From Carboxylicivirga marina (GTDB taxonomy: Bacteria > Bacteroidota > Bacteroidia > Bacteroidales > Marinilabiliaceae): DNA of 64,000 bases. Positions 1 through 64,000 of the stretch are shown here, one piece after another. How positions within the stretch are numbered: position 1 is the stretch's first letter; each line of letters starts with the position of its first letter. Made by a program: the position numbers and the translations under genes. The notes beneath the pieces are model-generated. The model saw only the letters and a list, made by a program, of their open reading frames with translations. It ran no database searches and was not told the DNA's origin. The stretch lies in assembly GCF_016612505.1 (NCBI RefSeq), contig NZ_JAENRR010000027.1, forward strand, positions 1-64,000. The letters are read 5' to 3'.

Positions 1-110
1 TGATTTCTAATCGAAAATCAGTAAAGTTATTCTGACTTCCTGCGTCTTAAATATACAGAATAACAATGAGTTATCATTGCTATTTGTTAGTAAATAATCA
101 TTATTCTTAA

Positions 111-773
111 CTAAACGACATTGGGTGTCAATTCCTTTTCTTCACCATCAATGCTTGCTTTTACCCGTGGCATTTCGGCATTGCTAAAAACGCTGAATGT
201 TGAGTTAGCTGTTCCTGTAATCATACCGGTTTTAGCCATTACTGCTTCTTCAAGTTCCGATAAAGTATGCATCTTCATTCGATATACATCCATTAAACCC
301 ATCTTATATATCTCTAGTTTAGGTTCTTCAGCGATAAATTGTTTCATGGTGGTTTCTGGGATGGCTGCCAATTCGGGCGTAACAAATGATGCTTTTTGGC
401 CATACTCGATAAATACCTGACGGATTTCTTTCACACGAGCCATGTTTTCGGCATCACGTAAGTCAACATCTGATTTCAACGAGGCATAAATATAAAGCTG
501 ATAAACTTTTTTCATAAGCTCATCAGAGAATTGCATATAATTCAATAAGTTGGTAGCCGACTCACCAAGCTGACCTTTAAAATCAGTCACTTTATTCATA
601 TCGGCAGCTAATTTATCTTTGGCAGATGACCAGGCAGCATCACTTTCATACAAGTCAGTGAAATTCCATTTGTATTTATCATCAATATCGGCACGATCTT
701 TTTGTCCTAAAACATTCATTGCCGACACCAACAGAAGGCTTAGTGTCAACAGAGTTAATGATATTTTATTCAT
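111..773 (-). pseudogene. Oligoendopeptidase F-like (M3) fragment, N-terminal part only
   Basis: The 220 residues start with a signal peptide (Met1 to about Gly23) and then match the helical N-terminal part of M3B oligoendopeptidase F proteins (KYKWNFTDLYESDAAW, then the YQLYIYASLKSDVD region). Family members run to about 600-700 residues and carry a zinc HEXXH motif. This frame ends at ELTPNVV and a TAG, well before that domain. Family proteins normally continue past the ELT position into the next helix, so the break lies near base 128. Bases 1-110 are AT-rich, have no continuing frame, and I see no HEXXH coding. It is probably a disrupted gene, perhaps cut by an element further left. A natural short N-domain protein is less likely. 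Confidence 0.7.
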
Positions 774-926
774 GGTTTAATTGTATTGTGTTTAAAAATT
801 TCGACGGCCAATTTAAAAAATAAAACGTATCAATTCGAAAAAAAAATGAAATTTCGATAGGGGAAAACAAATGTTGCGTTGTCCTTATGATGACAAGCGA
901 TTAACAAACAGTTAAACCTAAATATC

Positions 927-2234
927 ATGAAAGCAACAAAACAAACTTTCGTACAAAATGCTCGCTACTTTATGATTCTCTTTGTGGGTATTCTTTTATC
1001 AAGCTCAATAATGGCAAATGGAAACGCCAGAAAGAAAAAGTTGGTACTTCAAGAAGGTACATACAAAGAAGTGAAAGGTAAGGTAGTGGATGCAAGCAAT
1101 GGTGACGATTTGGTATTTGCCAATGTAGCCGTTGAAGGAACCAACATTGCCACGGTAACTAACTCTGAGGGTAGTTTTATTCTTAAGGTGCCCAATGATT
1201 TATTGGCCAAAAACCTGATTGTTTCTTACATAGGTTACGAACAAAAGGCATTACCAGTGGCCTCTTTAAAAAGCGATAAGAACAAGATTAAGTTATCGGT
1301 ACTTACAGTGTCATTAGATGCGATTACTGTGTTTCCCAAGGATCCTGATTTGCTCATTGAGGCGGTTTTAAATCATCGCAAAGACAATTATTCACAGGAT
1401 GAAAATATGATGACGGCTTTCTATCGCGAAACTATTCGTAAGCGTCGAGCTTATGCCTCATTATCAGAAGCTGTTGTCGAGGTGTACAAACAAGGTTATA
1501 CCAATCATAAAAATGATGCCGTAAAACTATTAAAAGGACGCAAAAGCGTTGATTATAGTAAGCTTGATACATTGGTGTTTAAATTGCAGGGAGGCCCGTA
1601 TTCAACACTGATGCTTGATATTATGAAGAGTCCGTATATGATTCTTAAATACGATGTACTTAAGGAATACGACTTTACAATAGGTAATATTACGCGCCAG
1701 GATGACCGTATACTTTATGTATTAAACTTTAAACAAAAAGACTGGATAGAAGAACCATTATTCTATGGTAGTTTATACATCGACTCTGAAACTATGGCCA
1801 TTGTAAGTGCTTCGTACAGTATCAATACCGAAGATAAAAAAGCGGTTGGCGAAATGTTTATTAAACGCAAGCCGCCAGGGGCTGAAGTATATCCGACCAA
1901 AGCTTCATATTTGGTAACTTATCGTGAACAAAATGGAAAATGGATTTATGGTTATTCGAGAGGCGAAATTACCTTTAAAGTAAATTGGAAGAAGCGATTC
2001 TTTAATACGTATTACCACACTGGTATTGAAATGGCGGTTACCGATTGGGAAAAAACAGACTCAAAGACATTTAGAGGTGTTGAACGCATGAAATCTAATA
2101 TCGTGATGAGTGATACGGAGATGGGGTTTGCCGATGCTGATTTCTGGGGGGCTTACAATGTTATTGAGCCTGAAAAGTCAATTGAATCAGCCATTAAAAA
2201 GATTCAAAAGAACATTGAAAAACTGAATAACTAG
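927..2234 (+). CDS. Carboxypeptidase-regulatory-like domain surface protein
   Basis: 435 residues. After an N-terminal export segment (hydrophobic from about residue 14 to 30) comes a CarboxypepD_reg-like beta-sandwich at about residues 48-130. It is recognised by the pattern KGKVVDASNGDDLVFANV, then TVTNSEGSFILKVP and a YIGYE strand. The remaining ~300 residues are beta-rich and resemble the conserved C-terminal part of Bacteroidota proteins that carry this domain without a TonB barrel. Probably periplasmic or attached to the outer membrane; the exact role is unknown. It stands alone, starts at ATG 153 bp from the divergent peptidase fragment, and ends in TAG shortly before a bidirectional terminator shared with the MATE gene. 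Confidence 0.75.
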   Translation: MKATKQTFVQNARYFMILFVGILLSSSIMANGNARKKKLVLQEGTYKEVKGKVVDASNGDDLVFANVAVEGTNIATVTNSEGSFILKVPNDLLAKNLIVSYIGYEQKALPVASLKSDKNKIKLSVLTVSLDAITVFPKDPDLLIEAVLNHRKDNYSQDENMMTAFYRETIRKRRAYASLSEAVVEVYKQGYTNHKNDAVKLLKGRKSVDYSKLDTLVFKLQGGPYSTLMLDIMKSPYMILKYDVLKEYDFTIGNITRQDDRILYVLNFKQKDWIEEPLFYGSLYIDSETMAIVSASYSINTEDKKAVGEMFIKRKPPGAEVYPTKASYLVTYREQNGKWIYGYSRGEITFKVNWKKRFFNTYYHTGIEMAVTDWEKTDSKTFRGVERMKSNIVMSDTEMGFADADFWGAYNVIEPEKSIESAIKKIQKNIEKLNN

Positions 2235-2265
2235 TTACACTTCTAAACCAAAACAATTATATATC

Positions 2266-2299
2266 AAAAGCTGGCTGCCTAATGGTGGTCAGCTTTTTT
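2266..2299. terminator. Bidirectional intrinsic terminator
   Basis: The arms AAAAGCTG (2266-2273) and CAGCTTTT (2290-2297) pair, and a T run follows on the plus strand. It lies between convergent genes, and the right arm overlaps the last codons of the MATE gene. Confidence 0.75.
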
Positions 2300-3668
2300 G
2301 TTGTTGATAGTCAATAGCTCTGTTTAAACGCTTTAACTCTCTTACTAAGAAAAATGAAGTGATAACAGCTGAAACGGTATCAGCAATTGGTCCGGCCAGC
2401 CAAACACCATCAAGGCCTAACTGCTTTGGTAAAATAATTAAAACCGGCATCAACACAATAACTTGCCGCAATAATGACAGAAGAGCTGATAAACCTGCTT
2501 TTCCTGTTGATTGAAAATAGTTACCTGTAATAATTTGAAAGCCAACCAATGGAAGAGCCAGAAGGAATAATCGCAATCCTCTGGTTCCAATATCCAGTAA
2601 TTCTTTACTGTCGTTATTAAAAGCCTTTACTATCGTTCGAGGGAATAGTTCGCTTAAACCAAAACCAATAAAGGATACAATTGTCGCAAATATCAGGCTT
2701 ATAACTAAAGTTTGCTTGACACGTTTATAATCTTTGGCACCATAATTAAAACCGATAATTGGCTGTGCCGCCATATTGATGGCAATAATTGTCATGACCA
2801 ACAGCATGGCTACACTCATGATAACCCCCATGGCACCTACCGCCAAATCGCCTCCATATTTGACCAATTGAAGGTTAAACGTACCAAAAACCAGGCTGGA
2901 GGCCAACTGCATTGAGAATGGTGCAAAACCAATGGAAAGGATGTACCAGACAATGTCTTTTTTGAGCTTAAAATTATTCATGCGTAATCTGATGACCGAA
3001 CGCTTACTTCTGAAGTGAATTATCACCCATATCATCAGAACAAATTGCGATATAACAGTAGCATAAGCGGCACCTGCAACGCCCATATCCAGGGTGAAAA
3101 TAAAGATAGGATCCAGAATAAGGTTTAAACCAGCACTAATGACCATCGATATCATGGCCACCTTGGCACTGCCTTCCGAACGTATCAGGTTGTTTAATGA
3201 ATAGCCGACAATATTAAATACAGAACCGAATAGTATGATGTTCAGGTATTCGTTGGCATAATCAAATGTTTGATTGTTAACTCCAAAGAAATGCAACAAC
3301 GGATCTTTGATTGCAAACCCCAATGCCATTATAAATAAAGCGACGACTACCATTAAAAGAAAAGCATTGCCCAGTACCTTTTCAGCCCTTTTGAAATCTT
3401 TTTTTCCCAAATTAAGCGATACCCTTACACCTGCACCCATGCCAATGAGCATGCCAAAGGCCATCATAATGATCATTATGGGAAAAACAGCACTTAAACC
3501 AGATAGAGCTGCAGCACCTACGCCATGGCCAATAAAAATGCGATCAACAATATTGTATAATGAATTGATTATGACACCTGCAAATGCTGGCAGAAAGTAT
3601 TTCCAAAGTAATTTAGGTATTCCTTCGAATTCCAGCTCTTTTACATTTTGTGCCTGTTTTGACATCAT
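2289..3668 (-). CDS. MATE family efflux transporter
   Basis: About 460 residues from the chosen start, the usual MATE length, with about twelve hydrophobic segments in two similar halves. Typical signatures are FAGVIINSLYNIVDRIFIGHGVG near the N-terminus, MAFGMLIGMGAGVRVSLNLGKKD in helices 2-3, and the second-half AAQPIIGFNYGAKDYKRVKQ. MATE proteins export cationic drugs or metabolites through the inner membrane by Na+ or H+ antiport; the substrate here cannot be told. A longer frame reaches 3716, but its extra 16 residues are not MATE-like. The ATG pair at 3668/3665 fits the family start MSKQAQNVKELEFEGIPKLL. The gene is divergent from the porin gene and ends in the shared terminator. Confidence 0.92.
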   Translation of the reverse strand: MMSKQAQNVKELEFEGIPKLLWKYFLPAFAGVIINSLYNIVDRIFIGHGVGAAALSGLSAVFPIMIIMMAFGMLIGMGAGVRVSLNLGKKDFKRAEKVLGNAFLLMVVVALFIMALGFAIKDPLLHFFGVNNQTFDYANEYLNIILFGSVFNIVGYSLNNLIRSEGSAKVAMISMVISAGLNLILDPIFIFTLDMGVAGAAYATVISQFVLMIWVIIHFRSKRSVIRLRMNNFKLKKDIVWYILSIGFAPFSMQLASSLVFGTFNLQLVKYGGDLAVGAMGVIMSVAMLLVMTIIAINMAAQPIIGFNYGAKDYKRVKQTLVISLIFATIVSFIGFGLSELFPRTIVKAFNNDSKELLDIGTRGLRLFLLALPLVGFQIITGNYFQSTGKAGLSALLSLLRQVIVLMPVLIILPKQLGLDGVWLAGPIADTVSAVITSFFLVRELKRLNRAIDYQQQKS

Positions 3669-3774
3669 CTGATTTCTAATTAGAATGCAAAAGTAAGAAA
3701 AGGCGATGATTCGCAAGTTTATTTCCGATGTATTGTATGTGCCCTGTCTTTTGTCGAATTAATTGCATAATTTG

Positions 3775-5244
3775 ATGTTATTATCTTTAAAACACATTAT
3801 GCGAGTTGGATTTTTAGTGATTACAGTGTTAGTTGCCGTGGTGGCTAAATCGCAAGATGCACATTACTGGACTGAACAATACGGCACAAGTTCAATGTTG
3901 TTGAGTAATTCAGTGTTTGGAAGTGTAGAGGATTTAGGTGCTGTTTATTACAATCCGGCGCGCTTAAGCTTCATTGAGGATAATGCGTTTTTAATAAGCG
4001 GTAAGGTTTATCAGTATAGCTCATATAAGTTTGAAACCACCACCGATACCGAACGAACATCGCCGCAAAAACAATCCGCTTTTGGGGGAGCACCTAGCTT
4101 GCTGGCCGGTACCTACCGCATAAAAGGATTAGATAAGCAATCATTTGCTTATTCTTTTCTCGGGCGTCGTCGAATGGATATTAATATCATCGAAAGCAAT
4201 AGTGCTTATGGGAATGTTTTGCCATCTATACCCGGTGAGGAGCACTTTAGTGGGGATGTTATTTTACAGAAAAAATTTAATGAAGAGTGGCTTGGTTTGA
4301 GCTGGGCATACGGTCCGAATGATAGATTTAGTATAGGAGTTACCAACTTTTTAACCATTAGAAAGCAGCAAGCAGCTGATGAAATGCAGATAAAAGTGTA
4401 TACCGAATCTGAGGATGTTGAAACATTCAGTAATCATAACAGTTATCAGTTTTCGCATATGGGTTTACTATGGAAAATTGGTTTGGCCTGGCATCTAAAT
4501 CCTGTGTCATGGGGAGTGACTATTACAACACCAACAGTTTCCTTATCGGGTGATGGTGCATTTCTTTACGAGAGAGTGTATACTGGGATTTACGATTCCA
4601 ATCCGGTTTATGAATTAAATGGTCAGCGAAAGCTCGAAACGACCTATAAAACACCATTTTCTATAGCCGGAGGATTGGGTATTAAATTAAAAAGGGGGTC
4701 ATTACATGCCAGTGCAGAATATTTTGGACCTGTTAAAGAGTATACATTAATGAGTGGTGTTCCTTTTGAAGGACAAAGTACCGGTGAAGTTTATCAGGCT
4801 TATTTGATTGATGAATTAAATCCGGTGTTAAACTTTGGAATCGGTTATAACTTTGTTTTAAGTGATGAAATTGTCGGGTACCTCAGTTACTCTACCGATT
4901 TTTCAGCGGCTGTGGCAGGATTAAATGATGATTCAGGTTTTCGGGCGGTTTCATATTCTTCAACCTTCAATTCGGATATCAATCATTTTGGTGGAGGAGT
5001 GGAGTTACACCTAAAACGTGTGGATATTACTTTTGGTGCAACTTATTCAACAACAAAATATACATTAGAACGCCCTATTAGCTTTCCTCCAAGTGGTGGG
5101 AATGGCTTGTTAGAAACGGGAGCTCAAACAGATATTCGTTGGAACAGGTGGAGATTTATTATTGGTATTTCCATCCCGTTCTTAACTGATTTTGCTAAGA
5201 AATGGGAGGAGAAGCTTTTTAACAAGGAAGAAACATCGAATTAA
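3775..5244 (+). CDS. FadL/OmpP1-like outer-membrane beta-barrel protein
   Basis: About 489 residues. The signal peptide ends near VAKSQ, then DLGAVYYNPARLSF matches the NPA-type N-terminal hatch motif of FadL/OmpP1/TodX transporters. The rest is alternating beta-strand sequence with Tyr/Trp girdles (LGLSWAYGPNDRFSIGVTNF, GGVELHLKRVDITFGATYS) and ends in a short basic/acidic tail rather than a terminal aromatic. Such porins take hydrophobic substrates across the outer membrane; the substrate is unknown. A TTG upstream (3763) and an internal ATG (3799) are alternative starts. 3775 is the first ATG and leaves a good basic n-region. Monocistronic; convergent with the next gene. Confidence 0.78.
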   Translation: MLLSLKHIMRVGFLVITVLVAVVAKSQDAHYWTEQYGTSSMLLSNSVFGSVEDLGAVYYNPARLSFIEDNAFLISGKVYQYSSYKFETTTDTERTSPQKQSAFGGAPSLLAGTYRIKGLDKQSFAYSFLGRRRMDINIIESNSAYGNVLPSIPGEEHFSGDVILQKKFNEEWLGLSWAYGPNDRFSIGVTNFLTIRKQQAADEMQIKVYTESEDVETFSNHNSYQFSHMGLLWKIGLAWHLNPVSWGVTITTPTVSLSGDGAFLYERVYTGIYDSNPVYELNGQRKLETTYKTPFSIAGGLGIKLKRGSLHASAEYFGPVKEYTLMSGVPFEGQSTGEVYQAYLIDELNPVLNFGIGYNFVLSDEIVGYLSYSTDFSAAVAGLNDDSGFRAVSYSSTFNSDINHFGGGVELHLKRVDITFGATYSTTKYTLERPISFPPSGGNGLLETGAQTDIRWNRWRFIIGISIPFLTDFAKKWEEKLFNKEETSN

Positions 5245-5276
5245 TTGGCGCACAAGTTATCACATGTGTCTTCTGA

Positions 5277-5801
5277 TTATTTTATTTTCGACAGTATTTT
5301 TCTTGCTCTATTAATTTCACCTTTGCTGCCGTAGGGTAAGAGGTTTTCAAGCACTGCTTTTAATTCTGGGATTAGTTCCGGATAGGGTTTTGTTAAATCA
5401 TATATGATTTGCATGCAGTGCGCTTTTACGGCAATTGGTGTTTCCTCTGTTTGCAATGACTCAAAACAGCAATCAAGAAAATTTCCATCCGCCATTTCAC
5501 TTAAGTCGTGCTGCGAAAGGATGCGCATATAATGCCGTTTAATACTTTGATTGGTAAGTTTGGGTGTTCGTTGCATAATTAACTCAAGGTGTTCATCTAA
5601 AACGTTTTGATTTAAATCATGTGATAAATCCAATAGGTAGGCAGTTCGCCAGGCAATTTTGTTTTTAGGGTGTTCATTCAATTCTAACAGAAGCTTAATT
5701 TTCTCAGACGATTGATAAAACTCTTTTGCCAGTTCTTTGAATGTTTCGCCAGCCCATTGGCTATCAATTAGAGCGATGATTTGGTCTTTTGTACTACTCA
5801 T
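5277..5801 (-). CDS. HEAT-like helical-repeat protein, Bacteroidota-specific
   Basis: 174 residues with no signal peptide or membrane segment, almost entirely amphipathic helix. Phrases such as HPKNKIAWRTAYLLDLSHD, NQSIKRHYMRILS and TPIAVKAHCMQIIYDL recur at about 35-40 residue spacing, as in HEAT/ARM repeats. Similar short cytosolic proteins are common in Bacteroidota, and some databases mislabel them as adenylosuccinate lyase because they lie near that gene. No enzymatic motif is visible, so a binding or scaffold role is the most that can be inferred. It starts at ATG 5801, with a divergent regulatory region shared with the Lnb-like gene. Confidence 0.65.
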   Translation of the reverse strand: MSSTKDQIIALIDSQWAGETFKELAKEFYQSSEKIKLLLELNEHPKNKIAWRTAYLLDLSHDLNQNVLDEHLELIMQRTPKLTNQSIKRHYMRILSQHDLSEMADGNFLDCCFESLQTEETPIAVKAHCMQIIYDLTKPYPELIPELKAVLENLLPYGSKGEINRARKILSKIK

Positions 5802-5830
5802 AAAAGCATGTTTACAACAAAGATAATGGT

Positions 5831-5888
5831 GAAAGCTAATATTTGATATTTACACATCAATATTGAAAGCTAATATTTTCTATCTTCG
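5831..5888. promoter_or_regulatory. Divergent control region with direct repeats and -7 box
   Basis: GAAAGCTAATATTT occurs twice (5831-5844 and 5865-5878), 34 bp apart, with the inverted pair TTGAT/ATCAA between them. TATCTTCG (5881-5888), one base off the TAnnTTTG -7 consensus, follows 16 bp before the ATG at 5904. Confidence 0.4.
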
Positions 5889-5903
5889 AAAAAAAAATCA
5901 ATC

Positions 5904-7064
5904 ATGCGCTACTATATAGCTGTTTTATTATTTGCCATTGTTCCTTTCGTGATGAACGGGCAAACTAAATTATCAGAAGAAGCAGAAATTTCATTGTTAA
6001 CATGTGAAGCAGGTGATGAGCTTTATTCCTTGTTTGGGCATAGTGCCATTAGAGTTAACGATCCTATTAGTGGTTTTGATTGGGTATTTAATTACGGCAC
6101 ATTTGATTTTGATACACCTAATTTCTATCTCAAGTTTGCCAATGGTAACCTTAATTACATGTTAAGTATGGGGCATTACCGCACATTTATAAGAAATTAT
6201 CATTACGAGAAGAGGGGTGTGTGGGAACAGAAAATCAACTTGACACCACTGCAAAAACAGAAACTGTACAGTGCTTTATTAACAAACTTGCAGCCTGAAA
6301 ATCGCCTTTATCGATACGATTTTTTATTTGATAACTGTGCTACTCGCATACGTGATATTTTTGAAGACAGCATTGATGATGAATTAGTTTATGATACAAA
6401 ATCTGTTGATACATACACATATCGTGAGATGCTTCATATTTATGACGAAGATAAACCTTGGATTGCCGATGGTTTAGATCTTATTTTGGGTATGAAAACT
6501 GATTACGATGCCAATCAACACAATCAAATGTTTTTGCCCGATTACTTGATGAAGCATTTAAGTGGGGCAACCAAGAGCAGTAATTCAGAAGCCTTATTGG
6601 GCGACGTTAAAACGGTTTTATCATTTGATAAACCAGCAGACGACAACAGTATTACACCATCACAATTTTTTTGGTTACTTTTTGTCTTATCGGCATTAGT
6701 GGCGTATGTAGAAATTAAAAGAAAACGACCACTGCTTATTTTGAATCGATTATTCTTTTTGCTTACAGGAGTAGTTGGGTGCTTAATATTTTTCTTGTGG
6801 TTCTTATCGCGTCATAGTGTTACGGGTGAGAATTTTAACATGTTGTGGGCCATTCCATTTAATGTTTTTGTGGCCTTTTTTGCGTCGTGGTTTTATCGTT
6901 CTAAACCTTTTCAGTATTATCTATTGTTCCTAATTATTGGTGCAACCATTCCACTTTTATTTTTTTGGCTTATCCCGCAATATCTGCCTGCTATGGTATA
7001 TCCTTTGTGTTTGCTGTTAATCAGTCGATATGCCACTTGGTACTACCTCTTAACAAGACGTTAA
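5904..7064 (+). CDS. DUF4105 / Lnb N-terminal periplasmic domain membrane protein
   Basis: 386 residues. A signal peptide (1-20) precedes a DUF4105 (PF13387) domain at about 25-200, with the characteristic FGHSAIRV (His46) and FDNCATRIRD (Cys145) motifs. These residues are the likely catalytic pair. The C-terminal third (about 250-386) holds four or five membrane helices. The family is named after Lnb, a Bacteroides lipoprotein N-acyltransferase that adds the third acyl chain to lipoproteins. Whether this paralogue does the same is inferred from the domain only. It is followed at 45 bp by two thioredoxin-fold genes, so an envelope-maturation cluster is plausible. The ATG start is set by the signal peptide. 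Confidence 0.8.
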   Translation: MRYYIAVLLFAIVPFVMNGQTKLSEEAEISLLTCEAGDELYSLFGHSAIRVNDPISGFDWVFNYGTFDFDTPNFYLKFANGNLNYMLSMGHYRTFIRNYHYEKRGVWEQKINLTPLQKQKLYSALLTNLQPENRLYRYDFLFDNCATRIRDIFEDSIDDELVYDTKSVDTYTYREMLHIYDEDKPWIADGLDLILGMKTDYDANQHNQMFLPDYLMKHLSGATKSSNSEALLGDVKTVLSFDKPADDNSITPSQFFWLLFVLSALVAYVEIKRKRPLLILNRLFFLLTGVVGCLIFFLWFLSRHSVTGENFNMLWAIPFNVFVAFFASWFYRSKPFQYYLLFLIIGATIPLLFFWLIPQYLPAMVYPLCLLLISRYATWYYLLTRR

Positions 7065-7109
7065 CAAAAAGTAAAAGAACCATTTTCATTTCATCCTGTT
7101 TCAATAATT

Positions 7110-7592
7110 ATGAAACGGATATGTACCCTATTGCTGATAGTTGGATTATGTGCATTTAATAGTTTAAAGGCACAAAATGTTGAAGAGATTACCATTAAGC
7201 AACTATTAAGTCGAGTTAATGAGAATACAGATACATTATATGTTGTTAATTTTTGGGCAACCTGGTGTCCACCATGTGTTGAAGAATTACCAATTTTTGC
7301 GGCTCCTGAATTAAACGATTCAGATAGGAATGTTAAAGTTCTTTTAGTTAGCCTTGATTTTAAATCGCAAAAGGAAAAGCAGCTCCTTCCGTTTTTAGAG
7401 AAAAAGAAAATTCAGCAAGAAGTCATTCTTTTAGATGAGCGCAACCCAAATGATTGGATTGAACAGATTGAAGAGAGTTGGTCTGGCGCTATACCTGCTA
7501 CTGTTGTGTATCATCAAAACAAAAAGGTGTTTCACGAAGGTGAAATGACCTTGCCACAATTACACGAATTAATAAGAAGTATAAATCAATAA
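7110..7592 (+). CDS. TlpA-like periplasmic thiol-disulfide oxidoreductase
   Basis: 160 residues. A signal peptide (MKRICTLLLIVGLCAFNSLKAQ) is followed by a compact thioredoxin fold. The active site is FWATWCPPCVEELP with Cys53 and Cys56, the WCPPC form typical of TlpA/ResA reductases of the envelope. The cis-proline segment is seen as SGAIPATVVYHQNKK. It probably reduces disulfides of exported or cytochrome-like proteins; the partner is unknown. It is second in a run with the Lnb-like gene, and only 10 bp separate it from the next thioredoxin-like gene, so the two are surely co-transcribed. Confidence 0.87.
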   Translation: MKRICTLLLIVGLCAFNSLKAQNVEEITIKQLLSRVNENTDTLYVVNFWATWCPPCVEELPIFAAPELNDSDRNVKVLLVSLDFKSQKEKQLLPFLEKKKIQQEVILLDERNPNDWIEQIEESWSGAIPATVVYHQNKKVFHEGEMTLPQLHELIRSINQ

Positions 7593-7602
7593 AAACACAA
7601 TC

Positions 7603-8184
7603 ATGCAAAAAGTATTCCTATTTGCCGTTTTATTTATTGGGGTAAACATTATTCAGGCACAGTTAAAGGTGGGCGATATTGCACCTGATTTTAAATTGAC
7701 AAATACCGATTATCAAAAAGTAGCTTTATCTGATTACAATGATCAGGAAGGTGTAATTGTTGTTTTCACTTGTAATCATTGCCCTTATGCTAAGTTCTAT
7801 GAAGAGCGAATTAACCTCCTTCATAAAACATATGCACCACAGAAATTTCCTGTTGTAGCCATTAATCCTAATGATTCGGTTAAGTATGCTACTGATGGTT
7901 TTTCGCACATGGTGAAAAAAGGCTATAAATTCCCATATTTACTCGATAATGAAGGCGTTTACAAGGCTTACGGTGCAACTAAAACCCCTCATGTATTTCT
8001 ATTAAATAATACTGGAAAAGGTTTTGAAATTGCTTATATAGGTGCAATTGACGATAGTCCGCAAGAGGCTTCGCAGGTGCAGGTAAAGTATTTAGAAGAT
8101 GCGATTTCGTCAGTAAAGGCTGGCAAGGCAGCACAGCCGGCCATAACAAAAGCGATCGGTTGCAGCATTAAACCATTTCAATAA
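7603..8184 (+). CDS. Exported redoxin-domain protein (AhpC/TSA-like, CxxC)
   Basis: 193 residues with an export signal (1-19, ending IIQAQ). A peroxiredoxin-type fold follows: VGDIAPDFKLTNTDYQKVALSDY, then VVFTCNHCPYAKFYEERI with Cys57 and Cys60, and the cis-Pro segment GATKTPHVFLLNN. The CNHCPY site is typical of a Bacteroidota thioredoxin family often placed beside TlpA-like genes. It probably acts as a periplasmic thiol reductase or peroxidase; which of the two cannot be settled. Translation starts at ATG 10 bp after the preceding stop, and the operon ends in the hairpin at 8224. Confidence 0.85.
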   Translation: MQKVFLFAVLFIGVNIIQAQLKVGDIAPDFKLTNTDYQKVALSDYNDQEGVIVVFTCNHCPYAKFYEERINLLHKTYAPQKFPVVAINPNDSVKYATDGFSHMVKKGYKFPYLLDNEGVYKAYGATKTPHVFLLNNTGKGFEIAYIGAIDDSPQEASQVQVKYLEDAISSVKAGKAAQPAITKAIGCSIKPFQ

Positions 8185-8223
8185 ATAAGGGGATAAGGAA
8201 AAGAACAAAAGAATTTATTATTC

Positions 8224-8259
8224 AATGGTTTCATTGCTAAGATGAAACCATTACTTTTG
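8224..8259 (+). terminator. Intrinsic terminator whose tail is a -7 promoter box
   Basis: An 11-bp perfect stem (AATGGTTTCAT 8224-8234, ATGAAACCATT 8242-8252, 7-nt loop) ends the redoxin operon. The base pair at its foot runs straight into TACTTTTG (8252-8259), a consensus -7 box 20 bp upstream of the serine hydrolase ATG. Confidence 0.7.
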
Positions 8260-8279
8260 TATCGACTTAGATTATTTAA

Positions 8280-9611
8280 ATGAAGTTTATATATAAATCC
8301 CTAGCGACAATTGCCATTACCAGTACTATATGGATAAGCACTTCGATGGTTAATCCTGTATCGGAATCATTTGGTAGTGATTTTAATCCGCAGGGTATAG
8401 AGATGAGTTCATTCCAGGTTCCTGACTTTTTATCAGACAATAAGGAGTTTGAGCACCTTGAAAAGCAGATAGAGCGTTTTATGCGTCGTGAGATGCTGGT
8501 TGGAGCCTCGGTTGCAGTAGCAAAAGATGGTAAACTGGTTTATGCTAAAGGATTTGGTAATTCTGATAAAGAGTCTGGACAGGCAGTTGAATCTCATCAC
8601 TTATTTCGGATTGCCAGTATCTCAAAGCTAATTACTGCTGCTGGTGTTATGCGTTTGCAGGAGCAAGGTAGTTTGTCTCTTGATTCAAAGGTGTTTGGTA
8701 GTGATGGAATTCTTAATGATTCGATTTATCTATCATATCGCGACAAACGTGTCGAGCAAATTACGGTTCGCAATCTACTTGAGCATAGCGGTGGATGGAC
8801 AACAAGGTGGGGCGATCAAATGTTTATGCCAACCATTGTAGCCCGATCACTTCATAAGCCTTTGCCCGTTACCAAAGATGATATCATTCGTTTTGTATTA
8901 AATAAGCGTTTGCACTTTACACCTGGTCAGACAACCTATTATTCAAATTTAGGTTACATGATTTTAGGAGAGGTGATTTCTAAAGTGTCTGGCATGGATT
9001 ACGAAAAGTACATTCAAACCAATTTGCTTTATCCTTTAGGCATTTTCGATATGCGTATAGGAGGAAGTTACCTGAATGAAAGAGCTGAGTTAGAAGTGAA
9101 ATATTATGAGCCAACACCCACTTTTTATGTCAGTGATCATCAGGGTGATACCACAGAAGTATTGAGAACGTACGGTGGAAACGATATGTACGCGCTTGGA
9201 GCTGCAGGTGGATGGATTGCTTCATCTACCGATCTTATGAAGTTACTACTGGCCATAGACGGTTTAGATACTTATCCCGATTATCTGTCAGCAGAGAGTG
9301 TTCAAAGCATGGTGAGTAAAGATGAAAACAATTACGGACCATTAGGATGGCGACGTATTCGCTCAAATACATGGTATAGAACTGGTACATTAGCTGGTAC
9401 TTCGGCGCTTATGGCTCGTAAAGATGATGGTATCTCTTATGTGGTCCTCTTTAATACAGGAAGTTGGAAAGGCCCAGCATTGGCCAATGATATTTCTCGT
9501 GTGATGGACCGTGGAATTAAACCAATAAAGGAATGGCCAGAGTATAATTTGTTTGAAATGGATAATACTTGGGCAGCATCATCTCGTAGACGCCCGCAAG
9601 TCATTTATTAA
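8280..9611 (+). CDS. Beta-lactamase-fold serine hydrolase (class C / PBP4*-like)
   Basis: 443 residues with an N-terminal export or anchor segment (about 4-22). The beta-lactamase family core (about 60-400) carries the catalytic SxxK tetrad at Ser113-Ile-Ser-Lys116 in RIASISKLITAAG, the YxN motif at Tyr221-Ser-Asn223 in TTYYSNLGYMILGE, and a C-terminal RTGTLAGTSALMA strand in place of the KTG box. Such proteins cleave D-Ala peptides or esters. The mutated third motif makes a true antibiotic-hydrolysing beta-lactamase unlikely, and an esterase or peptidase role is more probable. Transcribed from the -7 box at 8252; the start is fixed by the short leader. Confidence 0.85.
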   Translation: MKFIYKSLATIAITSTIWISTSMVNPVSESFGSDFNPQGIEMSSFQVPDFLSDNKEFEHLEKQIERFMRREMLVGASVAVAKDGKLVYAKGFGNSDKESGQAVESHHLFRIASISKLITAAGVMRLQEQGSLSLDSKVFGSDGILNDSIYLSYRDKRVEQITVRNLLEHSGGWTTRWGDQMFMPTIVARSLHKPLPVTKDDIIRFVLNKRLHFTPGQTTYYSNLGYMILGEVISKVSGMDYEKYIQTNLLYPLGIFDMRIGGSYLNERAELEVKYYEPTPTFYVSDHQGDTTEVLRTYGGNDMYALGAAGGWIASSTDLMKLLLAIDGLDTYPDYLSAESVQSMVSKDENNYGPLGWRRIRSNTWYRTGTLAGTSALMARKDDGISYVVLFNTGSWKGPALANDISRVMDRGIKPIKEWPEYNLFEMDNTWAASSRRRPQVIY

Positions 9612-9734
9612 TTGTCTGTTAATTTTAATTTTGAGCCTTCTTATAATCTGCTTGCTAGCATTTGATTGAACACGCTGGCACCTATATTGAACACCCTTCT
9701 GTTTCTCATAAATTTGTTTTTAGTGATTTTTACA

Positions 9735-12083
9735 ATGAATACTAAAAAGCAAATAATGGGTTTTTATAAATTAACTTACCTTATTGGAGCAATCGTTTTA
9801 TTTAGTGCATGTCATCAGTCAGAAACTAAAGAAACACCATTGATTCCATTTCCTAATCAGATTAATTATAATTCTGGTTCCTTCATATTTAGTGAGCAAA
9901 CCCCAATCGTAATCGAAGAACAGTCTTTACGGCCAGGTGTTGAGGTATTTGTTGAGAAGGTAGAACATCATGGGGGGCATCCGCTTTCTATTAAAGAGGG
10001 AGGAGTTGTTAATAATGCTATCTCGGTTAGTTATAACCATCAACTAAACGAAGAAGAATACAAATTAGATGTTCAGTCTAATGGCGTAAGTATTGAAGCA
10101 GCTAATAGCAGAGGTGTTTTTTATGCGCTTCAGACTTTCTTACAATTATGTCCTAATGATATATTATCTGAGTCTGATAAAAAGAAATTTAATTACTCAA
10201 TTGCTAATGTTTCTATACAAGATAATCCACAGTTTAAATGGCGCGGTATGATGCTTGATGTTTCACGCCACTTTTTTACGAAGGATGAGGTTAAAGAGAT
10301 GATTGATTATTTAGCTTTTCATAAAATCAATGTATTTCATTGGCATTTGGTAGATGATCAGGGCTGGCGTATTGAAATTAAAAAGTATCCAAAACTTACA
10401 GAGGTAGGAGCGTGGCGAGTTGATCGTGAAGATTTACCATGGGATTCCCGTCCACCTATGAAACCTGGTGAAAAAGCTACTTATGGCGGTTTTTATACGC
10501 AGGAAGATATTAAAGAAGTGGTGGCTTATGCCAAAAAACGATTTGTGACGGTTGTACCTGAAATTGAAATGCCAGGGCACACCACATCATCATTAGCTGC
10601 TTACCCTGAATACTCATGTACAGGAGGTCCGTTTAATGTAATGCCTGGAGGTTTGTGGCCAATTACCGATATTTATTGTGCTGGTAATGATGATACATTC
10701 TCCTTTATTGAAGACATCCTTACAGAGGTGATGGCACTTTTTCCTTCCAAATATATCCATATTGGAGGTGATGAGGCCAACAAGGCTGAATGGGAGAAGT
10801 GTTCAAAATGTCAGGCGCGAATAAAGGAAGAAAAGCTGGCGGATGAACATGCATTACAGAGCTATTTTATTACAAGAGTAGAGCAGTTCTTAAGTGCTAA
10901 TAATCGCACGCTAATTGGTTGGGACGAAATATTAGAAGGCGGTCTGGCACCTAATGCCACAGTGATGAGCTGGCGTGGTTTTAAAGGAGGTATTGAAGCA
11001 GCCAATAGTGGTCATAATGTAATTATGTCGCCAACATCGCATTGTTATTTTGATTATTATCAAGGACCTATTGATACAGAACCGGTTGCTTTTAATGGAT
11101 TTATTCCATTGAAGAAAGTATATGAGTTTGACCCGATTCCGGCTGAGTTGAGTGAAGAAAACGCAAGGTTTATCCTTGGTGGACAAGGGAATTTGTGGAC
11201 CGAGAAAGTACCCGATAAGGCACATATGCAATACATGACTTTTCCACGTATGGCTGCAATGGCCGAAGTATTATGGACATCAGAACAAAGTCGAGATTGG
11301 GATAGCTTTAGTCAGCGATTAAAAGCAATGACTCTATCATACGATGTAATGGGCTTGAATTATGCCAAAAGTATGTATACTGTTCAGTTTGAAAGTATTT
11401 TTGATGAAAAAGCTAAAACAATTGGATTGCAATTGTTTACAGAAATGCCTGGTACCGAAATCTATTATTCAACAGATGGTTCGGAGCCAAGTGTTACGGC
11501 AAACAAATACGATAAGGCCATACACATTGATAGTTCGGTAGAAATAAAAGCGTCTACTTTTGTCGATGGTGCTAAAGTGGGCATTACTTCAGGTGTGAAT
11601 TTTGATATTCACAAAGCTACTGCTAAATCACTCGAGTATAAATATTCACCGCATGATAGATATAAAGGTGATAGTGAAATTACCTTGGTAAACAGCCTTC
11701 GTGGAAGTCGCAACTTTAGCGATGGTAATTGGCAAGGTTTTCAGGGAAACAATCTGGAGGTTGTTATTGACTTAAATGAGGTAAAGGAATTATCGAAAGT
11801 GGTGACAGGCTGTTTACACGAAACCGGTTCATGGATATTTTTACCACAGGAAATTAAGGTTCAAACCTCATTGGATGGGAAGCAATTTGTTGATTCAGGT
11901 TCGACCATAAATAGTATTCCGCTGCAAAGTGAATCATTGGTGATGGATTTTAATGTGGATATTTCGGGTACAACTGCTCGTTATATAAAAGTGACGGTAG
12001 TTAATCAGGGAGAAATACCACAATGGCATAGTGGCTCTGGTAGTCCTTCGTGGTTATTTGTTGATGAAATTATAGTAGAATAA
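9735..12083 (+). CDS. GH20 beta-N-acetylhexosaminidase lipoprotein
   Basis: About 782 residues. The N-terminal SPII signal ends in VLFSAC, so it is a lipid-anchored outer-membrane or periplasmic enzyme. Domains in order: GH20b N-domain (PLIPFPNQINYNSGSF), GH20 TIM barrel (FKWRGMMLDVSRHFFTKDEVK, HWHLVDDQGWRIEIKKYPKL), the catalytic Asp-Glu pair in HIGGDEANKAEW (codons at 10770 and 10773), a chitobiase C-terminal Fn3-like domain (YYSTDGSEPSVTANKY), and a discoidin-like F5/8 domain at the end. It removes terminal GlcNAc/GalNAc from chitin oligomers or glycoproteins. The frame opens at a TTG 69 bp upstream, but the first ATG (9735; 9756 also possible) gives the clean lipoprotein signal. Confidence 0.93.
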   Translation: MNTKKQIMGFYKLTYLIGAIVLFSACHQSETKETPLIPFPNQINYNSGSFIFSEQTPIVIEEQSLRPGVEVFVEKVEHHGGHPLSIKEGGVVNNAISVSYNHQLNEEEYKLDVQSNGVSIEAANSRGVFYALQTFLQLCPNDILSESDKKKFNYSIANVSIQDNPQFKWRGMMLDVSRHFFTKDEVKEMIDYLAFHKINVFHWHLVDDQGWRIEIKKYPKLTEVGAWRVDREDLPWDSRPPMKPGEKATYGGFYTQEDIKEVVAYAKKRFVTVVPEIEMPGHTTSSLAAYPEYSCTGGPFNVMPGGLWPITDIYCAGNDDTFSFIEDILTEVMALFPSKYIHIGGDEANKAEWEKCSKCQARIKEEKLADEHALQSYFITRVEQFLSANNRTLIGWDEILEGGLAPNATVMSWRGFKGGIEAANSGHNVIMSPTSHCYFDYYQGPIDTEPVAFNGFIPLKKVYEFDPIPAELSEENARFILGGQGNLWTEKVPDKAHMQYMTFPRMAAMAEVLWTSEQSRDWDSFSQRLKAMTLSYDVMGLNYAKSMYTVQFESIFDEKAKTIGLQLFTEMPGTEIYYSTDGSEPSVTANKYDKAIHIDSSVEIKASTFVDGAKVGITSGVNFDIHKATAKSLEYKYSPHDRYKGDSEITLVNSLRGSRNFSDGNWQGFQGNNLEVVIDLNEVKELSKVVTGCLHETGSWIFLPQEIKVQTSLDGKQFVDSGSTINSIPLQSESLVMDFNVDISGTTARYIKVTVVNQGEIPQWHSGSGSPSWLFVDEIIVE

Positions 12084-12093
12084 ATACTTTTCG

Positions 12094-12126
12094 AGTGCAT
12101 GGTGCTTTGTTCACCATGCACTTTTA
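12094..12126. terminator. Intrinsic terminator between convergent genes
   Basis: Perfect 11-bp arms AGTGCATGGTG (12094-12104) and CACCATGCACT (12112-12122), a 7-nt loop, and a TTTTATT tail on the plus strand. Confidence 0.85.
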
Positions 12127-12153
12127 TTAGCTCCTTTGAAAGTCATTAGGAGT

Positions 12154-15100
12154 TTAGAACAAGCTTCCCTGAACAGCCTGGTCAGTTACATCAATAATTT
12201 CATCTTCCTCTCGCAGGTACCACAGATACCCTTCAATATTTGAATAACCCATTTTGCTAAGCAAATCCATGTAGCGCTTTACCTGTAACGCATGTTTCTC
12301 CTGCTTAAGTTCTCCAAATTTATAGTCTACAATAATCACTTTACCTTTAGTAATAATGACGCGATCGGGGCGATAGGTACCCGTTGAAACCATTATAGTG
12401 CCTTCATTAATGACTTTGTTCTCAGCATTGAACCATTCTTTAACTTGTTCCTGATTAATCTTGGATTCGATGAAAGTTTTCAGGCTTTCTTTTTCTGATG
12501 TTTTTAATTGTCCGTTTAAAACCAGTTTGGTAATAGCTGTATCAACATCATCAGCATAGATTATTAATTCAAAAAGACGGTGCATTAATTTACCATGTCT
12601 GAGGTGTTTCAAGCTGTCAGGTGAACTCATTGCGGTGCTTTCGGGATGTATTTTGATGCGAGAGCCATATTCTGTCGTCTTGAATTGTTCAGTTGCTTGG
12701 TTGTTAGATGCTTCTTTTGGTTTTTGTTGAGGAGTGAAGCCATATTCAAAATACTTTTCTTCCTCATTCCAGCCATCAATGAGTTGCTCAATCACTTTTT
12801 CGTCCATGCCCGAAAGCATGTTAAACTGATTGATTAAACGATAAAGCAGATGCGATACATTTTTTAATCCACCGGTTTTAGCCGGTTGTTCGGCAAAAAT
12901 AACCAGACTCTCTTCTGCGCGAGTTAAGGCCACATAAAGGAGGTTCAGGTTATCAACGAACTGATGTAAGCGTTCAGTCAGATATTCATCAACAAAAATT
13001 GAATGAAGTAAAGTGTCGGAGTAGTTGACTGGTAATAGCTCCAGCTTATTAAATGGTTCAACTTTTGGTTGACTCCAGATAAAACTGCCACGACCCTTGT
13101 CGTCAATATTCCAATTGCAATAGGGGATAATTACGGCTTTAAACTCCAGTCCTTTGGATTTATGAATCGTCATAACGTTAATCGCATTTTGTCCTTCCGG
13201 CACTGAAATAGATGTTCCCTGGCCTTTATCATCCCACCAATTGATAAAATCATGAACGTTAACTGAGTAGTTAGTGACATAGTCACGCACCGCATCCAGT
13301 AATCCTTGCAGAAATACAAATTGATTTTGATGCAAGTCATCAGGCAATTGCCGTACTAATGCTTCGCACATTTCAAAAAGCGGTTGTCCTTTTAATTCAA
13401 GAAGTTTTGATGATAATGATTCGAGTTGAGTCGCATTTTTGTGATGTAAAATGGCTGTATCGCATTGAATGGCCTCATCAAAGGCATTGGTTTGGTAAAA
13501 GTGACTGTAAAGCTTTATGAAAGCCTCAAAAACTTCATTGTCTGGTTCTTGAATGTGTTTTATTTGCTGAATAATCAAGTTAACAGCCGGTGAACTGCTT
13601 AATAATAAAGTTTCATTGGAAATAACCGGATGCTTCTGTTCAGTTGGTGAACATGAACCTGAGAGCAAAGCTTCTGTTATTTCCTGACCTTCACTTTTTC
13701 GGCGTACAAGAATACAGATATCTTGATAGTCGTAACCTTCTTTCAATAAACGTTCAATTTGAACTACCGCAGCCTGAGTTGCGTTATTTCTGAATTCAGC
13801 GTTTTTACCTTCCTTAAAACCAACATGAATAAAGCCACCTGAGTCAGTTGATTTAGGTGCTACCTTTTGAATTGTATCGTCATAGGCAATACTTATTTTC
13901 CGTTGTAAATCTTCTGGAATAGCCTCTTCGGCAATAGCTTCCTTTGATGAATTAATAAATTCGGTTTGAAGCATGCGAGAGGCATTGGCAAACACAATAT
14001 TATTGAAGGTTATGACATTCTCTGTGCTTCGCCAGTTGGTGTCAAGCGTTTGTGGATTGATGCCATGACTTGTAAAGTCAATATTGACCTGGTCACTTAA
14101 TAATTTCCAGTCAGAGTTTCGCCAGCGGTATATACTTTGCTTAACATCGCCCACAATCATGGCCATATTGCCATTGCTCACGCTGTTTTGTAATAAAGGT
14201 TTAAAGTTGTTCCACTGCAGTTTCGATGTATCCTGAAACTCATCGATCATATAGTGTTGAAAACGTGTTCCGGTTTTTTCGTAAATAAAAGGGGTGTCGT
14301 TCTCGTCAATTATTTGTTGTAATAAGCGGTTGGCATCAGCTAGTAAGAATAGGTTTTCGTTACGTGCGAGCTCGTTTACCTTAAGTGCAATATCGGTGGT
14401 AATTCCCAGGGCATTAAGGTTTGATAAGATAGCTCGTGCTGTAAAGTAGTTCGTTTTTTGCTCATTAAAGATTGTGGATAGCTGAACCAAGGCTTCATTA
14501 AGGCCACCATTAAAGCAATCGACAATGATACTATTATCCGATTCGGAATTTTTACTGTGAAAGCACAATTCCGGATTGTTAGCAAGTCCATTTAGCTTGC
14601 TTATTTCCAAATAGTCTGCCGCTTTTGATGCGTTAACTATTTTCTCCAATTTTTTAAGAGGGGAACGCGATTTACCTTGCAAAACATTCCAGTTAACGCC
14701 AAATGATTTTAATGCATCAAGTCCGCTTTGAGCCGCTTTCTGAGTTGTCTCTTCAAAAGCATCAACTATTTGTTTTAATTGATAGCGATAACTATTTAGT
14801 AGCTTTTTATCACGCAGTTTACTTAAGACTTCAGGTTCAAGACTCTGGAATTCTTCTTTAAACACTTCACGACCAAGCGTGTTGAGTTCCTGGGCAATAT
14901 TCCAGTCTTTTCCTTCTTCAATTTTTGAAAGCGTGTGTTTGATCAGCCATTCTTTTAAGTCTTCATTGCCTTTTAGCTCCAATTCGCGTAAAAGGTTATC
15001 AACGGCTTGAGATAAAATGCGGTCAGAATCCAGTTCGACTTTAAAGTTGGCCGGCAGGTTAGCTTCGTAGGCAAATGATCTAATCACCTTTTGAAAGAAA

Positions 15101-15426
15101 CTGTCAATAGTGTTGATGGAGAATTTAGAGAAATCATTCAGGATATTAATCAATAGGCTTTTGGCAACTTTACGAATATAAGCCTCTGGTTTATCATGAA
15201 TCTTCATCAAATCATCCAGGTAATCAGGTTTTGGTGTAGTGGCCAAAGCAAACAAATTCTCCAGAATTCGATTTTTCATCTCCGAGGTAGCCTTATTAGT
15301 AAAAGTCACCGCCAGAATGCTTTTATAACTATGAGGTTCCTGAAACAGGAGCTTAATAAATTCGCCTGATAAGGTGTAGGTTTTTCCAGAGCCGGCCGAA
15401 GCACGATATATTTTCAATTCTGACAT
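12154..15426 (-). CDS. AddA/RecB-like UvrD helicase with C-terminal nuclease domain
   Basis: 1090 residues. Walker A is ASAGSGKT at residues 9-16 in MSELKIYRASAGSGKTYTLS. Other SF1 motifs are AVTFTNKATSEMKNRI, DEFQDTSKLQWNNF (motif II), GDVKQSIYRWR (motif III), TNWRST, NVMTIHKSKGLEFKAVI (motif V) and LLYVALTRAEESLVIFA (motif VI). The C-terminal ~200 residues hold a PD-(D/E)XK nuclease (RPDRVII...VIIVDYKFG). This is the architecture of the helicase-nuclease subunit that resects double-strand breaks for RecA loading. An AddB-type partner is normally nearby but is not in the flanks seen here. Monocistronic, reading into the terminator at 12094. Confidence 0.92.
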   Translation of the reverse strand: MSELKIYRASAGSGKTYTLSGEFIKLLFQEPHSYKSILAVTFTNKATSEMKNRILENLFALATTPKPDYLDDLMKIHDKPEAYIRKVAKSLLINILNDFSKFSINTIDSFFQKVIRSFAYEANLPANFKVELDSDRILSQAVDNLLRELELKGNEDLKEWLIKHTLSKIEEGKDWNIAQELNTLGREVFKEEFQSLEPEVLSKLRDKKLLNSYRYQLKQIVDAFEETTQKAAQSGLDALKSFGVNWNVLQGKSRSPLKKLEKIVNASKAADYLEISKLNGLANNPELCFHSKNSESDNSIIVDCFNGGLNEALVQLSTIFNEQKTNYFTARAILSNLNALGITTDIALKVNELARNENLFLLADANRLLQQIIDENDTPFIYEKTGTRFQHYMIDEFQDTSKLQWNNFKPLLQNSVSNGNMAMIVGDVKQSIYRWRNSDWKLLSDQVNIDFTSHGINPQTLDTNWRSTENVITFNNIVFANASRMLQTEFINSSKEAIAEEAIPEDLQRKISIAYDDTIQKVAPKSTDSGGFIHVGFKEGKNAEFRNNATQAAVVQIERLLKEGYDYQDICILVRRKSEGQEITEALLSGSCSPTEQKHPVISNETLLLSSSPAVNLIIQQIKHIQEPDNEVFEAFIKLYSHFYQTNAFDEAIQCDTAILHHKNATQLESLSSKLLELKGQPLFEMCEALVRQLPDDLHQNQFVFLQGLLDAVRDYVTNYSVNVHDFINWWDDKGQGTSISVPEGQNAINVMTIHKSKGLEFKAVIIPYCNWNIDDKGRGSFIWSQPKVEPFNKLELLPVNYSDTLLHSIFVDEYLTERLHQFVDNLNLLYVALTRAEESLVIFAEQPAKTGGLKNVSHLLYRLINQFNMLSGMDEKVIEQLIDGWNEEEKYFEYGFTPQQKPKEASNNQATEQFKTTEYGSRIKIHPESTAMSSPDSLKHLRHGKLMHRLFELIIYADDVDTAITKLVLNGQLKTSEKESLKTFIESKINQEQVKEWFNAENKVINEGTIMVSTGTYRPDRVIITKGKVIIVDYKFGELKQEKHALQVKRYMDLLSKMGYSNIEGYLWYLREEDEIIDVTDQAVQGSLF

Positions 15427-15939
15427 GAACGATTTGCTTTAAAATCAAAAGTAGTGATAAATGTGGAAATGATTTTTGAAGAACCAATGAATAGGCATTT
15501 AGCTGTTCGCTTTTTTTTATTAAACATGCAATGTCACTCTTTAAAGTCGATGCACTTATACTTCTAATTCTTGTATTTTTTGGCGCTAAGTTGAATATGA
15601 CCAATGACTTTCTGATTAATGCATTAGAGCTACTAAATAATCACTCAAATCGAAGTAGAATTGATATTGTTATTCTACAGTTTCGGTACAAATGCCTCTG
15701 TTTTTTTGTCGAAAGTTTATAAAATACTGAGATGGATGTGGCGTCGAGCCATGTTGTTCTCAGATATTCCGACATGTTTTTGATAATTTTATAAAACAGC
15801 CTGCAGATTTTTTAGGCAAGTTTGTTAAAAGCGTAGAATGTTCTGAGAAAAAACCAGAACTTTTTGAGAAAAAGTGACAAGGTTTAATGAATTTGACAGA
15901 TTTTCGACTGAAAATGTCAGGTTAATATGAGTAAAAACA
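15427..15939. other. 513-bp intergenic region without a supported gene
   Basis: AT-rich stretch upstream of addA. A 63-codon plus-strand frame (15531-15722) begins with a hydrophobic segment but has no promoter, no codon bias and no recognisable match, so it is not called. Near 15850-15885 a TTCTGAGAAAAA / TTTTGAGAAAAA imperfect direct repeat is the only pattern I see. Confidence 0.5.
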
Positions 15940-15961
15940 AAGCCCGGCTTCAACCGGGCTT
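15940..15961 (-). terminator. Intrinsic terminator of ribH
   Basis: AAGCCCGG (15940-15947) pairs with CCGGGCTT (15954-15961) across a 6-nt loop. On the minus strand it is followed by a T-rich tail, 25 bp after the ribH stop. Confidence 0.88.
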
Positions 15962-15986
15962 CAGTAACTATTTTAGAAATACTTTA

Positions 15987-16481
15987 CTAGTCTGTCAGTG
16001 ATTTGTTTAAGTGCACCATCTTGATGGCAGTTATAGCGCCTTCATCGCCTTTGTTGCCATGTTTACCACCGCAACGGTCAAGTGCTTGTTGCTGGTTCAA
16101 GGTTGTTAGCAATCCAAAAATAAATGGAATAGGATACTGTACGTTTAATTGTGTGATACCTTGCGTTACACCATGACAAACAAAGTCAAAATGTGGTGTG
16201 TCACCCTGAATAACACAACCCAGGCAAATAACAGCATCAACATTTGTCATTTCAGCAATATACTTTGCACCTGCGGTTAACTCGAAGCTACCTGGTACAT
16301 ATTTCTTTATAATGTTATCTTCCGATGCACCATGTTTGATTAGTGTATCATATGCACCTTTATAAAGTGCCTCAGTAATCTCAGTGTTCCACTCCGATAC
16401 CACAATGCCGAATTTCATTTCAGCGGCCGAAGGAACATCTTCTATATTATAATCCGATAGGTTCTTAAGACTTGTTGCCAT
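15987..16481 (-). CDS. ribH: 6,7-dimethyl-8-ribityllumazine synthase
   Basis: 164 residues from the ATG at 16481. It condenses 5-amino-6-ribitylaminouracil with 3,4-dihydroxybutanone phosphate in riboflavin synthesis, in the cytosol, usually as a 60-mer or pentamer. Signatures are [20 protein letters not shown] near the N-terminus, [40 protein letters not shown] with the catalytic His in DTPHFDFV, and [18 protein letters not shown]. The frame extends 19 codons further upstream, but that part overlaps the promoter and terminator hairpin, so [11 protein letters not shown] is the start. Follows the TPR gene but has its own -7 box. Confidence 0.95.
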
Positions 16482-16497
16482 TGTTTTATGTTTTGTG

Positions 16498-16535
16498 CAA
16501 AAATAAAAGAGGTTGCCTAAATAGACAACCTCTTT
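16498..16535 (-). terminator. TPR-gene terminator overlapping the ribH -7 box
   Basis: Arms AAAGAGGTTG (16506-16515) and CAACCTCTTT (16526-16535) form the stem. The T tail on the minus strand continues into TATTTTTG (complement of 16498-16505), a perfect TAnnTTTG -7 box 16 bp before the ribH ATG. Confidence 0.7.
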
Positions 16536-16553
16536 CAAATATTTTAGTTCAAA

Positions 16554-17240
16554 TTACTTCAATTGTAATTCTGCGCGAGTCAAATATTTATCAACCTGAC
16601 GAGCCTCAGCAGAAGTGCTGTACTGGTCTTTGATTTTTTTGTATGCTTCAACAGCAGCTTTGTAATCCGCTTTTGCTTCATACATTACACCTAATTTCAT
16701 TAAATAGGTAGGTGCTGTTAATGTATTGTCATATGATGCAGCATCTTTGTATTGAGCAATTGCATCGTCATTTTGTCCTAATTCCGAATAGGCATCTCCC
16801 AATGCACCGGCAGCTGTAGCAGCAATCATCTCTTCGCTTGTCGAAAAACCTTTTAAGTAATCAACAGCCTCAGCATAATTGCCTAAATGAAGATTAGAAA
16901 TACCTGCATAATAAACAGCTAAGTTACCTGCATTTGTTGAACCGTAGTCTTCAATAATATCAAGGAATCCAGCGTTTAATCCGTCTCCATTCAAAGCTAA
17001 GTTGAATGAATCTTTCTCAAAGTGCTGCTGAGCATAAAAGATAGTTTCCTGAGCCTCTTTTTCAAGTGGCATAAAATAGAATTTCTTTGTTCCCCAATAA
17101 CCTGCTACTATAACTATTATTACTAAAGCAATGATGGTTAGTCTATTCTGGTTCTCTTCAATAAAGTGCTCCGTCTTACTCAATGCGCTCTCCACATTTT
17201 CGAAGCTATCGTCTTGAGGCGTATGTTTCTCTTTTGACAT
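16554..17240 (-). CDS. Membrane-anchored tetratricopeptide-repeat protein
   Basis: 228 residues. A charged cytosolic N-terminus (1-33) leads to one membrane helix (about 34-52, LTIIALVIIVIVAGYWG). The periplasmic part has at least three TPR-like units (NLAVYYAGISNLHLGNYAEAVDYLK, AAGALGDAYSELGQNDDAIAQYK, YLMKLGVMYEAKADYKAAVEAYKKI). The layout resembles YfgM-type single-pass TPR proteins that work with chaperones at the translocon, but no specific partner is shown. Transcribed from a good promoter at 17266-17295, divergent from recF, and followed by a terminator before ribH. Confidence 0.85.
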   Translation of the reverse strand: MSKEKHTPQDDSFENVESALSKTEHFIEENQNRLTIIALVIIVIVAGYWGTKKFYFMPLEKEAQETIFYAQQHFEKDSFNLALNGDGLNAGFLDIIEDYGSTNAGNLAVYYAGISNLHLGNYAEAVDYLKGFSTSEEMIAATAAGALGDAYSELGQNDDAIAQYKDAASYDNTLTAPTYLMKLGVMYEAKADYKAAVEAYKKIKDQYSTSAEARQVDKYLTRAELQLK

Positions 17241-17265
17241 TTTAAGTAAATTTTTATTCGAATGC

Positions 17266-17295
17266 CAAAAGTAATCGTTTTACTATAAAAACAAA
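17266..17295 (-). promoter_or_regulatory. Bacteroidota promoter for the TPR gene
   Basis: On the minus strand, TTTG (complement of 17292-17295), 18 bp spacer, TACTTTTG (complement of 17266-17273) matches TTTG-N17-21-TAnnTTTG, 25 bp before the ATG at 17240. Confidence 0.65.
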
Positions 17296-17422
17296 AGGTG
17301 GATTATTACTTTTTATAGCTTGTTGATAAATATATTTATAACGAGCTTCTGTTCTAGGAAAATATAGATTGACTTTGCTAAGTTCTTCTTGGTGTTTGTG
17401 AGAGAAATATTGGACTCTATAA

Positions 17423-17454
17423 TTTGAACAATCGCGGTTGGTTAACTACTTTTG
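17423..17454 (+). promoter_or_regulatory. Bacteroidota promoter for recF
   Basis: TTTG (17423-17426), 20 bp, TACTTTTG (17447-17454): a full -33/-7 match. Transcription would begin near 17460, leaving about 10 nt before the recF ATG at 17471. This argues against the longer TTG-initiated frame from 17438. Confidence 0.7.
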
Positions 17455-17470
17455 CACAAAACCTATTCAC

Positions 17471-18586
17471 ATGCACATCAGGCATCTTAATTTGATCAAT
17501 TTTAAAAATATTCAACAGGCCGAAATTGACTTTTCGCCTGGTATAAATTGCCTTGTAGGTGAGAATGGTGCTGGGAAAACCAATGTGCTTGATGCCCTGT
17601 ATTACCTATCGTTTTGTAAAAGCTATTTCAACTCCATTGACAGCCAGAATATAACTCACGAGCAAGAGTTTTTTGTGGTGCAAGGGCAATACGAGCGTCA
17701 GGATGAAGATGAACATATCTATTGTGGGTTAAAGAAGTCGCAGAAGAAGCACTTTAAACGTAACAAGAAAGAATATAGTAAACTAGCTAACCACATTGGT
17801 TTGTTACCATTGGTAATGATATCGCCAGCCGATGAGCAATTAATTAATGAGGGGAGTGAGCAACGACGAAAATACATCGATGGTGTTATCTCACAGTATG
17901 ATAAGCCTTTCTTAGATGATTTAATGCGATACAATCGCTCTTTGATGCAACGTAATGCCACACTTAAGCAGTTAAAAGAAAGTGGAGCGCGTGATTATTC
18001 AATGCTTGATTTATGGGATGAGCAGTTGGAGCAGTTGGCCAATCGTATTTATAATAAGCGTATTGACTTTATTAAAGAACTGGTGCCGGTATTTCAGAAA
18101 TACTATGCATATATATCCGATGGAAAGGAAGAGATTGCCTTAAACTACAAATCACACTTGCATGAGGGTGATTTAAAGAGACAACTGCTTGAGGTACGAA
18201 GTAAAGATACCATTTTAGGCTATACTACCCGTGGCGTTCATAAAGATGATTTAGAATTATTGCTTGGAGGTTATTCCATTAAGAAAATAGCTTCGCAAGG
18301 ACAGAAGAAAACTTTTTTGATAGCGCTTAAGTTGGCTCAGTACGAATTTATACAAAAACACAATGGGATAAAGCCCATCTTATTGTTAGATGATATTTTC
18401 GATAAACTAGATGATGCGCGCAGTAATCGTTTACTGCAATTGGTTTCGGAGGATGTTTTTAATCAGATTTTCATCACGGATACCAATAAAGCTTACCTGG
18501 TTGATATTGTTAAGCGAACAGGAAAAGATTATAAAGTATTTGACGTTGCAGGCGGACAAGTATTGATAGAAGGGGAGGAAGAATGA
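17471..18586 (+). CDS. recF: DNA replication/repair protein RecF
   Basis: 371 residues, the normal RecF size. The Walker A GENGAGKT (30-37) lies within INCLVGENGAGKTNVLDALYY. The ABC signature is SQGQKKTFLIALKLAQ, and Walker B plus D-loop is PILLLDDIFDKLDDAR. RecF is an SMC-like ATPase that binds gapped DNA and helps RecOR load RecA. The ATG at 17471 follows the promoter; the TTG at 17438 lies before the predicted transcription start. The stop overlaps the start of the DciA-like gene by four bases (ATGA), so the two are translationally coupled. The usual neighbours dnaA, dnaN and gyrB are absent. Confidence 0.95.
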   Translation: MHIRHLNLINFKNIQQAEIDFSPGINCLVGENGAGKTNVLDALYYLSFCKSYFNSIDSQNITHEQEFFVVQGQYERQDEDEHIYCGLKKSQKKHFKRNKKEYSKLANHIGLLPLVMISPADEQLINEGSEQRRKYIDGVISQYDKPFLDDLMRYNRSLMQRNATLKQLKESGARDYSMLDLWDEQLEQLANRIYNKRIDFIKELVPVFQKYYAYISDGKEEIALNYKSHLHEGDLKRQLLEVRSKDTILGYTTRGVHKDDLELLLGGYSIKKIASQGQKKTFLIALKLAQYEFIQKHNGIKPILLLDDIFDKLDDARSNRLLQLVSEDVFNQIFITDTNKAYLVDIVKRTGKDYKVFDVAGGQVLIEGEEE

Positions 18587-18873
18587 GACGAAAAAAAACG
18601 CAAGCCATAAGCTCAATTATTAAAGAGGCACTTAAGCAACAAGGCTTAAATAAAGGATTGCTCGAAAGTCGTGCTGTTAATTACTGGGAAAAAGTTCTGG
18701 GTGCATCGGTGGCTCGTGCAACTCATCGGATATATATCAAAGATGGAATTTTGTTTGTAGAGATGACTTCATCGGTATTAAGAAATGAGCTAATGATGTG
18801 GAAGGATAAAATTATAATCAATCTCAACCAGGCGATAGGTGAAAACATTGTGAAGGATATCGTTTTTCGCTGA
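18583..18873 (+). CDS. DUF721 / DciA-family protein
   Basis: 96 residues with no signal. The whole length is a DUF721 domain: an N-terminal helical part (AISSIIKEALKQQGLNKGLLESRAVNYWEKVLG) and the KH-like core (VARATHRIYIKDGILFVEMTSSVLRNELMMWKDKIIINLNQ). DciA proteins of this family load or regulate the replicative helicase DnaB in bacteria that lack DnaC/DnaI. The role here is inferred from the family and from coupling to recF. Small size is normal for Bacteroidota members. Overlaps recF by 4 bp and ends before a terminator shared with ndk. Confidence 0.85.
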   Translation: MRRKKTQAISSIIKEALKQQGLNKGLLESRAVNYWEKVLGASVARATHRIYIKDGILFVEMTSSVLRNELMMWKDKIIINLNQAIGENIVKDIVFR

Positions 18874-18895
18874 TGTCTAATAAATGATGGTAACG

Positions 18896-18933
18896 AAAAA
18901 AGTGCTCTATGCTATATGCAAAGACCACTTTTT
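18896..18933. terminator. Probable terminator between dciA-like gene and ndk
   Basis: AAAAAGTG and CACTTTTT arms with an imperfect inner stem (CTCT / AGAC) and T run; it sits between convergent genes. Confidence 0.55.
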
Positions 18934-18979
18934 ATATTTTATCAATTCGTTAAACCTATCATTCAACAGGTTTTCAATA

Positions 18980-19411
18980 TTAAGGATGTTTCTCTAATAA
19001 TTCTTTATCGCTAAAAAAGAAATGGCTCTCTCTGTCGGCACTTTCATTACTGTCTGAACCATGAATCGCATTATGAGCTTTGCTGGCGGCAAATAACTTA
19101 CGTATGGTTCCTTCTTCAGCTTCTGCCGGATCGGTACTACCTATTAATTTTCTAAAATCAGCAACCGCATTTTCTTTAATAAGAATAGCTGCCACAATCG
19201 GGCCAGATGACATAAAATCAACCAAATCGGGGAAAAATGGTCGGCCCTTATGTTCTTCATAAAACGTTTCTGCGTCTTCTTTGGATAATTTCAATGATTT
19301 AATGGCTGAGATACGAAATCCAGCTTCTTCTATCATATTTAAAATAGCGCCGATATGCCTGTTTTTTACAGCTCCCGGCTTAATCATGGTAAGTGTTTTA
19401 TATCCTTCCAT
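18980..19411 (-). CDS. ndk: Nucleoside diphosphate kinase
   Basis: 143 residues, full family length. It transfers the gamma phosphate of ATP to NDPs through a phosphohistidine, here His117 in the invariant NAIHGSDS loop. Other marks are [19 protein letters not shown] at the N-terminus, [17 protein letters not shown], and [26 protein letters not shown]. The C-terminal [13 protein letters not shown] extension is typical of Bacteroidota Ndk. Cytosolic. Monocistronic and divergent from the DHH phosphoesterase gene. Confidence 0.97.
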
Positions 19412-19485
19412 ACTTAACTGATTATTTAGTGTAAGGTAAAAAATTATAAATCCTAAATTACAAAATTTTTAGTCTCTTAAAATTA

Positions 19486-19493
19486 TATCTTTG
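19486..19493 (+). promoter_or_regulatory. -7 box upstream of the DHH gene
   Basis: TATCTTTG is a perfect TAnnTTTG -7 box, 15 bp before the ATG at 19509. The -33 side is only T-rich. Confidence 0.55.
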
Positions 19494-19508
19494 TAAAATC
19501 AATAAAAG

Positions 19509-20543
19509 ATGCAAATGAATATAAAAGACAAGTCACAAATAGAATTATTCAAGACCAACATAAACAACAGCCAAAAAGTAGTAATTGTTCCACATAATAA
19601 CCCTGATGGAGATGCATTAGGTTCTTCTTTAGGACTTTATAATACTTTAAAAAACATGGGGAAGGACGCGACTGTCATTTCGCCAAATGAATTTCCTGAT
19701 TTTTTAAATTGGATGCATGGTGTTGAGGATGTGTTGATTTATGACAAGAATATTAAAAAAGCATCTCAATTAATTAAAGATTGTGAACTGGTGATATTTG
19801 TCGATTTTAATGCTTTATCTCGCATCAAATTAATGGGGAATGTTTTTAAGGAGGATGAAACACCTCGAATCATGATTGATCATCATCCATTCCCGGAGGC
19901 TAATACGGCCAATATTCAGATTAGTGTACCCGAAGCATCATCAACTTGTGAGTTATTGTTTCATGTATTAAATGAAGCAGGTTTTAAAAAGAATATAACT
20001 AAAGAGGCTGCCGAATGTATTTATGCAGGTATTATGACTGATACTGGCTCATTAAACTATAATTCGAGCCGACCCGAAACATACCTGATTGTGGCTGATT
20101 TATTGCGCATGGGTATTGATAAAGAGCATATTCATCACATGATATTTCATAATAACTCATTTGATCGTATGCGTTTACTGGGGCATGCGCTCGGCGAAAA
20201 AATGGAGCGTATACCAGAGCAGAGAGCTGCTTTTATATCTTTAAGTCAGGATGAGTTGAAACGATTTAATTTCAAGCCAGGGGATACCGAAGGGTTTGTT
20301 AATCAGGCTTTGTGGATTGAAGGCGTTAATCTCTCAGCTATGTTTACTGAGAAGAAGGATATTGTGAAAATCTCCTTTCGCTCTCGTGGTGGGTTTCCGG
20401 CAAATAAATTTAGTGAAACTTATTTTAATGGGGGAGGTCATTTTAATGCAGCCGGTGGTGAGTCGAAGTTAAAATTGGATGAGACGGTAGAGCGTTTTAA
20501 AACTGTATTAAAAGAGTTCTGTGAAGTCAATAATTACAATTAA
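19509..20543 (+). CDS. DHH-family phosphoesterase, NrnA-like
   Basis: 344 residues. The DHH domain begins VVIVPHNNPDGDALGSSLGL (metal-binding NPDGD), then VIFVDFNAL and MIDHHPFPE with the DHH triad, and GIMTDTGSLNYNSS. The C-terminal DHHA1 substrate domain ends with GGGHFNAAGGESK. This arrangement is that of NrnA, which degrades nano-RNA and dephosphorylates pAp in the cytosol; c-di-AMP hydrolases share it. Start at 19509 (ATG); a second ATG lies two codons on. The gene for an FKBP lipoprotein begins inside its last 23 bases. Confidence 0.9.
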   Translation: MQMNIKDKSQIELFKTNINNSQKVVIVPHNNPDGDALGSSLGLYNTLKNMGKDATVISPNEFPDFLNWMHGVEDVLIYDKNIKKASQLIKDCELVIFVDFNALSRIKLMGNVFKEDETPRIMIDHHPFPEANTANIQISVPEASSTCELLFHVLNEAGFKKNITKEAAECIYAGIMTDTGSLNYNSSRPETYLIVADLLRMGIDKEHIHHMIFHNNSFDRMRLLGHALGEKMERIPEQRAAFISLSQDELKRFNFKPGDTEGFVNQALWIEGVNLSAMFTEKKDIVKISFRSRGGFPANKFSETYFNGGGHFNAAGGESKLKLDETVERFKTVLKEFCEVNNYN

Positions 20544-21069
20544 ATATATCGTAATCTGTACTTTTCTATTGTTTGGTTTTGTAAACTGCAAAGAAAAAGC
20601 ACAGCAACGAAAGCGCGTAACTAAAGACATGCTCCTCGAGATGAACCGGCAGATGGTGAATACTGAACAGGAGGTGATTCAAAAGTACATCGAGGATAAT
20701 GGTTTGGATATGCAAAAATCTGAAACCGGGTATTATTATCAAATTACAACACCTTCAAATGCAGACTCTATTCGTATTGGGGATGGTGTTGTGTTGGCCT
20801 ATACCACACGATTGCTTGATGGAACGATTTGTTATTCATCTGCCACCGAAGGCTTAATGAATTTTACCGTTGGCAAAGCTCAGGTTGAAGCCGGGTTAGA
20901 GCAATTTGTACAAGTGCTAGGTCAAGGAGCTATTGCAAAGCTTATTCTTCCTCCATACCTGGCTCATGGTTTGGCTGGTGATGATAATAAAATACCAAAA
21001 TTAGCCATATTGATGATGGACATTGAAGTGGTAGAGATAATACATCCAGTGGCGGAACATTCAAAATGA
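20521..21069 (+). CDS. FKBP-type peptidyl-prolyl isomerase lipoprotein
   Basis: 182 residues from a GTG start that overlaps the DHH gene by 23 bases. No ATG lies upstream of the signal. The SPII signal ends at FGFVNC (Cys23). An FKBP-type domain follows at about 75-175 (IRIGDGVVLAYTTRLLDGTICYS, GLEQFVQVLGQGAIAKLILPPYLAHG), preceded by a helical linker. It resembles the periplasmic FKBP lipoproteins of Bacteroidota, among them the gliding-associated GldI group, which assist folding of exported proteins. Assignment to GldI itself is not supported. Forms a pair with the next lipoprotein gene. Confidence 0.82.
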   Translation: MKSIITIKYIVICTFLLFGFVNCKEKAQQRKRVTKDMLLEMNRQMVNTEQEVIQKYIEDNGLDMQKSETGYYYQITTPSNADSIRIGDGVVLAYTTRLLDGTICYSSATEGLMNFTVGKAQVEAGLEQFVQVLGQGAIAKLILPPYLAHGLAGDDNKIPKLAILMMDIEVVEIIHPVAEHSK

Positions 21070-21131
21070 TTTGAAGATTGCACAAAAATGATTTTCTTTG
21101 TGCTTTAGTCGAAAAGACAAAACAACAAACA

Positions 21132-21719
21132 ATGAATAAGAGAAAAGTATTCAACCAAACTATATTAGCTGTATTTGTATTGTCGGTTGGGTTTGCATCA
21201 TGCGAAACCAATAACAATTATTTTAATGCTAAAGAGGCACTGGAACAAGAGCAGGCATTATTAGAGCGTTATTACAACGAAGAAATGGAAAACGGTCTAA
21301 GTCGATTAGATTCAACCACGGCAGTAACTGTTGATACGGTTGACCATCGATATGAGTCGGGAATGATGATGTATCATACGCACATTGGTGAAGGAGACTC
21401 CATTGGTGCGTATAAAACTGTAGGTTTTAGATATAATCGTTACCAAATTTTTATCGACACGGATACAATAACAAATGAAGAGACGACCGTTGAAGTGTTA
21501 TTGGAAAGTAATGAATATTCAATCACGCCATTTAGCTTCACAACTTATCCCGTTGGAGGTGCTCCTGTTGCTGGTTCAAATGTTTTTCCGGGTGTTAACG
21601 AAGCAATTATGCACATGCGATTGTTTGGTAAGGCAAAGGTTGTTTTGCCATCTACAATTGCCGACAATCAGTTTCAACCACATATTTTTGAGATTGAAGT
21701 TACCACAGTAAGAAGATAA
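21132..21719 (+). CDS. DUF4827/FKBP-like lipoprotein
   Basis: 195 residues from the ATG at 21132 (an upstream 18-codon extension is not signal-like). The SPII signal ends SVGFASC. The body (FNAKEALEQEQALLERYYNEEM, then a beta-rich second half ending PHIFEIEVTTV) resembles DUF4827 proteins. These are divergent relatives of FKBP isomerases that often sit beside an FKBP lipoprotein, as here (62 bp). Catalytic FKBP residues are not evident, so isomerase activity should not be assumed. Ends 22 bp before a strong terminator. Confidence 0.72.
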   Translation: MNKRKVFNQTILAVFVLSVGFASCETNNNYFNAKEALEQEQALLERYYNEEMENGLSRLDSTTAVTVDTVDHRYESGMMMYHTHIGEGDSIGAYKTVGFRYNRYQIFIDTDTITNEETTVEVLLESNEYSITPFSFTTYPVGGAPVAGSNVFPGVNEAIMHMRLFGKAKVVLPSTIADNQFQPHIFEIEVTTVRR

Positions 21720-21741
21720 TTTATAAAAGATAAATCTTAAC

Positions 21742-21780
21742 AAAGCCACTGTCATTTTATTGATGGTGGTTTTTTTTTTA
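21742..21780 (+). terminator. Intrinsic terminator of the DHH-FKBP-DUF4827 operon
   Basis: About 13 bp of stem with G-T pairs (AAAGCCACTGTCA against TGATGGTGGTTT) and nine T residues. The rest of the ~300-bp gap before the MFS gene (21781-22022) shows only a weak TACTACTTTG box near 21928. Confidence 0.85.
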
Positions 21781-22022
21781 TGCTCTTTAATGACCTGGTT
21801 ATTTAAATCTGATTTTTATTAGGTCATTTTTATTGTTTAGATGTCGAAATTGTACTTTTAATATTATCTTGCTTACCGTTTTGTTTTAAGTGTATGTAGT
21901 CGCTTACAATTGTAGAATACTACTTTGGAAATGAAATGAAACACACATTTATAAATTTATACACAAACTAAAAACAAAGGGAGGAGAGCTTAGCTTGCCT
22001 TCTGGAATTAACAATTTAAATT

Positions 22023-23345
22023 ATGTCGAGTAAAAACAACAAGGTGTTGCCAATAGTAATGATGTTCTTTCTATTTGCAATGATTTCATTTGTTACTGGG
22101 TTGTCAAACCCAATGGGTGTAATTGCCAAAAATCAAGAAGGTATTCTTAACTGGATGTCGCAATTAGGAAACTTCGCTAACTTCTTGGCTTATTTGCTAT
22201 TAGGTTTGCCTTCAGGGATTCTGTTGAAGAAAAAAGGTTATAAATTTACAGCCTTAACAGCAATTGCACTTGGTATTTTTGGTGTAGGCGTTCAGTTGAT
22301 TTCCGGATTAATGCCATATGAAATTGGCGATAATTTCACACCAATCTTTTCTGTTTATCTTACCGGAGCATTGATTTCAGGTTTCTCAATGTGTATGTTG
22401 AATACTGTTGTTAATCCTATGCTAAACACTTTAGGTGGTGGAGGTAAAAAAGGAAACCAGTTAATTCAATTTGGTGGTTCATTAAACTCTATGGCTGCTA
22501 CTATAGTTCCTATTCTTGGGGGTTACCTAATTGGTGATTTAGCCAGAGCTACCATGAAAAATGCTGTTCCGGCATTATTAATTGCCATTGGTATTTTTGT
22601 TGCTGCTTTTATAGTATTAGCAATTGTCGCAATTCCTGAGCCTCATAACCGTGGAGTTGAAACTGAGAAAAAGAAAGAGAAGTTCAGTGCAATGTCATTC
22701 CGTCACTTCGTTTTAGGAACAGTTGCAATTTTCTTATATGTAGGTATTGAGGTAGGTATTCCAAACTTCATTAACCTGTTCTTAACAGCAGCAAAAGATG
22801 CAGCTGACGGAGCTGCAGGTATGGGTATTGATCCTGCAGCAGCGGGCTCGGTAGTAGGTACATATTGGTTCCTAATGTTAATAGGTCGCTTAACTGGTGG
22901 TATTCTTGGAAGTAAATTCTCAGCTAAAGCACAGTTGACTTTTGTTAGTACTTTGGGTATTGTTTTAGTCGGTCTTGGTATTTTCCTTCCGTCAAGTATT
23001 TCTGTAGGAATGCCTGTGTTTATGTCTGATTTAAGTTTTGGTATGCAAACTGTACCTCTAGCTGTAATGTTATTTGCACTTTGTGGTTTATGTACTTCTA
23101 TTATGTGGGGTGGAATTTTTAACCTTGCTGTAGAAGGAATTGGTAAATACACTGAGATGGGATCAGGTATTTTTATGGTAATGGTAGTTGGTGGTGGAGT
23201 ACTTCCATTGATTCAGGGTGCTGTTGCTGATATTACAGTTAGCTATATGGCATCATACTGGGTAATTGTAGCTGCATTGGTTTATTTGTTGTGGTATGCT
23301 CTTGCTGGTTGTAAAAACGTGAATACAGATATTCCAGTTGAATAA
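22023..23345 (+). CDS. Sugar MFS transporter, FucP/GluP-like
   Basis: 440 residues with twelve predicted membrane helices. FucP-family features include the N-terminal FVTGLSNPMGVIAKN, YLLLGLPSGILLKKKGYK between helices 2 and 3, CMLNTVVNPMLNTLGGGGKKGNQLIQFGGSLNSMAAT in helices 4-5, and GTYWFLMLIGRLTGGILGSKFSAKAQL in the second half. Family members import hexoses or N-acetylhexosamines with H+ or Na+. The ROK kinase 89 bp downstream suggests an unphosphorylated sugar (glucose, mannose or GlcNAc) is taken up and then phosphorylated. Starts at ATG 22023. Confidence 0.9.
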   Translation: MSSKNNKVLPIVMMFFLFAMISFVTGLSNPMGVIAKNQEGILNWMSQLGNFANFLAYLLLGLPSGILLKKKGYKFTALTAIALGIFGVGVQLISGLMPYEIGDNFTPIFSVYLTGALISGFSMCMLNTVVNPMLNTLGGGGKKGNQLIQFGGSLNSMAATIVPILGGYLIGDLARATMKNAVPALLIAIGIFVAAFIVLAIVAIPEPHNRGVETEKKKEKFSAMSFRHFVLGTVAIFLYVGIEVGIPNFINLFLTAAKDAADGAAGMGIDPAAAGSVVGTYWFLMLIGRLTGGILGSKFSAKAQLTFVSTLGIVLVGLGIFLPSSISVGMPVFMSDLSFGMQTVPLAVMLFALCGLCTSIMWGGIFNLAVEGIGKYTEMGSGIFMVMVVGGGVLPLIQGAVADITVSYMASYWVIVAALVYLLWYALAGCKNVNTDIPVE

Positions 23346-23367
23346 TTAAATGATAACGATATTTAAC

Positions 23368-23400
23368 ACCATGACTTCTTGTTATACAGGAAGTCATGGT
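23368..23400 (+). terminator. Hairpin between the MFS and ROK genes
   Basis: Perfect 11-bp arms ACCATGACTTC (23368-23378) and GAAGTCATGGT (23390-23400), with a weak tail TGTTTAAT. It may be a partial terminator or an mRNA-stability hairpin that lowers ROK expression relative to the transporter. Confidence 0.55.
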
Positions 23401-23434
23401 TGTTTAATGAATATTTTAACTAAAAACTAGTCAG

Positions 23435-24412
23435 ATGAAAAAAGTAGCTGTAGGTGTAGATATAGGCGGAACAAATACTGCCATTGGAATAGTTGATGAA
23501 ATGGGGCATGTACTATCAAAAGGTGGAATATCAACACCATCTCATGGTAATGTGGCTGTTTATATTCAGGATTTATCAGATGCTATCAATAAAATGATAA
23601 CCAATGTGAAGCTGACGAATGAAGATATTGAAATTGTCGGTATTGGTGTTGGTGCACCCAATGGAAATTATTATAATGGAACCATTGAATTTGCTCCAAA
23701 TTTATCTTTCGAAGGTGTGGTACACGTTGTTAAGCTCTTAAAAGAGAAGTTTCCGGAAATGGATGCTATTGCATTAACGAATGATGCAAATGCTGCTGCA
23801 ATTGGTGAAATGATTTATGGTGGTGCTAAGGATATGAAAAACTTCGTGATGTATACCTTGGGAACAGGAGTAGGTAGTGGAGTAGTGGTTAATGGTGATT
23901 TGGTTTATGGTCATGATGGTTTTGCCGGAGAGTGTGGTCACACTACATTAGTGCCAGATGGTCGTTTATGTGGATGCGGTGCTAAAGGACATTTAGAGGC
24001 CTACTGCTCGGCGCCAGGAATGAAGCGTACGGCTTTTGAGCTGTTGGCTAAATACAATGCAACAGATAGTCCATTGGCTAACCATACCTATAACGATTTA
24101 ACTTCTAAGATGATTTATGATGCAGCAGTCGCTGGTGATAAAGTGGCGCTGGAAGTATTTGAATTAACAGGTCATCATCTAGGTCAAGGTATTGCTGATA
24201 CGATTCATCACTTAAGTCCCGAAGCAATCTTCTTGTTTGGTGGACCTTTAGCTGCTGGAGATTTTATTATTAAGCCAACTAAGGCAAGTATGGAAGCGCA
24301 CTTGTTACCAATATTCAAGAATAAGATAAAATTACTACCATCTAATCTTGATGCCGGTGATGCTGCTATTGTGGGAGCTAGTGCTTTGGCCTGGAAAGAA
24401 CTTGATAAGTAA
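23435..24412 (+). CDS. ROK-family sugar kinase (glucokinase-like)
   Basis: 325 residues. The ATP-binding phosphate-1 motif is VDIGGTNTAIGIVD (8-21). The catalytic Asp lies in LTNDANAAAIGE, followed by GTGVGSGVVVNG. The zinc/ROK signature is ECGHTTLVPDGRLCGCGAKGHLEAY; His169, Cys179 and Cys181 are present, while the usual third Cys position holds His186. It phosphorylates a hexose at C6 in the cytosol. The lack of an N-terminal helix-turn-helix makes it a kinase, not a NagC-type repressor. Together with the MFS gene it forms a sugar-uptake pair ending in the terminator at 24436. Confidence 0.92.
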   Translation: MKKVAVGVDIGGTNTAIGIVDEMGHVLSKGGISTPSHGNVAVYIQDLSDAINKMITNVKLTNEDIEIVGIGVGAPNGNYYNGTIEFAPNLSFEGVVHVVKLLKEKFPEMDAIALTNDANAAAIGEMIYGGAKDMKNFVMYTLGTGVGSGVVVNGDLVYGHDGFAGECGHTTLVPDGRLCGCGAKGHLEAYCSAPGMKRTAFELLAKYNATDSPLANHTYNDLTSKMIYDAAVAGDKVALEVFELTGHHLGQGIADTIHHLSPEAIFLFGGPLAAGDFIIKPTKASMEAHLLPIFKNKIKLLPSNLDAGDAAIVGASALAWKELDK

Positions 24413-24435
24413 GTACATCTAATTGATATATGAGG

Positions 24436-24465
24436 AGGGAATTCATTTTGGATTCCCTTTTTTTT
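24436..24465 (+). terminator. Intrinsic terminator of the ROK gene
   Basis: AGGGAAT (24436-24442) pairs with ATTCCCT (24452-24458), followed by eight T residues. Confidence 0.8.
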
Positions 24466-24511
24466 ATGTAAGTAATTTTCTCTTAATTTCGCAGGATAAT
24501 ACATCGAAGAA

Positions 24512-25084
24512 ATGAGTAAGAAGCAGGTTATATATCAGGGTGCCATGGAATTGTTCGTAGAAAAAGGATTTGCAGCATCTGTAAACGAACTAATTGAGCG
24601 AGTGGGAATAGCAAAAGGAACGCTTTATCACCACATAACCAACAAGGAGCAACTGATTATTGAAATTTATAAGCAACTCATGTTTGAAGTTGAAGAGCAA
24701 TGTGTGAATATTTTGAATGAAGATCAAAAAGAAAATACAAAGCAAGTGTTTAGTCGTATTGTCAAGTGGTTCATTACTCATCCTGTTAAGTTTTATTATA
24801 TCAATATTTTTGAATCGAGCCCGTATATGAAGTTGCATTTTGAGTTAGTGGAGGATACCAAAGAGGGACCACGACGATTTATTATGCAAAAAGTAAATAT
24901 GGGGATATTGAAAGCATACAAAACAGATATGATCGCCTTCTTTGATTTTGCTTTTACTCGTGCTACCGCTAATTATTTTCTGTCACTTCCAAAGCCATTG
25001 AAATGCTTTGCTGATGAGTTCGACGCTGCTTTTGATATGTATTGGGATGGTGTTGCGCAAAAGCAATCATCTGTTGTGAAATAG
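24512..25084 (+). CDS. TetR/AcrR-family transcriptional regulator
   Basis: 190 residues. The N-terminal TetR DNA-binding domain (about 3-60) is clear: QVIYQGAMELFVEKGFAASVNELIERVGIAKGTLYHHITNKEQLI. The recognition helix is GIAKGTLYHHI. The C-terminal helical ligand domain (about 70-185) is not assignable to a subfamily. It probably represses its own promoter or the divergent or adjacent transport genes. A GACCTAATGGTC palindrome lies just downstream in the TonB-receptor promoter region. Starts at ATG 24512. Confidence 0.92.
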   Translation: MSKKQVIYQGAMELFVEKGFAASVNELIERVGIAKGTLYHHITNKEQLIIEIYKQLMFEVEEQCVNILNEDQKENTKQVFSRIVKWFITHPVKFYYINIFESSPYMKLHFELVEDTKEGPRRFIMQKVNMGILKAYKTDMIAFFDFAFTRATANYFLSLPKPLKCFADEFDAAFDMYWDGVAQKQSSVVK

Positions 25085-25225
25085 CGCTGTGCTGTGGTGT
25101 TGAGTTTGATGTGTTGTTGGTTAGGTTTTTGCCCTGTTGATAACTTATTAAAAAATGTTAATTACTTATTGGGGTTTTCTTAGTCTATTTTGAAGAATTA
25201 ACAGAATTTTAACATTTAGAAAACC

Positions 25226-25253
25226 GACCTAATGGTCTAGTTGTTCATCTTTG
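25226..25253 (+). promoter_or_regulatory. Candidate TetR operator and -7 box before the TonB receptor
   Basis: GACCTAATGGTC (25226-25237) has 4-bp arms GACC/GGTC, flanked by an offset AAC...GTT pair. CATCTTTG (25246-25253), one base off TAnnTTTG, follows 8 bp later. The receptor ATG is at 25317. A link to the upstream TetR gene is inference from position. Confidence 0.4.
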
Positions 25254-25316
25254 CAGCAAAATAAATAAGTATTAATAATTGGCAGACAGTATATATTACT
25301 AACCAAACACATCAAA

Positions 25317-27845
25317 ATGAAAAAACATGTATTAACAGCCGTGTGCTGTTCTTTAATGTTATTAAATGTTACAGCGCTTTTTGCACAAGGAAAAGTGACA
25401 GGTAAACTTATCGATGCAGATACAAATGAGGCGCTTATTGGAGCCGCAATTGTTGTCGAAGGAACTAGTATCGGTACAATTACAATGATTGACGGTTCAT
25501 ACACTTTGGATGTACCGGCACAAACCAACACCCTTCAATTTTCATATTTGGGTTACATCAACCAAACCAAAGAAATAATGGTTGGTGATGGACAAACGAA
25601 AGACCTTGGAGTTATAGCCTTGGCTCCAAATACTGTTGGTATTAATGAGGTGCTTGTTGTTTCTGCAATAGCAAGGGATAGAGAAACTCCAGTCGCTCTA
25701 TCTAACATAAAGCCTCAGCTTATTGAGGAAAAGATGGGATCGCAAGAATTTCCTGAATTGTTAAAATCAACACCATCAGTATATGCCACTAAAGGAGGTG
25801 GTGGATTTGGTGATTCCCGTATTACACTTCGTGGGTTTGACTCCAATAATATTGGTGTACTTATTAACGGTGTTCCAGTTAATGATATGGAAAGCGGAAA
25901 AGTTTATTGGTCTAACTGGGCTGGACTAAATGATGTTTTACACTCAGTTCAGGTACAGCGTGGTTTGGGTGCATCTCGTTTAGCACTTTCTTCTGTAGGT
26001 GGTACTAAAAATATTATAACAATTGCTACAGAAGCTGAAAAAGGAGGCTCAGCTTATGTTGGTATCGGTAATGATGGCCGTGTCAAACAATCTTTTACGG
26101 CTTCAACAGGTCTGCTAGATAATAATTGGGCCGTTACTGTTTCTGGAGCTCGTACCCAGGGAGATGGATATATAAAAGGAACAAGTTTTGATGCATACAG
26201 TTATTTCTTGAATGTATCTAAAATTATAAACGATGATCATCGAATTTCATTCACCGCTTTTGGTGCTCCACAATGGCACAATCAACGCGGATGGAAATCA
26301 TCAATCGAAACACTACGTAATCATCGTGATGGAAAACGTTACAATCCTAATGTAGGAGTTAGGGATGGTAAGTGGTATGGTGCAGGTTATGGATATAATG
26401 AATACCATAAGCCTCAAATGTCGTTAAATCACTATTGGAATATTAATGAGACTATGATGTTATCAACAGCTCTGTATGCTTCTTTCTCTCAGGGCGGTGG
26501 ACGTCGAATGGATGGAGATGGCGATGTAGCTGTAGGACCAGATGGGTATCGTGATTTTGATACAACAATTGCAGATAATGTTGCAAGTGGCACATCAAAT
26601 GTGGTTGAAGGTCTAAGTGTAAACCAGCATAATTGGTATGGTGTACTATCTACTTTAACAAAAACGGTAGGTAATATGAAAATAACAGGTGGATTTGACG
26701 GCCGATATTATGTTGGAGAACATTACAAAGAAATTACTGACTTATTGGGAGGACAGTACTTTTTAGATGATAATAATGTAAATCGTCCAGATAATACACC
26801 TCTTGTTGAGGGTGATAGATATTCATACCACAATGATGGTATAGTTAAATGGGCTGGGTTATTTGGTCAGGTAGAATATACGACTGAGCAATATTCTGCA
26901 TTTTTAACTGCAACCATTTCGCACAAAAATTACACTCGAATCGACTACTTTAACTACACGCCAGATAATCAGGAATCTGAGAGTTTAGGTTTTACACCTT
27001 GGAGTGTTAAAGGGGGATTTAACTACAATATCAATGAAAAGAATAATGTATACCTAAATGGAGGTTATTTTACGCGTTCGCCTTTCTTTAGAACTGCCTA
27101 CCTAAACTACACTAATGAAGTAAATAAAGATGCTAAATACGAACGTGTTTTATCTTTTGATTTAGGTTATGGTTATACGAGTCGTCGATTGAATGTTAAG
27201 TTTGGGGCATATTACACTAACTGGTTAGATAAAGGTTTGGTTAGAACTTTCTATGATCCTAACAGTGGTGATGATTTTGCAGCTAACATTCCTGGTTTGA
27301 ATGCCTTACATACAGGTGTTGAATTAGAAGTTACATGGAAACCAATAAATAAAATGGATGTCCATGGTATGTTCTCATTGGGTGAGTGGATATGGCAGGA
27401 TGATGTTGACTTTACATTGTTAGACGATGACCAAAATGTAATTGGAGAATATAAAGCTTATTTGAAAGATGTACATGTAGGTAATGCTGCTCAATTAACG
27501 GCTGCAGTTGGTGTCAATTATGAAGTATTGCCAAAATTAAAGCTTGGTTTTGATATTAATCATTATGGTAAAAACTTTGCCGATTTTAATCCAGTTAACA
27601 GAACTGATGCAAATGACACAAGTGATTCTTGGCAATTACCTGATGCTACCATACTCGATTTAAATTTCCGCTATGGATTTAAAATAGGTAGCCTTGATGC
27701 AAGTATATATGGTAATGTTAATAATTTGCTTAATGTAGATTACATTATTGATGCTGAAGATGGTGCTGACCATACAGCAGAGTCAGCTCTTGTGTATTAT
27801 GGTTTTGGAACAACTTGGGCAACAGGTTTAAAAATTAACTTTTAA
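25317..27845 (+). CDS. TonB-dependent receptor with carboxypeptidase-regulatory domain
   Basis: 842 residues. The signal peptide ends near LFAQ (23). A CarboxypepD_reg-like domain follows at about 25-115 (GKVTGKLIDADTNEALIGAA, then GSYTLDVP). The plug domain covers about 130-245 (PELLKSTPSVYATKGGGGFGDSRI, GVLINGVPVNDMESGKVYWSN, VQVQRGLGASRLALSSVGGT), and a 22-strand barrel runs to the C-terminal aromatic strand ending LKINF. Such receptors import substrates across the outer membrane with TonB-ExbBD energy. At 842 residues it is shorter than SusC proteins and there is no SusD neighbour. The following lipoprotein and T9SS nuclease suggest a nucleic-acid-derived or phosphate-rich substrate (inference). 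Confidence 0.93.
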   Translation: MKKHVLTAVCCSLMLLNVTALFAQGKVTGKLIDADTNEALIGAAIVVEGTSIGTITMIDGSYTLDVPAQTNTLQFSYLGYINQTKEIMVGDGQTKDLGVIALAPNTVGINEVLVVSAIARDRETPVALSNIKPQLIEEKMGSQEFPELLKSTPSVYATKGGGGFGDSRITLRGFDSNNIGVLINGVPVNDMESGKVYWSNWAGLNDVLHSVQVQRGLGASRLALSSVGGTKNIITIATEAEKGGSAYVGIGNDGRVKQSFTASTGLLDNNWAVTVSGARTQGDGYIKGTSFDAYSYFLNVSKIINDDHRISFTAFGAPQWHNQRGWKSSIETLRNHRDGKRYNPNVGVRDGKWYGAGYGYNEYHKPQMSLNHYWNINETMMLSTALYASFSQGGGRRMDGDGDVAVGPDGYRDFDTTIADNVASGTSNVVEGLSVNQHNWYGVLSTLTKTVGNMKITGGFDGRYYVGEHYKEITDLLGGQYFLDDNNVNRPDNTPLVEGDRYSYHNDGIVKWAGLFGQVEYTTEQYSAFLTATISHKNYTRIDYFNYTPDNQESESLGFTPWSVKGGFNYNINEKNNVYLNGGYFTRSPFFRTAYLNYTNEVNKDAKYERVLSFDLGYGYTSRRLNVKFGAYYTNWLDKGLVRTFYDPNSGDDFAANIPGLNALHTGVELEVTWKPINKMDVHGMFSLGEWIWQDDVDFTLLDDDQNVIGEYKAYLKDVHVGNAAQLTAAVGVNYEVLPKLKLGFDINHYGKNFADFNPVNRTDANDTSDSWQLPDATILDLNFRYGFKIGSLDASIYGNVNNLLNVDYIIDAEDGADHTAESALVYYGFGTTWATGLKINF

Positions 27846-27878
27846 TCATTAGCATTCAAACAACAATATTTTAAGAAC

Positions 27879-29030
27879 ATGAAAAACTTTGTATTATATA
27901 CATTAGCCCTGTTAGGATTGTTTGCAACAGCTTGTGATCCAATGGAAGATATCCATGCAGATATGGATAAAGAACTAATGGCTGAAAAGGAAGAGGCAGT
28001 ATTCTTTGCTCAATTTGAAAAAGCTCCTGAAGCACATGTATTAACTGATGCTGATTATGAGTTATCAAGCGATGAGGGCGTGAGGCAATATAAAAATTTC
28101 TCAAAGTATGCTGAGCCACAAGATTTCTTACCAGAAATTTTAAACAAGAGATTCACAGCGCCAAATACGACTGAAATGATGGTAACTTATAATTATTATG
28201 AGAAACCATTTGTTGACGAGGATAATGCCTACGAACTAGAAAGTGATGATTACACCGAAATGGGTCAGTATTACCCTAATTTTGATGATGAAGATGCGGC
28301 AGAGTATGCAATACCTATTTTCTTAAATGAAAAGTATAAGTACGAGAAAGTGGCTGTTGGAACACAACAAACTGTAAAGTATAACTTCTATCAATCGGCT
28401 CAATCTCGTTATTTGCGAGTAAACGATGATAATACAGTTGATGTTTTAGATTACGAAGGCGACGATTCATATGAGTTAGTTGATGCAGATTACGAGTCAC
28501 TGGGTAATGGCAATTACAATAATTTTTATAGTATCGAAGAAGCGCAAGAGAAAATAGTTACATTTTCAATAGAATCTGGTAAAGGTGCTGGAAACTATAC
28601 TTGTTTTGTTTATCGTAACTATTTTGATAGATATGTTGTGTGTCAGTTAGGAGATGAAGGTTGGTCTGAATTAAAAAGTGTAATGCCGGTAAGCGGAACT
28701 GTTGCATACAAGGTGGTTTCACCTGATTATACTCAAAGTTACTGGAAGTTTATGTTGCCACTTAAATTCGTTAAAGTAGACAAGGCTCATGAAGTTGAAT
28801 ACACTTTAACAGATGACGATTACGCATTGGTAGGCAATGGACAATATAAAAACTTCGATGTACGTGAAGGTAAGGGTGAAGAATCAGAAGAAGTTAGAAT
28901 TGAGAAAATTTCTACCATCTTGAAAGCTAACTTTGATGTTGTGGCTGGAGATGTATACAAAGTTCATTACAAAGTATACAATGGTCAGGCCGAAATGTGG
29001 GAAATCACACTAGAGGCTATTGAAGGATAA
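27879..29030 (+). CDS. Lipoprotein with four copies of a Y-x-L-DY-G-Y-NF repeat
   Basis: 383 residues. The SPII signal ends at FATAC (Cys19). The body is built from a repeated beta-rich unit: HVLTDADYELSS...YKNF (about 53-108), AYELESDDYTEMGQYYPNF (117-175), SYELVDADYESLGNGNYNNF (197-256) and EYTLTDDDYALVGNGQYKNF (307-378). Each unit is followed by a V-x-Y-x-Y/F strand. Similar units occur in Bacteroidota surface proteins next to nucleases (recollection of the family, not tested here). It lies 33 bp after the TonB receptor and probably acts as a surface partner of it. The protein is strongly acidic. Function is unknown beyond that. Confidence 0.7.
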   Translation: MKNFVLYTLALLGLFATACDPMEDIHADMDKELMAEKEEAVFFAQFEKAPEAHVLTDADYELSSDEGVRQYKNFSKYAEPQDFLPEILNKRFTAPNTTEMMVTYNYYEKPFVDEDNAYELESDDYTEMGQYYPNFDDEDAAEYAIPIFLNEKYKYEKVAVGTQQTVKYNFYQSAQSRYLRVNDDNTVDVLDYEGDDSYELVDADYESLGNGNYNNFYSIEEAQEKIVTFSIESGKGAGNYTCFVYRNYFDRYVVCQLGDEGWSELKSVMPVSGTVAYKVVSPDYTQSYWKFMLPLKFVKVDKAHEVEYTLTDDDYALVGNGQYKNFDVREGKGEESEEVRIEKISTILKANFDVVAGDVYKVHYKVYNGQAEMWEITLEAIEG

Positions 29031-29054
29031 CAAAGAATACAAGTTAAATAAACG

Positions 29055-29087
29055 AAAGCTACATGTTTATGTAGCTTTTGTTTTTTA
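29055..29087 (+). terminator. Intrinsic terminator after the repeat lipoprotein
   Basis: AAAGCTACAT (29055-29064) pairs with ATGTAGCTTT (29069-29078), a GTTT loop, then a T-rich tail. The nuclease gene begins 32 bp later, so it depends on read-through or on its own promoter. Confidence 0.85.
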
Positions 29088-29118
29088 AAACTAAATTTAA
29101 TCTATTAAGGATGATTTC

Positions 29119-30918
29119 ATGAGAACGTTTTTACGAGTATCGGTAGTACTGTGCTTGGTATTGCTTTTGTCTGGGCTAAACTCATTAGCTCAGGAACCTC
29201 CAACGACCCTTAATGGTGAGGCGTTAAAGCAGTGGTTGAAATCAAATTGGTATAGTGGCAAGCATAGTGAACTGGGTTATTCATTGGCTCGTCAAAAGAT
29301 GTATCAAAGTATAGACAATGACAATAACACCATAACTTGTGTATATTCTGGTTATGAGAAATCTTGGCAATCAACAAATACAAGTACAAACCCGGATCCG
29401 GTTAATTGTGAACATACGGTGCCACAAAGTTTTTTTGGCGAAGCAGAGCCAATGAGATCTGATATTCACCATTTATTTCCAACCTATGGTAGTTGGAATT
29501 CAGAGCGTTCAAACAATCCATTTTCCGAGATAAATGATGACCATACTACTCGGTGGATGTATGGTTCGAACTCACAGTCATCAAAACCATCTAGTAACAT
29601 TGATTATTATAGTGAATCAACAGGTTCAAGATTTGAACCTCGCGAAGATCATAAAGGAAACTGTGCCAGGGCTATTTTTTATTTTTATACTATGTATGCT
29701 TCTACTGTTGGTGATATTTCTTCGGTCGGTAATTTAAATACTTTATACCAATGGCACTTGAGCGACCCAGTTGATGCGGCCGAAATTTCTCGAAACGATG
29801 ATATTGAAACCTTTCAAGGTAACAGGAATCCATATGTCGACTATCCTGAACTCGTTGAAAGAGCTTTTATCAATTATACTTCAGGACCATTAGTGCCAAC
29901 AGTGTCTATCCAATCTAGTGAAACAGAGATTACTATCTCGTGGACCAATGTTGACAACGAAACAGGTTATAAGGTATATCGATCGACTGATAATATTAAT
30001 TTTTTTGAACTTGGTACGCTGGGAGTAGATGTCTTGCAATTTGAAGACCATTCTGTAGTTGGAAGTGCAAATTATTACTATTACGTAATTGCGTTCAATG
30101 GAGATGGGAATAGTGCTGAAAGCAATGTAGTTAGTGCAGCATTGCTTTGGAGTGGGGGTGGAGCCGATGATTTATTCTTTTCGGAATACATAGAAGGAGC
30201 TGCCTCAGATAAAGTGCTTGAAATATCCAACTTTACCGGTAGTGAGGTAGATTTATCAAATTATTCAATTAAAAAGCAGATAAATGGAGGAGGACTATGG
30301 ACAGATGAGTTGGTGTTGTCGGGGAGTATTGACAATGGCGATGTGTATGTGGTTTGTAATTCAGGTTCTTCAACTGCCATTAAATCTATAGCTGATTTAT
30401 TAACTGATTCATGGGCCTTAGGTTTTAATGGCAATGATCCGATTGGGCTGTTTAAGAATGGAACTTATATTGATGCAATTGGTACTTTTAATAATTCCTC
30501 TTTTTGGGGAGAAGATGTTACATTAGTTCGTAAATCATATGTTAATAGTCCATCCACTACCTTTAATGAAAATGATTGGGAGAGTAACAGCAAGGGTACT
30601 ATTTCTAATCTGGGCATGCACACCATGGATGCCCCAACTGATATTGATGATGAACTTTCTACGCCTTTAAAAATTAAAGTATACCCAATTCCGGCTAAGG
30701 ATAACTTAACGGTTGAAGTGTTGGGTAATGAAATTTTCAGGCAGGTAACGATAAGCCTTATTGATGTGACAGGAAAGGTGGTTTATTCAAAGCTTATTAA
30801 AGTAGGTGGAAGTGTAATTAGAAATGAGATGATTGCCAGTGGATTTAATCAAGGTATGTACTTTCTAAGGCTGGAAGTTGATGGAAAATTAGCTATTCGA
30901 AAAGTTATCATTCAATAG
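29119..30918 (+). CDS. Secreted endonuclease I with Fn3, lamin-tail and T9SS sorting domains
   Basis: 599 residues. Signal peptide 1-25. Endonuclease I (EndA/NucM) domain at about 30-255 with the active-site stretch VNCEHTVPQSFF (Glu98, His99) and SDIHHLFPTYGSWNSERSN (His117, His118, Asn in the metal site). A fibronectin III domain (about 258-342, ITISWTNVDNETGYKVYRS) follows, then a lamin-tail domain (about 350-480, DLFFSEYIEGAASDKVLEISN). A type IX secretion sorting domain closes the protein (about 520-599, KVYPIPAKDNLTVEV to YFLRLEVDGKLAIRKV). It should be exported to the cell surface and cut DNA/RNA outside the cell. Placed just after the TonB receptor and repeat lipoprotein. Confidence 0.92.
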   Translation: MRTFLRVSVVLCLVLLLSGLNSLAQEPPTTLNGEALKQWLKSNWYSGKHSELGYSLARQKMYQSIDNDNNTITCVYSGYEKSWQSTNTSTNPDPVNCEHTVPQSFFGEAEPMRSDIHHLFPTYGSWNSERSNNPFSEINDDHTTRWMYGSNSQSSKPSSNIDYYSESTGSRFEPREDHKGNCARAIFYFYTMYASTVGDISSVGNLNTLYQWHLSDPVDAAEISRNDDIETFQGNRNPYVDYPELVERAFINYTSGPLVPTVSIQSSETEITISWTNVDNETGYKVYRSTDNINFFELGTLGVDVLQFEDHSVVGSANYYYYVIAFNGDGNSAESNVVSAALLWSGGGADDLFFSEYIEGAASDKVLEISNFTGSEVDLSNYSIKKQINGGGLWTDELVLSGSIDNGDVYVVCNSGSSTAIKSIADLLTDSWALGFNGNDPIGLFKNGTYIDAIGTFNNSSFWGEDVTLVRKSYVNSPSTTFNENDWESNSKGTISNLGMHTMDAPTDIDDELSTPLKIKVYPIPAKDNLTVEVLGNEIFRQVTISLIDVTGKVVYSKLIKVGGSVIRNEMIASGFNQGMYFLRLEVDGKLAIRKVIIQ

Positions 30919-30943
30919 CTCACATATTTACAAAATACAAAAA

Positions 30944-30970
30944 AAAGGCTGCTTTATGAAAGCAGCCTTT
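30944..30970. terminator. Bidirectional intrinsic terminator
   Basis: Perfect 12-bp stem AAAGGCTGCTTT / AAAGCAGCCTTT with an ATG loop, A/T tracts on both sides, between convergent genes. Confidence 0.93.
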
Positions 30971-30992
30971 ACTATTTTATTATATCTAGCGG

Positions 30993-32573
30993 TTAAAACT
31001 TCTCATCGTATTTTGTCCATAAATCATCGCCAAGCTTCCATGCCTCATTAACAACGCGATTGCCCCATTTAATGGTATAGCGGGTAAGGTGTGCTATTGT
31101 TTGCTTTCGTCCCATGCTCATAGCCGCAAGTTCAATGTCACGTTGTTGGTCAAATATCTCTTCCTGAAGTGGTAGAAAAACCTTATCTACATCGTGGCGT
31201 GCATCATTCCACCGAAGGCTGGCCAATGTACTCATGCGATTAAAGGCCCACCAGGCAGAATTACGATTAAAGCCATTTCGGCCAGGAGCTTTATATGAAG
31301 CAGGTAGATCTGATACGCTGCAATAAATCGGAATATAGACAGATGTAGCAATGTTATCTTGTGCCATCCATACCAACCCACCAATTTCATCTGGTAACCA
31401 GTCACGGCTTTGAGTGATGGTACCATACATGGTGTACCAGCGTGCAATGGTACGTTCACCTAATTTACCCCATCCGCCTTCAATATTATGGAGGTCATAT
31501 TTATCATACGGCATAAAAGGATTGGCGTATGGATGAGGAATGGTGTCGCCCTCTTCGGTTACTTTCTTTAAATGGCCAACCATATCATATGGTGTATGCT
31601 CATAATAATCTTTAAACACTTCAATCATTTTATGAAGCGTAACCTTTTCGTCTGGTTTAACCGAAAAAGGATAGTCTGTAGCTTCGGGATCTAAATCCAG
31701 CGAAGGGGCCATCATACTTAATGTGCGCCATTCGCGTCGTCGTGCCGCCATTGATTCGCGTCCTTCAGGAGCATACGCATAAGCAAAGCGAAATTTATCT
31801 TCTTCAGGATTCCACCAGGCACTGTCTTTGGCTAGTTCAAACAGATTGTCTGAATACATAAAGTTTTTGGTATCGGTTGTGTCTACTTCCAATATGCGTG
31901 CAGCGTTCGCATTTACGCTAACATGCTTGTCAGGAACGCGTTGTGCTACCCAAATAGCACCAACTTTTCCTTTTCCCGGGCCAACCATCTCCAGATGCCA
32001 AACTTCATTTTTATCGGCAATCGTCAGGCATTCTCCCCAATCGCGGTAACCATATTCTTTAGTCAGTTCATCGGCCATTTTAATAGCCTGACGTGCTGTT
32101 GTGCAGCGCTCAAGCATGAGTTGTATAAGTCGTTGGCAATCAATTAAACCTTCTTCCGAAACCAATGATTCGCGACCACCAAAGGTTGATTCACCAATGG
32201 CTAACTGTTTGGTGTTCATACAAGGATATGCCGAGTTTATAAAGCCATATGTATGCCTTACTTGAGGTATTTCACCAACTGGGGTGTGCTTGTAGGCTGG
32301 CATTTTACGCGAATCATCCTTTTCACGCGAATACATGGTTGCCTTATCTCGTCGCCCATGTTTTTGTGGCGGAGTAATATTCATCCACGAACGGGTTCTG
32401 TGACTATCATCTGTGTGAGAAGTCATCACGGAACCGTCAAAGCTGGCGTCTTTACCAACGGTTATTGTTGTACATCCTTCGGGTACGCCGCCTTCCCAAT
32501 CGGCTCTAATTTGTGAATTCAGCCACTGTGTGGTTCCCATCAACATGAGGGCAAGTGCAATATTTAATTTCAT
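30993..32573 (-). CDS. C69-family dipeptidase (first paralogue)
   Basis: 526 residues from ATG 32573. Signal peptide about 1-21 (ending WLNSQ). Peptidase C69 (PepD-like, Ntn-hydrolase) core: GGVPEGCTTITVGKDASFDGSVMTSHTDDS with the candidate N-terminal nucleophile Cys34, IGESTFGGRESLVSEEG, LTIADKNEVWHLEMVGPGKGKVGAIWVAQRVPDKHVSVNANAARI. These enzymes cleave dipeptides after self-processing. Here about 12 residues of propeptide lie between signal cleavage and Cys34. An alternative start nine codons upstream (32600) gives a less usual signal. Monocistronic, ending at the bidirectional terminator. A second, distinct paralogue lies at 50-52 kb. Confidence 0.9.
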   Translation of the reverse strand: MKLNIALALMLMGTTQWLNSQIRADWEGGVPEGCTTITVGKDASFDGSVMTSHTDDSHRTRSWMNITPPQKHGRRDKATMYSREKDDSRKMPAYKHTPVGEIPQVRHTYGFINSAYPCMNTKQLAIGESTFGGRESLVSEEGLIDCQRLIQLMLERCTTARQAIKMADELTKEYGYRDWGECLTIADKNEVWHLEMVGPGKGKVGAIWVAQRVPDKHVSVNANAARILEVDTTDTKNFMYSDNLFELAKDSAWWNPEEDKFRFAYAYAPEGRESMAARRREWRTLSMMAPSLDLDPEATDYPFSVKPDEKVTLHKMIEVFKDYYEHTPYDMVGHLKKVTEEGDTIPHPYANPFMPYDKYDLHNIEGGWGKLGERTIARWYTMYGTITQSRDWLPDEIGGLVWMAQDNIATSVYIPIYCSVSDLPASYKAPGRNGFNRNSAWWAFNRMSTLASLRWNDARHDVDKVFLPLQEEIFDQQRDIELAAMSMGRKQTIAHLTRYTIKWGNRVVNEAWKLGDDLWTKYDEKF

Positions 32574-32658
32574 TAGCAAAGCTTTTATCGAGATGTACAA
32601 AAATATAAAAATGAACGAGCAGTTTAGCTGTTTTATGGTCTTTTATGAAAACTACATA

Positions 32659-32686
32659 TTGTGATTACAAGGTTTTGCTAACTTTG
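32659..32686 (+). promoter_or_regulatory. Promoter of the AsmA gene
   Basis: TTG (32659-32661), 17 bp, TAACTTTG (32679-32686): good -33/-7 match, 32 bp before the ATG. Confidence 0.6.
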
Positions 32687-32718
32687 TTATCATCACATTA
32701 TAAAAATAAAGCTGAAGG

Positions 32719-35163
32719 ATGAAGAAGTTTCTTAAAATAGCCGGTAGTGTAGTGCTTGGCATAATGGTTTTGTTAGTGTTGCTTCCTATTTTATTTAAAG
32801 GTAAAATAGAGAGTGTGGTTAAAAAGCAGATTAATGAGAATGTGAACGCTCAGGTCAATTACAATAAATTTTCATTGTCTCTTCTAAAAGATTTTCCAAA
32901 TATAAGCATGGGAATGGATGGTTTATCGGTTGTTGGAAAAGCACCTTTCGAAAAGGATACTTTGCTCTATTTAGGAAATTTTTCAACGGAAGTTGGATTA
33001 ATGGGAGCGCTTTCAGGAGAATTAGCTGTTAAATCAGTTTTATTATCTGACTTAAGGTTAAATGCCATTGTGCTACCTGACTCAATGGCTAATTGGGATA
33101 TTACAATAAGTACTGAGGAGGAGACTGAAGTAGAAAATGAATCTGAATCTTCTGAGTTTAAAATCGTTTTAGAGTCTTTCATTATTGATAATGCCAACAT
33201 CACTTATGTTGATCATTCGATGAATGTTGCTTCGACTATCAATGGTTTTAACATGGATTTATCTGGAGATATGTCAGAAGTACAGACGAACCTGATGTTA
33301 GATGCAGGAATAGAACATTTACTTGTGAATTATGATGGAATAAATTACATCAATGGTGCTTCACTTAAATTGGATGCCGGTATTGGTGTTGATTTAGAGA
33401 AAATGATTTTTAGCTTTTTGGATAACGAGTTGATGGTAAATGGTCTTACATTACAATTGGACGGTACAGTTGCTGTTAAAGACGAAGCTTATGGACTTGA
33501 TTTGGCCATGGGAACAACAAAAACCGATTTTAAATCTCTATTAGCATTAGTGCCCGAGGAGTTCTTAAAAGACTTTGATGGATTACAAACGAAGGGTTCG
33601 ATGCATCTTAAAGCTGCTGTAAAAGGAGATTATATTGATGAGGAGCATCTGCCTGCTTTTAATTTAGATTTAGCAGTCGAAAATGGGGCGATACAATATC
33701 CTGATTTGCCCGAATCCATAGAAGAGATAAATATTCAACTTTTGGTTGAAAATAAAGGCGGTAGTGCTGATAATACCCTCACAAACTTGGAGAAATTTCA
33801 TTTTAAAGTGGCAGAGAATCCATTTGATGCATCTTTTAGTGTTATTAAGCCTGTTTCGAATCCGACATTTAAAGGGAAGGCAATAGGACGCATTGATTTG
33901 CACTCGTTAGCAAATGCCATTCCGTTGGATAGCTTCGATATAATGGGGCTTATTGAAACTGATTTTGTCATTGATGGCAATTATGCCCTAATAGAAAATG
34001 AGAAGTATGAAGACTTTAATGCTTCGGGTAAATTGATGTTAAAAGATTTTTATTACCAGAGTACTGATTTGCCACAGGGTATTCTTATCAAAAACTCCAA
34101 AATGACTGTTAATCCACGTTCGATTAAACTGGAGTCATTTGATTGTATCATTGGTAAAAGTGACTTTAAGCTTAGTGGTATGGTAAACAATTACCTGGCT
34201 TACTTACTGAAGGATGGAACATTAAAGGGCAGTTTGAGTCATCACTCAGCACTGATTAATACAAACGAATTTTTGGCAATGGCTTCTACTGAAGAAGGAA
34301 CAGTAGAGGGAGAAACGCCAATAGAGGTCGTGGAGGTGCCAAAGAATCTGGACTTTGTATTTAACTCAAAAGTTGACAGACTGGTATATGACAAGCTCAA
34401 TATTTATCAGGCTAAGGGGAAGGTGACCATGAAAAACGGAGTTGTTAAACTTAATGGACTCAACATGAATCTACTCGATGGAGCGATGACGATGAACGGA
34501 CAATACAATACAGCATCTATGAGTAAGCCATATGTGGATTTTAATATTGAAGGTAGTAACCTGGACTTAAATGTGGCCGCACATTCATTTAGTATGGTTG
34601 ATTCATTATTGCCACTGGCCAAAAATACGGAGGGGAAAGTTTCACCTAAGTTTAGCTATTACAGCGTTCTGGCAAAAAATGCCAAACCGGTAATGTCAAC
34701 AATAAATGGGGGAGGATGGCTTCGTTCGAAAAGTGTTGAAGTTTCAAACTCTAAAATACAAAACACTTTGGCTTCTACCCTTAAAAATGATAGTTATAAA
34801 TCGATGAAAGCTGAAGATTTAAACATCAATTTTATTCTTGATAAAGGAAATGTCATAGTTAAGCCATTCAAAACAAAAGTTGGAGGTAAAGTGGTTGAAG
34901 TGCAGGGCACTCAAGGGATTGATCAAAGTATTAATTATAAAATTACCATGCCTGTAAGCCGCAAAGAAGTAGCAAAGATGGCGGGTTCATTTGGTTTTAG
35001 CATACCAACTTCGGGCGATGACTTAATAGTGGATGTTTTGGTGAAAGGTACGGTTCAGGAGCCTCAATTGAGTTTTGGATTAGATAAAGCACGTAAGCAA
35101 GTAGAGAAGGATTTAAAGAAAGAAGGAGAGAAATTATTGAATAATTTCTTGAAGGGATTTTAA
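32719..35163 (+). CDS. AsmA-family inner-membrane protein
   Basis: 814 residues. One N-terminal membrane helix (about 5-27) is followed by a long periplasmic region. It opens with the AsmA N-domain (SVVKKQINENVNAQVNYNKFSLSLLKDFPNISMGMDGLSVVG) and closes with the AsmA-like C-terminal domain (about 560-770; YLNGLNMNLLDGAMTMNGQYN-type strands and VDFNIEGSNLDLN). AsmA proteins form lipid-conducting bridges between the membranes in Gram-negative bacteria. The exact cargo of Bacteroidota members is not established. Monocistronic. A weak hairpin (ATGGAAT/ATTCCAT, 35210-35237) lies in the 135-bp gap before the next gene. Confidence 0.88.
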   Translation: MKKFLKIAGSVVLGIMVLLVLLPILFKGKIESVVKKQINENVNAQVNYNKFSLSLLKDFPNISMGMDGLSVVGKAPFEKDTLLYLGNFSTEVGLMGALSGELAVKSVLLSDLRLNAIVLPDSMANWDITISTEEETEVENESESSEFKIVLESFIIDNANITYVDHSMNVASTINGFNMDLSGDMSEVQTNLMLDAGIEHLLVNYDGINYINGASLKLDAGIGVDLEKMIFSFLDNELMVNGLTLQLDGTVAVKDEAYGLDLAMGTTKTDFKSLLALVPEEFLKDFDGLQTKGSMHLKAAVKGDYIDEEHLPAFNLDLAVENGAIQYPDLPESIEEINIQLLVENKGGSADNTLTNLEKFHFKVAENPFDASFSVIKPVSNPTFKGKAIGRIDLHSLANAIPLDSFDIMGLIETDFVIDGNYALIENEKYEDFNASGKLMLKDFYYQSTDLPQGILIKNSKMTVNPRSIKLESFDCIIGKSDFKLSGMVNNYLAYLLKDGTLKGSLSHHSALINTNEFLAMASTEEGTVEGETPIEVVEVPKNLDFVFNSKVDRLVYDKLNIYQAKGKVTMKNGVVKLNGLNMNLLDGAMTMNGQYNTASMSKPYVDFNIEGSNLDLNVAAHSFSMVDSLLPLAKNTEGKVSPKFSYYSVLAKNAKPVMSTINGGGWLRSKSVEVSNSKIQNTLASTLKNDSYKSMKAEDLNINFILDKGNVIVKPFKTKVGGKVVEVQGTQGIDQSINYKITMPVSRKEVAKMAGSFGFSIPTSGDDLIVDVLVKGTVQEPQLSFGLDKARKQVEKDLKKEGEKLLNNFLKGF

Positions 35164-35298
35164 TCAAACCTTGCTCATATATACGTTTACAAACGAATTA
35201 GTGACGTTAATGGAATCAATTTTTATTTTCATTCCATAAGCTTTTAATTAGTGTTAAAGTTAGTTCAAAGGGGAAAGATAATTGAAAACTAAATTGAG

Positions 35299-37485
35299 AT
35301 GAATATACTTATTGTAGCACCATCATCACCTGAATATCGAAGTGTAAATTTATACACAACTCAACTGTTTTCATGCTTAAAACATTTGGCAGAGGACGGT
35401 GAGAAAGTTGATTTAATATCATTTGGAGAAGAAGTTGACGGTGGATTGTGCACTTTTGATAAGTATGTTTTAGATGATTATCAAGAGGCTGTAAGCACCA
35501 TTAATAAATACGATGCCTGTATTTTACAGTTTCATCCTGATGGCTTTGGAGGCGCAGATGGCGATTTTATTTTATCACTGGTCTCACAGGTTCAAATACC
35601 CCTTCTCAGTATTTTTCATTTTGTATCAAGTGAGCCACAGGAACGTGAAAAACGCATAACGAATTATCTGGCAAATAAATCCATGGCTGTTCTGGCTTTT
35701 AGTCAATTGGCCATCGAATTTTTGGAACACTATTATAAAGTTAGTCGCGATAAAATATTCAGAACGGATTACGGTGTTTCTATGTTTGAACCCTTATCGC
35801 TTATCGAACGAGAAAAGGCCATTGGGGTAAATTCTGAAAAGGTAATTATGGCATGTGGTGATATGTGCCCAAGTAGTGGTTTTGAAACCATAATTAATGC
35901 TTTGCCCTCGATACAAAAAACGTATTCAAACGTGGGTTTGATAATCGTAAACACAAGCACACCCGATTCAAATACTCGAGAGTATAAGAAGGTGCTGAAA
36001 CGATTATCTGCGCAGCGAGGTGTTAAAGATCAATTGACTATCATTGATTATGAGAATGTTGGAGGTGATATAGGGCAATTGTTTAATTCTGCTGATGCCT
36101 ATGTTTCTTCCAATATTAATGACAAAAAATTGGAAGATGCTTTTTTAAGTATCGCGGTAGGAAGTGGCACTGCCGTTATATCAACACCTAGTTGGTATGC
36201 AAAAGAGTTACTTGATGATCAAAAAGGGAGTTTATTTGCATTTAAATCCATTAGCGAATTATCTTCCGAGTTGCTGCAGGTACTTCGAAATAATAGTGAA
36301 GTGCAACTATTTAGGGCTAATGCATCACTTTATGGTGCACAAAACTCCTGGTCTGTTCTTATTAAAAGAGTAAGAGAAATTATTAATAGCTCATCATCAT
36401 CGTTTGATGTTGAAGTTAAAGAGAGTTTGTTTTATCCGGCTGACATGCCAGAGCTTAATTTGCAACAATTATTATCCTTAAGGGCTAATGCTGGATTTAT
36501 TGAAGAGTCATTATTTGGTGTGCCTGATTTTAAATCAGGGTACACCTTACGAGGTAATGCAATGGCCTTGCAGGTTTTTGCTAAGGTTAATAAGTTTAAG
36601 CATGATCAACAGCATGTATGTGTCATACAACAATTGCTGGGGCTGATTAAACTAATGAGAAAAGATGATGGAGGATGGGGGAGCTCATTAAGCTATGAAG
36701 GACAAGTGATTGGCGTTGGGCAAGAAATCGATTTAGCCTATGCTGTTTGGTCTTTGGGTGTTGTCTATTCATCCTGTAAGGAGGAAGGTATTAAAGATGT
36801 AGCCTACAGTATGATGTTGCAATTGTTTAATGAAAATGATTTTAATTCAAATGACGCAAGTGCTTTGGTGCTTTTAGGTGTATCTGAGGTGTTAAAGAAC
36901 GACCAAAGTAATTCGGATTTAATTGATAGATTAAGGGGGGCGCTTGCTAACCTTAAGAAGCAATTTCCAACGGATGCATACCAAGGGTGGCAATGGCATG
37001 AGAAAGAGATTCAGTCACAGGTGGGCTTGGTTCTCCTGGGTATGTTAAGTGCCTATGAGTTACTTCAGGAGGATGAGATATTGTCAATTGTCAAGCGAGC
37101 CATGCGTTTTATCGAACGATTCTTATTTGTGGATACTCGTTTTCTACCGACGGCCATTGGACGAAGTAGGGAACAGAGTATTGAGGTGAAAGACACTATA
37201 CAAGAGTCGGCAGATACATATCTGATAACAAAAGTTTATGCCAAATTATTCGCACTAACCTCAAATACGCGATATGCTAAATTAGCATTTTCAGCTCATA
37301 GTTGGTATTTGGGCGATAATACACTTGGCCGTAGTTTGTTTGATATTAATTCAGGTGGATGTTACAAGGCCTTGAGTAAAAGAAGTGTTGAGCCAGTGAT
37401 GTCAACAACAAGTACAAGTACATACTGGCTGTCATACTTCGCCTTGTATGATGTGTATAGCGAACAGGTTTTGAAAGAATTATAA
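35299..37485 (+). CDS. GT4-type glycosyltransferase fused to a helical C-terminal domain
   Basis: 728 residues, no signal. Residues 1-365 form a GT-B fold of glycosyltransferase group 1: N-domain MNILIVAPSSPEYRSVNLY, a linker FRTDYGVSMFEP, and the C-domain nucleotide-binding face VIMACGDMCPSSGFETIINALPSI and FNSADAYVSSNINDKKLEDAFLSIAVGSGTAVIST. From about 385 to 728 the protein changes to a repeated helical fold (GNAMALQVFAKV, DDGGWGSSLSYEG, IDLAYAVWSLGVVY, TYLITKVYAKLFALT). This resembles an alpha/alpha-toroid as in some glycoside-processing enzymes. A transferase with built-in glycan-binding or processing domain is inferred; donor and acceptor are unknown. Confidence 0.8.
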   Translation: MNILIVAPSSPEYRSVNLYTTQLFSCLKHLAEDGEKVDLISFGEEVDGGLCTFDKYVLDDYQEAVSTINKYDACILQFHPDGFGGADGDFILSLVSQVQIPLLSIFHFVSSEPQEREKRITNYLANKSMAVLAFSQLAIEFLEHYYKVSRDKIFRTDYGVSMFEPLSLIEREKAIGVNSEKVIMACGDMCPSSGFETIINALPSIQKTYSNVGLIIVNTSTPDSNTREYKKVLKRLSAQRGVKDQLTIIDYENVGGDIGQLFNSADAYVSSNINDKKLEDAFLSIAVGSGTAVISTPSWYAKELLDDQKGSLFAFKSISELSSELLQVLRNNSEVQLFRANASLYGAQNSWSVLIKRVREIINSSSSSFDVEVKESLFYPADMPELNLQQLLSLRANAGFIEESLFGVPDFKSGYTLRGNAMALQVFAKVNKFKHDQQHVCVIQQLLGLIKLMRKDDGGWGSSLSYEGQVIGVGQEIDLAYAVWSLGVVYSSCKEEGIKDVAYSMMLQLFNENDFNSNDASALVLLGVSEVLKNDQSNSDLIDRLRGALANLKKQFPTDAYQGWQWHEKEIQSQVGLVLLGMLSAYELLQEDEILSIVKRAMRFIERFLFVDTRFLPTAIGRSREQSIEVKDTIQESADTYLITKVYAKLFALTSNTRYAKLAFSAHSWYLGDNTLGRSLFDINSGGCYKALSKRSVEPVMSTTSTSTYWLSYFALYDVYSEQVLKEL

Positions 37486-37492
37486 GCAAAAA

Positions 37493-37518
37493 AAAATCCC
37501 GGTGAAAACCGGGATTTT
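37493..37518. terminator. Bidirectional intrinsic terminator
   Basis: 10-bp perfect stem AAAATCCCGG / CCGGGATTTT with loop TGAAAA, between the convergent glycosyltransferase and rplS genes. Confidence 0.93.
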
Positions 37519-37538
37519 TAATACCATTATATAATGGT

Positions 37539-37886
37539 TTAGCTTCTTTTCTCTTTAATACGAGCTTTTTTACCAGTAAGTCCACGTAAGTAAAACAACT
37601 TAGCACGACGAACTTTACCCTGACGTAGTAACTCAACTTTTTCAATGAAAGGAGAGTTAAATGGGAAAATACGTTCAACACCTACGTTGTTAGAAATCTT
37701 TCTAACAGTAAAGCGTTTGTTGTTTCCCTGTCCTTTAATTTGGATAACAACGCCTTTAAATACCTGAATACGTTCTTTGTTACCCTCTTTAATTTTGTAC
37801 GATACCGCGATGTTATCACCCGGTCCGAAATCAGGCATTTCAACTCCACCTTCAAAGGCAGCTTCGGCAACTTTAATTAAATCCAT
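37539..37886 (-). CDS. rplS: 50S ribosomal protein L19
   Basis: 115 residues, full length for bL19. Signatures are [87 protein letters not shown], and the basic tail. It sits at the 30S-50S interface of the ribosome. The usual trmD/rimM/rpsP neighbours are absent; monocistronic rplS is common in Bacteroidota. The short leader (37887-37971) contains a nested hairpin, a candidate autoregulatory element. The terminator is at 37493. Confidence 0.97.
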
Positions 37887-37919
37887 CTTTGGAATTTTTT
37901 ATTGGATTAAACTTTATCC

Positions 37920-37979
37920 ACGCAACATTACGTGACTCCCTCGTTCAATAAGAGGTTGCGTAAATCGGCTGCAAAAATA
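37920..37979 (-). promoter_or_regulatory. rplS promoter and structured leader
   Basis: On the minus strand TATTTTTG (complement of 37972-37979) is a perfect -7 box. The leader then folds with ACGCAAC (complement of 37955-37961) against GTTGCGT (complement of 37920-37926), enclosing an inner CCTC...GAGG hairpin. This is the size and place of an r-protein leader bound by L19 itself; binding is inference. Confidence 0.5.
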
Positions 37980-38027
37980 GTGAATATAACTTAATAATGA
38001 AAAACTTTCGGCTTCATTTTCCTGTAT

Positions 38028-38309
38028 TTATTCGCTTTTTTCGTCATTTGATGAGTTACTGGTATTCTGTTTATCCTCTTTCGAGAAGAAATTAATAATC
38101 AAATTTTTAAGCGATAGCGCCAGCGGAGTTATCCAACTACTAACTAAAAAGGGGACAAATCGCATAGGATTTAGAAAGGAAGCTAACTCAATGTACCTTA
38201 ATTCAAGTTTTTTCTCAGAGAGTTTGACTTGATAATAAAGCTTCATCTTTTCATTCTCAAAGTCTTCAAATGATTTGATATGGTTGTATGAGTTTCTACT
38301 TAGATTCAT
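38028..38309 (-). CDS. Small hypothetical protein, last gene of the YtxH operon
   Basis: 93 residues from ATG 38309, overlapping the holin-like gene by 14 bases. The N-terminal half is amphipathic helix (NHIKSFEDFENEKMKLYYQVKLSEKKLELRYIEL). A hydrophobic segment (about 43-68, FLNPMRFVPFLVSSWITPLALSL) could be one membrane pass, and the C-terminal tail is polar and acidic. No family is recognised. The frame extends upstream to 38456, but that part runs inside the neighbouring gene. As the third gene of a YtxH/holin-X operon it probably belongs to a membrane-associated stress or envelope module. Confidence 0.65.
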   Translation of the reverse strand: MNLSRNSYNHIKSFEDFENEKMKLYYQVKLSEKKLELRYIELASFLNPMRFVPFLVSSWITPLALSLKNLIINFFSKEDKQNTSNSSNDEKSE

Positions 38310-38667
38310 CGTAATCAGTGTATTTAGGGAAGAATAATTGAATAAAGGATTGAATGATTGGCTTTTGGATAAGCACCTTGCGTAAGCCAAAAAATATGAT
38401 GGCAATAAGCAGGTAAAAACTGGCAACCATGAAAAAGCCAATTCCTTCTCCTTCAAAAATGTGGTTAAGCCAAAATGCGATTGCTAAAGAGATAAAAAGC
38501 AATACAAAGAAAAATAGATAAAATAAGCCCATTTTAATGAGCATGCCAGAAAAGAAGCGAGAGAGATTTTCGGCAGCATGAAGCTTTGTTAGATCAAGGC
38601 GTGCATTAATGTACTCTTCAAAGTCATCTTTAACTTCATTAATTTCTTCAGATAGTTTTTCTTTCAT
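38296..38667 (-). CDS. Phage-holin-X-like membrane protein (PF07332 type)
   Basis: 123 residues. A charged N-terminal helix (INEVKDDFEEYINARLDLTKLHAAENLSRFF) is followed by two membrane helices (about 43-70 and 76-97; GLFYLFFFVLLFISLAIAFWL and GFFMVASFYLLIAIIFFGL) and a basic C-terminus. This layout is that of the putative actinobacterial holin-X/YqjE family, which is widespread and not phage-derived. It lies between a YtxH gene (70 bp upstream) and the small gene downstream. A YqjE-like envelope role is inferred only from the neighbours. Confidence 0.72.
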   Translation of the reverse strand: MKEKLSEEINEVKDDFEEYINARLDLTKLHAAENLSRFFSGMLIKMGLFYLFFFVLLFISLAIAFWLNHIFEGEGIGFFMVASFYLLIAIIFFGLRKVLIQKPIIQSFIQLFFPKYTDYDESK

Positions 38668-38737
38668 GATGTGTGTTAAGAAAATACCCCGAAAAAGTTA
38701 ATTTTCGGGATATCAGGTTAAATACGTTTGATTGGCC

Positions 38738-39025
38738 TTAATTGGCTCCATGAGTTGGTTCAAGGTTTTGTTTGTATTCTTTAATAAGGTTTTCAATTTT
38801 CTGTTCCAAATCATTCATCTTCACCTTCATTTCTTCCTTCAATTCTCCACCTTTCACTTTCACTTTTTCTCGTAGTTGCTGAAGTTCAGCTTCCATTTCT
38901 TTAAGCTTCGCTTTTACTTGTTCACGAGTTTCGCTACCTTTTTGAGGAGCGTAAAGTAACGCAATTGAGGCCCCCAGAGCTGCTCCGGTCAACAAACCTC
39001 CTAAAAATAATCCAGTATACTTCAT
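38738..39025 (-). CDS. YtxH domain-containing protein
   Basis: 95 residues. An N-terminal glycine-rich membrane segment (MKYTGLFLGGLLTGAALGASIALLYAPQKGSETREQVK) is the YtxH (PF12732) signature. A long coiled coil follows (about 38-88; LKEMEAELQQLREKVKVKGGELKEEMKVKMNDLEQKIENLI). YtxH proteins are general-stress-associated membrane proteins of unknown mechanism. It is the first gene of a three-gene operon with the holin-X-like and small membrane genes. Confidence 0.85.
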   Translation of the reverse strand: MKYTGLFLGGLLTGAALGASIALLYAPQKGSETREQVKAKLKEMEAELQQLREKVKVKGGELKEEMKVKMNDLEQKIENLIKEYKQNLEPTHGAN

Positions 39026-39162
39026 GGCCTTTATTTTATTGGTTATTAAAGTTAATAAGGTACAAAAGCTTAATTAATATGTCAATTTATTTGGTGGAGC
39101 AAAAACGTTAGTTAATGGACGTTTAGCGTTAAGTTATCACACCTTAATGATTTCTAGTGTCT

Positions 39163-39204
39163 GTCTGTAATCAGTTTTTTTGATAAAGTTATAACTTTAC
39201 AGAC
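39163..39204. promoter_or_regulatory. Nested palindrome upstream of the RelA-type gene
   Basis: TAAAGTTATAACTTTA (39184-39199) is a perfect 16-bp palindrome. GTCTGTAA (39163-39170) and TTACAGAC (39197-39204) form a wider inverted repeat sharing its right flank, 40 bp before the ATG at 39244. No clear -7 box is present. Confidence 0.45.
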
Positions 39205-39243
39205 ACATTCGTGCTTATGATTAATTAAAAGTCGTTAAGGAAA

Positions 39244-41451
39244 ATGAGAAACAACGCTATTTCAGATACCGAAAGAAAAGAGGTGAAGTTGACGTACAAA
39301 CAGCTATTGTCTGTTTGCCAACCGATGATGGAAGATGGAGATATAGAGCTAATTCGAAAAGCGTTAAAAATAACTTCTTTAAATGATGGAGAAATAGCAC
39401 GAAATGGGGCTGGTGAATTAAAAATTAAAGAAGCTCTTGAGGTCGCTTTAATTGTTGTTAGGGAGTTAGGCTTAAGTCGCGTTGCAGTAGTTGGCGCTCT
39501 ATTATATGATGCTGTTCTTGATGGAACAATCACTGAAGCGGAAGTAGAGAAGAGTTTTGGGAAACAAGTCGCCATCATCACACGTGGCCTGGTTAAAGTA
39601 GGAGAACTTTACAGTAAAAATACTTCCATCAAAAATGAAAACTTCAGAAAGCTGCTATTAACATTTGCAGAAGATATTCGTGTTGTCTTATTAATTATTG
39701 CAAATCGCCTTCGTACGATGCGAAGTCTTGCTTTGTATAACGAAGAGGATCAGCAACGAATCAGTAGCGAAGTTGGATATTTATATGCGCCTATGGCACA
39801 TCGCCTGGGTTTATATAATATTAAATCGGAGATGGAAGATTTGGTGATGAAATTCACCAATCGGGATATGTATTCCTTTATTGCCCGAAAACTGAATGAA
39901 ACCAAACGTGCTCGCGATAAATATATCAAAGAGTTTATTGAACCACTTGAGCATCAGCTAGGCCAGCAAGGCTTAAAATTTGAGATTAAAGGGCGAACTA
40001 AAACCATTCATTCCATATTTAATAAACTTAAAAAGCAAAATACAGAATTTGAAAATGTATATGATTTATTTGCTATCCGTGTTATCTTAGATAGCGATTT
40101 AAGTAAAGAGAAGGCTGAATGTTGGCAGGTTTATTCGGTTGTGACGGATAAATATCAACCCAATCCAAGCCGCTTACGTGATTGGATATCTGTTCCAAAA
40201 TCGAATGGTTATGAGTCGTTACATACGACGGTATTAGGGCCTGATAAAAAATGGGTGGAAGTTCAAATACGAACCGAACGTATGAATGAGGTGGCCGAAA
40301 AAGGATTAGCAGCTCACTGGAAATATAAAGGCCATAAGGGTGAAAAAGGAATGGATGAGTGGTTGTCTAATGTGCGAGAAATACTTGAAAATCCGGAACT
40401 TAATGCTGTTGATTTTATCGATGACTTCAAGCTCGATTTGTATGATGAGGAAGTATTTGTGTTTACACCTAAAGGTGATTTGCGTCGATTAAAAAAGGGA
40501 GCTACAGTTTTGGATTTTGCTTTTGAAATACACTCAGAAGTCGGAAAAAAATGTGTTGGTGGAAAGGTGAATAATAAAAACGTGTCCATCAGGTATGCAC
40601 TGAAGAATGGTGATCATGTAGATATTCAGACAGCCAGCAATCAGGAACCCAAACAAGATTGGCTTAATGTTGTAGTTACTTCCAAAGCTAAATCGAAATT
40701 AAAACAGGCTTTACGCGATATAGAATACAAAGAGGCCGAAATAGGTCGCGAAATGCTTGTGAGGCGCTTAAAGAACTGGAAATATGATTTAAATGATCAG
40801 TTACTTAATCAATTAGTTAAGTACTTTGCTTATAAAACAGTTCAGGATTTTATGCGCGCTATTGCTATTGATAAAATCGATTTTAGCCGCATAAAAGATT
40901 TCATTATTCAATCAGAAAAAAAGGATGAGGATAATGTAGAGCTGGATAAAGAGCGTAGTGCTGAGAATTTTATTACGACTAATGATAGTTTGCCCGATGA
41001 TGATGTCTTGATGATTGATAAAAGCCTGACCAATGTAGACTATAAGCTGGCAAAATGTTGTAATCCTATTTTTGGTGATGATATTTTTGGTTTTGTAGCG
41101 GCAATGGGAGGTATCAAAATACATCGAAAAACGTGCCCCAATGCGGTTGATATGAAAACCAAATTTGGTTACCGAATTGTTAAAGCCCAATGGACATCAG
41201 GTGCCGATGTAAGCTATCAGGCAACATTAAAAATTACAGGTGTAGATGATATTGGTATTGTCACAAATATATCTCAAGTTATTTCTAAAGAGATGAAGGT
41301 GAAAATTCGCTCCATGTCCATTGATTCGCATGAAGGTATTTTCGAAGGAAACATGACTGTTTTTGTTGATAATACAAAGAGTCTTTCGATACTTATTAAG
41401 AAAATTAAAAACGTAAAAGGGGTGTATTCAGTTTCAAGGGTTGGAAGCTGA
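39244..41451 (+). CDS. RelA-type (p)ppGpp synthetase with degenerate hydrolase domain
   Basis: 735 residues with the full RSH order. The N-terminal HD domain (about 60-200) is degenerate. The synthetase (about 245-360) is intact, with KGRTKTIHSIFNKLKKQ, RLRDWISVPKSNGYESLHTTVLGP and WVEVQIRTERMNEVAEKGLAAHW. Then come TGS (about 400-465, VFVFTPKGDLRRLKKGATVLDFAFEIHSE), a conserved-cysteine region (KLAKCCNPIFGDDIFGF) and a C-terminal ACT domain (about 660-735). In the HD domain the HD pair is Tyr88-Asp89 in GALLYDAVLDG, the ED pair is Leu92-Asp93, and the late metal Asp is Asn in IANRLRTMRS. Hence alarmone synthesis without hydrolysis is expected. A separate SpoT must exist elsewhere. Confidence 0.92.
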   Translation: MRNNAISDTERKEVKLTYKQLLSVCQPMMEDGDIELIRKALKITSLNDGEIARNGAGELKIKEALEVALIVVRELGLSRVAVVGALLYDAVLDGTITEAEVEKSFGKQVAIITRGLVKVGELYSKNTSIKNENFRKLLLTFAEDIRVVLLIIANRLRTMRSLALYNEEDQQRISSEVGYLYAPMAHRLGLYNIKSEMEDLVMKFTNRDMYSFIARKLNETKRARDKYIKEFIEPLEHQLGQQGLKFEIKGRTKTIHSIFNKLKKQNTEFENVYDLFAIRVILDSDLSKEKAECWQVYSVVTDKYQPNPSRLRDWISVPKSNGYESLHTTVLGPDKKWVEVQIRTERMNEVAEKGLAAHWKYKGHKGEKGMDEWLSNVREILENPELNAVDFIDDFKLDLYDEEVFVFTPKGDLRRLKKGATVLDFAFEIHSEVGKKCVGGKVNNKNVSIRYALKNGDHVDIQTASNQEPKQDWLNVVVTSKAKSKLKQALRDIEYKEAEIGREMLVRRLKNWKYDLNDQLLNQLVKYFAYKTVQDFMRAIAIDKIDFSRIKDFIIQSEKKDEDNVELDKERSAENFITTNDSLPDDDVLMIDKSLTNVDYKLAKCCNPIFGDDIFGFVAAMGGIKIHRKTCPNAVDMKTKFGYRIVKAQWTSGADVSYQATLKITGVDDIGIVTNISQVISKEMKVKIRSMSIDSHEGIFEGNMTVFVDNTKSLSILIKKIKNVKGVYSVSRVGS

Positions 41452-41535
41452 ATAAATAGCAAATAAAGGTTGATTTTTTCTTCTTTTTGGATTAACTTTT
41501 TTCAAAACGTGTCTGACAATCTAAACTTTACAGCC

Positions 41536-42639
41536 ATGGAAGAAAAAATTATCACTTTAGTCGTTTTATCCTTCGAAAAGGCTCATATCTTAAAATCATT
41601 ACTGGAAGCTGAAGGCATTGAATGTTTTCTTGAAAACACCAATCTAATTCAGGGAGCTGTTTCAACGGGTGTAAAAGTGAATATATCCGAAATTCACTTA
41701 GAAAAAGCCATGCCTGTACTGGAAAGTATGATGCAGGAAGAGCTTGAACCGGTAGAGGTGGAAAATATACCGCCTCGAATACTACTACCTATCGACTTCT
41801 CAGAGTATTCCAAAAAAGCTGCACAATTTGCCTTAGATTGGGCGCAAGAGCTTGAAGCTGAGCTAACCGTTTTTCACACTTATTTTAATCCGATAATAAG
41901 TACAATGCCTTTCTCAGATACCTTTGCTTATGAGGTTAATACTGAAGAAATGGCAATGGAACTGGAAGAAAAGGCAGGTGAAGGTATGGAGGAGATGAAA
42001 GCTTATTTAAACAAGATAAATGAGCAACTAGATAATCCGGTGTCGATTAAAATGGAATTGGTTAAAGGTATTGCTGAGGATGAGATTGTTAAATATAGTA
42101 AGGTGTATCGTCCATTAGTAATTATTATGGGTACGAGAGGTGCTGATCGAAAAGCAACAGATCTTATTGGTAGTGTTACAGCTGAAGTTATGGAAGCTGC
42201 AAAAGTTCCTGTCTTGGCTATTCCTGAGAATTTTGAGTATTCTGGGTTGGGTGGATTGAAAAAGGTGCTGTATGCAACAGATTTCCAGGAGGCTGACTTT
42301 CGGTCACTCGAAAAACTAGAGCTCTTAATTCGCCCACTCAATATGGAAGTAACTTGTGGTCATGTAAGTTCTAAAGAGCATTCGCAATGGGATGAAGTAC
42401 GTATGGCTGGCCTGAAAGAGCATATTAAATCGAATTATAATGAGGAGTTAGTCAAATGTGACCTTATTGAACATGAAGATTTATTTGTTGGTATTGAAAG
42501 CTATGTGCGCGATAATTCAATCGATATGCTTTCTTTTACCAGACGAAGAAGAAACTTGATTAGTAAAATTATTAACCCTAATCTGGCAAAGAAAATGTTG
42601 TTCCATTCAACCACGCCTTTGTTAGTATTTAATGATTAA
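41536..42639 (+). CDS. Tandem universal stress protein with N-terminal DUF2007-like domain
   Basis: 367 residues from ATG 41536 (the frame is open from a TTG at 41470, but MEEKIITLVVLSFEKAH is the natural start). Residues 1-73 resemble a DUF2007-type signal-transducing domain (AHILKSLLEAEGIECFLENTNLIQG...NISEIHLEKAMPVLESM). Two UspA folds follow: about 78-225 (PRILLPIDFSEYSKKAAQFALDWAQEL, ending VIIMGTRGADRKATDLIGSVTAEVMEAAKVPVLAIPE) and about 230-367 (LKKVLYATDFQEADFRSLEKL). The first has the GTRGx9GS(V/T) ATP-binding motif; the second lacks it. It lies 84 bp after the RelA-type gene. Confidence 0.87.
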   Translation: MEEKIITLVVLSFEKAHILKSLLEAEGIECFLENTNLIQGAVSTGVKVNISEIHLEKAMPVLESMMQEELEPVEVENIPPRILLPIDFSEYSKKAAQFALDWAQELEAELTVFHTYFNPIISTMPFSDTFAYEVNTEEMAMELEEKAGEGMEEMKAYLNKINEQLDNPVSIKMELVKGIAEDEIVKYSKVYRPLVIIMGTRGADRKATDLIGSVTAEVMEAAKVPVLAIPENFEYSGLGGLKKVLYATDFQEADFRSLEKLELLIRPLNMEVTCGHVSSKEHSQWDEVRMAGLKEHIKSNYNEELVKCDLIEHEDLFVGIESYVRDNSIDMLSFTRRRRNLISKIINPNLAKKMLFHSTTPLLVFND

Positions 42640-42674
42640 TTTCTTACTTTTAGGCATAACAATTGCCTGAAAAA

Positions 42675-43562
42675 GTGAATAGAATTACAAAATCATATTT
42701 AAGAGCCGGCTTTTGCATAGCTGGCTTTCTGCTTTTTATACAGGCCACTGCTCAGTATGCCGTGAGTGGTGAAATTCTTGATGTCAATTACCAGTTTGGT
42801 AATGTTATTATAGAATTAAAAAATGACTCAAAATCGCGACAAATAAATGTTACTGCTCATGGTCATTTTAGCACCTCATTAGACTGGAATGAAATATACC
42901 TGTTTAAATTTCGAAAAGAAGGTTACGTCACTAAGGTTATCGAATTTTCAACTAAACTGCCGAAAGGAAAAGAGGTAGGTTCCATCGAGCCTTACCATAT
43001 GCCGGTTCGGCTATTTAAAACTTTTGAAGGTGTTGATACCGTTTTTTTTAGAAATCCAATTGCAAAAATACGATATGATAGTGAGCTTGGTGATTTTGAG
43101 CATGATATTGATTATTCAATGAAAATTAAATACCGCATCGATAAAATGCGAGAAGATGGTGTCATTCCTGAGTCGATTGTAAACGAATTACCTTCTCCAA
43201 AAATTGCAGAGAAAAAAGCAATTGTCCAACCAAGTGAAGTTAAAACTACTTTGGGTAACATTGATAAAACAACGAATGAAGAACTACTTATAAGCTTTGA
43301 GGAAATTACAGGAGCACCACCTTTAAAAAGCAAATATGAGCATGGAGAAACAGTTGAGGAGTTCGAATTGACTAATCGTAACATTAAACGAACAATTTTT
43401 ATCTATGGCGAACAGCGTCGGGTATTCTTATCTGTAAAACATAGTTGGGGTGGTCATTTTTACTTTATTGATCAGGCTGAAATAGGTTATAGGTGCATTT
43501 CACGAGATGTATATGAGTTTTCGATAAAAAAGTATAGAAAAAAAATAAAGACAAATAAATGA
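42675..43562 (+). CDS. Exported hypothetical protein with carboxypeptidase-regulatory-like strand
   Basis: 296 residues from GTG 42675. No ATG is near the signal; a TTG at 42663 is the alternative. Signal peptide about 1-27 (RAGFCIAGFLLFIQATAQ). The mature N-terminus (YAVSGEILDVNYQFGNVIIELKNDSKSRQINVTAHGHFSTSL) looks like a small beta-sandwich of the carboxypeptidase-regulatory type. The rest (residues ~100-296) has no recognised domain and ends in a very basic tail (KKYRKKIKTNK). It overlaps ltaE by four bases (ATGA), so it heads a run with ltaE, rhomboid and thpR. Function unknown. Confidence 0.7.
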   Translation: MNRITKSYLRAGFCIAGFLLFIQATAQYAVSGEILDVNYQFGNVIIELKNDSKSRQINVTAHGHFSTSLDWNEIYLFKFRKEGYVTKVIEFSTKLPKGKEVGSIEPYHMPVRLFKTFEGVDTVFFRNPIAKIRYDSELGDFEHDIDYSMKIKYRIDKMREDGVIPESIVNELPSPKIAEKKAIVQPSEVKTTLGNIDKTTNEELLISFEEITGAPPLKSKYEHGETVEEFELTNRNIKRTIFIYGEQRRVFLSVKHSWGGHFYFIDQAEIGYRCISRDVYEFSIKKYRKKIKTNK

Positions 43563-44590
43563 AGCAACTAAGAGGTTTTGCCAGTGATAATAATGCAAGT
43601 GTTCATCCCGAAATAATGAACGCAATTAGCAATGCAAATGTTGGTCATGCAATTGGTTACGGTGGAGATGTTATTACAGAACAGGCACAATCAGTTTTTA
43701 AGAATCATTTTGGCAAAGAAACAGAAACCTTTTTTGTATACAATGGAACCGGAGCTAATGTCATAGCCATTCAGGCACTGGCTCAGTCATATAATGCTGT
43801 TGTATGTGCCAATACGGCTCATATTAATGTGGATGAATGTGGCGCTCCAGAGAAACTTTCTGGATGTAAATTACTACCTATTGATACCAATAATGGAAAG
43901 ATAACAGTTGAGCAAATCAAAAAATATATGCATGGATTTGGCTTTGAACACCATGCTCAACCTAAAGTAATCTCTATTACGCAAGCCTCCGAGTTAGGTA
44001 CAATATACTCCATTGATGAAATTAAGATAATTGCCGATTATGTACATAGTATTGGTTTGTATCTACACATGGATGGAGCACGAATCGCCAATGCAGCGGC
44101 GGCTCTCGGTTGTACTTTAGCCGATACCTCAATAAAAGCAGGTGTAGATGTGTTATCTTTTGGCGGGACAAAGAATGGTCTTATGTTTGGAGAAGCCATC
44201 GTTTTTGCCAATGCCAAACTCGCAGAAAATGTGAAATATATACGTAAGCAGTCAACGCAACTTCATTCTAAAATGCGATATATTTCAGCACAATTTATGG
44301 CTTTGCTTGAGGGTGAACTATGGTTACAGAATGCCATGCATGCCAACAAAATGGCTAAATTACTTGGAAGTGAAGTGTCTAAGATAAAAAACGTTCAATT
44401 AACACAGGAAGTGGAATCAAACGGGGTGTTTGCGATTATTCCGAAAGATGTAATTGAGCCTCTACAAAATGAATTCTTCTTTTATGTATGGGACGAGCAT
44501 CGGTGTGAAGTTAGGTGGATGACTTCCTTTGATACTACTGAAGCCGATATTGCTCAATTTACAAGTATTTTAAAAGATTTAATTCAATAG
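43559..44590 (+). CDS. ltaE: Low-specificity L-threonine aldolase (PLP, aminotransferase-like fold)
   Basis: 343 residues. It splits L-threonine or L-allo-threonine to glycine and acetaldehyde with PLP. The PLP-binding lysine is Lys205 in LSFGGTKNGLMFGEAIVF, and Asp172 in HMDGARIANAAAALG bonds the pyridine nitrogen. The substrate-binding NDNASVHPEIM-type start (SDNNASVHPEIMNAI), GDVITEQAQ and FVYNGTGANVIAIQAL are typical of the fold. Beta-eliminating lyases are related, but the length and motifs fit threonine aldolase. It overlaps the preceding gene by 4 bp; the rhomboid gene begins 1 base after its stop, so the group is an operon. Confidence 0.9.
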   Translation: MKQLRGFASDNNASVHPEIMNAISNANVGHAIGYGGDVITEQAQSVFKNHFGKETETFFVYNGTGANVIAIQALAQSYNAVVCANTAHINVDECGAPEKLSGCKLLPIDTNNGKITVEQIKKYMHGFGFEHHAQPKVISITQASELGTIYSIDEIKIIADYVHSIGLYLHMDGARIANAAAALGCTLADTSIKAGVDVLSFGGTKNGLMFGEAIVFANAKLAENVKYIRKQSTQLHSKMRYISAQFMALLEGELWLQNAMHANKMAKLLGSEVSKIKNVQLTQEVESNGVFAIIPKDVIEPLQNEFFFYVWDEHRCEVRWMTSFDTTEADIAQFTSILKDLIQ

Positions 44591-44591
44591 G

Positions 44592-45251
44592 TTGACAAAG
44601 CTATCAGACATAGAATTGAAGAAGATAAAAACAGCACTTGTTGTACCATTTTTCTTTCTATTATTTACGTTCTCGCTCAAGCTAATTGAAACACTAGAGG
44701 GTTTTTCATTTGTAGAATTGGGTATTAAACCCTTGTCTATAATTGGTTTGCCAGGCATTCTCTTGGCGCCGCTTATTCACTCCGATTGGGAACACTTTTT
44801 TGCTAATGCAGTGCCACTGTTTGTGTTAGGAACCTCACTGTTCTATTTTTATCGGGGTATTTCTTTTAAGGTATTTGTTTATATCTACCTATTGACTGGT
44901 ATATGGGTGTGGCTAGGTGCTCGCGATGCCTGGCACATTGGGGCCAGCGGTGTCATATATGGTCTGGCAGCTTATTTAATAGTTGGTGGTTTTATTCGTA
45001 ACTATATACCTCTCATGGCCATATCATTAATGGTCATATTCTTATATGGAGGCATGATTTGGGGTATTTTTCCACTAAAATGGGATGTGCCTTATTCGTG
45101 GGAGTCGCACTTATGGGGGACTGTTGCAGGAGGCCTGCTCGCTATTCTTTATCGAAAAAGAGGACCGCAAAAGCCTGTCAAGGAATGGCCGGATGAAGAA
45201 TATGATTATCCGTATTGGGAAGTGGATGAACAAGATAAGAATGAAGTATGA
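44592..45251 (+). CDS. Rhomboid-family intramembrane serine protease
   Basis: 219 residues, TTG start immediately after the ltaE stop (no ATG lies near the N-terminus). Six membrane helices. The rhomboid core has the HxxxN loop in HSDWEHFFANAVPLFVLG (His68, Asn72), the catalytic Ser119 in WHIGASGVIYG, and His173 in WESHLWGTVAGGLLA. It cleaves single-pass proteins inside the inner membrane; no substrate can be told. The C-terminal tail is acidic and Tyr-rich (EWPDEEYDYPYWEVDEQDKNEV). It overlaps thpR by four bases (ATGA). Confidence 0.9.
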   Translation: MTKLSDIELKKIKTALVVPFFFLLFTFSLKLIETLEGFSFVELGIKPLSIIGLPGILLAPLIHSDWEHFFANAVPLFVLGTSLFYFYRGISFKVFVYIYLLTGIWVWLGARDAWHIGASGVIYGLAAYLIVGGFIRNYIPLMAISLMVIFLYGGMIWGIFPLKWDVPYSWESHLWGTVAGGLLAILYRKRGPQKPVKEWPDEEYDYPYWEVDEQDKNEV

Positions 45252-45796
45252 GATTATTTGTTGCCATTGATTGTTCTGAGCTTAAAGCTCACCTGACAGG
45301 ACAGCAAAAGCCATTTTATCCTCTGAAGGCTCGTTTTACACAAAGTTTCCATTTAACGCTTAAGTTTATTGGCGACGTTGAGCAGAATAAACTTGAAACT
45401 CTTGTGGAAAGGTTAATTTTAGCTAATGTTAAGCCTTTTACGCTTTCTGTGAATCGTTTGGGAACATTTACTTCTTATAGTCAAAAAGTAATTTGGTGTG
45501 GCGTACAAGAATCGAATCAATTAAATATATTACAAAGTAAAGTGTGCGAAGCAATTGAAGGAGAAGGCGTCATTAAAAAAGCATATCATCCACACATAAC
45601 TTTAGCACGAATAAAAAAGCATCAGCAATTAGAAAGGCAAGAAAAGGAATTACTAAATAGGGAGTTGAAGAAGGAGATAAAGACGGAAAGCTTAAAGGTT
45701 GATGCTTTTACTCTTTATGAAAGCATAATAACAAAGCAAGGACCCGTTTATCGGGTAATCAAAAAATATCCACTTGGAATTTGGAGAGATGTTTAA
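45248..45796 (+). CDS. thpR: RNA 2',3'-cyclic phosphodiesterase (ThpR/LigT)
   Basis: 182 residues, a 2H-phosphoesterase. The two HxT motifs are His35-Leu-Thr37 in FHLTLKFIGDV and His116-Ile-Thr118 in YHPHITLARI. It opens RNA 2',3'-cyclic phosphates to 2'-phosphate ends in the cytosol (and ligates half-tRNAs in vitro for the E. coli LigT enzyme). MRLFVAIDCSELKAHL is the family N-terminus. It overlaps the rhomboid gene by 4 bp and ends the four-gene run. The 225-bp gap to the kinase gene holds only short chance frames. Confidence 0.92.
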   Translation: MRLFVAIDCSELKAHLTGQQKPFYPLKARFTQSFHLTLKFIGDVEQNKLETLVERLILANVKPFTLSVNRLGTFTSYSQKVIWCGVQESNQLNILQSKVCEAIEGEGVIKKAYHPHITLARIKKHQQLERQEKELLNRELKKEIKTESLKVDAFTLYESIITKQGPVYRVIKKYPLGIWRDV

Positions 45797-46008
45797 TCAG
45801 GCGGAGGACGATTGGGTTCCATATTGTTGTGTTTTTAAAATTTCTAAAACAAAGGTGGTGAATGGCAGTAAGCAAGAGAAAACTATTCAATCTTCTATTA
45901 ATAATACTCTACAAATTAGAGCTGACCTTCAAAGAATCGATATTTTTACCGTTGGTAGATAAAAAGCATCCATTCATTGAAAAGAAAATTCAATAATGGA
46001 AAATCAGG

Positions 46009-46016
46009 TAATTTTG
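46009..46016 (+). promoter_or_regulatory. -7 box just before the LytS-type kinase start
   Basis: TAATTTTG is a perfect TAnnTTTG box ending 4 bp before the ATG at 46021. If used, the transcript would have almost no 5' UTR. No good -33 element. Confidence 0.4.
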
Positions 46017-46020
46017 TAAC

Positions 46021-47139
46021 ATGATTAATTGGACAGGTGTTAAACGGAAAGAAGTATTGGTACATACCGCATGGTGGTTTGGTTATGGCCTCCTCTTGTC
46101 GTATTTTCCTTTAATTGTAATGGATACCGGAGATGCTATTGTTTTTGTATTGCGTACGTTGATAGCTAGTATCATTATTTTTTATATCAATGCATATTTT
46201 TTGTTGCCAAGGTTTATTGCTAAAGGCTCCTACATCAAATACCTGATTGGTATCTTAATAACGCTTTTAGTTACAGGATATGTTTATCATCGTATAAATG
46301 GGTATAATGGGGCTAAGCATCGGCCATTTAGACCTGATGATGGAAAGTGGGAACAGATGATCGATAGTGATCGCTTTCTGAGTGAAAATAAGGAATTGAT
46401 TTTCAAACCAAATCATCCAAAACTAAAAGAAAGGCGATTGTTGGGGATGAATATGATGGGTGTACCATCGTTTATTGCCATGTTATTTATAAGTACACTT
46501 TATTGGATTTATAGTGATTCAAGGTTGCGAAAACAACACGAATTGAGTTTGGTTAATCAAAACCTGGTGAATGAGATGAAGTTTCTCAAGTCGCAAATGA
46601 ACCCGCATTTTCTATTCAATGCACTCAACAATATCTACAGTTTGTCGATGTTACATTCTATTAAAACGCCTGAGATGGTGCTTAAACTTTCGGCCATGCT
46701 CAGATATGTTTTATATGAGTCAGAAGATGTAAAAGTTAAGCTTGGTAAAGAAGTAGATTACATCAAGAATTTTATTGAATTTCAACGCATTAAAATAGAA
46801 GGCATTCCTAATATTCATGTGGATATCGATAGGGCCGATCGAATGAAAATGATTGAACCCATGTTGCTTATACCATTTGTTGAAAATAGCTTTAAGCACA
46901 GTAAAATTGAGGACACAGAAAACGGTTGGATTTCGATGACTTTGACCACTGAAGGAAATAGTATCATCTTTGAAGTGTCTAATAGTGTGCCCAGTAAAAA
47001 AGTTGCGGCAGATAAAAATAGTGGTATCGGCGTTGAAAATGTAAAACGTCGCTTGAAATATCTGTATCCTGAAAAGCATAGTGTGGACATTGCAATGAAT
47101 GAAAAGAAGTACAACCTACAACTTAAAATATCGGTCTGA
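46021..47139 (+). CDS. LytS/YehU-type sensor histidine kinase
   Basis: 372 residues. Four membrane helices in the N-terminal half (about 13-33, 40-63, 72-90 and 150-166) form the sensor part. The His_kinase domain (PF06580) begins at about 175 with FLKSQMNPHFLFNALNNIYSL (phospho-acceptor His196). The HATPase_c domain ends the protein (MLLIPFVENSFKHSKIED, SGIGVENVKRRLKYLYP). It acts with the response regulator directly after it: its TGA and the regulator ATG share one base. Signal unknown. Confidence 0.93.
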   Translation: MINWTGVKRKEVLVHTAWWFGYGLLLSYFPLIVMDTGDAIVFVLRTLIASIIIFYINAYFLLPRFIAKGSYIKYLIGILITLLVTGYVYHRINGYNGAKHRPFRPDDGKWEQMIDSDRFLSENKELIFKPNHPKLKERRLLGMNMMGVPSFIAMLFISTLYWIYSDSRLRKQHELSLVNQNLVNEMKFLKSQMNPHFLFNALNNIYSLSMLHSIKTPEMVLKLSAMLRYVLYESEDVKVKLGKEVDYIKNFIEFQRIKIEGIPNIHVDIDRADRMKMIEPMLLIPFVENSFKHSKIEDTENGWISMTLTTEGNSIIFEVSNSVPSKKVAADKNSGIGVENVKRRLKYLYPEKHSVDIAMNEKKYNLQLKISV

Positions 47140-47864
47140 TGAAAGTGAAATGTATTATTGTTGATGATGAATTTCCAGCAAGGGAATTATTACAAAGTTT
47201 CATCGCTAAATTTGCTCATTTAGAATTGCTTGGAAGCTTTAAGTCACCGCTCGATGCGATGGAGGTAATTCAAAAGGAAGAAGTCGATTTAATGTTTCTG
47301 GATATCCAAATGCCTGATATCACCGGTATCGATTTTCTGAAAACATTAACCAAAAAGCCCTTAGTGATATTTACCACAGCGTATGAGGAGTATGCCGTTG
47401 AGAGTTACAAGTTAGATGTACTTGACTATTTGGTTAAACCATTTTCGTTTGAACGGTTTATGCATGCTATTAATAAAGTGGGCGATAGGCTTTCTTATAA
47501 AAATGTAGTGAGTGACTTTCAATCACTTCCACCAAAGGCTGAAACCAAAAACTTTATGATGGTTAAGGCCGACCACAAAATTTATCGGGTAAAGTTTAAA
47601 GACATTTTATATATTGAGGGATTACGTGAATATGTTACCTTCTTTTGTGTAAATGAAAAGATTGTTTCACTAGAATCGTTACGAAACCTCGAGCAGCAAC
47701 TTGAAAGCCATGGTTTTATGCGTGTTCACAAGTCATACATTGTGAATATTGAACGAATAGCAGCCTTTTATGGTAACCAGCTAAAGCTCGATAATGTTGA
47801 CAAATACATTCCAATTGGTAAGTCTTTTAAGGAGGTTGTCAATAAGCGATTAGTCAATAGCTAA
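47139..47864 (+). CDS. LytTR-family response regulator
   Basis: 241 residues. The receiver domain (about 1-120) has the acidic pair Asp9-Asp10-Glu11 in IIVDDEFPARE, the phosphorylation site Asp55 in LMFLDIQMPDITG, and Lys in DYLVKPFSFERF. The LytTR DNA-binding domain (about 140-240) shows FKDILYIEGLREYVTFFCVNEKIVSLESLRNLEQQL and FMRVHKSYIVNIERI. LytTR proteins bind direct repeats. Regulated genes cannot be named; no other regulator or target is in the flank. Co-translated with the kinase. Confidence 0.94.
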   Translation: MKVKCIIVDDEFPARELLQSFIAKFAHLELLGSFKSPLDAMEVIQKEEVDLMFLDIQMPDITGIDFLKTLTKKPLVIFTTAYEEYAVESYKLDVLDYLVKPFSFERFMHAINKVGDRLSYKNVVSDFQSLPPKAETKNFMMVKADHKIYRVKFKDILYIEGLREYVTFFCVNEKIVSLESLRNLEQQLESHGFMRVHKSYIVNIERIAAFYGNQLKLDNVDKYIPIGKSFKEVVNKRLVNS

Positions 47865-47924
47865 CAATAAAATTATTTGTTTCTGGGAGAGAGAAATATC
47901 CTATTATACTTCCATCAAATTTTC

Positions 47925-47932
47925 TATTTTTG
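47925..47932 (+). promoter_or_regulatory. -7 box of the formate-THF ligase gene
   Basis: TATTTTTG matches TAnnTTTG; it leaves a leader of about 55 nt. The leader has short complementary arms (GCCT/AGGC) of no clear meaning. Confidence 0.5.
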
Positions 47933-47991
47933 CGACTTGTTTTTATGGCCTGCATTTTGTTAGGCTATGCAAGTAATAAAATATTAGTTTT

Positions 47992-49692
47992 ATGTGTAAC
48001 CCAGTGAACAATACCCTCGAAGTTAAAAGTGATTTAGAAATCGCCCAGGCTGCACAAATGCAGCACATTTCTAAAATTGCATCAAAACTTAATATTCCTC
48101 AGGATGATTTGGAAATGTACGGTAAGTACAAAGCCAAGCTGCCTTTGGAATTAATTGATGACAATAAAGTTGAAGACAACAACCTGATTTTGGTAACAGC
48201 CCTTACACCTACACCCGCTGGTGAGGGAAAAACAACCATTTCAATTGGATTAACCGAAGGCCTCAATAAAATTGGTAAGCAGGCAACAGCTGTTCTTCGT
48301 GAGCCTTCTTTAGGCCCTGTGTTTGGAATAAAAGGAGGAGCTGCCGGAGGTGGTAATGCTCAGGTTGTTCCAATGGAAGATATTAACCTGCATTTTACAG
48401 GTGATTTTTCAGCTATCGAAAAGGCTAATAATCTTTTAGCGGCATTAATTGATAATAATATTCAAAGTAAAACGCGTAGCTTAAATATTGATCCACGAAC
48501 AGTTATCTGGAAACGTGTGATTGATATGAATGACCGCACACTTCGTGATATTGTTGTTGGTCTGGGTGGTACGCCTAATGGTATTCCGCGTCAGGATGGT
48601 TTCAATATTACGGCGGCGTCCGAAATTATGGCTATTCTTTGTATGTCAAATGATATTGCAGACTTAAAGCGCCGCTTAGGAAACATCTTTGTTGGTTTTA
48701 CATATGAGAAGAAACCAGTTTATGCCCGCGATTTAAATGCACAGGGTGCGATGGCATTATTATTAAAAGATGCTGTAAAGCCAAACCTGGTGCAAACACT
48801 TGAAGGTAATCCGGCTATAATCCATGGTGGCCCGTTTGCCAATATTGCACAGGGAACAAATACAATTATCGCCACAAAAATGGGGCTTTCATTATCGGAT
48901 TATGTGGTAACTGAAGCCGGTTTTGGAGCCGATTTAGGAGCTGAGAAATTTTTGAATATAAAATGTGTGGCCGGAGGTTTAAAACCCAAGGCCATGGTTA
49001 TTGTAGCTACAATTCGTGCTTTACGTCACCACGGAGGAGCTGGCAAGGATGAGTTGAATACAGCAAATAAAGAAAGAGTTAAAGTTGGATTCGCAAACCT
49101 GGCTAAGCACATCGAAAATGCGCAAAAGTTTGGTTTGAATCCGGTTGTTTCTATCAATAACTTTATTTCAGATACCGAAGAAGAGGTTGAATTAGTAAAA
49201 GCGATGTGTGCCGAATTAGGTGTAAAGGCCGTTGCTACTCAGGCATGGGCAATGGGAGGCGACGGAGCCATGTCATTGGCTCAGGCAGTGGTTGAAGAGG
49301 TAGAAAATGGTGAAAACAACTTTAAACAGTTGTATGATCATAACCTAGGTGTAAAAGATAAAATTAAAACCATTGCGCGTGAGATTTATGGTGCCGATGG
49401 CGTTGATTTCTCAAAACAAGCGTTGGCCGACATTAAAAAGATTGAAGGACTTGAGTTGGATAAATTGCCAATTTGTATGGCAAAAACGCAAAAGTCATTT
49501 TCTGACAATGAAAAGTTGATTGGACGACCAGAAGGGTTTAAAGTGACTGTTCGTGAGTTTGAAATAGCGGCAGGCGCTGGCTTTATTATTCCTATTTTAG
49601 GCAAAATGATGCGTATGCCTGGCTTACCATCAGTTCCTGCTTCTGAAGGAATGGATATTGACGACAATGGGGTCATTACAGGTTTGTCGTAA
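47992..49692 (+). CDS. fhs: Formate--tetrahydrofolate ligase
   Basis: 566 residues, full length. It makes 10-formyl-THF from formate, THF and ATP in one-carbon metabolism. The P-loop is TPTPAGEGKTT (72-82), with VTALTPTPAGEGKTTISIGL the family signature. Other marks are LREPSLGPVFGIKGGAAGGG (20-residue glycine loop), HFTGDFSAIEKANNLLAALIDN, VVTEAGFGADLGAEKFLNIKC, and the C-terminal GEIMRMPGLP-like GKMMRMPGLPSVPASEGMDID. Monocistronic with its own -7 box and terminator. A formate-generating neighbour is not seen. Confidence 0.97.
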   Translation: MCNPVNNTLEVKSDLEIAQAAQMQHISKIASKLNIPQDDLEMYGKYKAKLPLELIDDNKVEDNNLILVTALTPTPAGEGKTTISIGLTEGLNKIGKQATAVLREPSLGPVFGIKGGAAGGGNAQVVPMEDINLHFTGDFSAIEKANNLLAALIDNNIQSKTRSLNIDPRTVIWKRVIDMNDRTLRDIVVGLGGTPNGIPRQDGFNITAASEIMAILCMSNDIADLKRRLGNIFVGFTYEKKPVYARDLNAQGAMALLLKDAVKPNLVQTLEGNPAIIHGGPFANIAQGTNTIIATKMGLSLSDYVVTEAGFGADLGAEKFLNIKCVAGGLKPKAMVIVATIRALRHHGGAGKDELNTANKERVKVGFANLAKHIENAQKFGLNPVVSINNFISDTEEEVELVKAMCAELGVKAVATQAWAMGGDGAMSLAQAVVEEVENGENNFKQLYDHNLGVKDKIKTIAREIYGADGVDFSKQALADIKKIEGLELDKLPICMAKTQKSFSDNEKLIGRPEGFKVTVREFEIAAGAGFIIPILGKMMRMPGLPSVPASEGMDIDDNGVITGLS

Positions 49693-49736
49693 TGAGAATT
49701 ATCTAATGAAATAGTTAATCGTAACATACTATGCAT

Positions 49737-49769
49737 AAAGAAGCTGTCCTGACCAGGGCAGCTTCTTTT
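49737..49769 (+). terminator. Intrinsic terminator of fhs
   Basis: AAAGAAGCTG (49737-49746) pairs with CAGCTTCTTT (49759-49768); a CC/GG extension closes the loop, and the tail is TTTTAATT. Confidence 0.88.
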
Positions 49770-50044
49770 AATTATATACTCCTTGGCAAAAATCTATTTG
49801 GTTGGGCTAATCGGGTACCACTATCAAGACTACCTTAAGTTTAATTTTTAGGTATACAGACTCAGGTTAATAGCTTCTCTCGGGATTTCTTTCGATTAGT
49901 TATTGGTCTTCTTCGGGTTTCCATCGGGTCTTCTATGAGGCATCTTCGGCTTAACCACGCTCTTAGCGAGGTTGATCCGTTTCAGACCCGTAGTTGGTTC
50001 CTGTATGGTACATTCCTTTCAGTTCGATTATCTAAAATATTTAA
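49770..50044. other. Intergenic stretch between fhs and the dipeptidase, no gene
   Basis: 275 bp with slightly higher GC than the surroundings. Repeated CTTCGGG/GGGTCTTCT phrases (49905-49945) and a GGTTAA...TTAACC pair are visible. A 62-codon plus-strand frame (49935-50123) crosses two hairpins and has no protein-like composition. Origin unknown, possibly a decayed element. Confidence 0.4.
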
Positions 50045-50090
50045 TAACCCGAGTTCCCTTAGGTTTGCAAAGCCAAGGGAACTCGGGTTA
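50045..50090. repeat. 46-nt near-perfect palindrome
   Basis: 16-bp perfect arms TAACCCGAGTTCCCTT (50045-50060) and its complement (50075-50090). The 14-base centre also pairs partly (GGTTT/AAAGCC with one G-T), leaving a tiny loop. It is not followed by T runs, so it is not a plain terminator. Confidence 0.7.
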
Positions 50091-50097
50091 ATACAAA

Positions 50098-50121
50098 AAA
50101 ACCTCGCTAAAGCGAGGTTTT
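50098..50121 (-). terminator. Terminator of the second C69 dipeptidase
   Basis: AAAACCTCGCT / AGCGAGGTTTT (50098-50108, 50111-50121). On the minus strand a T run follows, 46 bp after the stop codon. Confidence 0.8.
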
Positions 50122-50166
50122 AAATATCATCAATAGTGTGTACAGTTATTATTCTGTTTCACAAAT

Positions 50167-51828
50167 CTACTTTTCAGCAGGCAATTCTCTTATCTTAAGG
50201 TGATCACCGGTATCTTTAACAATCGTTTTATAGTATTCGTTAGAATAACCAGGGAATTTAGCGTGCTTTGGATTTCCGTGCTCATTAAGCAAGAATTCAC
50301 CATCTACTTCTTCATGTAGGTTACCATCATTGTATTTTACTAATAAGAATTCACCTAATCGCTTCCATCTTTCAGTCACTAATTCAGCCTGATTTATTGA
50401 GAAATCAGTTAAGAACTGACGAGCTAAATCCGGATTTTGGTCATATAAGGCTTTGGCCGATTGGTCAATAGCTGTTGTAAATGAAGTTAAGTTATCTTCC
50501 AACTCAGTTTGCACTTTTTTGATGTCTTCAATCATGTGGCTATACCGACCGTATGCACGATTACTTACAGTTGTAAATGCCCAGAAAGCCGAATTGTCTG
50601 AGTAATTTAATAAATCACCATTACCTTGAGCTACACAATTAGGAACAGCCGTCATACCTGCATACATAGGCATGTATACACTTGTAGCAGCAGCATCAAC
50701 CCCAAACCAAAGAATACCACCAATGTGAGCTGGTAACCAACTGCGCATTTGAGCTACAAACGAGAAACCTGTTTGCTGCGTACCAATAGCACGTTCGTTG
50801 AAGTATTTCTCGCCATCTACTTCCCAAGTTAATGGACGGAAACGGTATGGCTTGCTAAATGGACCAGCTCCGGCATCTTTAGTCATATCAAGTGCAGTAC
50901 CCTCATAGTGGTCACGCATGATATTCATAACATCGCGGTGTGAAATTTTACGATCAGGCTTAATGTATAAAGGCATTCTTTCAGTAGAATTACCTAAAGC
51001 ATATGCTTCATATTGACCCATATCAGCCGGGTTCATAATATTGAAGGCAGACCAAACACGTGCATCACAAAAACGAACTGCACCAAAGTCAAGTGGGGCA
51101 TAAGCATCAGCAAAACTGAAGTTTTTGTTTTTACCATTGAAATAGCCTTTCTCGCGAGCAAATGAGATAACATCTTCGGAGTACAAGCAATTCTCTTTAT
51201 CTTTTAATGGGAAAGAGGTAATTCGCGCCTGGTTAGCATGAGCTGAAACATATCCATCAGGAATTTTAACAGCAACCCAAACTGCACCTTTATTACCTTC
51301 ACCTTTTCCAATCATTTCCATTACCCATACTTCATTGGCATCAGCAATCGAAAATGATTCACCTGAGCTGTAATAACCATAATTCTCAACAAGTTCAGTC
51401 ATTGTTTTAATGGCTTCACGAGCTGTTTTGGCACGTTGAAGTGTAATATATATTAAACTGCCATAATCAATTAATCCTTCTGGATCTCTTAATTCAGATC
51501 GCCCACCAAAAGTTGTTTCTGCAATCGTTAACTGGTGCTCGTTCATGTTACCAATAACGGTATACGTTTGAGCAGCTTGTTCAATTTCGCCTAAGTATTT
51601 TCCAGTATCCCATTCATATACTTTTAACATTGAACCAGCTTCATATGTAGCTGCTGGCCAAAAATATAATTCACCATATAAGTCATGCGAATCAGCGGCA
51701 TAAGAAATTAAGGTAGAGCCATCAACAGATGCATTTTTAGTAACCAATACATTGGTACAAGCATTAGCAGGCGATATTTGTAGCAACATTGCTGCAACTC
51801 CCATTAATGCCAATATTTTTTTCATCAT
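50167..51828 (-). CDS. C69-family dipeptidase (second paralogue)
   Basis: 553 residues from ATG 51828 (51825 also possible); a frame 31 codons longer exists but is not signal-like. The signal peptide MMKKILALMGVAAMLLQISPANA is followed directly by Cys24 in CTNVLVTKNASVDGSTLISYAADSHDLYGEL, the Ntn nucleophile of C69 peptidases. Further marks are IAETTFGGRSELRDPEGLID, FSIADANEVWVMEMIGKGEGNKGAVWVAVKIPDGYVSAHANQARI and LTWEVDGEKYFNERAIGTQQTG. Signal peptidase cleavage after ANA would make Cys24 the N-terminal residue at once. A -7 box TATATTTG lies at the complement of 51866-51873. The paralogue at 31-32.6 kb differs in having a propeptide. Confidence 0.9.
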   Translation of the reverse strand: MMKKILALMGVAAMLLQISPANACTNVLVTKNASVDGSTLISYAADSHDLYGELYFWPAATYEAGSMLKVYEWDTGKYLGEIEQAAQTYTVIGNMNEHQLTIAETTFGGRSELRDPEGLIDYGSLIYITLQRAKTAREAIKTMTELVENYGYYSSGESFSIADANEVWVMEMIGKGEGNKGAVWVAVKIPDGYVSAHANQARITSFPLKDKENCLYSEDVISFAREKGYFNGKNKNFSFADAYAPLDFGAVRFCDARVWSAFNIMNPADMGQYEAYALGNSTERMPLYIKPDRKISHRDVMNIMRDHYEGTALDMTKDAGAGPFSKPYRFRPLTWEVDGEKYFNERAIGTQQTGFSFVAQMRSWLPAHIGGILWFGVDAAATSVYMPMYAGMTAVPNCVAQGNGDLLNYSDNSAFWAFTTVSNRAYGRYSHMIEDIKKVQTELEDNLTSFTTAIDQSAKALYDQNPDLARQFLTDFSINQAELVTERWKRLGEFLLVKYNDGNLHEEVDGEFLLNEHGNPKHAKFPGYSNEYYKTIVKDTGDHLKIRELPAEK

Positions 51829-52024
51829 ATCAAATAATATTAAAGTGAAAATGTTTCTTCTGACACAAATATATAAAATCCCGTATATTAGAATGTGAGT
51901 TTTGACATGTTTAGTAAGCATTCTTTCAGGGTGTCGCTAACATTCAATCGTTAATCACATAATCGACTTTATTTTTGCGTTTTACTTTCATTTTTACTTA
52001 TTTGCAGATAGTCAATCGGGGAAA

Positions 52025-54259
52025 ATGGATATACGGGATGAATTAATTCAAGCGCTGGACTTTTCTGAAAGCATTGTTATATTAACGGATGAACGGGGAA
52101 CGATAAGGTATGCCAATAAAAGCTTTGAGAAAAAGTATGGTTATACCCAGAGTGAAGTAGTGGGTGAAAACCCTCGATTGTTTAAAAGTGATTATCACGA
52201 TGCCCAATACTATGAAAACTTATGGACCACCATAAGAAATGGAGAAACATGGCGCGGGATTTTCAAGAATAGAACCAAGTCAGGGGTTTATATCTGGGAG
52301 AAAGCCATCATCAGCCCGGTTATTATAAATGATGAATTAACGGGTTACATTGCTGTAAAAGAAGACATAACCCGCCAACGTGAGTTGGAAGTCCAATTAG
52401 ATCATGATAGTCAGTTTTTAGATGAATTATTTGATAATTCACCAATTGGTATAGCGATTCTTCAGCCATTGTACAATATTGAGGGTGAAGTGCTTGATTT
52501 TATGATTGTGAGGGCCAATCCATCGGCAGGTAATGTAGTTGGTCGACTTGGTATTGTTGGTTTAAAAATAAGTGAAATATTACCAGAATTCGAGATAACT
52601 AAGCGTCGATCCCAATTGATTTTAAATCGAAAATCTTCGTTTGAGACTCATTTTAAAGAGTTAGGAAAATACGTTCGTTATCGTTCTTTCCCATTTGGCA
52701 AAGACAATATCTGTCTGTTCTTTTATGATGTATCGCCTTATCGCCAAACAATTGAAGCGCTTGAGGCCAGTGAGGAACGTTATTTTTCCTTAGTGGAAGA
52801 TGCACCGGCTCTAATTAGCCGTTTTGATAAAGATGGAGTGCTTATTTATGCCAACGAGCAATATTGCAAAGCCTTTGAAGTTGAGCGTAGCGCATTAGTA
52901 GGGAGTTCAATATTTGATTGGTTTCCGGATGATGAAAAAGAACGTGCAAAACGAACAATAAAATCCTTAACTGTACATAACCCAATTAGTGTGGTTGAGC
53001 ACCAACTTGTGCTTAAGAGTGGCAAAATAAAATGGATGCGTTGGCTTGACAGGGCCTTGGTTGACTCGGCAGGAAATATTTTTGAGTACCAGTCGGTAGG
53101 TATGGATTTGACACCATTGAAGCAAACTGAAGTTGAATTAATACAACACCGAAATAAACTTGATGCAGTTGTAAACAGCACCATTGCAGGCATTGGAGTT
53201 GTGACTCCTAAAGGGCGTTTTGTGTTGGTGAATGAGCGAATGCAAAAGCTATTGGGTTTTGATAGTAAAGAGGATATGTATTCATTCACCCATTTACAGG
53301 TGATTCACCCAATGTGGCAGCACGAAGCTGAGCTACATTTCTCTCAACTGCTGGTTGGTGAGGTAAATGATTACAATCTTGAATGTCAATTTTTAAAGAA
53401 AGATGGAAGTACATTTTGGGGCGATTTGCATGTATCACCTATAAAGGATGTAAATGGAAAAATCATTGAGATAATAGGTATTGTTACTGATATAAGTAGT
53501 AAGAAAGAAATTGAATTACAACTAAAGGAACGCGAGTTCAAATTGAAGGAGTTAAATGCAACTAAAGACAAGTTGTTTTCCATTATTGCTCATGATATTA
53601 AAAATCCGTTTAATAGTATTTTAGGATTTGCCAGTCTGCTTAAAAATAACCTTGAACTGTATAGTAAAGAGGAAATTAAAGCTTATATCGAACAGATAGC
53701 AATCAGTAGTGAAAATGTGTATAAATTACTGGATGATTTATTGATTTGGGGCAAAAGTCAGTTAGGGCAGATGATAGTCAAATCACAGTATTTCAGGCCA
53801 AAGAATTTGGTGGATGAAGCCATAGAAAATTACGATGTACAGGCTAGAAATAAAAAGATTCATCTGTCGAATGATATCAACCAACAGGCTGTGGTGTATG
53901 CCGATATTGATATGATGAAGTTTGTGATTAGAAATTTAATACATAATGGAATAAAATTTTCCAATCCCAATGGTGAGGTGAGAAGTTCAACCTTTGAGGT
54001 GGATAATTTTGTTGTTTTATCCATTCGTGATACGGGTATTGGCATCAAACCAGAGAAACTGGATGTGTTATTTGATATTAATGGCTATATCAGCACTTCT
54101 GGTACTGCTGAAGAAAAAGGAACAGGATTGGGGCTCCACCTTTCCAAAGATATGGTTGAGAAAAACGGTGGCTTTATTGAAGTGGAAAGCGAAGTTGGCA
54201 AAGGCACCGAATTCAAAATTCACCTACCCAAGGGTGAAAAAGAAAAAAGCACCGATTAA
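52025..54259 (+). CDS. Soluble multi-PAS sensor histidine kinase
   Basis: 744 residues without membrane segments. Four PAS/PAC units are visible: about 10-130 (FSESIVILTDERGTIRYANKSFEKKYGYTQSEVVGENPRLFKS), 135-240, 250-375 (LVEDAPALISRFDKDGVLIYANEQYCKAF) and 380-500 (GIGVVTPKGRFVLVNERMQKLLGF). The phospho-acceptor helix is KLFSIIAHDIKNPFNSILGFASLL. HATPase_c has MKFVIRNLIHNGIKFSNP (N box), IRDTGIGIKPEKLDVLF and KGTGLGLHLSKDMVEKNGG (G boxes). No receiver domain or adjacent regulator is present, so its partner is unknown. Cytosolic sensing of redox, light or ligand by PAS is possible. Confidence 0.92.
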   Translation: MDIRDELIQALDFSESIVILTDERGTIRYANKSFEKKYGYTQSEVVGENPRLFKSDYHDAQYYENLWTTIRNGETWRGIFKNRTKSGVYIWEKAIISPVIINDELTGYIAVKEDITRQRELEVQLDHDSQFLDELFDNSPIGIAILQPLYNIEGEVLDFMIVRANPSAGNVVGRLGIVGLKISEILPEFEITKRRSQLILNRKSSFETHFKELGKYVRYRSFPFGKDNICLFFYDVSPYRQTIEALEASEERYFSLVEDAPALISRFDKDGVLIYANEQYCKAFEVERSALVGSSIFDWFPDDEKERAKRTIKSLTVHNPISVVEHQLVLKSGKIKWMRWLDRALVDSAGNIFEYQSVGMDLTPLKQTEVELIQHRNKLDAVVNSTIAGIGVVTPKGRFVLVNERMQKLLGFDSKEDMYSFTHLQVIHPMWQHEAELHFSQLLVGEVNDYNLECQFLKKDGSTFWGDLHVSPIKDVNGKIIEIIGIVTDISSKKEIELQLKEREFKLKELNATKDKLFSIIAHDIKNPFNSILGFASLLKNNLELYSKEEIKAYIEQIAISSENVYKLLDDLLIWGKSQLGQMIVKSQYFRPKNLVDEAIENYDVQARNKKIHLSNDINQQAVVYADIDMMKFVIRNLIHNGIKFSNPNGEVRSSTFEVDNFVVLSIRDTGIGIKPEKLDVLFDINGYISTSGTAEEKGTGLGLHLSKDMVEKNGGFIEVESEVGKGTEFKIHLPKGEKEKSTD

Positions 54260-54277
54260 CACGGCGCTTTATTTTCT
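54246..54277. terminator. Terminator between the PAS kinase and kdsA
   Basis: AAAGCACCG (54246-54254) pairs with CGGCGCTTT (54262-54270), one mismatch, with A-rich and T-rich flanks; the genes are convergent. Confidence 0.65.
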
Positions 54278-55099
54278 TTAAAACTTATTCACTACTTTTC
54301 TTATTTCTACCAAGCGGCTCATCAACCCTTCCAGTAAATCCAATTGAAGCATATTGGCACCATCTGATTTAGCATTAGCCGGGTCAAAATGAGTCTCGAT
54401 AAATAAACCATCGGCTCCAACTGCAATACCTGCCCTGGCAACAGTTTCAATTAATTCTGGTTTGCCACCAGTTACGCCACTTGATTGATTGGGCTGTTGT
54501 AACGAGTGGGTAATATCCAACACCACTGGTACATCAAATTGTTTCATGGTCGGAATACCCCGATAATCAACAATCATATCCTGATAGCCAAACATATTAC
54601 CACGCTCGGTTAGAATAACTTCGTCATTACCCATATCGCGCACTTTTTTCACTGCAAATTGCATGGCTTCGGCACTTAAGAACTGTCCTTTTTTAATATT
54701 CACCACTTTGCCGGTTTTGGCTGCAGCCACTAACAAATCTGTTTGGCGACATAAAAAGGCAGGTATTTGTAAAACATCAACATATTCGGCTGCCATGGCT
54801 GCTTCATTAGCTGCATGTATGTCGGTTACAGTAGGCACATCAAATGTTTCGCTTACTTTACGAAGAATCTTTAATGCTTTTTCATCACCAATGCCGCTAA
54901 AGGAATCAATGCGCGAGCGGTTAGCTTTGCGGTATGAGCCTTTAAAAATGTATGGAATCTCCAGCTTATTAGTGATTTCAACAGCTCTTTCGGCAATGCG
55001 TAATGCCATTTCTTCACCTTCGATGGCGCAAGGACCGGCTAATAAAAAGAAATTGCCGCTATTGGTATGTTTAATCTTTGGTATTTTATTGATATCCAT
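54278..55099 (-). CDS. kdsA: 3-deoxy-8-phosphooctulonate synthase, metal-dependent class
   Basis: 273 residues. It condenses arabinose-5-phosphate and PEP to Kdo-8-P for LPS core/lipid A. Signatures: FFLLAGPCAIEGEEMALRIAE, FKGSYRKANRSRIDSFSGIGDEKALKIL, TDIHAANEAAMAAEYVDVLQIPAFLCRQTDLLVAAAKTGKVVNIKKGQF, LTERGNMFGYQDMIVDYRGIP and GADGLFIETHFDPANAKSDGANML. Cys24 in AGPCAIE is the metal ligand of the Aquifex-type enzymes, where E. coli KdsA has Asn. Class II metal dependence is therefore predicted. It lies 110 bp downstream of rarA in the same direction. Confidence 0.95.
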   Translation of the reverse strand: MDINKIPKIKHTNSGNFFLLAGPCAIEGEEMALRIAERAVEITNKLEIPYIFKGSYRKANRSRIDSFSGIGDEKALKILRKVSETFDVPTVTDIHAANEAAMAAEYVDVLQIPAFLCRQTDLLVAAAKTGKVVNIKKGQFLSAEAMQFAVKKVRDMGNDEVILTERGNMFGYQDMIVDYRGIPTMKQFDVPVVLDITHSLQQPNQSSGVTGGKPELIETVARAGIAVGADGLFIETHFDPANAKSDGANMLQLDLLEGLMSRLVEIRKVVNKF

Positions 55100-55209
55100 A
55101 GTCGTAAATTAATCCGAAGTCCGGTAGTTCGAAATCCGTTGTTTTATATTGATTTACAAAAGTAATAATCAATCTTGATACTTGCACCTTTTGTCTTGTA
55201 TCTCTTTTC

Positions 55210-56490
55210 TTACTTAAACCTGTCTTTCCACAAAAACTTCATGCGTTCATCCACCTTGCTTTCCTGTGGGTTGTTTTGTGGGTGATAAATGCGTTGGTCT
55301 TGTAATTCATCCGGCATATAATCCTGCTCTACAAAATTGTTGGGATAACTATGTGAATAAAGGTATTCTTTGCCATAGTTTAATTCCTTCATCAATTTAG
55401 TAGGAGCATTTCGCAAGTGAAGAGGAACAGGTAGATTACCAGTTTGCTTGACCATTACCTGTGCATCTTTAATAGCCTGATAGGCCGAGTTGCTCTTAGG
55501 GCTGGTGGCCAGATAAATGGTGACTTGCGATAGGATAATGCGCGACTCGGGCCAGCCAACTGTTTTAATCGCTTCGAAACAATTGGTTGCCAGTAACAAG
55601 GCATTTGGGTTGGCCAGGCCGATATCTTCTGAGGCCGAAATGATCAGTCGGCGGGCAATGAACTTGGGGTCCTCGCCACCTTCCACCATTCGGGCTAACC
55701 AGTAGACTGCTGCATCGGGGTCGCTTCCACGTATGGATTTGATAAATGCTGAGATGATATCATAGTGCAGCTCACCATTTTTATCGTATTGGGCAGGGTT
55801 CTGCTGCAAATGGGTGGTCACCAGCTTATCGGTAATCTCAATTTTATCGCTACTTATTTCGGCATTAGTAACCAGCTCCAGTATATTCAATAGTTTACGA
55901 GCATCACCACCAGAATAGCGTAACAATGCTGTATCTTCTTTTATTTCAATTGATTTCTCTTTTAGTAAGATGTCTGTCGAAAGTACTTTATTTACTAAAT
56001 CGAGTAAATCCTCTTGCTCTAATGACTTTAATACATATACCTGGCAGCGGGACAATAAAGGCGAAATAACCTCAAAAGATGGATTCTCAGTAGTAGCGCC
56101 AATCAAGGTAATAACACCTTCTTCAACAGCGCCCAATAAGCTATCCTGCTGTGACTTGCTAAAACGGTGTATCTCATCGATAAATAAAATGGGAGAGGGC
56201 GAACTGAAAAAGCGTGCTTTTCTTGCTTTCTCAATGGCTTCACGCACATCTTTCACTCCCGAATTAATGGCCGACAGCACAAAGAACGGTCGCTCCAACT
56301 GCTTAGAAATGATTTTGGCCAGTGTGGTTTTACCTACTCCCGGAGGCCCCCATAATATGATGGATGAAATCACTTTACGATCAATCATCTTTCGCAGTAC
56401 AGCACCTTCACCAACCAGGTGTTTCTGACCAATATATTGTTCCAGATTTGTTGGCCGCATGCGTTCGGCCAATGGAGGATATCCGCTCAT
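55210..56490 (-). CDS. rarA: Replication-associated recombination protein A (AAA+ ATPase)
   Basis: 426 residues from ATG 56490. Upstream codons (to 56664) run into the hairpin repeat and the ybaK region and are not coding. The N-terminal PLAERMRPTNLEQYIGQKHLVGEGAVLRKM is the RarA/MgsA/WRNIP signature. Walker A is LWGPPGVGKTTLAKI, Walker B ILFIDEIHRFSKSQQD, sensor 1 IGATTENPSFEV, and arginine-finger region LLSRCQVYVL. The MgsA C-domain follows (GSDPDAAVYWLARMVEGGEDPKFIARRLIISASEDIGLANP). It acts at stalled replication forks. A -7 box TATTTTTG lies at the complement of 56512-56519. Confidence 0.94.
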   Translation of the reverse strand: MSGYPPLAERMRPTNLEQYIGQKHLVGEGAVLRKMIDRKVISSIILWGPPGVGKTTLAKIISKQLERPFFVLSAINSGVKDVREAIEKARKARFFSSPSPILFIDEIHRFSKSQQDSLLGAVEEGVITLIGATTENPSFEVISPLLSRCQVYVLKSLEQEDLLDLVNKVLSTDILLKEKSIEIKEDTALLRYSGGDARKLLNILELVTNAEISSDKIEITDKLVTTHLQQNPAQYDKNGELHYDIISAFIKSIRGSDPDAAVYWLARMVEGGEDPKFIARRLIISASEDIGLANPNALLLATNCFEAIKTVGWPESRIILSQVTIYLATSPKSNSAYQAIKDAQVMVKQTGNLPVPLHLRNAPTKLMKELNYGKEYLYSHSYPNNFVEQDYMPDELQDQRIYHPQNNPQESKVDERMKFLWKDRFK

Positions 56491-56549
56491 GTAAATTTCA
56501 TTTTGAGGATTCAAAAATACAAAAAGGAAACTTAAATTTGTGCTTAAAA

Positions 56550-56580
56550 CGGATGTCATCGCTCTAAGCGATGACATCCG
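56550..56580. repeat. Hairpin repeat family A, copy 1
   Basis: 14-bp perfect arms CGGATGTCATCGCT (56550-56563) and its complement (56567-56580), loop CTA. It lies in the 107-bp gap between the divergent rarA and ybaK starts, so it is not a terminator. Confidence 0.85.
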
Positions 56581-56597
56581 CGTGCAAATAAATCGAT

Positions 56598-57080
56598 ATG
56601 CCAAAACAAACAAAGACCAACGCCATGCGTATTCTCGACCGTAACAAGGTGGAGTACGCCTCATTTCAATATTTTACCGACGAAGAAAATACGGATGGTA
56701 CGCTCGTAGCACGTATGAATAATCGTGATACTAATCTTGTGCATAAAACATTGGTTGCCAAAAGTGTAAAAAATGAACTGTATGTCTTTGTTATTCCCAT
56801 AAATAAAGAATTGGATTTGAAAAAGGCAGCCCTGGCAGCAGGCGAGAAAAAGATAGAGATGTTACCTCATAAAGAACTATTGAAATACACCGGTTATATC
56901 AAGGGGGGCTGCTCGCCGATTGGTATGAAAAAGCAATACCCTACATTTCTGGAGTTAAGCTCAGAAGAGTTGGGAAAAATGATTGTGAGTGGTGGTAAAA
57001 AAGGACAGATTATAGAAATAGAGATTGATGATTTACTCTCCACCATTAAAGGTCAGTTAAAAGATTTGGTTAAGATGTAG
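56598..57080 (+). CDS. ybaK: Cys-tRNA(Pro)/Cys-tRNA(Cys) deacylase YbaK/EbsC type
   Basis: 160 residues. The YbaK/ProRS-editing fold shows KTNAMRILDRNKVEYASFQYFTDEEN, VHKTLVAKSVKNELYVFVIPINKELDLKKAALAAGEKKIEMLPHKELLKYTGYIKGGCSPIGMKKQYPTFLE. The GYIKGGCSPIG loop and the Lys in the VAKS region are the substrate-specificity marks of YbaK. It hydrolyses Cys-tRNA(Pro) mischarged by ProRS, in the cytosol. It is bounded by hairpin repeats: copy 1 before the start (18 bp) and a half copy 4 bp after the stop. Confidence 0.93.
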   Translation: MPKQTKTNAMRILDRNKVEYASFQYFTDEENTDGTLVARMNNRDTNLVHKTLVAKSVKNELYVFVIPINKELDLKKAALAAGEKKIEMLPHKELLKYTGYIKGGCSPIGMKKQYPTFLELSSEELGKMIVSGGKKGQIIEIEIDDLLSTIKGQLKDLVKM

Positions 57081-57083
57081 CAT

Positions 57084-57100
57084 GGATGTCATCGCTCTAA
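57084..57100 (+). repeat. Hairpin repeat family A, half copy
   Basis: GGATGTCATCGCTCTAA matches the left arm and loop of copies 1-3; the right arm is missing (ATCC follows). It starts 4 bp after the ybaK stop. Confidence 0.75.
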
Positions 57101-57126
57101 ATCCTTACAAATTATATTTTGTGTCA

Positions 57127-57343
57127 GATCACCATGATCCTGGAAAAAACTGTTTTTCGTAGGATCATGATGACGATTGGAGAAACGTCAGCGTTTTATC
57201 AATCGTCACCATGACGAATGGCCCCGCGGCAATGTTTTGGCAATAATCATGATGACGATTCGTAAAACGCACGTGTTTGTTCAATCGTCATCATGACGTT
57301 GCGTGAAAACATGGGGAAATGCCAATCGTCAGCATGACGTTTG
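57127..57343. repeat. Array of six palindromic units at ~40-bp period
   Basis: Units of consensus ATCGTCATCATGACGAT, or its close variants, are centred near 57133, 57171, 57211, 57253, 57292 and 57332. The first unit is the most divergent (GATCACCATGATCC). Units are self-complementary and neighbouring units also pair with each other: 57246-57260 with 57283-57296 share a 13-bp perfect inverted match. The 20-bp intervals each hold AAAAC or GTTTT stretches. No gene is visible in 57101-57527; this array and repeat copy 2 fill most of it. Confidence 0.75.
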
Positions 57344-57386
57344 TAAACTAACTATATGTTTGTACCAAAAAGATATATTCAAAGTA

Positions 57387-57419
57387 ACGGATGTCATCGC
57401 TCTGAGCGATGACATCCGT
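57387..57419. repeat. Hairpin repeat family A, copy 2
   Basis: 15-bp perfect arms from ACGGATGTCATCGCT (57387-57401) with loop CTG and the complement at 57405-57419. It lies 109 bp before the DUF4395 start. Confidence 0.85.
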
Positions 57420-57527
57420 GCTTGAGAAATAACTATCAGCCTTTTTAGAAAAGAAATTTACAATCTATTAACACTGATAATAATTGAATGTTATTATTTT
57501 TGGCATCTAAATTACAATAAATAAGAT

Positions 57528-58064
57528 ATGGCATTTTTTAGTTTTGGTGAGTATAAAGACGATTTAGGATACAAAGTGGTAGATGAGCGTGTATGGCGCG
57601 GAAGTGCAGGCATTATGTTGTTGCTGGGGATCATTGCTTCTATTAATGGCTTTATCCTTAATAAGTATGAGGTTATTCCTTATATATCAGGTTTTTTGAT
57701 GATAAACTTTGCCATTGGCGTATTTGTTAATCCAAAGTTTTCGCCAACAGCATTGTTATCGCGAATGGTGACTTATAATCAAAGTTCGCTATGGATTGGT
57801 GCCGTACAAAAGCGCTTTGCGTGGAGCCTGGGATTAGGATTATCCATCACTATTTTTGTTTTATCACTACAGTTAGTGAACGATGCGTCATATTTTAATC
57901 CTGTTTGCCTGCTTTGTTTAGTCTGCCTGCTTCTATTATATCTTGAGTCGGTATTTGGTATTTGTGTGGGATGTCAGATTTACCATGGTGCTATCCGATT
58001 AAAAATTATTAAAGCACCTGAGGTGAAGCCTAATTGTATGGGCGATTCGTGCGACGTAAATTAG
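57528..58064 (+). CDS. DUF4395 family membrane protein
   Basis: 178 residues with four membrane helices (about 28-46, 53-70, 95-116 and 125-145). DUF4395 (PF14340) signatures are DERVWRGSAGIMLLLGIIASINGFIL, FAIGVFVNPKFSPTALLSR and the cysteine-rich NPVCLLCLVCLLLLYLESVFGICVGCQIY with a CxxC-like CVGC. Two more Cys lie near the C-terminus (CMGDSC). The family is often linked to thiol or rhodanese chemistry but has no proven function. Single gene with ATG 57528 and its own strong terminator. Confidence 0.85.
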   Translation: MAFFSFGEYKDDLGYKVVDERVWRGSAGIMLLLGIIASINGFILNKYEVIPYISGFLMINFAIGVFVNPKFSPTALLSRMVTYNQSSLWIGAVQKRFAWSLGLGLSITIFVLSLQLVNDASYFNPVCLLCLVCLLLLYLESVFGICVGCQIYHGAIRLKIIKAPEVKPNCMGDSCDVN

Positions 58065-58085
58065 AAATTAATCTTCTATAATAGG

Positions 58086-58118
58086 AGCCCAAAGCATTAT
58101 GCTTTGGGCTTTTTTTTT
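58086..58118 (+). terminator. Intrinsic terminator of the DUF4395 gene
   Basis: 11-bp perfect stem AGCCCAAAGCA / TGCTTTGGGCT, TTA loop, eight T residues. Confidence 0.93.
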
Positions 58119-58175
58119 CTCTTCAATTCACATGATACATTTGAAGCACGTTGCGTTTTCATATTGTTTGGGCAG

Positions 58176-58207
58176 ACGGATGTCATCGCTTTAAGCGAGA
58201 CATCCGT
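58176..58207. repeat. Hairpin repeat family A, copy 3
   Basis: ACGGATGTCATCGCT (58176-58190), loop TTA, then AGCGAGACATCCGT (58194-58207): the right arm lacks one T relative to copies 1 and 2. It lies 56 bp before msrA. Confidence 0.8.
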
Positions 58208-58262
58208 GGTACGTTAATTAAACATTCGACTTACAGCCCTGTTATGCTTGAAAGAAATAGAT

Positions 58263-58856
58263 ATGAAAGCAATTAGTTGCATTATATTAACCATAATGGT
58301 GAGCATAAATATGACGGGAAAAGAGAAAGCCAAAGCAACTTTTGGCGGTGGATGTTTTTGGTGTACAGAAGCTTTTTTTGATGCTTTAGAAGGTGTTGAG
58401 AAAGTTGAATCGGGCTATAGTGGTGGTCATACTGATAATCCAAGCTACAAAGAGATATGCACCGGCTTAACCGGGCATGCCGAGGTGGTTCAAATTACCT
58501 ATGATCCGAATGTAATTGAGTTTGTTGATTTGCTCGAAGTGTTTTTCGCCACACATGATCCTACAACTTTAAACAGGCAAGGGGGCGATGTGGGAACACA
58601 ATATCGTTCAGTGGTGTTTTACCACAGCCAGGAGCAAAAAGAAACCACTGAAATGGTTATTGAAACACTCGAAAAAGAGAAGGTTTTTAACAACCCGGTT
58701 GTTACGGAAGTAAGTGCTATCGGCAAGTTTTATGAGGCAGAGAATTACCATCAGGATTATTTTGCCAATAACCCTAAACAGCCATATTGTAACGTGGTTA
58801 TCAATCCAAAGTTGAAGAAGTTCAGAAAGATGTTTGCTGAAAAACTGAAAGATTAA
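58263..58856 (+). CDS. msrA: Exported peptide-methionine (S)-S-oxide reductase
   Basis: 197 residues from ATG 58263. An upstream TTG frame (58248) adds five codons before the signal. The N-terminal hydrophobic segment (MKAISCIILTIMVSINMTG) suggests export to the periplasm. The catalytic loop GGGCFWCTEAFFDALEGVEKVESGYSGGHTDNPSY carries the nucleophile Cys31 and Cys34 (GCFWC form). The family marks GDVGTQYRSVVFYHSQEQ and FYEAENYHQDYFANNP are present. It reduces S-epimer methionine sulfoxide in proteins. No MsrB domain is fused. It runs toward pyrBI; whether it has its own terminator is unclear. Confidence 0.94.
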   Translation: MKAISCIILTIMVSINMTGKEKAKATFGGGCFWCTEAFFDALEGVEKVESGYSGGHTDNPSYKEICTGLTGHAEVVQITYDPNVIEFVDLLEVFFATHDPTTLNRQGGDVGTQYRSVVFYHSQEQKETTEMVIETLEKEKVFNNPVVTEVSAIGKFYEAENYHQDYFANNPKQPYCNVVINPKLKKFRKMFAEKLKD

Positions 58857-58936
58857 TTGTTTTGAGTAAGTTGCAGTTAATGAGGTATTTATGTTGGTGT
58901 GGAGTGTTTATGTGTAAATTTAACCTTAATAAAAGG

Positions 58937-58968
58937 TTGTTTTATAACATGAAAATTCCCTATCTTTG
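58937..58968 (+). promoter_or_regulatory. pyrBI promoter
   Basis: TTG (58937-58939), 21 bp, then TATCTTTG (58961-58968), a perfect -7 box. The predicted transcription start is near 58973, just before the leader ATG at 58978. Confidence 0.65.
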
Positions 58969-58977
58969 AACTCCGGA

Positions 58978-59259
58978 ATGAGACAACAGATTGATCAATA
59001 TTGGCGACGACGAAAGTCAGACAATCATCCGGAAAAAGATGGTTTAAGATGCCTTTTTTCCTCTTTCTCATTCAACCGCATTAATGTTGAGATACTTATT
59101 GTTTTTAAATATATTAAAGAAGACCTGATTTTTATTTCAGGTCTTTTTTTTGTGTCTTTTTTAATGCATCCCCCACAGATTATTGCAAATACATATAGTA
59201 ATCCAAACCAAATAATGTGGGAGCTTTCTCACACAAAACAATTAGCAAATGAAGGATAA
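58978..59259 (+). CDS. Putative pyrBI leader peptide overlapping pyrB
   Basis: 93 codons from ATG 58978 to TAA 59257-59259, so the frame overlaps the pyrB start (59249) by 11 bases. Early codons give a basic segment ([20 protein letters not shown]), then the U-rich tract of [10 protein letters not shown] (59053-59076). The frame continues through a terminator hairpin (59120-59151). There is no family match and the second half looks random. The layout, not the sequence, recalls E. coli pyrL: short leader gene, U-rich pause tract, terminator within the leader, end near pyrB. Translation is unproven. Confidence 0.45.
59120..59151 (+). terminator. Candidate attenuator upstream of pyrB
   Basis: AAGACCTGA (59120-59128) and TCAGGTCTT (59137-59145) pair; the run from 59142 ends in eight T residues. 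It lies 98 bp before pyrB, downstream of the pyrBI promoter. It could also be a distant terminator of msrA. Confidence 0.82.
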
Positions 59260-60157
59260 AAGTTTAGTTTCCATTACCGATTTCTCGAAGGAAGAAATCT
59301 TGCGCATTGTGGAATTGGCAGCCGAATTTGAAGCCAATCCTAACCAGAAGTTGTTAGATGGTAAAGTGGTATCAAGCTTATTTTTTGAGCCATCAACCCG
59401 TACTCGTTTGAGTTTTGAAACGGCCATCAATCGTTTAGGTGGAGGTATCATTGGTTTTACCGATTCATCATCATCATCTACCTCTAAAGGTGAGTCCTTA
59501 AATGATACCATCAAAATGGTGAGTAACTATAGTGATTTGATTGTGATGCGTCACCCATTAGAAGGTTCAGCACGTTATGCTTCTGAAGTTTCTGATGTGC
59601 CGGTTATCAATGCCGGAGATGGAGCTAATCAACATCCAACACAAACACTGTTGGATATGTACTCGATTTATAAAACTCAGGGAACATTAGATAATCTTAA
59701 TATTTTCCTTGTTGGCGATTTAAAGTATGGCCGTACTGTTCATTCATTGATGATGGCTATGTCGCAGTTTAATCCAACATTTAATTTTATTTCGCCAGAT
59801 TCATTGAAGATGCCGGATGAGTATAAGCTTTTCCTTGATAAGCAAGGTATTAAGTACTACGAGCACCATGAGTTTACAGATATCATTGAAGAAGCAGACA
59901 TATTATACATGACACGTGTTCAGCGTGAGCGTTTTTCAGACCCTATCGAATACGAAAAGGTTAAGAACGTGTATGTACTTCGCAATGCTATGTTAGATAA
60001 TACCAAAGATAATTTACGTATTCTTCATCCACTGCCACGTGTAAATGAGATACACACCGATGTGGATGCCAATCCAAAAGCCTACTATTTTGAGCAGGCC
60101 GAAAATGGTGTTTATGCCCGTATGGCAATTATGGCCTCTATTTTAGGAGTGAAGTAA
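59249..60157 (+). CDS. pyrB: Aspartate carbamoyltransferase catalytic subunit
   Basis: 302 residues. It makes N-carbamoyl-aspartate from carbamoyl phosphate and aspartate, the second step of UMP synthesis. The carbamoyl-phosphate site is [16 protein letters not shown] (Ser49-Thr50-Arg51-Thr-Arg53), with the loop [32 protein letters not shown] and [15 protein letters not shown] are also conserved, and the aspartate-binding site is [10 protein letters not shown] with HPLPRVNEI. Followed at 25 bp by pyrI, so it is the class B holoenzyme. A leader frame overlaps its start and an attenuator precedes it. Confidence 0.97.
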
Positions 60158-60182
60158 GTCGTATTTTAAAAAGTATTGAATC

Positions 60183-60638
60183 ATGACAAAGAAAGAATTA
60201 AGCGTAAGAGCAATCAAAAATGGTACTGTAATTGACCATATACCAGCAACTCATTTGTTTAAAGTAATCTCCATTTTAGGGCTTGATAAAAGTAAAAATC
60301 AGATTACTTTTGGTACTAACTTAAAAAGCAAGCAGCAAGGTCATAAAGCCATTATTAAAGTGGCTAAAAAGTTTTTTGCTGATGACGAAATCAATAAGAT
60401 AGCTTTAGTAGCTCCTTCGGCTAAGCTAAACATTATTGAAGATTACCAGGTAGTTGATAAGAAAACGGTGACTATTCCTGAGCAAATTGTTGGTATTGCT
60501 AAGTGTTTTAACCCTAAGTGTATTACCAATAATGAAGAAATGGTAACGAAATTCTCTTTAGTGGAACCAGAGCCTTTGGCTTTAAAGTGTCAGTATTGTG
60601 AGAAGATTACCAATGAGGAGCATTTAGAAGTATTATAA
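60183..60638 (+). CDS. pyrI: Aspartate carbamoyltransferase regulatory subunit
   Basis: 151 residues. The allosteric N-domain opens LSVRAIKNGTVIDHIPATHLFKVISILG, the nucleotide-binding site of CTP/ATP. The C-terminal zinc domain has the four cysteines Cys108, Cys113 (CFNPKC) and Cys136, Cys139 (CQYC) that hold the regulatory subunits to PyrB. It makes the enzyme sensitive to CTP feedback. It shares its transcript with pyrB and ends before the strong terminator at 60679. Confidence 0.97.
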   Translation: MTKKELSVRAIKNGTVIDHIPATHLFKVISILGLDKSKNQITFGTNLKSKQQGHKAIIKVAKKFFADDEINKIALVAPSAKLNIIEDYQVVDKKTVTIPEQIVGIAKCFNPKCITNNEEMVTKFSLVEPEPLALKCQYCEKITNEEHLEVL

Positions 60639-60678
60639 TTGATGGACCAGGATGCGTAAGCATCATGTTTAAATAGAA

Positions 60679-60710
60679 AACTCCTGCATCGCCCGATGCG
60701 GGAGTTTTTG
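60679..60710 (+). terminator. Intrinsic terminator of pyrBI
   Basis: 13-bp stem AACTCCTGCATCG / CGATGCGGGAGTT (one G-T pair), CC loop, five T residues. Confidence 0.9.
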
Positions 60711-60770
60711 CATTACATTCAACTATTTGAAAACAATTGTGTTTAATAAGCAAACCATAATTAAAATAGT

Positions 60771-61124
60771 ATGAACAAAAGAGATAAAATAATTTACTGG
60801 ATTGCAACAGGTTTGCTTTCTGCGATGATGCTTATGTCGGCGAGTATGTATGTGTTTAACAACGCTGCCATTCAAGACGCGTTTACTGCTTTGGGTTTTC
60901 CAACATACATCATCTATCCATTAGCTTTGGCTAAATTACTAGGCTTAGTGGCCATATTGAGCAACAAATCTAAAGTTTTAAAAGAGTGGGCTTATGCCGG
61001 TTTCTTCTTTAATTTTTTATTGGCTGCTTCGGCGCATATTAGTATAAGTGATGGTGAACAGATGGGAGCTATCATGGCCTTAGTGCTATTAATTCTATCG
61101 TATATATTCGGAAGGAAAAGGTAA
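60771..61124 (+). CDS. DoxX-family membrane protein
   Basis: 117 residues, four membrane helices (about 8-27, 45-62, 70-90 and 96-114). The DoxX-like motif includes FPTYIIYPLALAKLLGLVAIL with its conserved Pro and Lys, and the C-terminal FGRKR. Such proteins have been tied to redox or thiosulfate:quinone chemistry only in a few cases; function here is unknown. ATG 60771, single gene, with terminator 61159-61197. Confidence 0.82.
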   Translation: MNKRDKIIYWIATGLLSAMMLMSASMYVFNNAAIQDAFTALGFPTYIIYPLALAKLLGLVAILSNKSKVLKEWAYAGFFFNFLLAASAHISISDGEQMGAIMALVLLILSYIFGRKR

Positions 61125-61158
61125 CTATGGTTATCTGATTAGCCGAGAATGATATTCT

Positions 61159-61197
61159 AACCTGAGTACGATAAAATGTATTGAACTCAGGTTTTTA
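61159..61197 (+). terminator. Intrinsic terminator of the DoxX gene
   Basis: AACCTGAGT (61159-61167) pairs with ACTCAGGTT (61185-61193); TTTT follows. Confidence 0.8.
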
Positions 61198-61247
61198 GTT
61201 TTGAAACCATTAGCGTCCTAAACGTTTTTGTTAGTGCTTCGAAAGCT

Positions 61248-61364
61248 CTTGTTCCGTAAGGGCCTCAGCAGATGAGCCAAAAAACAAGGTTGAAATGACG
61301 CTTTTAAATTGTTTTCTGTTCGAGTCTTTTGGAGGTACGGAAAAAGACGAGTTTAAAACAATTT
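61248..61364. other. Structured intergenic element, possible ncRNA or dispersed repeat
   Basis: Two hairpin domains. The first: CTTGTT (61248) with AACAAG (61283), enclosing CTCA/TGAG (61264-61276). The second: AAATTGTTTT (61306-61315) with AAAACAATTT (61355-61364), enclosing GTCTTTT/AAAAGAC. The flank up to 61500 has frames full of Lys/Arg but no credible gene. In my recollection similar intergenic sequence, read as spurious small proteins, recurs in Bacteroidota genomes; not tested. Confidence 0.45.
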
Positions 61365-61508
61365 AAGTCATCAACCGTAGTTTTTTGAGCGAAGCGGGTG
61401 TAGCCTTGATCTTTTTTGCTTTCGTTTTTTGGATTAAGCCAAAAAATGAAGTCGGGTTTGGGCGGACAGCCCAATTGATATAACATCTAGGACAACATTG
61501 TTTTGAAA

Positions 61509-62090
61509 CTATAAGCGAACAAAATAGCCCAGGTTGACAAAACCTTTGTGTCCGGCACCAATATTTCCAGTTAAGCCATATTTCTAGCCCCATTTAAAAG
61601 ACAATACGTTAATGTGGAAAATAAATCCATTCAGATCAACGTTATAGTTTAATGCACCATTGTTATTGAACTTTTCCTTACCATACCCAATGCTAAGGCC
61701 GCTCGCTAATCTGAATTTCGGATGACGTAAATATTCAAATTCAACCTGAGGTGCTATAACAAAAGCCGATTTAGTTGAGCGATAATCGTAAATAACTGAT
61801 GTTGTTGGCGGAGAAGTATAATATTGCAAATCTGCTGTTCCTTCAAGATTAACCTAGTCGTACATAAGGTTTAGCCCTACTTTAAACCAGGGGTTATAGT
61901 ATCGATAATAGTCAAGGTTGAAAGCGCCAAGTACGAAGTATTTTGTTTGGCCTTCGTCATAACCATGGACCCATTTTTCCAGGTGGTACAATGATGTAGG
62001 AGAGTCGGTAATACTGATTTCATCTTTTTGAGCATGTGTTTGTAGGTACAACATGCCCAGAAGCATGATGAATAAAGCTTTCTTCATCAA
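61509..62090 (-). pseudogene. Outer-membrane beta-barrel protein interrupted by two in-frame TAG codons
   Basis: From ATG 62090 the frame has a signal peptide (MMKKALFIMLLGMLYLQTHAQ). Strand-rich barrel sequence follows (KYFVLGAFNLDYYRYYNPWFKVGLNLMYD), then TAG at 61854-61856, then the same frame continues VNLEGTADLQYYTSPPTTSVIYDYRS...FIFHINVLSFKWG. A second TAG lies at 61584-61586, then KYGLTGNIGAGHKGFVNLGYFVRL and a TAG at 61509 that looks like the true stop. There is no frameshift in ~193 codons. The family is a Bacteroidota outer-membrane barrel of unknown function. It is a recent pseudogene or, less likely, amber read-through. Confidence 0.72.
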
Positions 62091-62213
62091 GTAAGTGTTA
62101 AGTTAGATATGTTAGAATGACAAGCATGAAGCAACTAACACTTACCGAAAAACTTTTTTATTATTCAACAGGCTTTAATTGATGTGATGTATCTTTGTGA
62201 AAAAGATAAGTAA

Positions 62214-62813
62214 ATGGCAAAGCAAGACTGGAAACCCGGAAACATGATATATCCTTTACCTGCTGTGATGGTATCGGTGGGTAATACACCTGAAAATTAC
62301 AACATCATAACCATTGCCTGGACAGGTACCATTTGTTCCGATCCGCCAATGTGTTACATCTCTGTGCGAAAAGGACGTCATTCGTATCAAACGCTGAAAG
62401 AAACCGGTGAATTTGTTATTAATCTGACAACGAAAGATTTGGCATATGCGACTGATTGGTGTGGGGTACGTTCAGGCCGTCAGTATAATAAGTTTGAAGA
62501 GATGCACCTAACACCCGGCAAAGCTTCGATTGTGAGTGCTCCAATTATTGAGGAGTCACCAATTAACATTGAATGCAAGGTAACCGAAATTAAAGAATTG
62601 GGTACGCATGATATGTTTATGGCCGAGGTCGTAAATGTCAAAGCCGACGAGCAATATATTGACGAAAATACCGGCGCATTTAGTCTTCAAAAGTCTAAAC
62701 CTATCTGCTATTCACATGGTCACTATTTCGAGGTAGGAAAGAAGATTGGTAAGTTTGGTTATGCGGTTGAGAAGAAGAAAAAGAAGAAGCGCATTATAAG
62801 AAAGAAGAAATAA
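62214..62813 (+). CDS. Flavin reductase-like FMN-binding protein
   Basis: 199 residues. The flavin-reductase-like split-barrel domain covers about 10-165: YPLPAVMVSVGNTPENYNIITIAWTGTICSDPPMCYISVRKGRHSYQTLKETGEFVINLTTKD, and later KFEEMHLTPGKASIVSAPIIEESPINIECKV. This is the FMN-binding family that reduces free flavins or acts as a flavoprotein partner. It ends in a long lysine-rich tail (EKKKKKKRIIRKKK), not needed for the fold. Cytosolic, single gene; ATG 62214. Confidence 0.88.
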   Translation: MAKQDWKPGNMIYPLPAVMVSVGNTPENYNIITIAWTGTICSDPPMCYISVRKGRHSYQTLKETGEFVINLTTKDLAYATDWCGVRSGRQYNKFEEMHLTPGKASIVSAPIIEESPINIECKVTEIKELGTHDMFMAEVVNVKADEQYIDENTGAFSLQKSKPICYSHGHYFEVGKKIGKFGYAVEKKKKKKRIIRKKK

Positions 62814-62817
62814 AAGA

Positions 62818-62840
62818 AAACCCGGCTTTTGGCCGGGTTT
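62818..62840. terminator. Bidirectional intrinsic terminator
   Basis: Perfect 9-bp arms AAACCCGGC / GCCGGGTTT, loop TTTTG; genes converge here. Confidence 0.88.
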
Positions 62841-62864
62841 CATTTATCTTGTTAACTATATTTT

Positions 62865-63560
62865 TTACGTTGTCTGGTTTTCCTTTTTTACTTTACCACC
62901 TGTGCTTTCTTTCTTTTCAATTTTGTCAGGCTCGCCCATAAAATAAACAACACCACCTGAGCCGGCTGTGCCACTTAGTTTTTCATTAGCCACCACTTCA
63001 ACAATACTTCCAAGGGTCGATTTAGCGTATGTTTCTTCACTCTCTAGATTGTATGCAAGGTATTTACCTCCTGTACCTATACTCACATCCTGAAACTTAG
63101 TTTTACCTTCCAGTTCAATTTTACAAGCCGAACCAGTCACTTCCAGATTATTTACATCAACATCTAAAAGAAGTTTGGCATCTGTTCCGCCTCTTAACTT
63201 AAGACTTTCGGCATATATGGTATTTTCAGCATCAATAGTAGCTCCCGAACCGGCGTCAATATCTCTTAAGCGTTTATAAGTTACATATACCTGAACATGC
63301 ACGTCCTTGTATATTTTTGTCTTCATCTTAACTGTAAGCTTACGATTTTTAACTTCAGTGATAACATCAGTTACTTCGCCGTTTTTAATATGTACATCAA
63401 CTTCTTCTTTATCACCCTCAATTAATGTAACATTAATGCCTTTTGATGCTTTAACTTTATCAAAAGAACCAACCTTACGCAACTGAGTATGGTCAGGTTC
63501 TTGAGCATTAATGCCAAGTATGATAGCGAATAGTAAAATGATGGTGTTAGTTAGTTTCAT
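62865..63560 (-). CDS. Exported GIN-domain (DUF2807) protein
   Basis: 231 residues from ATG 63560 (a 10-codon upstream extension is not signal-like). Signal peptide ends near GINAQ. The head GIN domain (PF10988) is FDKVKASKGINVTLIEGDKEEVDVHI followed by a right-handed beta-helix pattern: VYVTYKRLRDIDAGSGATIDAEN, LRGGTDAKLLLDVDVNNLEVTGSACKIEL and LGSIVEVVANEKLSGTAGSGGVVYFMGEPD. Such proteins are putative adhesin-like envelope proteins of Bacteroidota; function unproven. The C-terminus is Lys/Glu rich. Single gene ending at the shared terminator. Confidence 0.88.
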   Translation of the reverse strand: MKLTNTIILLFAIILGINAQEPDHTQLRKVGSFDKVKASKGINVTLIEGDKEEVDVHIKNGEVTDVITEVKNRKLTVKMKTKIYKDVHVQVYVTYKRLRDIDAGSGATIDAENTIYAESLKLRGGTDAKLLLDVDVNNLEVTGSACKIELEGKTKFQDVSIGTGGKYLAYNLESEETYAKSTLGSIVEVVANEKLSGTAGSGGVVYFMGEPDKIEKKESTGGKVKKENQTT

Positions 63561-63655
63561 ATTCTTTCCTTTTTTGATTGTATTACGCAATAGAACTCCA
63601 ATAGTTGGGGCTGAAATGCTTAAATTTTATTAAACTTTGCCTTGAGAAGCAAAAA

Positions 63656-64000
63656 CTATGCAAATAATTCTCGAAGCTCTGTTTCTGATAGATCTTTTAT
63701 TGGATTATTGGTGGTGATGAAGGTGTCAGCCAGCTCTGTTTTACGCTCTTGCAGCTTTGCAATTTTTTCTTCAATGCTTTCGGCAGAGATGAATTTATAG
63801 ACAAATACATTCTTGGTCTGTCCAATACGATGAGCACGATTAATCGCCTGAGCTTCGGCAGCAGGGTTCCACCACGGGTTAAGAACAAAAACATAATCGG
63901 CCTCGATGAGGTTTAGCCCAACACCACCCGCTTTTAACGAAATGAGAAATACCTTACAGCTTTTGTCATCAGTAAAGCTTTTTATCACTTTTTGACGATC
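63656..64000 (-). CDS. SNF2/DEAD-box helicase, C-terminal part (cut by the window end)
   Basis: 115 codons visible; the frame is open to the window edge ([18 protein letters not shown] at the cut). Motif V ([49 protein letters not shown], 20-residue blocks of the SNF2 family) and motif VI ([10 protein letters not shown]) are clear. The tail is [21 protein letters not shown]. It is the end of a Swi2/Snf2-type ATPase that translocates on duplex DNA, in the HepA/RapA-like or RHS-linked group. The N-terminal ATPase half lies to the right of the window. Confidence 0.93.

Follow-up and report, generated by a model that had tools for sequence, protein, structure and literature searches.

A receptor, a repeat lipoprotein and a secreted endonuclease I encoded side by side in Carboxylicivirga marina point to a possible uptake system for environmental DNA fragments

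What does a TonB-dependent receptor bring into the cell when no SusD protein stands beside it and a secreted nuclease is encoded just downstream? The question is raised by a locus of Carboxylicivirga marina, which lies in a stretch of 64,000 nucleotides (contig NZ_JAENRR010000027.1, positions 1 to 64,000; hereafter the window). An initial annotation of this DNA had proposed that the nuclease makes oligonucleotides and the receptor imports them. The features of the locus are the following.

24432..24462, plus strand: terminator-like hairpin between the ROK-kinase and TetR genes (14-pair stem, T tail)
24512..25084, plus strand: TetR-family regulator that probably acts locally on the receptor operon (PF00440, 47.5 bits)
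25223..25241, no strand assigned: probable TetR operator, with half-site ACCGACC, a 4-base spacer and GGTC, the right half being degenerate (from conservation)
25317..27845, plus strand: TonB-dependent receptor with an N-terminal carboxypeptidase-like domain and a plug (Pfam, AlphaFold, fold search)
27879..29030, plus strand: four-repeat partner lipoprotein, probably on the cell surface (downstream in relatives; model)
29055..29078, plus strand: terminator hairpin closing the receptor-lipoprotein operon (hairpin scan, folding, recurrence)
29119..30918, plus strand: endonuclease I with a Lamin Tail Domain and a type IX secretion (T9SS) tail (Pfam, conserved residues)
29218..29850, plus strand: Endonuclease_1 domain, in which E98, H99 and N127 are the same in all 30 aligned neighbours
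30166..30483, plus strand: Lamin Tail Domain of the nuclease, residues 350-455 (PF00932, 42.3 bits)
30679..30912, plus strand: Por_Secre_tail, the type IX secretion signal of the nuclease, residues 521-598 (PF18962, 41 bits)
30944..30970, listed on both strands: terminator-like hairpin after the nuclease (12-pair stem)

Comparison of the receptor with Pfam revealed CarbopepD_reg_2 (69.8 bits) and Plug (PF07715, 55.4 bits), each above its cut-off. Its AlphaFold model (pLDDT 83.7) was matched to a plugged barrel, the nearest solved folds being plugged TonB-dependent transporters with a best Foldseek E of 5.6e-44. The ligands of these nearest folds are siderophores, PQQ, haem, copper or cobalamin and include no polynucleotides, which counts against uptake of DNA; the fold search of the model says only that the protein should be a plugged transporter, and nothing more specific. 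With the SusC/RagA model TIGR04056 the receptor obtained 77.5 bits, where the cut-off is 368.25, and it therefore falls outside the SusC/RagA family. The next gene had no match in Pfam or NCBIfam, so the annotation as a TonB receptor without a SusD partner was sustained. A SusC/SusD glycan system was rejected on the same grounds, namely the low SusC/RagA score and the lack of a SusD next door.

The lipoprotein gene starts with an ATG at 27879, leaving 33 bp after the receptor stop at 27845, exactly the spacing that the initial annotation had given. Its product of 383 aa carries a lipobox-like stretch ahead of Cys19 and four repeats of the type 'Y.L.D.DY..G..Y.NF', both read from the sequence. 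It yielded zero matches at E <= 0.1 in Pfam and NCBIfam and was not recognised as a SusD partner, a PDB sequence search returned nothing useful, and a first contig scan with the lipoprotein as query confirmed nothing. The fold search of its model (pLDDT 82.3, pTM 0.59) gave no clear match either, with a best Foldseek E of 0.062 and a best Z of 4.9, a result that does not imply a novel fold. The Choice-of-anchor J proteins of an iron study were considered as possible relatives and set aside, since the accessible part of that paper (PMC10434189) offered no tie to the lipoprotein family.

Homologous loci were then collected with the lipoprotein as query in the family (71 genomes) and with the receptor in the order (149) and the phylum (395), plus a named collection. 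This gave 179 loci, made up of the window, 18 found via the lipoprotein, 80 mostly higher-scoring receptor matches and the best 80 of 589 from the named collection; when 7 with an identical receptor stretch were dropped, 172 distinct loci were left, some of them cut by contig ends (160 show two genes downstream). As controls, 40 receptors from 20 genomes were hand-picked among the highest-scoring Plug matches listed. Genes were ORF calls by our own script, and the enzyme profiles were grown from Pfam-verified seeds.

In the named collection, 71 of 80 loci have a related lipoprotein gene immediately behind the receptor gene and in the same orientation. Over the whole survey such a gene lay within two genes of the receptor in 116 of the 172 homologous loci versus 0 of the 40 control loci. 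The gap between the two genes was 60 bp or less in 106 of 113 cases. The receptor and the lipoprotein are thus a stable pair. Both are acidic: the window lipoprotein has a net charge of -41 and a pI of 4.29 (median 4.16 over 131 related lipoproteins), and the receptor has a pI of 5.11, the median for its family (5.33) being like that of the control receptors (5.16). In a sister clade of receptors described below, adjacent to EEP nucleases and DUF5689 proteins, the pI exceeds 8 in 12 of 20. The acidity of the lipoprotein and receptor would be poor for direct binding of DNA. As a separate observation, three Flammeovirga loci (L214-L216) hold a second receptor right behind the first pair, and a second lipoprotein was recognised in two of the three.

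The initial annotation had also placed a terminator (29055) between lipoprotein and nuclease, allowing separate control. Such a separation of the nuclease proved right and recurs in relatives. The simple hairpin scan reported 29055-29078 on the minus strand only, and the plus-strand tail, TGTTTTTT, was read from the sequence; for the stretch 29031-29118, which includes the hairpin, the folding energy is -20.4 kcal/mol (z -4.65), a value that none of 200 shuffles reached. A hairpin was present in 17 of 17 lipoprotein-to-EndoI junctions, the window counted, versus 1 of 113 receptor-to-lipoprotein junctions, so that a terminator between lipoprotein and endonuclease I is more than chance. The same element occurred in 38 of 44 junctions between the lipoprotein and some other gene, and hence the hairpin belongs to the close of the receptor-lipoprotein operon and is not specific to the nuclease.

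The third gene of the series matched its earlier description as an endonuclease I, with secretion by the T9SS predicted from its tail. Endonuclease_1 (PF04231) matched with 137.9 bits (cut-off 25), and the Lamin Tail Domain and the Por_Secre_tail listed above exceed their cut-offs of 34.3 and 27, the latter being the C-terminal sorting domain of T9SS cargo. No other protein of the host assembly (5.65 Mb) matched Endonuclease_1 at E <= 0.001. E98, H99 and N127, which were aligned in 30 of the 31 endonuclease I neighbours found in the survey, are presumably catalytic and metal residues. Among these 31 neighbours, 30 were scanned and all 30 had PF04231, 16 a T9SS tail and 3 DUF5689, and a lipobox-like motif stood near the N-terminus in 7 of the 31; the tails and motifs point to the cell surface. 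Larger arrangements were also seen. In L056 (11398-15027) a protein of 1210 residues behind the receptor-lipoprotein pair combines endonuclease I, an EEP nuclease and a T9SS tail, with a MAM match below cut-off, and L060 has an endonuclease I protein of similar size. Behind the window nuclease, on the opposite strand at 30993-32600, lies a Peptidase C69 gene with no evident link to it; in L037 this gene is kept at 90% identity, the nuclease at only 60%. Scans of the window for tRNA and Rfam families gave no match.

The idea that receptor and nuclease belong together would have failed if homologous receptors never stood with nucleases. They do: of the 172 receptors, 27 have an endonuclease I gene no more than two genes away and 15 an NPP phosphodiesterase gene, compared with 0 of 40 controls in either case (p 0.0023 and p 0.038, in Fisher tests that ignore the shared ancestry of the loci). 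By the same test EEP nuclease (7 of 172 versus 0 of 40, p 0.23) and 5'-nucleotidase (2 of 172 versus 0 of 40, p 0.66) were not significant alone, and any of the four families together reached 48 of 172 versus 0 of 40 (p 9.8e-6). Within five genes the counts were 56 of 172 and 1 of 40. The remaining 124 of the 172 loci had none of the four families within two genes of the receptor. Downstream endonuclease I genes on the same strand, within two genes, occurred in 22 loci, for example in Carboxylicivirga, Christiangramia, Maribacter, Leeuwenhoekiella and Marinoscillum. On the receptor tree (160 loci, 27 with endonuclease I) the state changed at least 19 times, gains and losses being undistinguished. 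A nucleic-acid link of the receptor loci is therefore supported as more than chance in this survey, and it spans classes of the phylum. In the host genome itself (C153, locus L163), an EEP nuclease was noted within five genes of an unrelated control receptor of 751 aa, beside a protein of 474 aa that weakly matches Beta_helix.

These counts also bear on a simpler proposal, that the nuclease alone clears biofilm or matrix DNA and the adjoining receptor takes an unrelated ligand. The separate transcription of the nuclease, with a hairpin at every lipoprotein-EndoI junction, fits this proposal, as do the 145 of 172 loci in which no endonuclease I lies within two genes. The recurrent association of the receptor with four enzyme families argues the other way, and so do three loci (L077, L078 and L081) in which an endonuclease I with a T9SS tail replaces the lipoprotein and follows the receptor directly, after 63, 32 and 10 bp and without a terminator. 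DUF5689 was found in the L077 enzyme (47.6 bits, above cut-off), scored 21.3 against a cut-off of 28.6 in that of L078 and was lacking in that of L081. Overall we hold a stand-alone matrix nuclease to be quite improbable. Locus L077 (5091-16598) is unusual in another respect, having three consecutive endonuclease I genes behind the receptor (734 aa, 687 aa and, in a gene that is cut, 824 aa) and a lamin-tail-like protein preceding.

The region upstream of the receptor offered a different clue. The TetR gene and its operator were absent from the initial annotation. Of the 99 first-survey loci, 11 have a TetR of the window's cluster no more than five genes from the receptor, always directly upstream. 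ACCGAC stood upstream of the receptor in 11 of these 11 (shuffles in 2-base blocks: mean 0.12, maximum 3 of 11), and the fuller operator motif in 10 of 11 versus 0 of 156 receptor loci without TetR. Perfect copies of ACCGACCNNNNGGTC numbered two in the host assembly, the window copy and one on contig C173, and GACCNNNNGGTC occurs once in the window, ahead of the receptor. When up to one mismatch was allowed, the operator pattern had 20 matches in the host genome versus 76 for the reversed pattern that served as control. We therefore ascribe the 18 sites with one mismatch to chance and propose no larger regulon; one of them, on contig C124 near the host's 5'-nucleotidase-domain match, was treated likewise. 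Judged from this conservation, TetR most likely controls the receptor operon locally via the palindrome at 25223-25241. Endonuclease I was present in two of the 11 TetR-bearing loci (the window and L037) and NPP in L026, and the other eight had no nucleic-acid enzyme in view, which counts against DNA foraging.

Further upstream, at 22023-24412, the window encodes an MFS transporter and a ROK kinase; in the host's family either this pair or galactokinase and aldose epimerase precede the TetR-receptor-lipoprotein unit. In L024, L037 and L040 galactokinase- and epimerase-type genes replace MFS/ROK, as in a swappable hexose module before the TetR-receptor unit. A putative glucose-6-phosphate isomerase gene lay within five genes upstream in 12 of the 99 first-survey loci, of flavobacterial type. 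The labels GalT, glucose-6-phosphate isomerase, TrpB and NadB/NadC are presumptive readings of the sequences. From such neighbours it could be argued that the receptor imports a sugar or sugar-phosphate, the hexose genes being its real partners and the nuclease a bystander. Once the leading idea, this was demoted to a rival by the terminator, the operator and the neighbour survey: a terminator-like hairpin parts the ROK gene from TetR, GACCNNNNGGTC is unique in the window and the operator has a single other perfect copy in the genome, no glycosidase or SusD was detected by Pfam among the ten window neighbours scanned, and control receptors show no link to nucleic-acid enzymes within two genes. 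The hexose genes upstream notwithstanding, import of a sugar now appears decidedly doubtful to us.

Receptors beside EEP nucleases and DUF5689 proteins were compared with the window receptor in a tree. In a quick IQ-TREE search (LG+G4; controls as outgroup, with long-branch warnings among them) they formed a clade of 13 rows (support 100) whose sister group is the window clade, with 30 rows (99); both stood apart from 18 controls, the support values being SH-aLRT only. The rows comprised 30 of 99 family loci, 9 of 20 DUF5689 loci, 4 EEP-adjacent second receptors and 18 of 40 controls. Sister-clade members were receptors beside DUF5689 proteins in family f122, which we infer to be Weeksellaceae-like, and receptors beside EEP nucleases in other genomes; 35 genomes had a match, and 20 of these supplied the 20 DUF5689 loci. 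The window receptor scored 296 bits with the sister-clade profile, where no control receptor matched at E <= 1e-20. Of the 20 f122 loci fetched, 18 have an EEP gene next to the receptor gene, and the profile of the window lipoprotein family matched 12 of the 20 partner proteins there. In 13 of the 172 loci, those of Christiangramia and Maribacter among them, the two receptor types are no more than six genes apart, with EEP always beside the sister type.

This kinship raises the prospect that receptor and lipoprotein, as a paralogue of the Riemerella pair RA0C_RS04915/RS04920, import DNA across the outer membrane for natural transformation, and that the neighbouring nuclease trims or nicks the DNA for uptake. 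According to the accessible part of PMC8459023, RS04915 is a carboxypeptidase-domain outer-membrane protein in which three transposon insertions brought transformation below detection, and it is listed together with RS04920 (DUF5689, DUF5017) as essential for natural transformation in Riemerella; these insertions silenced RS04920 too, which counts against the proposal. The tonBA and tonBB mutants transform less, as stated in the part of PMC8383284 drawn on here, which speaks for the proposal; that the authors there ascribe the tonBB effect to iron speaks against it. The proposal gains from the Riemerella-like layout with EEP in the sister clade, from the 13 loci with both receptor types, from a DUF5017 match above cut-off in 3 of the 10 relatives of the lipoprotein that were scanned, and from ComEC in the host, although ComEC is common (10 of 14 control genomes). 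It loses from the position of the window receptor outside the sister clade, from a window lipoprotein with no Pfam match to DUF5689 or DUF5017, from a host genome without a DUF5689 match, and from the local TetR gene, which we judge unusual for competence. A role in transformation is unlikely for this locus, yet it ranks as the chief rival to DNA foraging, because the sister receptor clade shows the layout reported as essential in Riemerella.

Uptake of nuclease-released DNA fragments for nutrition, that is, nucleic-acid foraging, remains our preferred reading of the locus, with a probability of roughly 0.52; that the substrate of the receptor is a nucleic acid of some kind is likely. The pairing of receptor, lipoprotein and nuclease, repeated in some relatives from other branches of the phylum, suggests a system taking up pieces of environmental DNA. 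The T9SS-exported endonuclease I would cut environmental DNA at or outside the cell surface; its family, conserved active-site residues and export tail are seen, and activity and location are what they predict. The lipoprotein, a surface partner seated on the receptor, would capture or gate the fragments, which the receptor, driven by TonB, may carry into the periplasm. Receptor and lipoprotein form one operon ending in the terminator, under probable TetR control at 25223-25241, and the nuclease is a separate transcription unit. The use is most likely nutritional, with DNA as a source of carbon, nitrogen, phosphorus or nucleosides. The foraging reading draws support from Lutibacter, a member of the Bacteroidota that incorporated carbon from 13C-DNA in marine sediment (PMC8289736, accessible part), taken with the receptor-lipoprotein pair of Lutibacter litoralis (L221), which has none of the four enzymes within five genes. 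The acidic lipoprotein and receptor, the separate unit of the nuclease, the 124 loci without an enzyme and the upstream hexose genes all count against it.

In a wider frame, the two sister receptor-partner clades might, tentatively, be a widespread nucleic-acid import machinery of the Bacteroidota outer membrane, in which the window clade (with endonuclease I or NPP) feeds on DNA fragments, the EEP/DUF5689 clade brings in DNA for transformation, and both descend from a single TonB-driven DNA importer that takes the place of the type IV pilus route. The accessible part of PMC8289736 counts Bacteroidota as potentially some of the most important degraders of DNA in marine sediments, and our literature search returned no identified outer-membrane importer of polynucleotides or their fragments in Bacteroidota beyond the Riemerella model. 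If the receptor-lipoprotein pair is such an importer, it provides a testable gene pair with loci from Carboxylicivirga to Christiangramia and Porphyromonas, and DNA feeding would be tied to natural transformation via a shared ancestor.

Among known systems, SusC/SusD resembles the window locus in its TonB-dependent receptor with an N-terminal carboxypeptidase-like domain and an adjoining lipoprotein gene, and differs in the SusC/RagA score, the SusD protein and the glycosidases that are lacking here among ten neighbours. Riemerella anatipestifer RA0C_RS04915/RA0C_RS04920 (PMC8459023, accessible part) likewise places a partner protein after a carboxypeptidase-domain outer-membrane receptor, and its receptor plus DUF5689 protein resemble the sister clade's order of EEP nuclease, receptor and DUF5689, a match of layout and not of sequence. 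The window receptor belongs to the other clade, its lipoprotein has neither the DUF5689 nor the DUF5017 of the Riemerella partner, and its neighbour is an endonuclease I with a T9SS tail instead of an EEP nuclease. Cells of Ca. Izemoplasmatales are not known to have an outer membrane. Their putative DNA-degradation loci, as far as described in the accessible part of PMC8289736, also set nuclease genes beside import genes, there ABC transporters, and include one protein that joins nuclease and lamin-tail domains like the window nuclease. The solved members of the Endonuclease I family (PDB 1ouo, 1oup, 2pu3, 2g7e, 2vnd) share with that nuclease the family match and the conserved Glu-His and Asn, to which the window enzyme adds a Lamin Tail Domain and a T9SS tail.
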